From: Acidobacteriota bacterium
GTDB lineage: Bacteria; Acidobacteriota; Terriglobia; Acidiferrales; UBA7541
DNA: 38,092 nucleotides
NCBI GenBank assembly: GCA_003154775.1
Contig: PMES01000087.1
Span: 1 to 38,092 of the forward strand
Direction: 5' to 3'
Shown: piece by piece, positions 1 to 38,092 of the stretch
Numbering within the stretch: position 1 is the stretch's first letter
How the letters are laid out: every line of letters begins with the position of its first letter
Program-made: the position numbers and the translations under genes
Notes under the pieces: generated by a model
Database searches by the model: none
The model's input: only the letters and a program-made list of their open reading frames with translations
What the model was told of the DNA's origin: nothing

Positions 1-101
1 TCCTTGGCGCGCTCCAGGCGCGTGCGCAAGGCCTCGCTGATTCGAAGCGAGATCGTTTGCTGCTGCAAGGGCTTCTCGGGTTTTTCTGGTTTCTCAGGCA
101 T
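1..101 (-). CDS. ribbon-helix-helix-like small protein, N-terminus only (partial)
   Basis: A minus-strand reading frame opens with ATG at 99-101, preceded by a strong AAGGAGG ribosome-binding site (about 109-115), and runs off the left edge of the window. The 33 visible residues start with a repeated PEK-rich tail (MPEKPEKPEKP), followed by TISLRISEALRTRLERAK. That second part has the strand-then-helix pattern of the ribbon-helix-helix (CopG/Arc-type) DNA-binding fold. It is divergent from the xis-like/int genes and shares the 102-232 control region, so an element-encoded regulator is plausible. The family call rests on pattern only, since the second helix is outside the window. Confidence 0.6.
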   Translation of the reverse strand, partial: MPEKPEKPEKPLQQQTISLRISEALRTRLERAK

Positions 102-145
102 CCGATGTGCCTCCTTTTGTTTAGCCTCGTCAACAAACTTACACC

Positions 146-175
146 TTGACGTTGTGTTTGCAAACACAGTAGACT
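146..175 (+). promoter_or_regulatory. sigma70-like promoter with a palindromic operator in its spacer
   Basis: TTGACG (146-151) and TAGACT (170-175) form a -35/-10 pair with an 18-base spacer, pointing towards the excisionase-like gene. The spacer contains a perfect 16-base palindrome, TGTGTTTGCAAACACA (153-168). A dimeric repressor bound there would block RNA polymerase directly. The same site lies upstream of the minus-strand gene starting at 101, so it could control both directions. The hexamers were read by eye. Confidence 0.5.
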
Positions 176-232
176 ATCGTGGACTTAGAGTCAAGTTGAA
201 AACGGGACCAGGGGGACTCAAGAAAAAGGGCA

Positions 233-598
233 ATGAAACACCGCAGTACCCAACTCGCCGCGCGCAAGAACCCAGACTCGCCAAGAGTGCATGACTTGCG
301 CCTGACTCCGAACTCGCCGTCGGAATCAACAAGAGAGTGTGAAAGCCCTCAAGGACGAGGCTACCCAGCGCCATCCCAGCGACAGAAGCTAGAAGTTTTT
401 GACTTGCCGCTCAGTGACACGAGGGCCAAGGTCGCGGTTAAGGATGGGCCCCAATTCCTGACAGTTCAGGATGTCGCGCTGCGCCTGGGTGTCAGCCGAA
501 ATTGGGTCTACAACCATGCGGAGACTCTCGGCGTATATCATCTCGGGAAATATCTGCGGTTTTCATGGTCCAGAGTCTTGGAATACTTGGAGAAGTAA
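233..598 (+). CDS. excisionase-like helix-turn-helix protein
   Basis: A 121-residue protein whose C-terminal third (about residues 75-121) is a compact MerR/Xis-type winged HTH. It opens with FLTVQDVALRLGVSRNWVYN, the usual DNA-binding start of excisionase-family domains, and ends with GKYLRFSWSRVLEYLEK, the usual wing and last helix. The first 70 residues are polar, low in recognisable structure and rich in Arg, Ser and Pro. The start at 233 follows an AAAGGG element, but a shorter protein beginning nearer the HTH cannot be excluded. Placed ahead of an integrase in an element at a tRNA, it most likely acts as recombination directionality factor or as regulator of the integrase operon. Confidence 0.72.
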   Translation: MKHRSTQLAARKNPDSPRVHDLRLTPNSPSESTRECESPQGRGYPAPSQRQKLEVFDLPLSDTRAKVAVKDGPQFLTVQDVALRLGVSRNWVYNHAETLGVYHLGKYLRFSWSRVLEYLEK

Positions 599-673
599 CT
601 CGTGCTGCCAGATCGAATTGATCCTTTTCAAAAGATACGAGGTGCCTTTTGTTCTGCTTGACCCGCTGCGTAG

Positions 674-685
674 ATGTATATACAT
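674..685. promoter_or_regulatory. 12-base palindrome ahead of small RHH gene (candidate operator)
   Basis: ATGTATATACAT is a perfect palindrome ending 11 bases before the ATG of the small protein at 697. Short AT-rich palindromes like this are typical binding sites of ribbon-helix-helix autoregulators, and it also overlaps a TATA-like -10 sequence. The function is inferred from position and symmetry only. Confidence 0.4.
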
Positions 686-696
686 TTACGTCGGAT

Positions 697-900
697 ATGG
701 GACGCCCTCGAAAATCGGAAGATCACAAGCGTAGCAAGCTGTTTCCTCTCAGGCTTTCGCCCCGCGAGACAGAGTTCTTTTCAAGAAAAGCTCGCGCTCT
801 GGGGGAATCGGTCGCCTCGATCTTCCGTAACGGAGGCATTCTCTATATCCAAACGAGAAGCAAAGACGGGTCGCGAAAACGAAAGGAGAAAAAACAGTGA
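697..900 (+). CDS. small ribbon-helix-helix-like protein of the integrative element
   Basis: A 67-residue, very basic protein. The core KLFPLRLSPRETEFFSRKAR fits a strand (LFPLRL) followed by a helix starting after SPRE, and GESVASIFRNGG fits the second helix of a ribbon-helix-helix or mobilisation (MobC-like) protein. The tail is Lys/Arg-rich (KDGSRKRKEKKQ). I chose the ATG at 697 (MGRPRKSED) over the longer frame from 649 because the extra residues look like untranslated leader. The stop (898-900) overlaps the GTG of the integrase, so the two are translationally coupled. Its exact role is unknown; a DNA-binding accessory or regulator of the integrase is likely. Confidence 0.6.
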   Translation: MGRPRKSEDHKRSKLFPLRLSPRETEFFSRKARALGESVASIFRNGGILYIQTRSKDGSRKRKEKKQ

Positions 901-2081
901 CTCGTCAATCGTATCAGCAGGGCTACATTTCAGAACCCATCCAGACCCGGCAGGGAATGGCTTTCAAGATTCGCTACCGGGTGCGAACACAAAGTGGCAA
1001 ATGGCAGCACAGGAGGGAAACGCTGTACGGGCTACCAGGACGTAAGGCAGCTCGTGCGGTCCTGGAGCAACGTATCCAGTCAGCTTCAACCGTACTCCCG
1101 GAAGTGAGTGCTTTGACGACCCGGGGGTTCGTAGAGAACTACTGGAGACCTTATCTGGACCGCCAGAGAGTGAAGCTTTCAACGCGGGCGACTTACGAAT
1201 CGGCGTTGAAGTTGCACGTCCTTCCTGCATTCGGGGACTCTCCGCTGCGGGATGTTATTCCTCTTCAGGTCGAGAATTTCGTGCAAACCAAGTTGAAGTC
1301 CGGTCTATCTTCCAAGACTGCTCGGAATTTGCTTGTGTTGCTTCAGGGAATTTTCTCACTGGCTATGGATAACGACCTAATTGAGAAGTCTCCGATTCGC
1401 GAACGTCACAAGCCAACTGTGGAACGTGTCGAGAAACCTGTTTGGTCGCCGAAACAAGTGAAGCAAATCTTGGAAAATGCGCCGGAGCGTTATGGCGTCT
1501 TTTTCCAGGTGCTCGCTCTTACCGGCGTCCGGGCTGGGGAAATTCTCGGCCTGCAATGGAAACATGTTGACCTCGCCAAAGAGCAGATGCAGATAGAACA
1601 GAGTCTTTGGCGCGGGCAATTGATAGCGCCGAAGACAAAGGGCAGCATTCGGACGATTAACCTTGGTGCTGTACTTGTTTCAGCATTGAAAAGGCATCGC
1701 GAGACTGCGGAATGGAAGAAACCCAACGACTTCGTATTCAGCAAGAAAGATGGTTTCCCGTTTAACCCGGACGTGCTTCGGAAGGACGTGCTGTATCCGA
1801 TTCTCGACAGACTTGGTATCCCGCGTCCCTCAGGTGCTTCCGGTTTTCACGCGTTTAGGCACTCGGTGGGAAGTTTCATCAATGCCCAGACGGGAAACCT
1901 AAAGCTTGCGCAGAATCTCTTGGGGCATTCCACGATCAGCATGACGGCAAATGTCTACACGCATGTTTCCAGGGAATCAGAACGCGAGGCAGCACAAGCC
2001 GTAGAACGGGCGATCTACGGTGATCTGTTCCCAATCTGTTCCCAAGTCGGGAACGGGAACAAGTCAGCGGCTGCGAACTGA
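897..2081 (+). CDS. int: tyrosine-type site-specific integrase
   Basis: A 394-residue phage/ICE-type integrase. Residues 1-75 resemble an Arg/Lys-rich arm-binding domain, 76-170 the SAM-like core-binding domain (FVENYWRPYLD...TYESALKLHVLPAFG), and 180-370 the catalytic domain. The full active-site set is visible: R212 (LTGVRAGE), a Lys in PKTKGS (246/248), H318 and R321 (FHAFRH), H344 (LLGHST) and the nucleophile Y354 (ANVYTHV). The GTG start at 897 overlaps the stop of the preceding small gene and follows AAAGGAG. The gene ends 76 bases from the 3' end of tRNA-fMet, the expected geometry for an element that integrates in that tRNA. It appears intact and probably active. Confidence 0.93.
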   Translation: MTRQSYQQGYISEPIQTRQGMAFKIRYRVRTQSGKWQHRRETLYGLPGRKAARAVLEQRIQSASTVLPEVSALTTRGFVENYWRPYLDRQRVKLSTRATYESALKLHVLPAFGDSPLRDVIPLQVENFVQTKLKSGLSSKTARNLLVLLQGIFSLAMDNDLIEKSPIRERHKPTVERVEKPVWSPKQVKQILENAPERYGVFFQVLALTGVRAGEILGLQWKHVDLAKEQMQIEQSLWRGQLIAPKTKGSIRTINLGAVLVSALKRHRETAEWKKPNDFVFSKKDGFPFNPDVLRKDVLYPILDRLGIPRPSGASGFHAFRHSVGSFINAQTGNLKLAQNLLGHSTISMTANVYTHVSRESEREAAQAVERAIYGDLFPICSQVGNGNKSAAAN

Positions 2082-2124
2082 GGTTGGTAAGTGTTACGGC
2101 TCTACTCGTAACCGCAAATAAGAA

Positions 2125-2156
2125 GGGCGCTTAGAGGATTTTCCTCATAAGCGCCC
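2125..2156 (-). terminator. intrinsic terminator of tRNA-fMet
   Basis: GGGCGCTTA (2125-2133) pairs with TAAGCGCCC (2148-2156), with an inner GAGGA/TCCTC stem continuing the hairpin. Read on the minus strand it starts two bases after the encoded CCA and is followed by a T-rich stretch (TTCTTATTT). If the crossover lies inside the tRNA, this terminator was supplied by the integrated element. Confidence 0.65.
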
Positions 2157-2157
2157 A

Positions 2158-2234
<77 letters not shown>

Positions 2235-2239
2235 CATTC

Positions 2240-2268
2240 ACTATAGCGGAGTGTTGCTATTCCGTCAA
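2240..2268 (-). promoter_or_regulatory. sigma70-type promoter of tRNA-fMet
   Basis: On the minus strand TTGACG (2263-2268) and TATAGT (2240-2245) are separated by exactly 17 bases, and the -10 box ends five bases before the mature tRNA 5' end. This is close to consensus and well placed for a strong stable-RNA promoter. Confidence 0.75.
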
Positions 2269-2300
2269 ATTCGCACCAGCCAAAGATCGGAGGCATTGCC

Positions 2301-4616
2301 GTGTTTGTGCGCCGTCATTTCATCATGATTTGCGCTGTCATCCTTTTCGCCGTGTGTATCTCCGCCCAGGAGCAACCCGCCTATCGCAATCCCAAGCTCG
2401 CCATCGAGGACCGTGTCGCCGATTTGCTTTCGCGCATGACCTTGGAGGAAAAAATCGATCAACTCGCCGGAGGCCACCGCGACCGCGGATTCCTGGATAC
2501 GACGGGTCAATTCACGCCGGAAACGGCAGCGGCCGTCTTCCACGACCTCTACAGTCTCGAAAAGCGCCCCAGACCTCACGATCAGGCCGTTTATCGCAAC
2601 GCCGTCCAACGCTATCAAATGGAAAAGACGCGCCTGGGGATCCCCGTGCTCTTCACTGGCGAGGCCCTCCACGGGTTCATGTCGAACGGCGCCACGAGCT
2701 TCCCGCAAGTGTTGGGCTTGGCAAGCACGTGGGACACCGATTTGGTGCAGCAGGTCTTCACCGCCGCGGCTGACGAAATGGCCTCCACGGGAGACAACCA
2801 AGCCTTCACGCCGGTGCTCGATCTGGCGCGCGATCCGCGCTGGGGGCGCACGGAAGAAACTTACGGCGAAGATCCATTTCTCGTCTCGCGCATGGGCGTT
2901 GCGGCTATCGAAGGTCTGCAGGGACCCACGTTCCTGATCGATCGCCATCACGTGCTGGCGACGGCGAAGCACTACGCGGCGCACGGCCAGCCCGAGGGCG
3001 GGAGGAATACTGCTCCTGCAAATTATTCGGAGCGTATCCTGCGCGAAACCTTTTTTGTGCCGTTTCAAGCGGCTGTGGAGGAAGCGCGCGTGGGAAGCGT
3101 GATGGCTTCCTACAACGAAATAGACGGCATACCTTCGCACATTAACGCCTGGTTGTTGGACACCGTCCTCCGCCAGGAATGGGGCTTTCGCGGCTATGTC
3201 ACCTCGGATGGAGGCGGACTCCAAATGCTGTTTCAGGTTCACAAGGTCGCCGCGGATGAAGCAGACGCCGCTCGCAAAGCGCTTGCGGCGGGCGTGGATT
3301 ATGACCTCTCCGATGGTTCGGTGTACCGCACGCTGCTCGAGCAGGTGAAAGCCGGCGCTGTTCCCGTTTCGCTGGTGGACCGCGCCGTTGCGCGCGTTTT
3401 GGCCGCGAAATTTCGACTGGGGCTTTTCGAGAACCCCTACGTGGATCCCGCACTCACGGAAAAAATCATCAATAGTCCGGAGCACCAGCGGCTGGCGCTA
3501 CAGGCAGCGCAGGAAGCCGTCGTACTTCTCAAAAACGAGAATCATCTGCTCCCCCTGGACGAAAAGAAAATCAAGACGCTCGCCGTCATCGGCCCCAATG
3601 CGGCGGACGTGCACATTGGCGGTTATGCCCGCGAGCCATTCCACAGTGTGAGTATTCTGGAAGGCATCCGCACGCGCGCCGGAAAAAACATCAAGGTGCT
3701 CTATGCGGAGGGCTGCAAGATCACTACGGGAAAACAGGGATGGTCCGGATGGTATGAGGACAACACGCAACTGGCCGCGCCGGAGAGCCAGGCAGCGAGT
3801 ATTCGCGCTGCCGTGGAGACCGCTCGCAAGGCCGACGTGGCGATCCTGGTGGTTGGCGAAACGGAGAGCACGAATCGCGAGGCGTGGTCCGAAACTCACC
3901 TGGGCGACCGCGACTCCTTCGAGCTTCTCGGCGCGCAGAACGATCTCGTCAAGGCGGTCGTGGAAACCGGCGTCCCGACCATCGTATTCCTGATCAACGG
4001 GCGACCGCTATCCATCAATTACGCCGCGGAACATGTGCCGGCAATTTTGGAGGGGTGGTATCCGGGGCAAGAGGGTGGCACGGCCGCCGCGCAAGTCCTG
4101 TTCGGGGACGTGAATCCCGGCGGCAAGCTACCCATCACGTTTCCGCGATCCGTCGGACAGTTGCCGGATTACTATGATTACAAGCCGTCGCGCAATCGCA
4201 GCTACATTTTTACTTCCAGCGAGCCGCTCTTTCATTTTGGGGATGGGCTCAGCTACACGACATTCAAGTTTGAAAATCTGCGCGTCGAGCCAAAACAGAT
4301 CCTGCCGGGCGGAAGCGCCACGGTTCGCGTGGATGTGACGAATACGGGGAAGCGCGAAGGCGACGAAATTCCCCAACTTTACGTGCACCAGCAAATCGCC
4401 AGCGTCACCCGGCCGGTGAAGCAGCTCGCCGGATTTCAGCGCATTCACTTGAAGCCCGGAGAAAAAACCACCGTGGAATTCCAGGTCACACCGGCGGCGT
4501 TGTCACTCATCAACATAGACATGCATCAGGTGGTCGAGCCAGGGCTGTTTGACCTTATGGTGGGGCCCGGCTCCGCGAAAACGGAGACCATCACATTGGA
4601 AGTGAAAGCGAAATAG
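2301..4616 (+). CDS. secreted GH3 beta-glycosidase (glucosidase/xylosidase type)
   Basis: A 771-residue glycoside hydrolase family 3 enzyme with a signal peptide (about residues 1-22, ending ...VCISAQ). The N-terminal TIM barrel carries GEALHGF, KHYAAHG (K223, H224) and the nucleophile motif GYVTSDGG with D303. The alpha/beta sandwich follows (LPLDEKKIKTLAVIGPNA... and VVGETE with acidic residues suited to the acid/base role). The C-terminus is a fibronectin-III-like domain (PGGSATVRVDVTNTGKREGDE). It should release terminal beta-linked glucose or xylose in the periplasm; the exact sugar cannot be read from sequence. The GTG at 2301 is preferred because GGAGG lies 8 bases upstream. Its 3' end converges with the GH172 remnant, leaving 11 bases between stop codons. 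Confidence 0.93.
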   Translation: MFVRRHFIMICAVILFAVCISAQEQPAYRNPKLAIEDRVADLLSRMTLEEKIDQLAGGHRDRGFLDTTGQFTPETAAAVFHDLYSLEKRPRPHDQAVYRNAVQRYQMEKTRLGIPVLFTGEALHGFMSNGATSFPQVLGLASTWDTDLVQQVFTAAADEMASTGDNQAFTPVLDLARDPRWGRTEETYGEDPFLVSRMGVAAIEGLQGPTFLIDRHHVLATAKHYAAHGQPEGGRNTAPANYSERILRETFFVPFQAAVEEARVGSVMASYNEIDGIPSHINAWLLDTVLRQEWGFRGYVTSDGGGLQMLFQVHKVAADEADAARKALAAGVDYDLSDGSVYRTLLEQVKAGAVPVSLVDRAVARVLAAKFRLGLFENPYVDPALTEKIINSPEHQRLALQAAQEAVVLLKNENHLLPLDEKKIKTLAVIGPNAADVHIGGYAREPFHSVSILEGIRTRAGKNIKVLYAEGCKITTGKQGWSGWYEDNTQLAAPESQAASIRAAVETARKADVAILVVGETESTNREAWSETHLGDRDSFELLGAQNDLVKAVVETGVPTIVFLINGRPLSINYAAEHVPAILEGWYPGQEGGTAAAQVLFGDVNPGGKLPITFPRSVGQLPDYYDYKPSRNRSYIFTSSEPLFHFGDGLSYTTFKFENLRVEPKQILPGGSATVRVDVTNTGKREGDEIPQLYVHQQIASVTRPVKQLAGFQRIHLKPGEKTTVEFQVTPAALSLINIDMHQVVEPGLFDLMVGPGSAKTETITLEVKAK

Positions 4617-4627
4617 GGCGCACTCCC

Positions 4628-5278
4628 TTAATTTGCGGAATTGCCCGGCCCGCCGACGAGATGAACCCGCGGAATTCTTTGCTCCACCGGCGGCAGCGCC
4701 GGAAACGCGGCATGCGGCTCCGTTTGATACCAATACGCAACCGAGGAGTAGTTATCGGAACGGTGATTCGCGTGGCCGTGTTCGATGGTGGCCTTCAGCG
4801 ACTTCGTGAACGGAATCGGCGAATCCAGATGGAAGCGATAAACGGACGTGCGCGATCCGGCAAACTCCGGACCCACAACCAGCGCGCCATAGGTAGCGTA
4901 CGAAAACGCGTGCCCATTAAAACCCCAGGCGCCTAGAAAATAATCTTCGGAGCCGGTGCCGTTGGTCGAAGGTTTCTCTTCGCCGTCGATGAAGAACATG
5001 TCATCGCCTTCACCCCACCAGCAATCCTGGTTTTGCAGGACGGACATGGTCACGCCGACAAAGTGGCCCTTTCCCTTCGCTTCCAGCCAAACGTAATTCC
5101 CTTCACCGGTGAGATTCTTCTTTCCGTCGACAAGCGGGTCGCCGTTGGAATGCCATTGGTTCGTCCAACCGGCGGCGCCACGTTGAACCTGCCCTCACCC
5201 GGGATAAACGTCCGCATCACGGAGTAGCGGCAGAATCCAAGATCGAGACGCGAAGCCGCAGCGCCACCAGTATGTCTG
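4628..5278 (-). pseudogene. GH172 (DUF2961) glycosidase remnant, frameshifted and N-terminally lost
   Basis: The minus-strand frame ending at 4628 has the GH172/DUF2961 core: WWGEGDDMFFIDGE, then GTGSEDYFLGAWGF. The two Glu residues (E15 and E36 of the 141-residue piece from 5053) are 21 apart, the spacing I recall for the catalytic Glu pair of the characterised alpha-D-fructofuranosidase. The frame stays open upstream (GWTNQWHSNGDPLVDGKK, LTGEGNYVWLEAKG) to a stop at 5195-5197. The neighbouring frame there continues the protein (SVMRTFIPGEGRFNV), so a small indel lies in the GGCGGCGCCACG tract around 5171-5182. About half the normal length is missing: the remnant starts directly behind the stop of the epimerase gene. 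It is probably dead, although a sequencing indel could explain the frameshift alone. Confidence 0.75.
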
Positions 5279-6448
5279 TTATTTGGACACTGAAAACTTG
5301 TAAATGGTCTCCGACTCGAACGGTTTTCCCGGATGAAGGATTGCGCTCGGGAAATTGGAATGATTCACGGAATCAGGAAAGTGCTGCGTCTCCAGGCAAA
5401 GCCCGCCAAACTTCGGATACGCAATGCCGCCCTTCCCCACAATGCTTCCGTTTAGGCCGATGGCGGAATAGAACTGCACCCCCGGTTCGGTTGTCCAGAC
5501 TTCCATTCGCCGTCCCGTCGTGGGGTCCGTTGCGCGCGCGGCCAGCCGCAACTTTCCCGCTTTACCATTGATCACGAAGTTGTGGTCGTAGCCGCCGATT
5601 TCCTTGATTTCGTTGATGCGCGCGCCGATCGCGGTGGGCTTGGTAAAGTCCAGCGGCGTGCCCTTCACCGATTTGATCTCGCCTGTTGGGATGAGCGTCG
5701 CGTCCACGGGGGTATATTCGTCGGCTTTCAGAAAGAGAATTTCATCGAGGATGTTCTTCCCCGGGCCGCCCAAGGCGAAGTAGCTATGGTTCGTGAGGTT
5801 GATGGGCGTGTCCTGATCCGTTTCCGCGCGATAGACAAGCTTGAGTTCGTTGGTGTCCGTCAACGTATAGGTGACCGAAACGCTTAGAATGCCCGGGAAA
5901 TTCTCCTCGCCGTCCTTGCTGACATAGCTAAATCGAACGGCAGCCGCAGTCATGCCGGGAAGAATTTCCGCCTTCCAGACCTTGCGATTAAACCCGATCT
6001 TTCCGCCGTGCAGCGTGTTTGGCCCGTTGTTGAGCGCAAGGCTGTACTCCTTGCCATCCAGCGTGAAATGTCCCTTCGCAATGCGATTGGCGTAGCGCCC
6101 GACGGTGGCCCCGAAGAAGGGCTGATCGCTTAGATAGCCTTGCAGGTCGCTGAATCCCAGCACGACATCGCCGGGCTTGCCGCTGCGATCGGGCACGTAC
6201 AGCTCGGTTAAAGTCGCTCCATAGGTAATCACTTTGGCCCATGATCCCTTGGCGTTTTTCAGCGTGTAGGCCATAATGACCGTGCCATCGGGCAATTTGC
6301 CGAACTCGGCCTGATCGACATTTGCCGCGGCGCGAGCGTAAACCTGGGTTGGCTGCAGAACGCGGAGGCGGGTGCCGGGCAAGATGCAAACAAAAAAACC
6401 GAGAACGACTACGGCGATTGCAAACACTCTTGACTTGGTGCGAACCAT
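5279..6448 (-). CDS. galM: exported aldose 1-epimerase (galactose mutarotase)
   Basis: A 389-residue aldose 1-epimerase that interconverts alpha and beta anomers of free sugars. Catalytic residues expected for GalM are present: H147 (NTLHGG), H221 (LTNHSYFAL) and the general base E353 (LCLETQHFPDS). The N-terminus (MVRTKSRVFAIAVVVLGFFVC) is a signal peptide or membrane anchor, placing the enzyme in the periplasm beside the GH3 and GH31 hydrolases, where it would equilibrate released sugars before uptake. The ATG at 6446-6448 is preceded by GAGGGAGA. Its stop directly adjoins the truncated GH172 remnant, so the present arrangement probably arose by a deletion or rearrangement that removed the 5' half of that gene. 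Confidence 0.92.
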   Translation of the reverse strand: MVRTKSRVFAIAVVVLGFFVCILPGTRLRVLQPTQVYARAAANVDQAEFGKLPDGTVIMAYTLKNAKGSWAKVITYGATLTELYVPDRSGKPGDVVLGFSDLQGYLSDQPFFGATVGRYANRIAKGHFTLDGKEYSLALNNGPNTLHGGKIGFNRKVWKAEILPGMTAAAVRFSYVSKDGEENFPGILSVSVTYTLTDTNELKLVYRAETDQDTPINLTNHSYFALGGPGKNILDEILFLKADEYTPVDATLIPTGEIKSVKGTPLDFTKPTAIGARINEIKEIGGYDHNFVINGKAGKLRLAARATDPTTGRRMEVWTTEPGVQFYSAIGLNGSIVGKGGIAYPKFGGLCLETQHFPDSVNHSNFPSAILHPGKPFESETIYKFSVSK

Positions 6449-6641
6449 GATTTTTCTCCCTCGATCCTGTTGACGGTGAAAAACTCCTTAGTTCGGGTTT
6501 TATCACATCTCGCGGCTCTTCGACAGGTCAAGGCGCACATTTTTGTTTTGTGCAGCTTTCCAACGCGCAGGGAAATTCGTTTGTAGCCTGGCGACAACTA
6601 TCGGGCGCGCAGCCATAAACGAGGACTTGTAAGCCGCGCAC

Positions 6642-6670
6642 TTGACATCTCTTTGTTGCAATGCTACTTT
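6642..6670 (+). promoter_or_regulatory. sigma70-type promoter of the GH31 gene
   Basis: TTGACA (6642-6647) and TACTTT (6665-6670) are separated by 17 bases, 64 bases before the GH31 start codon. The -35 box is a perfect match. The rest of the 6449-6733 gap shows no other feature I can support. Confidence 0.6.
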
Positions 6671-6733
6671 CGCGCAGCGGATGCGTGTGTGCGAATCTGC
6701 GAGCATTTATGCACTTTCTGAGGAGGCGTTGTC

Positions 6734-9091
6734 ATGCCACGTCGAACTTCTTTTCTGAACGTGATCGGGCTTCTTTGTCTAGCCGGCGCTTTAGCTCTCC
6801 CGGGCGTGGCGCGGGCCCAGTGGTTGCCGGCCAATCCTGTTATCAACGTGCAGAAGCAGCCTGATGGAGTGCTTCTCCAGTTGCAGCGCGGCTATTTGCG
6901 ATTCCGCGTATGCACGGAGTCCATCGTCCGCGTGATCTATTCCCTGGAAGCCAGTGTTCCGGAGCACACGGATTTTCTCGTCGTCAAAACGGAGTGGCCA
7001 CATGCGGGCTTCACACTGGAATCGACGGATCCCAAGACAGTGACCTTGAGCACCGCGCGGCTGAAAATAGTGATTGACCGCGAAAACAGCGCCGTGCAAT
7101 TCCTTGACGTAACTGGCAAGACCCTGGCTCAGGAGTCCACCCGCTCGCTGACACCCGTCGAAGTCAACGGCGAGAAGACGCTCCACCCCGAGCGCTTCGT
7201 CAACATGTGGGGCACGCAGGAAGCATTTTACGGCCTGGGGCAGCACCAGGCAGGTGTGTGGAATTATCGCGGCGAGGCCGTCGATCTCTCCCAGGACAAC
7301 ACCAACATATCCGTGCCGCTGCTGCTCTCCAGCAACGGCTACGGCATTTTCTGGAACAACGGCTCGCGCAGCCTCTTCAACAATCGCTTCGTCCACGCCT
7401 TCTATCTCAGTTCCGAAGTCGCGGACGCCATGGACTACTACTTTCTCTACGGCCCGGAATTCGACACCGTCATCGCCGCCTATCGCGAATTGACGGGGCC
7501 TGCGCCCATGTTCGGCAAATGGGCCTACGGCTACTGGCAGTGCAAGAATCGTTATTCTTCGCAGCAGGAACTTCTCGGCATTGCGGACAAATATCGCGCC
7601 ATGCAAATCCCCCTGGACAATATCGTCCAGGATTGGTTCTGGTGGAACATCATGGGCGAGCCCGTGTGGAACAAGAACTATCCGGACCCCGCCGCCATGG
7701 TTAAGGAACTCCACAACGAGAATGTGCACCTGATGGTTTCCGTCTGGCCCTTCTTCCGGCCGGGCTCTCCTGTCTACGACGACATGGAGAAGCGCGGCTA
7801 CTTCATTGACCGCACCATTGCCAATAGCTTTCATCCCGTGGGCCAGGCGCTCTACGACGCGTTCAATCCGGACGCGCGCAAATACTATTGGAAGCTGATG
7901 AACGACGCGCTCTTCAAGATTGGCGTGGATGCCTGGTGGCTGGATACCACGGAACCGGAAACCGAGGGGCGCGAAACCAACATCCTGGTGACCAACAAGG
8001 TGGCCATCGGCAATGGCGCGCGCTACGCCAATGAGTTTCCGCTGCTCACCACCACGGCCGTTTACCAGGGCCAGCGCGGCGCCTCCTCTCAAAAGCGTGT
8101 GTACATTCTTACGCGTTCCGCTTATGCGGGCTCGCAGCGCAATGCCGCTGCGGTATGGTCGGGCGATGTCGACCCGAACTGGGAAACCTTTCGCAGGCAG
8201 ATCCCCGCAGGACTGAATTTGGCGCTCTCCGGCATTCCCTATTGGACGACCGACATCGGCGGCTTTGTGGACGCAAACCCCGATGATCCGGCGTATCGCG
8301 AGCTTTATGTGCGCTGGTTTGAGTTTGGCGCGTTTTGCCCGATCTTCCGCGCGCACGGCACGCGCACGACCAACCAGAACGAAATCTGGTCCTACGGGCC
8401 GGCGGCGCAGAAAATTCTCACGGACTATGACCGCTTGCGCTACCGCTTGATGCCCTACATTTATTCGCAGGCCTGGAAAGTAACCAGCGAGGGCGCCACC
8501 ATCATGCGGCCGCTGGTGATGGACTTCCGCACGGACGTTCGCGCGCAGAATACCGGCGACGAATTCCTGTTTGGCCCTTCGCTGCTCGTGAGTCCCGTCA
8601 CCGAACCCGGCGCAACGGTCAGCCACCTGTATCTGCCCGCCGCGGCTTGGTACGACTTCTGGAGCGGTGCCTTCATCAAAGGCGGACGCGCCATCGATGC
8701 GCCGGCGCCGCTGGAGCGCCTGCCCCTTTTCGTTCGCGCCGGCGCGATTCTCCCGCTGGGCCCGGAAGTGCAATTCGCCGCGGAAAAGCCGGCCGATCCG
8801 CTGGAAATTCGCATTTATCGCGGGGCCGACGGGGATTTCACGCTCTATGAGGATGAGAACGATACTTATAACTACGAGAAGGGCGCATACGCAACGGTCG
8901 GCTTCCACTGGGATGACGCCAAGCAAACGCTGACGATCGGTGAGCGTAAGGGAGCTTTTCCCGGGATGCTGAATGATCGGACTTTCCGCATCGTTTTCGT
9001 GCGGGACAATCACGGCACTGGCGGAGCGGTCACCGATGCGGCCGATAAAAGCGTGGCCTATTCAGGCAAGGCGATCAGCGTCACACCGTGA
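6734..9091 (+). CDS. secreted GH31 alpha-glycosidase (alpha-xylosidase/alpha-glucosidase)
   Basis: A 785-residue glycoside hydrolase family 31 enzyme with a clear signal peptide (ALALPGVARAQ, about residues 17-29). An N-terminal beta-sandwich (YGLGQHQAG, GYGIFWNNGS) leads into the catalytic barrel beginning GKWAYGYWQCKNRY. The nucleophile is D404 in DAWWLDTTEPE, the acid/base is D478 in WSGDVDPNWE, followed by SGIPYWTTDIGGF. The C-terminal beta domains close with the usual DFTLYEDENDTYNYEKG. The WWLDTTEPE signature is closer to alpha-xylosidase-like members than to classical alpha-glucosidases, so xyloglucan-derived substrates are a reasonable guess. AGGAGG (6720-6725) supports the ATG at 6734. 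With GH3 and GalM it forms a periplasmic oligosaccharide-processing set. Confidence 0.93.
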   Translation: MPRRTSFLNVIGLLCLAGALALPGVARAQWLPANPVINVQKQPDGVLLQLQRGYLRFRVCTESIVRVIYSLEASVPEHTDFLVVKTEWPHAGFTLESTDPKTVTLSTARLKIVIDRENSAVQFLDVTGKTLAQESTRSLTPVEVNGEKTLHPERFVNMWGTQEAFYGLGQHQAGVWNYRGEAVDLSQDNTNISVPLLLSSNGYGIFWNNGSRSLFNNRFVHAFYLSSEVADAMDYYFLYGPEFDTVIAAYRELTGPAPMFGKWAYGYWQCKNRYSSQQELLGIADKYRAMQIPLDNIVQDWFWWNIMGEPVWNKNYPDPAAMVKELHNENVHLMVSVWPFFRPGSPVYDDMEKRGYFIDRTIANSFHPVGQALYDAFNPDARKYYWKLMNDALFKIGVDAWWLDTTEPETEGRETNILVTNKVAIGNGARYANEFPLLTTTAVYQGQRGASSQKRVYILTRSAYAGSQRNAAAVWSGDVDPNWETFRRQIPAGLNLALSGIPYWTTDIGGFVDANPDDPAYRELYVRWFEFGAFCPIFRAHGTRTTNQNEIWSYGPAAQKILTDYDRLRYRLMPYIYSQAWKVTSEGATIMRPLVMDFRTDVRAQNTGDEFLFGPSLLVSPVTEPGATVSHLYLPAAAWYDFWSGAFIKGGRAIDAPAPLERLPLFVRAGAILPLGPEVQFAAEKPADPLEIRIYRGADGDFTLYEDENDTYNYEKGAYATVGFHWDDAKQTLTIGERKGAFPGMLNDRTFRIVFVRDNHGTGGAVTDAADKSVAYSGKAISVTP

Positions 9092-9095
9092 GGAA

Positions 9096-9133
9096 CTCCA
9101 GGCGAGTCTCCTGAGCTGACAATCCGCCTGGAG
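9096..9133. terminator. possible bidirectional terminator between convergent genes
   Basis: CTCCAGGCG (9096-9104) pairs perfectly with CGCCTGGAG (9125-9133) around a 20-base loop, directly behind the GH31 stop and before the end of the convergent permease gene. The downstream T tract (GGTTTTCT) is short and offset, so termination strength is uncertain. Confidence 0.4.
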
Positions 9134-9161
9134 AGAGCTTCTGGTTTTCTGGGCGAGCGTC

Positions 9162-10154
9162 TCAATGATAAAGAGGCGCGACAGCAATCGCACCAAGACC
9201 AAGCAGAAAGAAAAGAAACATCAGCGGGATAAACCGGCGTGACTCGGCGGGAGCATTGACGAACTCCCTCCAGATGAAGACGCCCCAGATGGCGGAAACC
9301 ATCGTCGCGCCCTGCCCCAGCGCATAGGAAATGGCCGGCCCGACCAATTGCGCGTGTGATGCCACGAAGTTGAAAGTTGTCCCGGTGCACCAGATCAGCC
9401 CGCCGACGACTCCCCATAAGTGATGGGCAGGCTTGGTGGCGAAGAACTGTCGTAGCGTGACAGGGGCAGCTCCGGTCAGAGGCTTGCGCATGAAGTAGTA
9501 GTTCAAAGGCAGAGCGCACAACACCGCGCCGATGCAGAAGAGAAAGGCCACGGCGTAAGGTCCCACTGCCGCCTTACCCGTGGTGGCTTTCACGATCAGC
9601 GGATAGAACGTCCCCATCAGGATGCCGCAGGCAATGCTGATCTTGATGCCCCGCGCGCTGACGGCTTTTTTCTCCACTTCCCGTTTCTTGTAGGCCATCG
9701 CGTCAAAGATGATCGCCAGCACCACCAGGACGATTCCGCTGAACAACAGGAACGGGTTCCCACGCGGGGAAATGAGGTAGTTCATCAGCGCGCCCACGAC
9801 GAGCGCCAATCCGATGCCGATCGGAAAGGCCACCGCCAGGCCCGCGATTTCGATAGCCGCCACCAGGAGCAGGTTTGCCACGTTGAAAATAATCCCCGCG
9901 AGCAGCGCGTAAAGGATGTGCCCGGTATCCGCGCCGCGTAAATCCGCAAGGAACGACAATCCGGCGCCTCCAAAACTTCCCAGCGTGAAACCCAATACGA
10001 GCGCGCCCAGGACCATGCCCACCAGATAATCCCAATAGAACAGGGGAAACGCGTACCCCGGGGTGAGTTTCATGGTGTTCGCCCAGGAGCCCCAACAAAC
10101 CATGCTGACGATCATGAAAAAAAGTGCTGCCGCGTACGCTTCCGGTTGGTACAT
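9162..10154 (-). CDS. GRP/RhaT-like sugar permease (DMT superfamily)
   Basis: A 330-residue integral membrane protein with about ten hydrophobic segments and short polar loops. The CWGSWANTMKL start and the internal glycine-rich helix FPIGIGLALVVGALMNYL resemble glucose/rhamnose porter and ureide-permease-like members of the drug/metabolite transporter superfamily. A cytoplasmic loop (AYKKREVEKKAVSARG) divides two five-helix halves. The start is supported by AGGAGA upstream of the ATG at 10152-10154. Its position next to the Lut and rhamnose genes suggests uptake of L-rhamnose or a related deoxy sugar, but the substrate is inferred from context only. The 187 bases before the Lut-side gene contain no gene I can support. 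Confidence 0.8.
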   Translation of the reverse strand: MYQPEAYAAALFFMIVSMVCWGSWANTMKLTPGYAFPLFYWDYLVGMVLGALVLGFTLGSFGGAGLSFLADLRGADTGHILYALLAGIIFNVANLLLVAAIEIAGLAVAFPIGIGLALVVGALMNYLISPRGNPFLLFSGIVLVVLAIIFDAMAYKKREVEKKAVSARGIKISIACGILMGTFYPLIVKATTGKAAVGPYAVAFLFCIGAVLCALPLNYYFMRKPLTGAAPVTLRQFFATKPAHHLWGVVGGLIWCTGTTFNFVASHAQLVGPAISYALGQGATMVSAIWGVFIWREFVNAPAESRRFIPLMFLFFLLGLGAIAVAPLYH

Positions 10155-10341
10155 GAGCTCTCCTGAAAGACTCTTGCGGGGAAATTCCCTCTGGCATTAT
10201 TCGTAACAAGATGCAATCCGCAAAAGGAGTTTCTCCGTGCGCTTCGATGGCAAGCATACTCGCGATTCAGCATGGCAGAAACTATTTTTCGATTGGACAG
10301 ATTGCCATGCGGTTTCTGGCAGGCTTATTCCGCGGAAGAGT

Positions 10342-11217
10342 TCACAACAATTTGGCAAGAAGTTCCACGGGATGCAGCACGGCACGGCCCGTTGCGCCTT
10401 GCAGTTGCTCGATGCAGGAGACGCCGCTGGCAAGCAGGGTGTGCGGGCCCATGGCGCTCTCGGCGGCCTTCCATTGTTCCACAAGCTCTTCGGACACGGC
10501 CTGGCTGACATCGTAGAAATCTTTTTTGTACCCGAAGCTTCCGGCCATCCCGCAGCATTCCACCTGCGAACAGGCGACTTCAAAGCCGAGCCGCCGCAGA
10601 AATTCGACCGTGATGGAAGGGTCGCTGACGGCGCGTTGCTGGCAATGTGCGTGGCAGAAGACCCTGGGACCCGGCGCGAACTTGCGAATGTCAAAAACCG
10701 CCCGCGGATCAATTCCCTGCTGCGCAAGATGCCGTGCGAGGAACTGCACCAGATCTAGCGTGGAATTCCGCAACTTTACGAAGGGCTCCGCCGGCAATAA
10801 TTTGCGATATTCGCGCAGGATCATTGCCAGGACGCTGGGCTCGACAACAAGCAACGGCCGCCCTGCTGAATTTTCGACCGCGAGGTAGTTGGAAAGAGCC
10901 TCCGCTTGCGCGCTTGCCGTTTCAATCATCCCTTGCGAGAGCGCTGCACGTCCGTCCGGCAGAGATTTCGTCAGACGCACGCGCACACCGGCAGCGCGCA
11001 GACACCGTATCGCGTCCCTGCCCCGCTCTGGCGCGCCGTAATTTGTAAACACATCCGCCAACACCAAAACCTCTCGGCCTGGCTGCGTATCTGGCTTCTC
11101 CGCCACTTCGTTGGCACAAATATCCACCCAGGTTTTCCTCGGAAATGGCGCAAGATGCCGCCGCCGGTCAATCCCAAAAGACTTCTCCAGGAACCAGCGC
11201 GCGCCGGGCACCTTCAA
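10342..11217 (-). CDS. lutA: LutA-like CCG-domain Fe-S protein (probable C-terminal half of a LutB-LutA fusion)
   Basis: A 291-residue cysteine-rich CCG-domain protein of the LutA/GlpC/HdrB type, the electron-transfer part of L-lactate oxidation. The second CCG unit is intact: C188-H-x-H-C192 (VFCHAHCQQ) and C221-C222-G (ECCGMAGSFG). The first unit seems degenerate: where fused relatives have CCGR there is P87-D-G-R90. The only start is a TTG (11215-11217) inside an 8-T tract, with no ribosome-binding site. The opening residues (VPGARWFLEKSFGIDRRR, then HLAPFPRKTW) match the linker found within fused Fe-S oxidoreductases rather than a real N-terminus. It is therefore probably made by -1 shifting from lutB, or the T tract carries a sequencing error. 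Confidence 0.82.
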   Translation of the reverse strand: MKVPGARWFLEKSFGIDRRRHLAPFPRKTWVDICANEVAEKPDTQPGREVLVLADVFTNYGAPERGRDAIRCLRAAGVRVRLTKSLPDGRAALSQGMIETASAQAEALSNYLAVENSAGRPLLVVEPSVLAMILREYRKLLPAEPFVKLRNSTLDLVQFLARHLAQQGIDPRAVFDIRKFAPGPRVFCHAHCQQRAVSDPSITVEFLRRLGFEVACSQVECCGMAGSFGYKKDFYDVSQAVSEELVEQWKAAESAMGPHTLLASGVSCIEQLQGATGRAVLHPVELLAKLL

Positions 11218-12590
11218 AAAAAATTCGACAATGGAGCGAAGAGCGTTCCCCAGCGAGCCGCGCGATCATAATGGGCAAAGAAGATTTGTTGCGCCGAAGC
11301 ATGTTCCAGCGGCGATGCACTCAGCAGCAGATGCATCGCTCGGGCTGCCAATGAAAGAGGAACCGACTGATTGAGCCGCGAGCGCAGCTCCACATTCAAA
11401 CCGGGAATATCGATGCGCACGGGACACTGCGGCACGCAGCGCGAGCAACCCGTGCAAAGATCGCTGAACCGCGCCAGCTTCAACTGGCCTGTCGTCGCCG
11501 CTTCCCACGTGGCGCCGATTCCGCCGGAATAGGTCGCTCCTCCAAACCCGTGCCCTCCCAGTACCTGAAAATTCGCGCAGGAATTCAGGCACGCGCTGCA
11601 GCGAATACAATAGAGCGCTTCTTTCAGTTGCGCATCCTGCGCCAAAGCCTCGCGCCCGTTATCCAGAATCACTAGATGAAATTCGCGTGTGGCCGGTCCC
11701 GCGCCGCGAAAATCGACGACCGGCACAGCGAGCGGAGGCCGGATCACGGACGTGTAGCTCGTCAGCGGCTGCCCCGTGGCGCTGGCCGCAAGAAGCTCGA
11801 TGAAGGGGGCAAATTCGCGGCGCGAGGGCACGATTTTTTCGAAACCCGACAGGGCGATGTGCAAAGGCGGCGCGATGCACGTCAAACGGATGTTCGCTTC
11901 GCTCTCCACCAACAGCAGGCTGCCGCAATCCGCGGAAACCAGATTGGCTCCCGTAATTCCCGCGTCCGCGGCCAGAAAGTCTTTGCGCAAACGTTCGCGG
12001 GCGAATCGCGTCAAATTCTCGCCGGTATCCAGCGGCAAATCGGTTTGAAATTTCCTGCGAAAGAGTGCGGTGATGCGTTCCCGCGAGTAGTGGATGGCGG
12101 GAGCGATGATGTGCGACGGCTGCTCGTCGGCCGCCTGCAGAATGAACTCCGCCAAATCCGTTTCCACCACGCGGATTCCGTCGCGCTGCAGCGCGCCGTT
12201 CAGGTGAATCTCTTCCGAGGTCATGCTCTTGCCCTTGACCAGGGAACGCACGCGATGCCGCTTGCAGACATCCTGAATGTACTGGCGCGCCTCCTGAGCA
12301 TCGCGCGCAAAAAAGAAATGGCCGCCGTTCCGCGTAACACTCTCCGAAAGCCGCTGAATGAGCGCCTTGCGATTGACCAGCGCATGCTCCTTGATGCGGC
12401 GCGCTTCGTCTTTCAGCGCATCGTAATCGGGCAGTGCGGCTGTGGCACGATAGCGATTGAGGTTGAAACTCCGCGTGTTGCGCCGCACCGCCGCGGATTC
12501 CGTATCGAGAGCGAGGCGAATGGCGCGCCGCAGGATCGCGCGCGACTCCTTCGCGGCAATCTCCCTCGGCGATGTCACCTGCTTCGGCAC
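11214..12590 (-). CDS. lutB: LutB-like lactate-utilisation Fe-S protein
   Basis: A 458-residue protein with an N-terminal LUD domain (KGKSMTSEEIHLNGAL, then VVETDLAEFILQ and ADCGSLLLVESEANIRL) and two 4Fe-4S motifs: C328, C331, C334, C338 (YCIRCSACLNSC) and C379, C382, C385, C389-P (LCTGCSRCVPQCP). LutABC proteins oxidise L-lactate to pyruvate. The GTG at 12588-12590 starts 3 bases after the lutC stop, indicating one operon. The protein stops soon after the second cluster (APLSNFF) within an 8-T run (A8 at 11216-11223 on the plus strand), without the usual C-terminal extension. That extension is found in the -1 frame, as described for the next gene. Confidence 0.9.
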   Translation of the reverse strand: MPKQVTSPREIAAKESRAILRRAIRLALDTESAAVRRNTRSFNLNRYRATAALPDYDALKDEARRIKEHALVNRKALIQRLSESVTRNGGHFFFARDAQEARQYIQDVCKRHRVRSLVKGKSMTSEEIHLNGALQRDGIRVVETDLAEFILQAADEQPSHIIAPAIHYSRERITALFRRKFQTDLPLDTGENLTRFARERLRKDFLAADAGITGANLVSADCGSLLLVESEANIRLTCIAPPLHIALSGFEKIVPSRREFAPFIELLAASATGQPLTSYTSVIRPPLAVPVVDFRGAGPATREFHLVILDNGREALAQDAQLKEALYCIRCSACLNSCANFQVLGGHGFGGATYSGGIGATWEAATTGQLKLARFSDLCTGCSRCVPQCPVRIDIPGLNVELRSRLNQSVPLSLAARAMHLLLSASPLEHASAQQIFFAHYDRAARWGTLFAPLSNFF

Positions 12591-12593
12591 GGT

Positions 12594-13175
12594 TCAGCAA
12601 AGCACCATGATGTGAAGCTCATGCGGCCCATGGACCCCGCGGACCAGCGGACCCATGTCCGCCGTGGCGCTTGGCCCGCTGATGAAGACGAAATTTCTGT
12701 GGTAGGTGGGCCGAGCAAATTGCTCGAGGCGAAAAAGATCCGCGGGCCGGAAAACAAGCCTGTCAATGTCCACCACAACGATGTGCAGGTGCGGCAGCAG
12801 GCTGACATAACCCGCGATATCGGCGTCAATGTCCACGCACACGGAACCCGTGCGCGCCACCGCGGCGAAGGCCTCCGTTACGCCCACGGGCGCCGAGCGA
12901 TAGTCGGCGGCGTTTGGGTTCCTGAGCACGCCTTCCTCCGATCGCAATGGTCGAAAATAGTCGGGAGAAAGATAGCGCGGCTCGGCAATAAGAATCGGGC
13001 GCTTGGCGGAGGCTCTGGCCAGCACCGCATCGCGCACCGCCTCCGGCGAGCGAGCCACCAATTCCATCGTGGCTCCCGTAACCGACACTTGCTCGCGAAA
13101 CTGATTAAGGTGGGATTGCGGCGCTGGAGAAACGAGATTCACGGGTTCACTTTGCCCATCGGTATTATGCATCAT
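12594..13175 (-). CDS. lutC: LutC-like LUD-domain protein
   Basis: A LUD-domain protein of about 193 residues, third member of the lactate-utilisation set and first gene of its operon. Diagnostic stretches are PVGVTEAFAAVARTGSVCVD and the C-terminal VFISGPSATADMG, followed by VRGVHGPHELHIMVL, which is typical of LutC (the SATADIE/GVHGP motif). I chose the ATG at 13173-13175 over the one at 13203-13205 because the latter sits one base after a TTATAA box (13207-13212) that could be the -10 element. No strong ribosome-binding site is visible for either. With intracellular lactate expected from rhamnose breakdown, no lactate permease is needed, and none is seen. Confidence 0.88.
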   Translation of the reverse strand: MMHNTDGQSEPVNLVSPAPQSHLNQFREQVSVTGATMELVARSPEAVRDAVLARASAKRPILIAEPRYLSPDYFRPLRSEEGVLRNPNAADYRSAPVGVTEAFAAVARTGSVCVDIDADIAGYVSLLPHLHIVVVDIDRLVFRPADLFRLEQFARPTYHRNFVFISGPSATADMGPLVRGVHGPHELHIMVLC

Positions 13176-13247
13176 CCACACTCTTGAGACGCAACCGGCA
13201 AACATCTTATAACGCCGTAGCCGAACAGCAGGCTCCCTTTTAATTAG

Positions 13248-13261
13248 TTTCTGTATCGAAA
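13248..13261. promoter_or_regulatory. inverted repeat in the lutC/regulator divergent region
   Basis: TTTCTGTATCGAAA has TTTC/GAAA arms six bases apart, upstream of both lutC and the divergent regulator. The rhaI upstream region contains a related palindrome, GAAATTATTTC (14526-14536). The short arms could occur by chance, but shared GAAA/TTTC symmetry at both control regions makes them candidate operators for the regulator encoded between them. Confidence 0.25.
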
Positions 13262-13337
13262 TTAAGCATTGGGGCCGGCTTTTCGGAACTGATACACTCT
13301 TCCTAGTTCAAAAGGTCCGCTCCTCCTGGACATTGCT

Positions 13338-14447
13338 GTGACGCGATCGACTAAAGCGATTTATCTTATTCCCATTCTTTCCAAGAGCCTGGATGTTCTG
13401 GAACTGTTGGAACAACACAAGGCTCCGCTGACCCTTGAGGAAATCCATCAACGCACACGGATCTCCAAGACGACCGTCTTTCGGATTCTGCGGACACTGG
13501 TGCACCGGGGCTACGTCTCGCGCCCGGAGGACGGACGCTATCGCCTGGTCAGCCGTCCGCGCAAGATGCGCTTCGGTTTTGGCGGGCAGTCAGGCGCGCT
13601 TCCCTTCTCCAATGCGGTTACGGAGAGCCTCAGAGCCGCCGCCATTGCCACCGGGATCGAACTGATCGTTCTTGACAATCAGTACAACGGGGAAATCGCC
13701 CGGCAGAACGCCGAAGAGTTCATCAAACAGCGTGTGGATCTGGTGATCGAGTTCCAGACTGATCGTTACGTCGCGCCCATTATCGCGGACCGTCTTGCCG
13801 CCGGCGGAATCCCGCTGATCGCCGTGGATATCCCTCACCCCAACGCGGTTTTCTTTGGCCTGGACAATTACCGCGCGGGACTGGAAGCGGGCGAACTTTT
13901 GGGCGCCTACGCTCAGAAGTTCTGGGGCGGGCGAGTGGATCTTGTCGTGGGCCTGGACCTCGCTAAGGCCGGCACGCTGGTGCAAAGCCGCATCACGGGG
14001 GCCTTTGAAGGCATTCGTTCGAGGATCAGCAACCTCCAGGACGACCAACTCATTCGTGTCGACGGCACCGGGTTGGAAGAGGAAAGCCACAAGGCCATGC
14101 ATGCCGTGCTGACAAAATACCGCAAGGCCAAGCACGTCCTGGTAGCGCCGAGCAACGATACCAGCGCCCTCGGCGCCCTGCACGCCGCCAGAGAATTGCG
14201 CCGCGACCATCATCTGGCGATCCTCAGCCATGACTGCATTCCCGCGGTTATGGAAGAGATGAAACGCAAGAATAGCCCTCTCATTGGCTCCATTTCGCAT
14301 GAAGTGGCCACCTACGGGCCGCGGCTCATTCAGTTGGGCCTGGCCCTTTTGAACGGCGAGAGCGTCCCTCCCTACAATTACGTCGAGCATCGCCTGGTCA
14401 GCCGTTTTAGCCGTCTGGTCGCCGATCGCGCCGCCCGGCCCTCTTGA
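13338..14447 (+). CDS. chimeric regulator: IclR-type HTH plus LacI-type sugar-binding domain
   Basis: A 369-residue protein with an unusual domain pairing. Residues about 10-65 are an IclR-type winged HTH (LIPILSKSLDVLELLEQHK, then TLEEIHQRTRISKTTVFRIL and LVHRGYVSRPEDGRYRL). Residues about 85-355 form a periplasmic-binding-protein type 1 fold as in LacI/RbsB (LIVLDNQYNGEIARQNAEEF, VDLVIEFQTD, GIPLIAVDIPHP, GAFEGIR, VLVAPSNDTSALGAL, GSISHE), instead of the GAF-like IclR effector domain. It has no signal peptide, so it should be a cytoplasmic sugar-responsive regulator. It is divergent from lutCBA and directly upstream of rhaI, which makes both likely targets. The GTG start at 13338 lacks a clear ribosome-binding site. 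Confidence 0.85.
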   Translation: MTRSTKAIYLIPILSKSLDVLELLEQHKAPLTLEEIHQRTRISKTTVFRILRTLVHRGYVSRPEDGRYRLVSRPRKMRFGFGGQSGALPFSNAVTESLRAAAIATGIELIVLDNQYNGEIARQNAEEFIKQRVDLVIEFQTDRYVAPIIADRLAAGGIPLIAVDIPHPNAVFFGLDNYRAGLEAGELLGAYAQKFWGGRVDLVVGLDLAKAGTLVQSRITGAFEGIRSRISNLQDDQLIRVDGTGLEEESHKAMHAVLTKYRKAKHVLVAPSNDTSALGALHAARELRRDHHLAILSHDCIPAVMEEMKRKNSPLIGSISHEVATYGPRLIQLGLALLNGESVPPYNYVEHRLVSRFSRLVADRAARPS

Positions 14448-14525
14448 GCTCCCGGGAGCGGCGGCACACTCGCAGAGGGCGGAGCCTCCCCCACGGTATG
14501 ATTCTCCTGCCGGTGTTTTGCATTT

Positions 14526-14536
14526 GAAATTATTTC
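14526..14536. promoter_or_regulatory. 11-base palindrome upstream of rhaI (candidate operator)
   Basis: GAAATTATTTC is a perfect palindrome around a central T, 40 bases before the rhaI start, in an AT-rich patch of an otherwise GC-rich gap. It could be the operator of the sugar-responsive regulator encoded just upstream. This rests on symmetry and location only. Confidence 0.3.
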
Positions 14537-14575
14537 TGATTGGAGTATCGTTGGGTCGGAACAGGAGATATTGCC

Positions 14576-15757
14576 ATGGCTCTTAACTCGCAGAATGTTC
14601 TCGCCGCTCTGGATTCATTCCGCATCGAGGTGCCGTCCTGGGGATTTGCCGACACAGGCACGCGCTTCGGCAAGTTCGTGCAGGACAGCGCCGCCTCCAC
14701 CCTGGAGGAAAAGTTCTGCGATGCCGGGCAGGTGCATTACTTTACGGGAGTGTGCCCCAGCGTTGCGCTGCACGTCCTCTGGGATCTCCCCGCAGGGATA
14801 GACCTGCGCGAAGTGGTCAAGCTCAGCGAAAAATATGGCGTCCGCGCTGGCTCCATCAATCCCAATGTTTTTCAGGACCAGGAGTACAAACACGGCTCCC
14901 TCGGCAATGAGCGGCCGGAGGTTCGCCAGCGCGCCCTGGACCACATTCTGGAGTCGGTCTCGCTGGCCAAGCAGTTAGGCTGCCGCGACCTGGCTCCCTG
15001 GCTGGCCGACGGCTCGAATTATCCCGGCACGGCGAATATTCGTCATCGCAAGCAGTGGATCGCCGAAGCCTTCCACAAGGTACACGACGCGCTCGGTCCG
15101 AGCCAGCGTCTCCTGGTGGAATACAAACCTTTTGAACCAGCCTTCTATCATTCGGACATCGGCGACTGGGGGATGGCGCTCTTGCTGGCACGCGCCGCCG
15201 GCCCGAAGGCTTTCGTGCTGGTAGATACCGGCCATCATTACCAGGCGCAAAACATCGAGCAGATCGTGGCCTGGCTGCTTAGCGAAAACATGCTGGGCGG
15301 CTTCCATTTCAACGACCGGCGCTATGCCGATGATGACCTCACCCTCGGGTCGATCGATCCGTATCAGATATTTCGCGTGTTCGCCGAAATCCGGCACTGG
15401 GAATGGGAGGCCCGCCAGCGGGCGGATATTGCCTACATGGTGGATCAGAGCCACAACTTGAAGAACAAAGTTGAGGCCATGATCCAGACGGTGATGACCG
15501 CTCAATTGCTCTATGCCAAGGCCGTTTTGATCGATCACGAAGCTTTGCAGAAAGCCCGCACGGAGCAGCGCCTGATTGACGCGGAGAACTGTTACAAGGA
15601 CGCCTACGAAACCGATTGCCGTCCGATTCTGCGGGATTGGCGCAAGAGCCACGGCCTGGCGGAGGATCCTTTGTTAGCGTTTCGCGCCAGCGGATACACG
15701 GAGCGGACTTCGCGCGAGCGGGGTGTTCGCAAAAAAGGGGCTTCCAGCTACGCCTGA
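14576..15757 (+). CDS. rhaI: L-rhamnose isomerase (RhaI type)
   Basis: A 393-residue TIM-barrel sugar isomerase of the Pseudomonas/Bacillus RhaI type, converting L-rhamnose to L-rhamnulose. Recognisable segments are IEVPSWGFADTGTRFGKF near the start, RAGSINPNVFQDQEYKHGS, LLVEYKPFEPAFYHSD, FVLVDTGHHYQAQNIE and GGFHFNDRRYADDDL. The Glu, Asp and His residues within the last four are the expected metal ligands. I place the start at the ATG at 14576 because AGGAGA lies just upstream, rather than at the in-frame ATG at 14540. It is followed 48 bases later by the bifunctional aldolase gene, so isomerase, aldolase/dehydrogenase and kinase are probably co-transcribed. Confidence 0.93.
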   Translation: MALNSQNVLAALDSFRIEVPSWGFADTGTRFGKFVQDSAASTLEEKFCDAGQVHYFTGVCPSVALHVLWDLPAGIDLREVVKLSEKYGVRAGSINPNVFQDQEYKHGSLGNERPEVRQRALDHILESVSLAKQLGCRDLAPWLADGSNYPGTANIRHRKQWIAEAFHKVHDALGPSQRLLVEYKPFEPAFYHSDIGDWGMALLLARAAGPKAFVLVDTGHHYQAQNIEQIVAWLLSENMLGGFHFNDRRYADDDLTLGSIDPYQIFRVFAEIRHWEWEARQRADIAYMVDQSHNLKNKVEAMIQTVMTAQLLYAKAVLIDHEALQKARTEQRLIDAENCYKDAYETDCRPILRDWRKSHGLAEDPLLAFRASGYTERTSRERGVRKKGASSYA

Positions 15758-15805
15758 GCTGCCCAGACTCCCTTCGGCGGCGCCCGCAGCGTGCATCGAG
15801 GAATC

Positions 15806-18004
15806 GTGAAACGTCTACGTTATCTCCAAGACGTGTGGGATACACGCGTCGCTTCGGGCTTGGATGAACCCGAACTGCTGCGCTACCGCTCGAATCTACT
15901 GGGTTCGGACCTGCGCATCACGAACTTTGGTGGCGGCAACACGAGTTCCAAAGTAAAGCAAAAGGACGCACTGAGCAGCGCTACCGTCGAAGTTCTTTGG
16001 GTCAAGGGGAGCGGCGGCGATCTCGGCAGCATTCAGCGCGCGGGTTTCGCCACTCTCTATCAGGAGAAGCTGCTCGGACTCGAGAAGCTCTATCGCGGCA
16101 TGCAGCACGAAGACGAGATGGTCGGCTACTACCCTCTCTGCACCTTCGGCCTGAACCCCACGGCCGCTTCCATTGATACGCCGCTGCACGGCCTGCTTCC
16201 GTATGCCCACATCGACCACCTGCATCCGGATTGGGGCATCGCGCTGGCCGCTTCCGCAAACGGCAAAGAGCGCCTGGCGGAGTTCAACCAGAAGTATGGC
16301 CACAGACTCGTGTGGATTCCCTGGCTGCGGCCGGGCTTTGAGCTGGGCCGATTGATTCGCGACGTTGTTCAGCAGAATCCCAAAGCCGATGGCATCGTGC
16401 TCGGCGGCCACGGACTATTCACCTGGGGTGAAACGCAGCGCACTTGCTATGAGAACACGCTTACCGTGATTGACGATCTGGGCGAGTTCGTTCTCGGCTA
16501 TGTCGAAAAGGCCGGCGATTCCCTTTTTGCTGGAGCGCAATTCACGCCGCGCGACGATCGGCAGCAGCTCGCCGTTGAGCTGCTCCCCGCGCTTCGCGGC
16601 CGCCTTTGCGCCAAAAACAAATTGATTGCGCACTATTCCGATCTGCCTGAGGTGCTGCGCTTCGTTAATTCGCGCGATGCGGCGGCGCTGGCGCGGCTCG
16701 GTACCAGTTGCCCGGACCACTTCATCCGCACGAAGATACGCCCCTTGCTGATTCCCTGGCAGCCCGGCGGCGATGTGCCTGCTCTGTTCGCAGCGCTGGA
16801 TGAGAGTTTGACGGCCTATCGCAAGGACTACGAAGCGTACTACCACAAATTCGCCGCTGCCGATTCGCCGGCCTTGCGCGATGCTAACCCCACGGTCGTG
16901 CTCGTTCCCGGCGTCGGCATGTTCAGCTTTGGAAAGAGCAAGACCGAAGCACGCATCACCGGCGAGTTCTACACCAACGCGATTCACGTGATGGAAGGCG
17001 CCACCTCTCTCGGCGATGGCCGCGCGCCTTCTACTCTTCCGCAAGCCGGCGTGGCCGCGCCTTCGGAAGCGTTCGCGGTGCACAACAATTACGTCGCCCT
17101 GCCGCAATCCGAAGCGTTTCGCATTGAATACTGGCAGCTTGAAGAAGCCAAGCTGCGCCGCCAGCCACCGGAAAAGGAATTTGCGCGTCAGGTGGTGATC
17201 GTTGTGGGCGGAGCCAACGGAATCGGGCGCGCCACTGCCGAAGCCGCCGCACAACGCGGAGCGCACGTGGTGATCGCGGATCGTGACGCGGAAACAGCGA
17301 AAGAGGCCGCCGCCCAAGTGGCGCGTTCCGCCGGAAAAGAAGCAAGCCACGCCGCGACGGTGGACATTCGCGATCGCGCATCGATCCGGCGCCTCCTGAA
17401 AGAAGTCGTGGCGCACTTTGGCGGCTTCGATGTGCTGGTCAACACCGCCGCGATGTTTGCGTCGTCACCCGATGGCACGGTGAGCGATGAGCAGTGGCGC
17501 ACCACCCTCGACCTAAACGTGGTCGCCAACCATCTGTTGGTGGACGAAGCGCGGCCCATCCTCGCAAAGCAGAATCTTCCGGCGTCGATTGTCCTGACGA
17601 GTTCCGCGAATGCCGTGGTCCCCAAGCACGGCAGTGAGGCCTACGACGTCAGCAAAGCCGCACTGAGCCATCTTGTGCGCGAGTTGGCCATCTCTCTCTC
17701 GCCAAACGTCCGCGTCAATGGAATCAGCCCCGCCACCGTCGTGAAGGGCTCGACGATGTTCCCCCGCGATCGCGTCATCGCCTCGCTGACCAAGTACAAG
17801 ATGGCGTTTGATCCCGCGCAGAGCATTGAGGAATTGCGCGATTTGCTCAGCCTTTTTTACGCGAAGCGCACTTTGACGCACGCCGCGATTGATCCGGATG
17901 ATTGCGCCAAAGCAATTCTCTTTCTGGCAAGTCCCAGCGCCCGCTGTACGACGGGCCATTTGTTCCCCGTGGACGGCGGCTTGAGCGAAGCTTTCCTCCG
18001 ATGA
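15806..18004 (+). CDS. rhaE: bifunctional rhamnulose-1-phosphate aldolase / L-lactaldehyde dehydrogenase
   Basis: A 732-residue fusion of a class II aldolase and a short-chain dehydrogenase, as in the RhaE/RhaEW family. The aldolase half has ITNFGGGNTSSK, the zinc ligands in HIDHLH (H135, H138/H140 region) and GGHGLF (H202). The SDR half starts about residue 460 with the nucleotide-binding GGANGIG (468-474) and has catalytic S599/S600, Y613 and K617 (YDVSK). It should cleave rhamnulose-1-phosphate to DHAP and L-lactaldehyde and oxidise the aldehyde to L-lactate without releasing it far. I start at the GTG at 15806 (MKRLRYLQDVW, typical of the family, with GAGG just upstream), not at 15791. 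Its stop overlaps the next start (ATGA). Confidence 0.92.
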   Translation: MKRLRYLQDVWDTRVASGLDEPELLRYRSNLLGSDLRITNFGGGNTSSKVKQKDALSSATVEVLWVKGSGGDLGSIQRAGFATLYQEKLLGLEKLYRGMQHEDEMVGYYPLCTFGLNPTAASIDTPLHGLLPYAHIDHLHPDWGIALAASANGKERLAEFNQKYGHRLVWIPWLRPGFELGRLIRDVVQQNPKADGIVLGGHGLFTWGETQRTCYENTLTVIDDLGEFVLGYVEKAGDSLFAGAQFTPRDDRQQLAVELLPALRGRLCAKNKLIAHYSDLPEVLRFVNSRDAAALARLGTSCPDHFIRTKIRPLLIPWQPGGDVPALFAALDESLTAYRKDYEAYYHKFAAADSPALRDANPTVVLVPGVGMFSFGKSKTEARITGEFYTNAIHVMEGATSLGDGRAPSTLPQAGVAAPSEAFAVHNNYVALPQSEAFRIEYWQLEEAKLRRQPPEKEFARQVVIVVGGANGIGRATAEAAAQRGAHVVIADRDAETAKEAAAQVARSAGKEASHAATVDIRDRASIRRLLKEVVAHFGGFDVLVNTAAMFASSPDGTVSDEQWRTTLDLNVVANHLLVDEARPILAKQNLPASIVLTSSANAVVPKHGSEAYDVSKAALSHLVRELAISLSPNVRVNGISPATVVKGSTMFPRDRVIASLTKYKMAFDPAQSIEELRDLLSLFYAKRTLTHAAIDPDDCAKAILFLASPSARCTTGHLFPVDGGLSEAFLR

Positions 18005-19461
18005 ATGATTTCTCCTCCGGCTCCGGAACAAAGCCACGCCGCGTGGTTGCCATCGACCTCGGTGCAGAAAGCTGCCGCGTCTCCTTGCTGAACTGGCAGC
18101 CCCGGGGCGCGACTCTGCGGATCGTGCACCGCTTCCACAATGGCCCGCACGAGCGCGAGGGACATCTTTATTGGGACATCTCCCGCCTGCGCGAGGGTCT
18201 TCTCGAAGGCCTGCGCCTTGCCGCCCGTGAAGCCTCCGGTCCGATCGATTCCATCGGCGTGGCCGGCTGGGCCGTTGACTATGTGCGCGCGGATGGCAAC
18301 TACCAGCCCCTGGAGGATCCCTTCTGCTATCGCGATCCACGCACGGAACAAATCCCGGTGCAATTCTGGAAAACACTTCCCGCAGAGCGCCTTTACGCCA
18401 TCACCGGCGTTCAAATGCTGCGCTTTAACACGCTGTACCAGCTCATAGCGGATCACCATGCCGGCCTGCCCGATGGCGCGTGCTGGCTGAATTTGCCGGA
18501 ATACATTCTTTGCAGTCTTGGCGGGCGTCCCGTCTCGGAGTTCACGCTGGCGACGCACACGCAACTCGTCAGTGCGACTGATCGCGCTTGGTCGCCAGAG
18601 ATCTTTCAAGCGGCAGGCCTTGACCAGGGCAAGGCGCCGGAAGTCGTTCCTCCCGGCACCATCGTCGGCCAAGTCACGGGAGAACTCGCGCAACTCCCCG
18701 CATTCCGAGACACTCAACTGATCGCACCCTCCTGCCACGATACGGGCTCGGCCGTCGCGGGCATTCCGCACTCCGGTGACGATTGCGCGTTCATCAGTTC
18801 CGGAACATGGTCGCTTGTGGGCACAGTCCTCGATCATCCCTGCCTCAGCGATGCGGCCTTCAAACAGAACATCAGCAACGAAGGTGGCCTCGAGGGCAGC
18901 TCGCGTTTCCTGAAAAACGTCAACGGCATGTGGCTGATTGAAGAATCTCTGCGCCACTGGCACTCTCAGGGCAAGGACTGGAGCGTTGCTTCGCTCATCG
19001 AGGCTTGCCGCTCGCTTCCCGCGCCAAAGGAATTTCTCGATGTGGATCATTCCAAGTTGCTTCTCAGCGGACACCTGCCGCAGCGCATCAACTCGGTGTT
19101 GAAACTTTCGGGGCACGCGCCGCTGCCGGAAAACCCCGAGGCGGCCCCGCAGTTTGCCAACTTGATTTTTCACAGCTTGGCCGCGCGCTACACCGAGGTT
19201 CTGCGCATGATCAGCGAAGTGGCCGGCAAGAAATTCCGGAGCGTCTATGTCGTCGGCGGCGGTAACCGCAATACTTTTCTTAACCAACTCTTGCAGGAGC
19301 GCTCGGGGCTGGAGGTCATCCGGGGTCCCGTGGAGTGCTCCACGATCGGCAATGCCGCCATCCAACTTGCGGCGCTTGAAGGGAAAACGGGCTCGAATTT
19401 TGGCGTTTCGCGCGCCGCGGTTGCCGAATGGAGCCGCCGCTTGGCTGCGCTTGAGGGCTGA
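18001..19461 (+). CDS. rhaB: rhamnulokinase
   Basis: A 486-residue FGGY-family sugar kinase. Phosphate-1 motif VVAIDLGAESCRVSL is at residues 15-29, WAVDYVRADG is a typical RhaB sugar-site element, and SSGTWSLVGT and VVGGGNRNTFLNQLLQ are the later adenosine-binding motifs of the fold. It phosphorylates L-rhamnulose to rhamnulose-1-phosphate for the aldolase encoded just upstream. The ATG at 18001 overlaps the aldolase stop (ATGA), so translation is coupled. The 87 bases to the convergent dehydratase gene show no feature I can support. Confidence 0.93.
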   Translation: MNDFSSGSGTKPRRVVAIDLGAESCRVSLLNWQPRGATLRIVHRFHNGPHEREGHLYWDISRLREGLLEGLRLAAREASGPIDSIGVAGWAVDYVRADGNYQPLEDPFCYRDPRTEQIPVQFWKTLPAERLYAITGVQMLRFNTLYQLIADHHAGLPDGACWLNLPEYILCSLGGRPVSEFTLATHTQLVSATDRAWSPEIFQAAGLDQGKAPEVVPPGTIVGQVTGELAQLPAFRDTQLIAPSCHDTGSAVAGIPHSGDDCAFISSGTWSLVGTVLDHPCLSDAAFKQNISNEGGLEGSSRFLKNVNGMWLIEESLRHWHSQGKDWSVASLIEACRSLPAPKEFLDVDHSKLLLSGHLPQRINSVLKLSGHAPLPENPEAAPQFANLIFHSLAARYTEVLRMISEVAGKKFRSVYVVGGGNRNTFLNQLLQERSGLEVIRGPVECSTIGNAAIQLAALEGKTGSNFGVSRAAVAEWSRRLAALEG

Positions 19462-19548
19462 CGCCGGTGTAAGGAATTTCGCGGATCCCGGAGATCCCAC
19501 TCTTCGCGCTCGCGGCTTGCCCACCGATTTGTGAGGAGCCTTGCAGGG

Positions 19549-20739
19549 TTACTGCTTCACGCCACTCTTGGTGGCCTCTGACCTCTTGAACCAGTCCGGC
19601 TTACGAAACATGTCCAGGCCCGGGTCGGCGATCACGCCGTCGCCGGATTTCGCGGATTTTTCGCGAATGAAGTCGAAGTCCAGCTCCACTCCCCAGCCCG
19701 GTCCTTGTGGCAAATCGAACTGGCCGTCCTTGACCTCCGGATACGGCCGCCCAGCTTGCTTGATTTCCGCGTCGGAAAAATCGTTGAAGTGTTCCAGGAT
19801 CTTGCCGTTCCGCAGCCCAGCCATCAAGTGCAGCGCCGCCGTGGTGCTGATGATCCCTCCCACATTGTGCGGCGCCACCATCACGGAATAAGTTTCCGCG
19901 GTGGAGCAGATTTTCTTCGTCTCCAGGAATCCGCCGCATTGTGTCATGTCTGGCTGAAGGATATGAATCACACGCCTCGGAAAAAGATCGCGGAATTGCG
20001 CCGCCGAGTAATAGCGCTCTCCTGTCGCGATGGGCACGCTGGTATGACGCGCCACCATCTCAAGAGCGCCGGGATCATCGGGCCGGCATGGCTCTTCGAT
20101 CCAGCCCGGCTGATATTTCTCGATGGCGCGGGCAATTTCAACCGCTTGATGCGGCGCAAACCGTCCGTGCATCTCCACGAAAACCTGAGCGTCGCCCCCG
20201 GCCACGCTGAACACGGCATCGAGAATTTCCAGGCTGCGGTGGTATTCCTCGCGCGTAAGCTCCAGGTTGCCGTTTCCAAAGGGATCGAGCTTCATCCCGC
20301 GATAGCCGCGCGCCAGAACTTTTTTCGCGGCGCCGGCGAAGGCTTCGGGCGTGCGATCTACCGTATACCAGCCGTTGGCGTAGGCTGGAATTTTGTCTCG
20401 CACTTTTCCGCCGAGCAATTGATAGACCGGCAGCTTGGCTTTCTTGCCGATGCAGTCCCAGCAGGCCATCTCCACCAGCGCAAGCCCTGTCATCACCACT
20501 TCGCCCGGCAGGCCAAAATCGAAAAGGGTGAAACGCCGGTACAACTCTTCGATGTCGGAAACCTCGAAACCCACAATGTGCCGGCGCACATCCTTCAGAA
20601 ATTCGCGGACAGTGTGCGTCTTCGATACGACGCGCGCTTCGCCGTACCCGCGGATTCCTTCGTCGGTCTCCAGCACCAGGTACGTCAAGTTGCGCCAGGG
20701 CGTGCGAATGACAAATGTGGTGTAATCGGTGATTTTCAT
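19549..20739 (-). CDS. enolase-superfamily sugar-acid dehydratase (mandelate racemase subgroup)
   Basis: A 396-residue mandelate racemase/muconate lactonising-type enzyme. Metal ligands E189, E215 and E241 are spaced 26 and 26 as in mandelate racemase, and the D264/H291 dyad has the family's spacing of 27 (LQPDMT and VAPHNVGG). The N-terminal side has K150-x-D152 (GMKLDPFG). These residues predict abstraction of an alpha proton from a sugar acid and loss of water to a 2-keto-3-deoxy acid, as for galactonate, rhamnonate or fuconate dehydratases. The substrate cannot be decided from sequence. It starts 10 bases after the FAH-family gene, so the two are co-expressed. The neighbouring rhamnose genes make a 6-deoxy sugar acid plausible. 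Confidence 0.85.
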   Translation of the reverse strand: MKITDYTTFVIRTPWRNLTYLVLETDEGIRGYGEARVVSKTHTVREFLKDVRRHIVGFEVSDIEELYRRFTLFDFGLPGEVVMTGLALVEMACWDCIGKKAKLPVYQLLGGKVRDKIPAYANGWYTVDRTPEAFAGAAKKVLARGYRGMKLDPFGNGNLELTREEYHRSLEILDAVFSVAGGDAQVFVEMHGRFAPHQAVEIARAIEKYQPGWIEEPCRPDDPGALEMVARHTSVPIATGERYYSAAQFRDLFPRRVIHILQPDMTQCGGFLETKKICSTAETYSVMVAPHNVGGIISTTAALHLMAGLRNGKILEHFNDFSDAEIKQAGRPYPEVKDGQFDLPQGPGWGVELDFDFIREKSAKSGDGVIADPGLDMFRKPDWFKRSEATKSGVKQ

Positions 20740-20749
20740 GTTCGCTCAG

Positions 20750-21604
20750 CTATGCCTGACGGCAGGTTTGCCGCTGTTTTCCAAGCCCATCAATCTCCAA
20801 CTCTACGACGTCGCCCGCCTTCAAATACGTGGGCGGCTTCATGCCGAGTCCCACGCCGGGAGGCGTGCCCGTGGAGATCAGGTCGCCCGGCTCCAGCGTC
20901 ATGAACTGCGAAATGTAGCGAACCAGTTCCGCGGGCGCGTGAATCATCGTTCCCGTGTTGCCCCGCTGCCGGACCTGCCCGTTCACGCTGAGCCGCATGT
21001 TCAGGTTGCTGACATCCGGCACTTCTTCGCGCGTGGCCAGCCAAGGCCCCAGCGGATTGAATGTATCGCAGCTTTTTCCTTTGCTCCACTGTCCGCCGCG
21101 TTCCAACTGAAATTCCCGCTCGGATACATCATGCGAAATGCAGTAACCCGCGATATGCGATTCCGCCTGTTCGCGCGATTCCAGGTAGCGCGCCTCGGTT
21201 CCGATCACCACGCCCAGCTCGACCTCCCAATCCGTTTTCGTGCTACGCCGCGGAATCAGCACGTCGTCATTCGGGCCAACCATGGTGTTCGCAGCCTTCA
21301 TGAAGAGCTTGGGCTCTTTCGGCACTTCCGCCCCGGTTTCCTTGGCGTGATCCGAATAGTTCAGCCCCACGCAGATGATTTTTCCTGGCCGTGCCACGGG
21401 CGCCGCCCAGCGCACTCCTTCCGCCACTTCCGGCAACTCGGCAGGGCTTGCAGAGGAAAGTTTAGCCGCCAGCTTCTTCAGTCCACCAGCCGCGAAAAAC
21501 GCCGCATCCCAATCGCGAAACCACGCCGAGGCGTCTCGCCTCTTACCCGCAATCAATACGCCGGGCTTCTCCTGCCCCTTCACTCCAAATCGGATCAGTC
21601 TCAT
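20750..21604 (-). CDS. fumarylacetoacetase-family hydrolase (2,4-diketo-3-deoxy-sugar acid type)
   Basis: A 284-residue FAH-fold protein. The divalent metal site is visible as E127-x-E129 (DWEVELGVVIG) and D159, and ICVGLNYSDHAKE and LISTGTPPGVGLG are family signatures. Close relatives include 2,4-diketo-3-deoxy-L-rhamnonate or fuconate hydrolases, which split the diketo acid to pyruvate and L-lactate. It is encoded directly upstream of a sugar-acid dehydratase and downstream of a zinc dehydrogenase, the enzyme types such a route needs. The start at 21604 is supported by GGAG five bases upstream. An alternative role in aromatic or other keto-acid hydrolysis cannot be excluded. Confidence 0.85.
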   Translation of the reverse strand: MRLIRFGVKGQEKPGVLIAGKRRDASAWFRDWDAAFFAAGGLKKLAAKLSSASPAELPEVAEGVRWAAPVARPGKIICVGLNYSDHAKETGAEVPKEPKLFMKAANTMVGPNDDVLIPRRSTKTDWEVELGVVIGTEARYLESREQAESHIAGYCISHDVSEREFQLERGGQWSKGKSCDTFNPLGPWLATREEVPDVSNLNMRLSVNGQVRQRGNTGTMIHAPAELVRYISQFMTLEPGDLISTGTPPGVGLGMKPPTYLKAGDVVELEIDGLGKQRQTCRQA

Positions 21605-21785
21605 CGCGCACTCCGTTTAACGTTTCCACCGCTCCTACTCTAACAGTACCGGCAAATGGTACAGCTTTTTCTTAGCACAATCAGCGACCCATGGCGAAGC
21701 TCTAAAAACGATGTATGCGAGCTCGCGCCACAGATTGATTTTCCTGGAGACGCGGCGTGCGTCTTGTCACCAGGTTCCACCCGCA

Positions 21786-22784
21786 TCACCGGCTTGGCGC
21801 CACTTCCAGCAGCATTTTTAGCGTCGTGCCCGGCCGGTGAGCGATGCGTTCCATCGCTTCCTGGCCGCGATCGAGGGGCAATTGTTCCGTCCAGCGTGAT
21901 AAATCCACTTCGCCGGCGATCAGCAAATCCAGCGCGCGCCGGAAATCGGCCGGCGTGTAAGCGAACGACATCACGGCGCGGTGCTCTTTCCGTATGCTGG
22001 TGACGAAATCCAGTTCGCTGCGCTGCGCAGCCATGCCCAGCAGAACGACGCATCCCCCCGGCCGGCACAAATCGAATGCCGCTTGCCGCGCCGGTCCGCT
22101 CCCGCTGGCATCCACCACCAGATCGTAGCCGCGGCCCGCCACGCGCCGCGTTTCCGCCAGGCCCTCCGGCGAGCAGGTATTCACTGTCGCCGCGGCGCCC
22201 AGCTTCATAGCCGTTTCCAGCCGCTGATCGCTTACGTCCACCACCAGAACATCTCTTGCGCCAATGCGCTGGCTCGCCAGCAAGGCCAGCGCCCCCATCG
22301 TGCCGCCGCCCACGATGGCCAGCCGGAAAAAGGGCGCCGGTGCGGAAATGCGGAAGAGGTGCACGATGTTTGCCAATGGCTCGCACAGGACCGTCCGCGC
22401 GGACGGGAGTTCCTCCGGAATTTCGTGAATCTGTCCTGCTGGGAGAGTCACGTATTCCGCAAACGTTCCCGGCGTTTGATCCATCCCCAGCAGCCGCCAG
22501 CTTTCGCAAAGATTCTGCGCTCCCGCAAGGCAATAAACGCAATGCCCGCAAGCGATCAGCGGGTTCGCCACCACTCTACGCCCGTCGCTCAACCGTCCGG
22601 CCAATTCGTGCCCAAGCACCAGCGGCGGTTTTCTTCGCGCGCTGTGCCCCAGAAATCCCGAAATGTCCGACCCGCAAACTCCGGCCAGTTCGATAGAGAT
22701 TTCCACTTCCCCACTTTCCGGTTTCAGCCGCGGTCTTTCCTCCAGCGTGACGCGGCCGGGTTCCGTATAGACGAGTGCTTTCAT
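21786..22784 (-). CDS. zinc-dependent alcohol/polyol dehydrogenase (MDR family)
   Basis: A 332-residue medium-chain dehydrogenase. The catalytic zinc site is C37 (GVCGSD), H59-E60 (LGHEL) and E135 (LCEPLA). The structural zinc site is the full four-cysteine set C79, C82, C85, C93 (CGHCVYCLAGAQNLC). The nucleotide fold opens with LAIVGGGTMGALALL. Relatives include sorbitol, threonine and galactitol-phosphate dehydrogenases. It is upstream of the FAH hydrolase and the dehydratase on the same strand, separated by 181 bases that hold nothing I can identify. It could oxidise a sugar, a sugar lactone precursor or the 2-keto-3-deoxy acid; the substrate is unknown. Confidence 0.85.
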   Translation of the reverse strand: MKALVYTEPGRVTLEERPRLKPESGEVEISIELAGVCGSDISGFLGHSARRKPPLVLGHELAGRLSDGRRVVANPLIACGHCVYCLAGAQNLCESWRLLGMDQTPGTFAEYVTLPAGQIHEIPEELPSARTVLCEPLANIVHLFRISAPAPFFRLAIVGGGTMGALALLASQRIGARDVLVVDVSDQRLETAMKLGAAATVNTCSPEGLAETRRVAGRGYDLVVDASGSGPARQAAFDLCRPGGCVVLLGMAAQRSELDFVTSIRKEHRAVMSFAYTPADFRRALDLLIAGEVDLSRWTEQLPLDRGQEAMERIAHRPGTTLKMLLEVAPSR

Positions 22785-22989
22785 GTTGGCAGCTAAAAAC
22801 CCTTTCTACGCTTCATCGATCGGGTGAAGCTCTCCTCGAACTTCACTCTCTCGGAAATTCTACTTCACGTAATGCTTCCCGGCCATAGCAGCAATCACGC
22901 TAATCAAGCCAGCCATATGCTACAACCGTTGTATATTTGTAAGTCCGAAATCCGCAGTGGTCCTTGTTCTTCATCTGGAGGCGCGCTAC

Positions 22990-23718
22990 ATGCTCACACC
23001 CTGGTTCGGCGAATTCATGGGCACCCTTGTTCTAGTTCTCCTCGGCGACGGCGTTGTCGCCGGCGTCTTGCTCCGCAAGTCCAAAGCCGAAAATGGCGGC
23101 TGGATTGTCATCACTGCCGGTTGGGCCCTCGCGGTCATGTGCGGCGTGTTCACCGCCATCGCCTGCGGCAGCCCCGGCGCGCATCTCAATCCGGCGGTGA
23201 CTCTCGGCTTTGCCCTGAGAAGCCACGACTTCTCGCAAGTGTTGCCCTTCATGACCGCGCAAGTTCTCGGCGCAATCGCCGGCGCCACGATTGTCTGGCT
23301 GCACTATCTCCCGCACTGGCGGGAAACGCCGGACGCGCCCGCGAAGCTTGCCGTGTTCTCCACGATCCCGGCCATTCGTGCACTCCCCGCCAATTTCCTC
23401 AGTGAGGTCGTCGGCACCTTCGTGCTCGTGTTCGTCGTCAGCGCCATCTTCTCGAAAAATGTGGCCGCAACGGGACCCGCTGCGGGCCTGGGCCCGTATC
23501 TTGTCGGGAGTCTCGTGTGGGGCATCGGCCTCTCCCTCGGCGGTACGACAGGCTACGCGATTAATCCTGCGCGCGACCTTGGCCCGCGCATCGCTCACGC
23601 CCTTCTTCCAATCGCGGGGAAAGGCGCCTCCGACTGGGGTTACGCCCCCATCCCGATTTTCGGCCCTCTCGTCGGTGGCGCTCTGGCGGGCCTGCTGGCA
23701 CGATTGCTGGCTATGTAG
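22990..23718 (+). CDS. glpF: aquaglyceroporin / glycerol facilitator (MIP family)
   Basis: A 242-residue major intrinsic protein with six transmembrane helices and both pore half-helices: H-L-N67-P-A (AHLNPAVTLG) and N192-P-A-R-D196 (INPARDLGPR). The Asp after the second NPAR is the usual mark of glycerol-conducting members rather than strict water channels. I chose the ATG at 22990 because GGAGG lies just upstream; the longer frame from 22957 adds a non-hydrophobic leader. No glycerol kinase is next to it, so passive uptake of glycerol or another small polyol is inferred. The 22785-22989 gap contains AT-rich promoter-like sequence but no clear hexamer pair. Confidence 0.9.
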   Translation: MLTPWFGEFMGTLVLVLLGDGVVAGVLLRKSKAENGGWIVITAGWALAVMCGVFTAIACGSPGAHLNPAVTLGFALRSHDFSQVLPFMTAQVLGAIAGATIVWLHYLPHWRETPDAPAKLAVFSTIPAIRALPANFLSEVVGTFVLVFVVSAIFSKNVAATGPAAGLGPYLVGSLVWGIGLSLGGTTGYAINPARDLGPRIAHALLPIAGKGASDWGYAPIPIFGPLVGGALAGLLARLLAM

Positions 23719-23780
23719 CGGTATTTTAATGTCGGCAAGCGTGCTCGTTTGACCCAAATTGCGGGGGGAGATTCGAGGAA

Positions 23781-23804
23781 AGCGCAGCGAAGGATCTGCT
23801 TTTC
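23781..23804. repeat. dispersed intergenic repeat, partial copy
   Basis: AGCGAAGGATCTGCTTTTC (ending 23804) is a divergent, shortened copy of the repeat found at 25059-25100 and 30971-31004. It lies between the glycerol facilitator and the Gfo/Idh gene. Confidence 0.5.
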
Positions 23805-23935
23805 ACGATGGGCGAAAGACCTCACCCGGTCCTTCGCCTGGCTCGACTGAACTCCCTGGGCTAATCACAACGCTACCTTGTGACCCCCGACATTTGGCCT
23901 TCCGCTCGTTTTGTGATAATCAGAAGAGCAGGGTC

Positions 23936-24952
23936 ATGCCTCCTAAAGTCAAATGGGGAATTTTGAGCGCCGCGAACATTGCCGCGCGCCACGTCATCCC
24001 CGCCATGCAACAGTGCGAATGGGCCGAAATCACCGCCATCGCTTCGCGCTCCATTGAAAAAGCGAAAAACGTCGCCGCACAATTTTCCATTCCCAAAGCC
24101 TACGGCTCCTACGAAGAGCTCCTCGACGATCGAGAGGTCGAGGCCATCTACAATCCGCTCCCCAATCATCTCCACGTCGAGTGGTCCATTCGCGCCGCCA
24201 GCCGCATCAAGCATGTCCTCTGCGAAAAACCCATCGGTTGCAATGCCGCGGAGGCTCGCCGCCTGCGCGAAGCCCGTGATGAATACGGCGTCAAGATTGG
24301 CGAAGCCTTCATGGTGCGCACGCACCCGCAGTGGTTGCGCACGCGCGAACTCATCCGCGCCGGCCGCATCGGCAAGCTCCGCTCGGCGTCCGGCTTTTTC
24401 AGCTACCTCAATACAGATCCGGCGGACCCGCGCAATATCGCCGAGTACGGCGGCGGTGCGCTGCTCGACATCGGCTGTTACCCGGTGAAGACCTCGCGTT
24501 TCGTGTTTGGCGATGAGCCGGAGCGCGTCTTCGCCTGCATTGAGCGCGATCCCAGTTTCAAAACCGATCGCCTCACGTCCGCGATTCTGGAATTCCCCAC
24601 CGGGCAGTGCATCTTCACTTCCAGCACACAGCTCGTTGCCTACCAGAAAATGCAGTTCTTCGGTACCGAAGGCCGCATCGACATCGAAATTCCGTTCAAC
24701 GCCCCCACGGACAAGCCTGCGCGCATCTTTATCGACAACGGCAAGGAACTCTACGCCGACGGCAGCGCGATCACCGAATCCTTCCCGGTCTGCAATCAAT
24801 ACACGATCCAGGGCGATCTTTTCTCGCAGGCCATTCGCGAAAACAAGGAAGTCCCCAATCCCCTGGAAGATGCCATCTGCAACATGGCGGTCATTGACGC
24901 GCTCTTCCGCTCCGCCGAATCCGGCCACTGGGAAGTTCCCGAGCCTCTCTAA
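23936..24952 (+). CDS. Gfo/Idh/MocA-family oxidoreductase
   Basis: A 338-residue NAD(P)-dependent sugar or polyol dehydrogenase. The Rossmann start is VKWGILSAANIAARHVIPA, the family signature EKPIG follows VLCEKP at about residues 95-100, and GEAFMVRTHPQW and GGGALLDIGCYPV are the usual substrate-side motifs (the latter with conserved D-I-G-x-Y). Relatives act on xylose, 1,5-anhydrofructose, inositol or diols. I start at the ATG at 23936; the open frame upstream runs through the repeat copy and is not conserved-looking. Its substrate is unknown. The inositol-phosphate synthase gene next to it, on the opposite strand, is suggestive but not evidence for inositol. Confidence 0.87.
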   Translation: MPPKVKWGILSAANIAARHVIPAMQQCEWAEITAIASRSIEKAKNVAAQFSIPKAYGSYEELLDDREVEAIYNPLPNHLHVEWSIRAASRIKHVLCEKPIGCNAAEARRLREARDEYGVKIGEAFMVRTHPQWLRTRELIRAGRIGKLRSASGFFSYLNTDPADPRNIAEYGGGALLDIGCYPVKTSRFVFGDEPERVFACIERDPSFKTDRLTSAILEFPTGQCIFTSSTQLVAYQKMQFFGTEGRIDIEIPFNAPTDKPARIFIDNGKELYADGSAITESFPVCNQYTIQGDLFSQAIRENKEVPNPLEDAICNMAVIDALFRSAESGHWEVPEPL

Positions 24953-24987
24953 TCTCTACCCCATGCCGTTGCGCGCATCGGGCTCCC

Positions 24988-25100
24988 GTAGGGGCGAGCC
25001 TGTTTACCCTGAGCTGCGAAGGGCTGCGCCCCATCTCGGCAAGGCGTAAACGCCATTTGTCATCCCGATCCCGCAAAGCGGGAGAGGGATCTGCTTTTCG
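24988..25100. repeat. composite dispersed repeat downstream of Gfo/Idh gene
   Basis: This begins GTAGGGG, contains CCCATCTCGGCAAGGCG and ends in GTCATCCCGA...GAGGGATCTGCTTTTCG (25059-25100), with an inner CCCGC/GCGGG stem. Both modules recur at 30922-31004, and the first recurs at 32819-32876. It accounts for most of the 308-base gap 24953-25260; the remainder shows no gene. Confidence 0.7.
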
Positions 25101-25260
25101 TACAAGACAAGGGAAAAAGCAGATTCCGAGTCCCGCTCAAAAAACGAACGGGACTGGCAATGACATTTTGCAGGGACTTTTCAGCAGGCTGCGAAAGGGA
25201 GCACGACTTACAATTCCACGCAATAGCGCGCAATCCCCTCACCCGGGGATCGCTGCTTCT

Positions 25261-26574
25261 CTAATCGTAATATTCCTGCCCCAGGTGGGTGATCAAATCC
25301 TCTCCCACCATCCACCGCAGCGTGTTTTTGAGTTTCATGAGCTGGATGAAGAGGTCGTGCTCCGGATACAACTCCGGCGCAGTCATCGGCGACTTGAAAT
25401 AGAAACTGAGCCACTCCTGAATTCCCCGCATGCCCGCGCGCTGCGCCAGGTCCAGGAATAACACCAGGTCCAGGACGATGGGCGCGGCCAAAATCGAATC
25501 GCGGCATAGGAAATCCACCTTGATCTGCATCGGATAGCCCAGCCACCCGAAGATATCGATATTGTCCCAGCCCTCTTTGTTGTCGCCGCGCGGCGGGTAG
25601 TAGTTGATGCGCACCTTGTGGTAAATCTTCTTGTAGAGATCGGGATACAAGTGCGGCTGCAAAATAAACTCCAGCGCGCCCAGCTTCGATTCTTCCTTCG
25701 TCTTGAAGGAGCCGGGGTCCTCCAGCACTTCGCCGTCGCGGTTCCCCAGAATATTTGTCGAAAACCACCCGTTCAGCCCCAGCATGCGCGCTTTGAACGC
25801 GGGCGCCAGAACCGTCTTGAGAAGCGTCTGCCCGGTCTTGAAGTCCTTTCCCGCGATCGGCACTTTATGCTCCTGCGCCAATTGCCGCAACGCAGGCACG
25901 TCCACGGTCAGGTTTGGCGCTCCGTTTCCATACGCGATGCCGCTGGTAATCGCCGCCCAGGCATACAACATCGAGGGCGCAATCGCCGGGTGATTCTCTT
26001 TCATCGCGGCTTCAAACGTTTCCGGCGTGGCGTGGACCTCGTGCGTCTTCATGAACACTTCCGTCGAGCCGCACCACAGCATTACCATGCGCGAACAGCC
26101 GTGCTTTTTCTTGAACTTCGCAATGTCGTCCTTCACCTGCAGCGCGATGTCGTACTTCGTCTTTCCCTTCTTCACATTCTTGCCGTTCAGCATCTTCACG
26201 TATTCTTGATCAAACGCCGCGGACATCGGCTTGATTTTCGAGAGGAAAGTCTTCACCAGCGCCAGATGATGCGCATCCAGCACGCCCGCTTTCGCCGCCG
26301 CTTCGTAGGAACTGTCCGGAAAAATATCCCAGCCGCCGAACACCATGTCTTCCAGCCGCGCCAGCTTTACAAAATCCTTGATTTTCGGTGATCGCCCTTC
26401 CGTGCGCTTTCCCAGGCGAATCGTGGCCATCTGCGTCAGTGACCCGATCGGCAGCGCCTTCTTCGTGCGCACCAGCTCTACGCCGGCCATGAACGTGGTC
26501 GCCACCGCGCCCATTCCCGGCAACAACACCCCGAGTTTTCCCCTCGGCGCGGCAATCTTCGTTGGCTTTTCCAT
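25261..26574 (-). CDS. ino1: myo-inositol-1-phosphate synthase
   Basis: A 437-residue NAD-dependent inositol-3-phosphate (1L-myo-inositol-1-phosphate) synthase, converting glucose-6-phosphate to inositol phosphate. The N-terminal Rossmann motif is GVLLPGMGAVATTFMAGVEL. LGLNGWFSTNILGNRDG (roughly residue 265 onwards) is the hallmark substrate region, followed by KVRINYYPPRGDNKEGWDNID and the catalytic-domain stretch QIKVDFLCRDSILAAPIVLDL. The ATG at 26574 has GAGGA just upstream; the longer frame to 26685 is unlikely. It stands alone, between repeat-rich DNA and a YceI remnant, so inositol may feed compatible-solute or phospholipid synthesis encoded elsewhere. Confidence 0.93.
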   Translation of the reverse strand: MEKPTKIAAPRGKLGVLLPGMGAVATTFMAGVELVRTKKALPIGSLTQMATIRLGKRTEGRSPKIKDFVKLARLEDMVFGGWDIFPDSSYEAAAKAGVLDAHHLALVKTFLSKIKPMSAAFDQEYVKMLNGKNVKKGKTKYDIALQVKDDIAKFKKKHGCSRMVMLWCGSTEVFMKTHEVHATPETFEAAMKENHPAIAPSMLYAWAAITSGIAYGNGAPNLTVDVPALRQLAQEHKVPIAGKDFKTGQTLLKTVLAPAFKARMLGLNGWFSTNILGNRDGEVLEDPGSFKTKEESKLGALEFILQPHLYPDLYKKIYHKVRINYYPPRGDNKEGWDNIDIFGWLGYPMQIKVDFLCRDSILAAPIVLDLVLFLDLAQRAGMRGIQEWLSFYFKSPMTAPELYPEHDLFIQLMKLKNTLRWMVGEDLITHLGQEYYD

Positions 26575-26781
26575 GAAATTCCTCGGTTGAATTGTACGTA
26601 GAACTGCACAGGGCTCGCCTGTCCAGTTTCCAGGCCGTAGCCCAAACGTTTCATTTTGTAGGAAGCGCCACGGATATGCAAACAAAAACGCTGGCGCGCG
26701 CGAGCCTTTCCTTGCTTTAGGGCTCTCCGGTTCGACTGCCGAATCATCTCGTCAAGTAACCGGCTTCTCGCTGTTACCGCT

Positions 26782-27000
26782 TCATTCCCCTTGTTTCCAC
26801 GCCCCTGCCAGTTCCAGGTCCAGTTGCACGGCGGGCTTCACCTTCAGCAGCCACTTGCTGGGGTCCTTCAAGCCCCACTGGATGTAAGGCACCTCGAACT
26901 TCGCCGTGCCTTGCCATTTACCGCTGCCCAACTGAGCATGTACCGGAACGGTCAGTTCGTGCTCGCTTCCATGCAGCAGGAAGACCCCGTGCAACTGCAC
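26782..27000 (-). pseudogene. YceI-family C-terminal fragment
   Basis: The 72-residue frame VQLHGVFLLHGSEHELTVPV, followed by FEVPYIQWGLKDPSKWLLKVKPAVQLDLEL, is the C-terminal half of a YceI-type lipid-binding protein. A normal member has about 100 more residues before it. Upstream to about 27180 the matching N-terminal part is not found in one frame. A VTSWPTQVEGRVGGLGEF stretch in another frame (about 27015-27070) may be its continuation, which would require a frameshift. There is no plausible start with a ribosome-binding site. The 207 bases between this fragment and the inositol-phosphate synthase start (26575-26781) hold nothing else I can identify. Confidence 0.55.
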
Positions 27001-27327
27001 ATCGGAATTCCCCGAGGCCGCCGACCCTGCCTTCCACCTGCGTGGGCCAGGAAGTCACGCGCGTCGATCAACGCGAAGTTCTCACTATCGCTCAGACACG
27101 CAATCTGGCGCGGGAAGGGGCTCCCTTGTATTCATAATCTGCGCTTATTTCCCATAGCATTTCTATTAATTTGACTCATCCCCCTCTTTCCTTCAACCTA
27201 GAGACTGTCTGGGGGCGTACGCGTTGTCGCGTTTCACCTCGCCGATTTTTGTGTCGTCTGCATTCCTGGGCTACCGGACGACGCGCCTCGTGCCGGGAAA
27301 CTGCTTTGCGGTCTTTTCCGCGGGCGC

Positions 27328-27429
27328 ATGGGGAAGATGATAGCTTTTGTGTTGCGCAACTCTGGAGTTTTGGGGCCATCCTCCAGACGGGATGATGGCC
27401 CCGATTTGTTTTTCGTTTCTTGCGCATAG
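27328..27429 (+). other. possible leader ORF upstream of ilvD
   Basis: A 33-codon frame (MGKMIAFVLRNSGVLG...) contains Ile, two Val-Leu pairs and further Leu/Val codons, and ends 17 bases before the ilvD start. It passes through the hairpin at 27372-27402 instead of stopping before it, which is not the classic attenuator layout. I regard it as a weak candidate. Confidence 0.22.
27372..27420 (+). terminator. terminator-like hairpin in the ilvD leader (candidate attenuator)
   Basis: GGGGCCATC (27372-27380) pairs perfectly with GATGGCCCC (27394-27402) and is followed by GATTTGTTTTTCGTTTCT, a U-rich tail on the plus strand. There is no plus-strand gene directly upstream that it could end, and ilvD starts 45 bases later. 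Attenuation of the ilv operon or the end of a small RNA are the simplest explanations. The rest of 27001-27371 shows no gene besides the YceI remnant. Confidence 0.55.
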
Positions 27430-27446
27430 TTTGGAGGGACGCCGCT

Positions 27447-29177
27447 GTGACCGAACGTTCGCTGAAGTCCCGCAGTTCCGCTCTGGTGGATGGCAATAAC
27501 CGCGCTCCCGCTCGCGCCATGCTTCGCGCCTCCGGGCTTACAGACGACGATTTCACCAAGCCGCTCATCGGCATCGCCAACACCTGGATCGAAATCGGCC
27601 CCTGCAACTACCACCTTCGCGAACTTGCCGAGCACGTCCGCGCCGGCATCCGCGCCGCGGGTGGCACGCCCCTCGAATTCAACACGGTTTCCATTTCCGA
27701 CGGCATCACCATGGGCACCGACGGCATGCGCGCCTCGCTGATCAGCCGCGAAGTCATCGCCGACTCCATCGAACTTGTCTCCCGCGGCAATCTGTTCGAC
27801 GGCCTTGTCGTCCTGGTCGGCTGCGATAAAACGATTCCCGGCGGCATTATGGCCCTGGCCCGCTTGAATATTCCCGGACTGGTTCTTTATGGCGGCTCCA
27901 TTGCGCCCGGCAAATTTGAGGGCCATTCGGTGACGATTCAGGATGTTTACGAAGCCGTTGGGGCACACGCGCGCGGCAAAATTACGGATAAGCAGCTTAA
28001 AGAACTCGAATGTTCCGCTTGCCCTGGCGTGGGCGCCTGCGGCGGGCAGTTCACCGCCAACACCATGGCTCTGGTATGCGAATTCCTGGGAATTGCTCCC
28101 ATGGGCGCCTCCAGCATTCCCGCAACGGACAAGGGCAAAGCGCAAGCAGGCGAACTCGCCGGCAAGTTGGCCATGGATCTTCTCCGCAAAGACCTCACGC
28201 CGTTGAAAATTATCACCAAGACGGCCATTGAAAATGCCATCGCGGGAGTCGCCGCCACCGGTGGTTCCACCAACTCCGTGCTTCATCTTCTCGCCATCGC
28301 CCGCGAAGCGGGCATTCCGCTATCCATCGACGATTTTGATCGCATCAGTTCGCGCACGCCCATCCTCGCTGACTTAAAACCTGGAGGACGATTTGTCGCA
28401 ACCGATCTATATGCAGCAGGCGGCACTCCGCTTGTCGCAAAGCGTATGCTTGAAGCTGGTCTCCTCAAGGGAGACGCCCTCACCGTCACCGGCCGCAGCC
28501 TCGCCCAGGAAGCGTCCGCCGCAAAAGAAACCCCGGGCCAGGAAGTCGTCCGCGCCAAGAACAACCCGCTCAAATCGACGGGCGGCTTAGTCATACTTCA
28601 CGGCAATCTGTCGCCGGAAGGCTGCGTCATCAAGGTCGCCGGGAACAACACGCAAACCTTCCGCGGCCCCGCGCGCGTTTTCGATGGCGAAGAAGCCGCG
28701 TTTGCCGCGGTCAACAATAGCCAAATCAAAGCCGGCGATGTGGTGGTGATTCGTTATGAAGGCCCGCGCGGCGGACCCGGCATGCGCGAAATGCTCGCGG
28801 TCACCGCGGCCCTAGTGGGCGCAGGTCTCGGCGATTCCGTCGCCCTGCTGACCGATGGACGTTTCTCCGGCGCCACGCACGGCCTCATGGCCGGCCACGT
28901 CGCGCCCGAGGCCGTTGTGGGCGGCCCCATCGCCGCGCTTCGTGATGGCGACACCATCGTGTTCGACATTCCCAAGCGCAATCTTTCCGTCGAACTGACC
29001 GCCGCCGAAATCCGGCAGCGCCTCGCTACTTGGAAAGCGCCCAAGCCTCGCTTCACCAGCGGCGTCATGGCCAAGTACGCCTATCTCGTCTCTTCAGCCT
29101 CGCTTGGCGCGGTCACTGCCCTGCCCGATTCTTTTTCATCCGGTTCCCTGCCGGGATCCTCGGGGAGAACTCTATGA
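27447..29177 (+). CDS. ilvD: dihydroxy-acid dehydratase
   Basis: A 576-residue IlvD/Edd-family Fe-S dehydratase, the third step of isoleucine and valine synthesis (dihydroxy acid to 2-keto acid). Cluster and active-site motifs are [34 protein letters not shown] and [22 protein letters not shown] (given in pieces here: [11 protein letters not shown] and GHVAPEA). I chose the GTG at 27447 ([16 protein letters not shown]) with GGAGGG about 10 bases upstream. The stop overlaps the ilvB start (ATGA), so the two are translated as a unit. It is the first gene of an ilvD-ilvB-ilvN-ilvC series. Confidence 0.95.
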
Positions 29178-30886
29178 AGATGACTGGTGCGGAAATTCTC
29201 TGTGAAACACTGACGCGCCTCGGCGTGCGTCACATCTTCGGCTATCCCGGCGGGGCGATTCTTCCGGTCTACGACGCGCTCGGCAAATCCAAGCTCCATC
29301 ACATTCTAGTGCGCCACGAGCAGGGCGCCACGCACATGGCCGATGGCTATGCGCGCGCCACGGGCGGCATCGGTGTCGCCATGGCTACTTCCGGCCCCGG
29401 CGCCACCAACATGGTCACCGGCATTGCCACGGCCATGCTCGATTCTTCCCCGGTGGTTTGCATCACCGGACAGGTCAGCAGCAAGGTGCTCGGCTCCGAT
29501 GCTTTTCAGGAAGTGGACATCACCGGCATCACCATGCCGATCACCAAATACAACGTGGTGGTTTCCAGGGCGGAGGATATCGCGCGCACGCTCCGCGAAG
29601 CCTTCATCATCGCCCAGTCCGGACGTCCCGGCCCGGTGCTCGTGGACTTCACCAAGGACGCGCAACAGGCTTCCGCCGAATTCGATTGGGACGCGTGCGC
29701 TCCGAAGCTGCCGGTCAAGCGCATCCGCAATAACCACAAACAGGACGAATTTGACCGCGCCGTCGAGCTGCTCAACACCGCCAAGCGCCCCGTGATTCTC
29801 GCCGGCCGCGGCATCATGCTCTCCGGGGCCATGCGCAAGTTCGAGGAATTTGTACGCACCAGCAACATCCCCGTGGCCATGACGCTTCTCGGCATTGGCT
29901 GCTTTCCGGCCAGCGATCCGATGAACCTGGGCATGATGGGCATGCACGGCGAAGCCTGGGTCAACACCGCGATTCAGGAAGCCGACCTGCTCATCGCCGT
30001 GGGCATGCGCTTCGACGATCGCGTTACCGGCGATCTGCGCACTTATGCGCGCAACGCCCGTAAAATCCACATCGAAGTGGATCGCGCCGAAATCAACAAA
30101 AACGTACAGGTGGACGCTGCGTTGGTGGGCGACGCCGGCGAGACTCTGAGCAGACTTCTGCCGCACATCCACGACGGCGATCACTCTCCGTGGCTGGCGC
30201 ATATCAAGGAGCTTAAGGGCGATTCCGCCGTGCGCGATATTCAGAGCCTGCCGGACAGCGGCCATCTCTACGCTGCGCACGTTATCAACGATTTGTGGAA
30301 GGTCACCAGGGGCGAGGCCATCGTGGTCACCGACGTCGGCCAGCACCAGATGTGGGAAGCGCAGTATTACCACCACGACCGCCCGCGCTCGCTGATCACT
30401 TCCGGCGGGCTCGGCACCATGGGATTTGCACTTCCTGCCGCGATTGGCGCAAAATTCGCGCGGCCCGACGCCGAAGTCTGGGCGGTTGTCGGCGATGGCG
30501 GTTTCCAGATGACCTCCTGCGAACTGGCCACGATCGTCCAGGAAAAGATCAACATCAAGATCGCCATCATCAACAACGGCTATCTGGGCATGGTCCGCCA
30601 GTGGCAGGAATTTTTCTACGACAAGCGTTACGTGGCCACGCCGCTGGTGGCGCCCGATTTTGTTTCGCTGGCGAACGCTTTCGGCATCCGCGGGGAACGC
30701 ATCACCTCGCGTGCGGAAGTCGTTTCAACCATCGAGTCGGCGCGTCACACCGAGCAACCCGTTCTGCTCGACTTCCGCGTCGAGCAGGAAGATTCCGTGT
30801 ATCCGATGGTCGCGGCCGGCGCGGCGCTCCATGACATGATTCGCCGGCCCAACAGCCCGTTGGTGGAATCCGCCACGGAGCCGTAG
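29174..30886 (+). CDS. ilvB: acetolactate synthase, large (catalytic) subunit
   Basis: A 570-residue ThDP-dependent enzyme joining two pyruvates (or pyruvate and 2-ketobutyrate). The N-terminal [16 protein letters not shown] and [17 protein letters not shown] (with the ThDP-activating Glu), the FAD domain and the C-terminal ThDP motif [19 protein letters not shown], followed by [12 protein letters not shown], are all present. The ATG at 29174 overlaps the ilvD stop and follows GGGGAGA. The next gene, the regulatory subunit, is separated by 234 bases that contain an intergenic repeat, which is unusual within an ilv operon. Confidence 0.96.
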
Positions 30887-30921
30887 AGGTATTCGCTTTC
30901 TCTGGCCGCCTGTGCCTATGT

Positions 30922-31004
30922 AGGGGTCCAGCACTGCTGGACCCCGTCCCGGCGAGGCGCAAACATTTTTGTCATCCCGAGCGCGGCGAGGGATCTGCTT
31001 TTCG
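30922..31004. repeat. composite palindromic repeat between ilvB and ilvN
   Basis: A near-perfect hairpin has 11-base arms (GGGGTCCAGCA, and its complement) around a single C at 30923-30945. It is followed by CCCGTCCCGGCGAGGCGCAAAC and GTCATCCCGA...GAGGGATCTGCTTTTCG (30971-31004). The hairpin module recurs after ilvC, and the second module recurs at 25059-25100. It could stop or pause transcription, or protect mRNA ends, between ilvB and ilvN. Confidence 0.75.
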
Positions 31005-31120
31005 CTAAAGGTTCCGCTCTGCTGGATTCGCTCTTGGTAAAATGAAATCATATCCGGGGATATTGCACCGCTCCCGGCCTGATGGGGAGCATTTGCAGGA
31101 TTGAGAAAATCGAGGATCGC

Positions 31121-31657
31121 ATGCAGACCATCGTTGCTTATGTCGAAAACAAGCCTGGGGTGCTGAACCGGGTCGCTTCCCTCACTCGGCGGCTGGCCAT
31201 TAACATTGATTCGCTCACCGTCGGCCCCACCGAAAACGAAGCGATTGCCCGCATGACTCTTTGCGCGCACACGGACGAGCGCGGCGCCCACCGGCTGGAA
31301 GCCAGCCTGGAAAAGCTCGTGGATGTCCTGCTGGCCGAAAATATTACCGACCGCTCCATGCTGGAGCGCGACCTGGCGCTCATCAAAGTTTCCGCCGGCC
31401 AGCAGAACCGTCCCCACCTCATGGAACTCATCAAGGTGTTTCGCGCGCGCGTGGTGGACGTCGCTCCCGAATCCTTGATCGTGGAAGTTTCCGGCACGGT
31501 GGACAAAATCGACGGCCTGCTGGAGGTTTTGCGTCCTTTCGGCGTGCTGGAAATGGCCCGCACCGGACGCATCGCCATGACGCGCGGCAACGATCTGCTG
31601 CGTCCCCCTGGCGCCGCTGACGTTGCCCCCGTGACACCCGCTCCCTCCGCCACGTAG
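31121..31657 (+). CDS. ilvN: acetolactate synthase, small (regulatory) subunit
   Basis: A 178-residue ACT-domain protein, regulatory partner of IlvB and usual site of valine feedback. The N-terminal ACT domain opens IVAYVENKPGVLNRVASL and includes INIDSLTVGPTE. The C-terminal domain has ELIKVFRARVVDVAPESLIVE and ends ARTGRIAMTRG. I chose the ATG at 31121 with GAGGA just upstream. The last dozen residues (PPGAADVAPVTPAPSAT) are a Pro/Ala tail beyond the conserved domain. It may also have its own promoter, since 234 repeat-bearing bases separate it from ilvB. Confidence 0.93.
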   Translation: MQTIVAYVENKPGVLNRVASLTRRLAINIDSLTVGPTENEAIARMTLCAHTDERGAHRLEASLEKLVDVLLAENITDRSMLERDLALIKVSAGQQNRPHLMELIKVFRARVVDVAPESLIVEVSGTVDKIDGLLEVLRPFGVLEMARTGRIAMTRGNDLLRPPGAADVAPVTPAPSAT

Positions 31658-32794
<1,137 letters not shown>

Positions 32795-32818
32795 GTAAGC
32801 CCCTCCGATTTTCCCAGT

Positions 32819-32876
32819 AGGGGTCCAGCACTGCTGGACCCCATCTCGGCAAATCGTCAACATTTTTGGCATCCTG
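32819..32876. repeat. palindromic repeat downstream of ilvC
   Basis: The 11-base arms GGGGTCCAGCA around a central C (32820-32842) are followed by CCATCTCGGCAAATCG and CAACATTTTTGGCATCC. This copies the first module of the repeat at 30922, with a few base changes in the distal part. It lies 25 bases after the ilvC stop. Confidence 0.72.
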
Positions 32877-32937
32877 CCATTCCTCTCACAACCAAGTTGA
32901 TCGCCAGGCGCCACGCTTTTGTTTTATGATTTCCGGC

Positions 32938-33762
32938 ATGCCAAACATGGCCAGTTCCAACGAGAATTCCGTGTACTTGCGGCTGGGCACGTCTTCGTTC
33001 ACGGCCGAAGGCTGGGAAAAGACTTTTTATCCGAAAGGCATGCAGGCGCGCGATTATCTTTCCTACTATGCGACGCAGTTTGACACGCTGGAGATTGACG
33101 CGACGTTCTACCGCATCCCGGCCGAATCCACGGTGAAAGGCTGGTATGCCAAGACGCCCGCGAATTTCCTGTTCGCGCTGAAGGCCCCGCAGGAAATCAC
33201 GCACGAACGCATCCTTGTCGATGCCGAACCGGTCCTGAAGGAATTTCTGCGGGTAACCGATCATCTGGGCGAAAAGCGCGGGCCAATCCTGTTCCAGTTC
33301 CAATACTTCAACAAGAAGGCTTTCGCCACGCCGGCGGATTTTCTGGCGCGGCTGAAGCCATTTCTGGAGAAGCTTCCCTCGGAACCTCGATTTGCCCTGG
33401 AAATCCGCAACAAAACCTGGCTGAGCCCTGCGCTTTACGATCTTTTGCGGAAACACAACATCGCGCTGGCACTGATTGACCATCCCTGGATGCCGCGACC
33501 GGGCGAGTGGTTCGCCAAGGGCGACGCCATTACCACCGATTTCACGTACATCCGTTGGCTGGGCGATCGCAAGGCCATCGAGGAGCTGACGAAAACCTGG
33601 GACACCACGATCGTGGACCGCACGCGCGATCTGCAGGACTGGGTGGAAGCCTGCCGCAACATCCTGAAGCGCAAAATCCGCGTGTTCGCGTTTGCCAACA
33701 ATCACTACGCGGGCCACGCCCCCGCCACGCTGCGGCTTTTCACCGAGCTGATGGAAAAGTAG
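32938..33762 (+). CDS. DUF72 family protein (YecE-like TIM barrel)
   Basis: A protein of about 274 residues of the DUF72/YecE family, whose biochemical function is not established. Typical segments are LRLGTSSFTAEGWEKTFYP near the N-terminus, YYATQFDTLEIDATFYRIP, KAPQEITHER, FQFQYF, FALEIRNKTWL and the C-terminal VFAFANNHYAGHAPATL, all matching the family's conserved barrel motifs. Several Met codons (32926, 32938, 32947) are possible starts and none has a clear ribosome-binding site. It is not obviously linked to the ilv operon, from which the palindromic repeat separates it. Confidence 0.88.
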   Translation: MPNMASSNENSVYLRLGTSSFTAEGWEKTFYPKGMQARDYLSYYATQFDTLEIDATFYRIPAESTVKGWYAKTPANFLFALKAPQEITHERILVDAEPVLKEFLRVTDHLGEKRGPILFQFQYFNKKAFATPADFLARLKPFLEKLPSEPRFALEIRNKTWLSPALYDLLRKHNIALALIDHPWMPRPGEWFAKGDAITTDFTYIRWLGDRKAIEELTKTWDTTIVDRTRDLQDWVEACRNILKRKIRVFAFANNHYAGHAPATLRLFTELMEK

Positions 33763-33849
33763 AGCCGTGGTTTCTCCGCGAGCGGATAAACCACTTTGCG
33801 GTTCGCGCGACTACTGGAAATCAGGAAGAAAAGAATCGCGAGAGGAAAA

Positions 33850-34233
33850 TCAACCCAGGTTGGTTTTGCCCAGCACCGCGACGCGCCGTTCGTAGATCAT
33901 CTCGCAGAGGCCCTTTTTGTTGTAGAAGCGAAACACGATCGTGTGGCCGGCTTCGATTTTTGCGCGCGATTTCAGCACCGTGCCGTTCAAGACCACCCAA
34001 CTGCCGTTCACCAGGTATTCGCCCTCGCGCCCCTGCAACTCAAATCGCCCATCCGTTTTCAAGGAGAGCGGCGCGGCATTGCAGGGCACGGCCTTGCCCG
34101 CCACCAGCGCCTGCGTGCATTCATACTCTCCCGCAACCTCCGCGCTCTGCGCACGAGCCACGCTGCCCGCCAGGAACACAGCGACGCCCAGGCCACCCGC
34201 CAGCGCCAGAATTTTTCCGATTCGGGACCGCAT
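33850..34233 (-). CDS. small secreted protein of unknown function
   Basis: A 127-residue protein with a clear signal peptide (MRSRIGKILALAGGLGVAVF, cleaved after SVARAQS). The mature part is short and beta-rich (GEYECTQALVAGKAVPCNAA, SLKTDGRFELQGREGEYLVNG, HTIVFRFYNKKGLCEMIYERR). It contains three cysteines, two of them (YECTQ and VPCNAA) placed to form a disulphide. The ATG at 34233 has GGAGG upstream, which rules out the longer frame to 34386. I do not recognise the family. The 248 bases between it and the gamma-glutamyltransferase stop show only a weak hairpin around 34424-34456. Confidence 0.72.
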   Translation of the reverse strand: MRSRIGKILALAGGLGVAVFLAGSVARAQSAEVAGEYECTQALVAGKAVPCNAAPLSLKTDGRFELQGREGEYLVNGSWVVLNGTVLKSRAKIEAGHTIVFRFYNKKGLCEMIYERRVAVLGKTNLG

Positions 34234-34481
34234 GTCTGCCTCCCAGCAACAAATACAAGTCGAGCAGGCTGTTCGGAACCTCTTATGGGTTGCAACTCTC
34301 TTACCACCAAGGCGGCTCGCCATGGCACTGAAAACACAGGTGTTAGCACTCCAGTAAGGGCGCTGCACCAGGGCACTTGGGAACACCTGTTCACATTCCG
34401 CACGTTGGAGGGAACTCTTTTGCGGTACTCCCCCGCAGGTACGTGCCGGGAGAGGTACCGATCTATTTAATAAAAGTTATA

Positions 34482-36188
34482 CTAGTCGACAGGTAACTCT
34501 GGGATGGCGGCGCCGTCCTTGCGCGGGTCGGAGGCGCCATAATTAATGCCCTTGGCAAAATCGCGCAGGACCGCCTGGCCGCCGCCCACGTCCGAGGAAA
34601 AGGTGCCGAGGAGGGTGATCTTGTGTCCCTTGGCGGCTAGATCGTCGCGGGTCTTTTGCGAGAAGCGGTTCTCCATCTCGACGTCGCAGCCTTCAAAGGT
34701 GCGTTTGGTGAACCGCGGAGCCTCCAGCGCCGCCTGAATGTTCATCTTGAAATCCACCAGATTCGCGATGAACTGCGCGTGAGCCTGCGATTGGTTCCAG
34801 CCGCCCATGATGCCGAAAGCCAAGCGGAGATCACCCTTCTGCGCAAACCCCGGGATGATGGTGTGGCGGGGACGCTTGCGGCCGGCCAGCGCGTTGGGCA
34901 AGCTGGCGTCCAGCGTGAAGAGTGCGCCGCGATTGTGCAGTGCAAAGCCCGTTCCCGGCGCGACAATCCCGGAGCCAAATTCGCTGTAGTTGCTTTGTAT
35001 CAGCGAAACCATGTTGCCTTCCCGGTCCACCACCGTCAGGTACGTGGTGTCGTTGCCTACGGGCAAATTTCCAGCGGGCACGGCGCAATTCGCATGCTCC
35101 GGGTCAATCAGCTTTGCGCTTTGCGTTGCCCACTCTTTTGAGAGCAGCGCGCGCACCGGCAAATTCTGGCCGCGCGGATCGCCAATATATCGGGCCATGT
35201 CCGCGTAGGCGATTTTCTTGGCCTCGATCATGGTGTGAAGCGCTTTGGGGGAACCGAAGCCATAATCCTTCTGGCCGAGAGGAAAGTTCTCCATGATGTT
35301 GAGCATTTCCAGGGCGGCAATGCCCGTCCCGTTGGGAGGCATTTCATAAACGGTCCAGTCGCGATAGGTGGTGGAGATGGGCTCAACCCACTCGCTGGAG
35401 TATTCGGCCAGGTCGGCGGCGGTCATGGTGCCGCCGTGGCGCTTCATCGTTTCCATGATGCGGCGCGCGATTTCGCCTTTATAGAAAGCGTCGCGCCCGT
35501 GCTCGGCAATCTGCTGCAGAGACCAGGCAAGTTCCGGGTTGCGGAAGACTTCGCCGGTCTTGGGCGGACGATCCTGCGGCAGGTAAAGCTTGGCGGCAGT
35601 TTCATCGCCGCGCAGGTAGTCCACGGCACTTCCCCAGTACATCGCCACCCACTCGGTAACGGGATAGCCATTCTGCGCTGTGTTGATCGCGGCCGCCAAA
35701 TCTTCGCCGAGCTTCTTGCGTCCGAATTTGTCCGCAAGTTTCTGCCAGCCATCCACGGCGCCGGGGACGGTAATGGTATGGATGCCGGAATCCGGCATTT
35801 CGCGCAAGCCGAGTTTGTGGAGCGCTTCGATGGTGAGGCCCTTCGGCGCCCAACCGCTGGCGTTCAGGCCGTAGAGCTTGTTGGCTTTCGCGTCGTAGAC
35901 GATGGCGAACAAATCACCGCCAATGCCGTTCATCATCGGGGAGACCACGCCCATCATGGCGTTCGTGGCGATTGCCGCATCCACGGCATTTCCACCGCGC
36001 TCCAGGATGCGCGCGCCGGCCCGCGCGGCAAGGGGAGATTCCGCGGCTACAATGCCATTGCGCGAAATGACCATGGAACGGGCTTGCGAGCGGTCCTGGG
36101 CGGTGGTTGTGCCGGGGATCATGCTGCAGGCAAGATACAGCAAAGCGGCGGGCGTTGCGAAGTAGTGTCTCAAGCGGCCATCCCTCAT
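34482..36188 (-). CDS. ggt: gamma-glutamyltransferase
   Basis: A 568-residue N-terminal-nucleophile hydrolase that cleaves gamma-glutamyl bonds of glutathione and related peptides in the periplasm. A signal peptide is visible (FATPAALLYLACSMIPGTTTAQ). The large-subunit motif GGNAVDAAIATNAMMGVV, followed by GIGGDLF, is present. Autoprocessing would occur before T381 (GNDTTYLTVVDREGNMVS), giving the small subunit. FGIMGGWNQSQAHAQ and SDVGGGQAV are later family motifs. I chose the ATG at 36188, which lacks a good ribosome-binding site; the frame reaches 36341 without a signal-like start. The product may be a class more like glutathione hydrolases of Acidobacteria and Proteobacteria than acylases. 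Confidence 0.93.
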   Translation of the reverse strand: MRDGRLRHYFATPAALLYLACSMIPGTTTAQDRSQARSMVISRNGIVAAESPLAARAGARILERGGNAVDAAIATNAMMGVVSPMMNGIGGDLFAIVYDAKANKLYGLNASGWAPKGLTIEALHKLGLREMPDSGIHTITVPGAVDGWQKLADKFGRKKLGEDLAAAINTAQNGYPVTEWVAMYWGSAVDYLRGDETAAKLYLPQDRPPKTGEVFRNPELAWSLQQIAEHGRDAFYKGEIARRIMETMKRHGGTMTAADLAEYSSEWVEPISTTYRDWTVYEMPPNGTGIAALEMLNIMENFPLGQKDYGFGSPKALHTMIEAKKIAYADMARYIGDPRGQNLPVRALLSKEWATQSAKLIDPEHANCAVPAGNLPVGNDTTYLTVVDREGNMVSLIQSNYSEFGSGIVAPGTGFALHNRGALFTLDASLPNALAGRKRPRHTIIPGFAQKGDLRLAFGIMGGWNQSQAHAQFIANLVDFKMNIQAALEAPRFTKRTFEGCDVEMENRFSQKTRDDLAAKGHKITLLGTFSSDVGGGQAVLRDFAKGINYGASDPRKDGAAIPELPVD

Positions 36189-36313
36189 TTCGGAAAATAC
36201 AAGAGTTGCAATTTCGCCGAAATTCGCCGGGGTGCCAGCACTGTATCGCGGGATAACCAGTCCCGCAAGGGGGCGGAAGTGAGGGAGGTGGGTCGGTTTC
36301 CGGCAATGCAGAG

Positions 36314-36395
36314 CATTTTTAGCTCGGTGGCGCGGCGACAATAGGCGTAAGCAGAGAGGAAACGTGATGGGAGCCGCGCCGGTGAGCTAAAAATG
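36314..36395. repeat. long imperfect inverted repeat between ggt and IS91 element
   Basis: Arms of 23 bases (36314-36336 and 36373-36395) match at about 20 positions: CATTTTTAGCTC...GCGCGGC against GCCGCGCC...GAGCTAAAAATG, with a 36-base spacer. It lies just outside the IS91 transposase 3' region and may be an oriIS-type structure, a small MITE-like remnant or the ggt leader. The rest of 36189-36658 shows no gene. Confidence 0.6.
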
Positions 36396-36658
36396 TATTG
36401 GACTGAACCGCTGCAAGGTGCGTGTGCTATGGGTTTTGATTGGTGAGTGGGAGTCGACGTCAAGAGGACGGGCCGTAGGTAATGATGGAAACGAGCATGA
36501 TGCGCTGTACTGTGGGGTCTGCGGCGGGCTCGGCCAGGGCAAACTGCAGGGTGCTTGGCTGACCGCAAAGGGTTTTGAATGCGGTAGGACAACACCACTC
36601 CTGGAACTCGACAGCCACGAGTTTTTGGAGCGAGCGAGTTGGATGCGCACACGATCGA

Positions 36659-37864
36659 TCATGAAGTGTCTTTGCTGGCCGGAGAAAAAGGAACTTCGGA
36701 CAATCGTTTGACGCTGATCATGCAGCCGCGATGACAAACCGGGCATTCCCGGAGAGAGCGGCCCGTGAGCCTCTGGTATCGATCACGGTAATCCTCTGGT
36801 GGCGCGAGCTCGGCAGAGCCTTCCTTTGGAGGAGCCCTGCCCAGAAGTTGACGGCAATGCGCCAACTTTTCCTTGCGGTGTCGATTGCCGAGGAACCCGT
36901 AGTAGCGAATGCGGTGGAACCCACGCGGTAGAACGTGGAGCAAAAATCGCCGGATGAACTCGTCCGCCGAGAGGGTCATGGTTTTCTGCTGCTTGTTGTC
37001 GCGGTAGTCTCTCCAGGTAAATTTCACTTGGCCCTCTTCGATGTCGACGAACCGGTGATTGGAAATGGCCACGCGGTGGGTGTAGCGGCCGACATAGTCC
37101 ACCACTTGCTGTGGCCCGGCGAAGGGCGGCTTGGCGTAGACGACCCATTCCACGTCTCGCACCAAATCGAGATGACGGGTGAAAGCCTGGGGATCTTGGA
37201 GTGCCTGAAGCGAAGAGAAGAACTGCAACTTGCCGACGTCGAAGGCCTGCTGCAGATAGTTCAAGAACAATCGGCGGAACAGCCGGGAGAGCACCTTTAC
37301 GGGCAAGAAAAAGTTGGGGCGGCAGAAGATCCACCGAGTGCCATCGGGCGAAATTCCACCGCCCGGGACGACACAATGCAGATGAGGATGAAAAAGCAGG
37401 TTCTGTCCCCCGCTGTGAAGTACGGCGAAAAAGCCGATCTCGGCGCCCCGCTGTTTAGAATCGGCAGCGATGCTGGACAAGGTCTCGGCAGTGGCTCGGA
37501 ATAGAATGCCATGGACAAGATCTTTGTTCTGGTAAGCGATGGCAGCGATTTGTTCGGGAATCGTGAAGACGACATGAAAATAGTGCGTCGAGAGAACTTC
37601 GGACGTTCGTTTTTCGATCCACTGCGCACGAGCGAGCGATTGGCATTTTGGACAGTGGCGGTCACGGCAGCTGTCGTAGCAGGGGCGCTCGTGATTACAG
37701 CAGTCGCAGCGCTCGAGATGACCGCCGAGGGCGGCCGTGCGGCACACCTCGATCGCGGTCATGACGCGCCGCTGTGCAGAGGATAGCGACGCGCCATGCT
37801 GTTGACGATAGGCATCGCCGTAGCGGCGGAAGATGTCCGCCACTTCCAGCTTCGGACGATCCAT
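36659..37864 (-). CDS. IS91-family transposase (HUH, two-tyrosine)
   Basis: A 401-residue rolling-circle transposase. An N-terminal zinc-binding region holds a dense Cys cluster (ERCDCCNHERPCYDSCRDRH, then CPKCQ; C53-C74). The HUH metal site is H161-x-H163 in FHPHLHCVVPGGG. The two catalytic tyrosines are Y257 and Y261 (DYVGRYTHRVAIS), four residues apart as in IS91. It appears complete, ending with a basic Cys-containing tail (ECPVCHRGCM). I chose the ATG at 37864 (MDRPKLEVADIF) since the longer frame to 38077 overlaps the upstream recombinase gene. Transposition is expected to be one-ended from the downstream end, with variable capture of flanking DNA. Confidence 0.92.
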   Translation of the reverse strand: MDRPKLEVADIFRRYGDAYRQQHGASLSSAQRRVMTAIEVCRTAALGGHLERCDCCNHERPCYDSCRDRHCPKCQSLARAQWIEKRTSEVLSTHYFHVVFTIPEQIAAIAYQNKDLVHGILFRATAETLSSIAADSKQRGAEIGFFAVLHSGGQNLLFHPHLHCVVPGGGISPDGTRWIFCRPNFFLPVKVLSRLFRRLFLNYLQQAFDVGKLQFFSSLQALQDPQAFTRHLDLVRDVEWVVYAKPPFAGPQQVVDYVGRYTHRVAISNHRFVDIEEGQVKFTWRDYRDNKQQKTMTLSADEFIRRFLLHVLPRGFHRIRYYGFLGNRHRKEKLAHCRQLLGRAPPKEGSAELAPPEDYRDRYQRLTGRSLRECPVCHRGCMISVKRLSEVPFSPASKDTS

Positions 37865-37877
37865 GAGGGCCCGGCGG

Positions 37878-38092
37878 TTAGAGGTGTTGCGGCGGAGTAG
37901 GCTGGACCTCCATCGAAACAGCGCGCGGCAACAAATCCAGTGGGCTCGATGTCGAGCACACTTTGCTGGTCGCGATGCGGAGATATTTTGCGGTGGTCGC
38001 CAGGCTGCGATGGCCGAGCAGCAATTGGATGGTGCGAACGTCGGTGCCCGATTCAAGCAAGTGAACCGCGAAGGCATGACGCAGTGAATGCG
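37878..38092 (-). CDS. tyrosine recombinase of IS91-type element, C-terminus (partial)
   Basis: The visible 70 residues contain the last catalytic motifs of a tyrosine recombinase: [15 protein letters not shown] (H..R), [17 protein letters not shown] (H and the nucleophile Tyr). The gene begins outside the window to the right and ends at 37878, 14 bases before the transposase start. Recombinases of this sort accompany some IS91-family transposases; what they add is unclear. The C-terminal [19 protein letters not shown] tail is not catalytic. Confidence 0.82.

Follow-up and report, generated by a model that had tools for sequence, protein, structure and literature searches.

A fused lut gene in a rhamnose/lactate gene cluster of an Acidobacteriota bacterium is very probably broken by a one-base change in the length of a T run

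Introduction

In the usual lutABC operon, LutA and LutB are encoded as separate proteins (PMC3924224). A fused LutB-LutA-like form is represented by LdhH (NF045670, 706 positions), the large subunit of a quinone L-lactate dehydrogenase, in which a LUD domain, a 4Fe-4S domain, and a LutA-like part follow one another. Lactate oxidation has also been linked to the use of rhamnose: the bifunctional enzyme RhaEW is reported to convert rhamnulose-1-phosphate to L-lactate and DHAP, and some of the genomes that encode it carry lldD or lldEFG in the rhamnose regulon, by which the route is extended to pyruvate (PMC3870299). Damaged lutB genes have been described as well. In Deinococcus radiodurans, lutB (DR_1908) is frameshifted in one genome sequence, for which poor sequence was suspected (PMC3924224), and the frameshift is missing in another, resequenced strain, whose frame is reported as intact (PMC11219805); in strains of P. 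freudenreichii, lutB mutations that abolish the use of L-lactate have been reported (PMC12285252).

Here, we describe a lut locus on contig PMES01000087.1 of an Acidobacteriota genome (assembly GCA_003154775.1); the whole stretch of 38,092 bases that was analysed is referred to as the window. As in the lutABC and lldEFG operons, LutA-, LutB-, and LutC-like parts adjoin at this locus; unlike in those operons, LutA and LutB are fused in the relatives that we found, and in the window they are split by one base. The locus resembles DR_1908 in being a lut frame broken in one genome sequence and differs from it in that the comparison covers one sequence of the species, that of the window, where D. 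radiodurans has a second, resequenced strain with an intact frame. With dnaX-type programmed frameshift genes it has in common a homopolymer at the frame transition, but the lut site is unconserved and no stimulator was found.

Results

The two lut frames lie on the reverse strand of the window (10342-12590, −). Directly upstream is a gene for a LutC-like LUD protein (12594-13205, −; PF02589, 55.4 bits), and downstream is a gene for a RhaT/ureide-permease-like transporter (9162-10154, −), which scores over the cut-off for PF07168 and PF06800 and under it for TIGR00776. A divergent regulator gene (13338-14447, +) encodes an IclR-type HTH (PF09339) joined to a periplasmic-binding-protein sensor domain (PF13407), a pairing that seems to be uncommon. 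Beyond it, on the same strand, are genes for an L-rhamnose isomerase-like protein (14540-15757, +; TIGR02635, 480.9 bits, cut-off 531), a bifunctional rhamnulose-1-phosphate aldolase/dehydrogenase (15791-18004, +; NF006189, 975.1 bits, cut-off 634), and a rhamnulokinase-like protein (17902-19461, +; TIGR02627, 348.6 bits, cut-off 528). As listed, the last two open reading frames (ORFs) share about 100 bases, and the kinase probably starts further in. No LUD gene was found in the genome besides the two in the window. Among 11 related loci (L031-L041) with flanks of about 4 kb or less, a lutC match is present upstream in all 11, one of them partial, and the regulator, rhaI, and the transporter stand beside the lut genes in the closest relative (L031) only. 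The fused iron-sulphur enzyme probably oxidises lactate, and its likely role in this setting is the oxidation of rhamnose-derived L-lactate.

The upstream, LutB-like half runs for 458 aa to a TGA stop codon (11214-12590, −) and contains a LUD domain, which is over the gathering score (PF02589, 133.5 bits, cut-off 22.6), and a 4Fe-4S dicluster domain (PF13183, 41.5 bits). For TIGR00273 (LutB/LldF) it scores 346.9 bits, below the cut-off of 444.8, as do three relatives (341.2, 341.5, and 342.8 bits). The LutA-like half (10342-11217, −) has 291 codons when counted from a TTG, lies in the −1 frame, matches the C-terminal part of NF045670, and is related to GlpC (NF008369, 121.9 bits, under the cut-off). 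The two halves score 370.4 and 32.5 bits for NF045670, missing its cut-off of 800. Three of the three fused relatives scanned have LdhH as their top NCBIfam match; these relatives are here termed LdhH-like and not LdhH, because their scores of 393.5, 437.2, and 412 bits stay under the same cut-off. Their LutA-like part further differs from LdhH in its lack of a Pfam CCG match: at a threshold of 0.001, PF02754 (CCG) matches neither the LutA-like half of the window nor any of the four fused relatives scanned (L031, L032, L040, and L041), and the LutA-like half of the window has no Pfam match of any kind. A search of the genome itself for CCG domains returned two other genes and nothing at the LutA-like half. 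One CCG-type motif is kept in this half (VECCGMAGSFGY; 10342-11217, −), and the first seems to be missing. Together, the two frames correspond to one naturally fused LUD/4Fe-4S/LutA-like protein, of which each encodes a half.

By reading the assembly directly, we confirmed a run of eight T (T8) and the change between the LutB-like and LutA-like frames. The run occupies 11216-11223 on the coding strand (−; A8 on the + strand). As a sequence-only reading of this DNA had stated, the LutB-like frame ends at T8 (...APLSNFF*), with its TGA at 11216-11214, and the LutA-like frame (ORF 10342-11217, −) is −1 relative to it; the same reading placed the tract at 11214-11223, of which T8 itself stands and positions 11214-11215 merely finish the stop codon. 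The phase of T8 is right for a −1 shift. It is the only homopolymer of at least eight bases, of any base, in the window; across 603 kb of the genome, in which the window is counted, such runs have eight bases in four cases and nine in three. The junction reads TTTTTTTT in the window and TTTCTTTTC in the closest relative; the stretch in the window is all T where the relative has two C, and it is one base shorter.

Relatives were collected with the LutA half as the query from a genome collection (11 loci), from 61 genomes including its own, and from 396 genomes of the phylum at E 1e-40 or better, and by a DNA search of 36 genomes of the genus. Together, these searches gave 13 distinct genes with adjoining LutB and LutA halves (L031-L041, L048, and L049), a count that leaves out the window (L001), two duplicates with identical coordinates and junctions (L002 of L031 and L003 of L041), weaker LutA matches with no LutB half in the stretches compared, and L024, which is a LutB match only. 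All 13 are single open frames that measure 750-816 aa between stops and contain no internal stop; the −1 offset occurs in none of the 13, and none has a junction run of six or more. The closest relative, L031, from the genome of Candidatus Acidiferrum typicum (G035), has identities of 95.0% (LutB half) and 90.1% (LutA half) to the window. It encodes the same residues in a single frame, with the T run interrupted, and when its coding DNA is aligned to that of the window, the sole internal gap is the T run. The linker that had been predicted by crossing the two frames agrees with that of fused L031 in all but one residue (SNFFSKVPGARWFLEKSFGI). A check for conservation of the tract and the offset in aligned homologues had been proposed, and its outcome is negative: since L031 has TTTCTTTTC in place of the TTTTTTTT of the window, conservation is lacking for the T run and for the −1 offset alike, and the other junctions compared have unrelated codons at the position of the run. 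The gene itself (10342-12590, −) is patchy in the genus, where 2 of the 35 other genomes (G035 and G005) match over much of its length and two further matches are 29 and 46 bases long.

Both halves have been under purifying selection since the divergence from the closest relative, with dN/dS values against G035 of 0.10 for the LutB half and 0.15 for the LutA half. When 12 outgroup rows were used to place the amino-acid differences between the two genomes, those of the LutA half fell to the window in 10 cases and to G035 in 9, with 9 undecided, and those of the LutB half fell to the window in 8 and to G035 in 5, with 10 undecided. Had the LutA half been neutral over half of the window branch, about 56 changes would be expected, and at most 19 were counted (Poisson probability about 1e-8); neutrality for a fifth of the branch gives P = 0.015, and for one tenth or less it is still compatible with the counts. 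Moreover, of 82 columns without variation among the other rows, the LutA half of the window retains 81. An old pseudogene is ruled out by the lack of excess change in the LutA half on the window branch and by these retained columns. Because there is no such excess, the break is recent, is an artefact, or leaves a product that is still made; we infer that it is recent or artefactual, and conserved LutA sequence past the break would be equally expected from rescue by slippage or re-initiation.

Synteny with G035 extends over about 34 kb of the window, at 87-95% identity. Of the 29 gaps in it, just one, that of the T run, changes the frame and can be placed well within a supported gene. Another five gaps, of one base each (14556; 22966; 23768, 23806, and 23892), fall within the first 45 or so codons of listed ORFs, whose true start is uncertain, and the remaining gaps are multiples of three, intergenic, or in ORFs taken as spurious. 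We also counted ORFs of the relative that switch frame in this genome, over the window and three further pieces (about 51 kb). At tighter settings (at least 120 aa and at least 82% identity, spurious antisense ORFs included), 2 of 227 do so, namely the lut gene and an ORF at window 26598-27022 that is taken as spurious, and no ORF of the relative switches frame in the three further pieces. With the settings relaxed to 150 aa and 70% identity, seven ORFs of the relative and two of the window switch frame, and those other than the lut gene are taken as spurious or intergenic; a switch near 31685 involves ORFs that are antisense to better-supported genes and have no Pfam matches. In the reverse direction, 6 of 182 ORFs of this genome switch frame in G035, one upstream of lutC, four in L074, and one in L092; the switches at L074 1109-2497 and 4020-6192 and at L092 14765-15604 would reflect spurious ORFs or indels on the side of the relative.

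A general homopolymer error in the assembly is unsupported, as all nine of the runs of seven that are clearly coding on both sides stay in frame. This test is weak because 42 of the 53 runs of seven scored were ambiguous (two more lay at edges), as were all of the longer runs, four with eight bases and three with nine; T8 is among them, so the scorer would miss the lut break itself. With short reads, a consensus error in a run of just eight T would be unusual, a point that applies only if short reads were used.

The first start codon of the LutA-like frame is the TTG at 11217-11215, upstream of which 16 further codons are open and contain no ATG, GTG, or TTG. The sequence-only reading was right that no ribosome-binding site precedes this TTG and wrong to call it the sole possible start, as GTG 11211 and GTG 11127 are also available. 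A settled, real break, after which LutA is made as a separate protein as in the usual lut operons, could draw on two features here. The TTG and the TGA share bases in TTGA, an overlap of stop and start of the kind found in coupled genes, at which translation could re-initiate, and the GTG at 11125-11127 (−), a candidate internal start from which the LutA-like protein would be 30 residues shorter, has an AGGA eight bases upstream. The undecayed LutA half and the separate LutA and LutB of the usual lutABC operon (PMC3924224) are likewise in keeping with such a fission. However, TTG is weak as a start and has no ribosome site before it, the case is a single one, and the AGGA/GTG is also present in the fused relative; it is therefore no sign of a separate gene, and nothing new has evolved for a separate LutA. 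We regard fission of the gene as quite unlikely.

Programmed slippage, in which RNA polymerase or the ribosome would slip on T8 at a set rate and so yield both a short LutB-like protein and a LutB-LutA fusion, is in agreement with the phase of the run and with a LutA half that still appears to be selected. It also has precedents: E. coli RNA polymerase was reported to rescue the frame by insertion at rates of 5% and 10% at T7/T8, with none reported there for shorter T runs (PMC6260861), programmed transcriptional realignment is often found on homopolymers of at least eight bases (PMC3711429), and productive slippage at eight A has been suggested for some IS elements (PMC1088944). We nevertheless found it unsupported, for want of conservation and of structure beyond shuffles. 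None of the 13 relatives shares the offset, and the closest has an interrupted run and a single frame. The RNA after the run folds no better than shuffled sequence (84 bases, z −0.53, 55 of 200 shuffles as good; 50 bases, z −0.27, 72 of 200; pseudoknots are outside the model). Unstimulated ribosomal heptamers, where positive, reached just 2.1- to 10-fold over a background of about 0.055%, a range taken here for such heptamers as a group and not for the all-U one in particular (PMC4066793). Programmed frame transitions have been defined by their occurrence in five or more genes and by a conserved site (PMC3711429); the lut gene is one case, with the transition in none of the 13 relatives, and its slippery site is not conserved. 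No report of slippage in a lut or lld gene was found among the literature matches listed. Of the original interpretation, the halves of a natural fusion stand, and the slippage site that makes two products is unsupported, with the offset absent from the relatives, no conserved run, and no structure beyond shuffles; we consider a programmed site very unlikely. A recent slippage site selected in this lineage only, so that one Acidiferrum species would make a free LutB-like protein beside the LutB-LutA fusion and its relatives the fusion only, is no more probable than that. Least probable of all is phase variation, with a run length that flips among cells and turns the fusion reversibly on and off: switches of this kind usually act on homopolymers, and the frame change does sit on one, but eight is short for a contingency tract, the run of the closest relative is interrupted, and a run is absent at this place from the other relatives.

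Discussion

The window very probably holds one fused lut gene in a rhamnose/lactate cluster, the frame of which has been broken by a one-base change in the length of a T run. The shortening would be a recent replication-slippage mutation, perhaps present in part of the population, or a consensus error; in appearance, the break at T8 is a recent slip of the ordinary kind or an error in the sequence, and not a built-in switch. In a study of frame transitions, singleton frameshifts validated by BLASTp were expected to be sequencing errors and not genuine indels (PMC3711429). If T8 is real, some full-length protein would leak through ordinary, unprogrammed slippage; given the rescue seen at T7/T8 in E. 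coli, a real T8 probably leaks the fusion, provided that the acidobacterial polymerase behaves alike. The enzyme would oxidise L-lactate derived from L-rhamnose.

In a draft genome, one indel in a homopolymer can mimic programmed recoding, and comparison with relatives sorts such cases. An annotation that took this locus at face value would show a pseudogene or a pair of genes, and the genome, in which no other lut genes were found, would seem to have an incomplete set. A real break would represent a recent loss or a leaky expression of lactate oxidation in what is probably a rhamnose-using acidobacterium.
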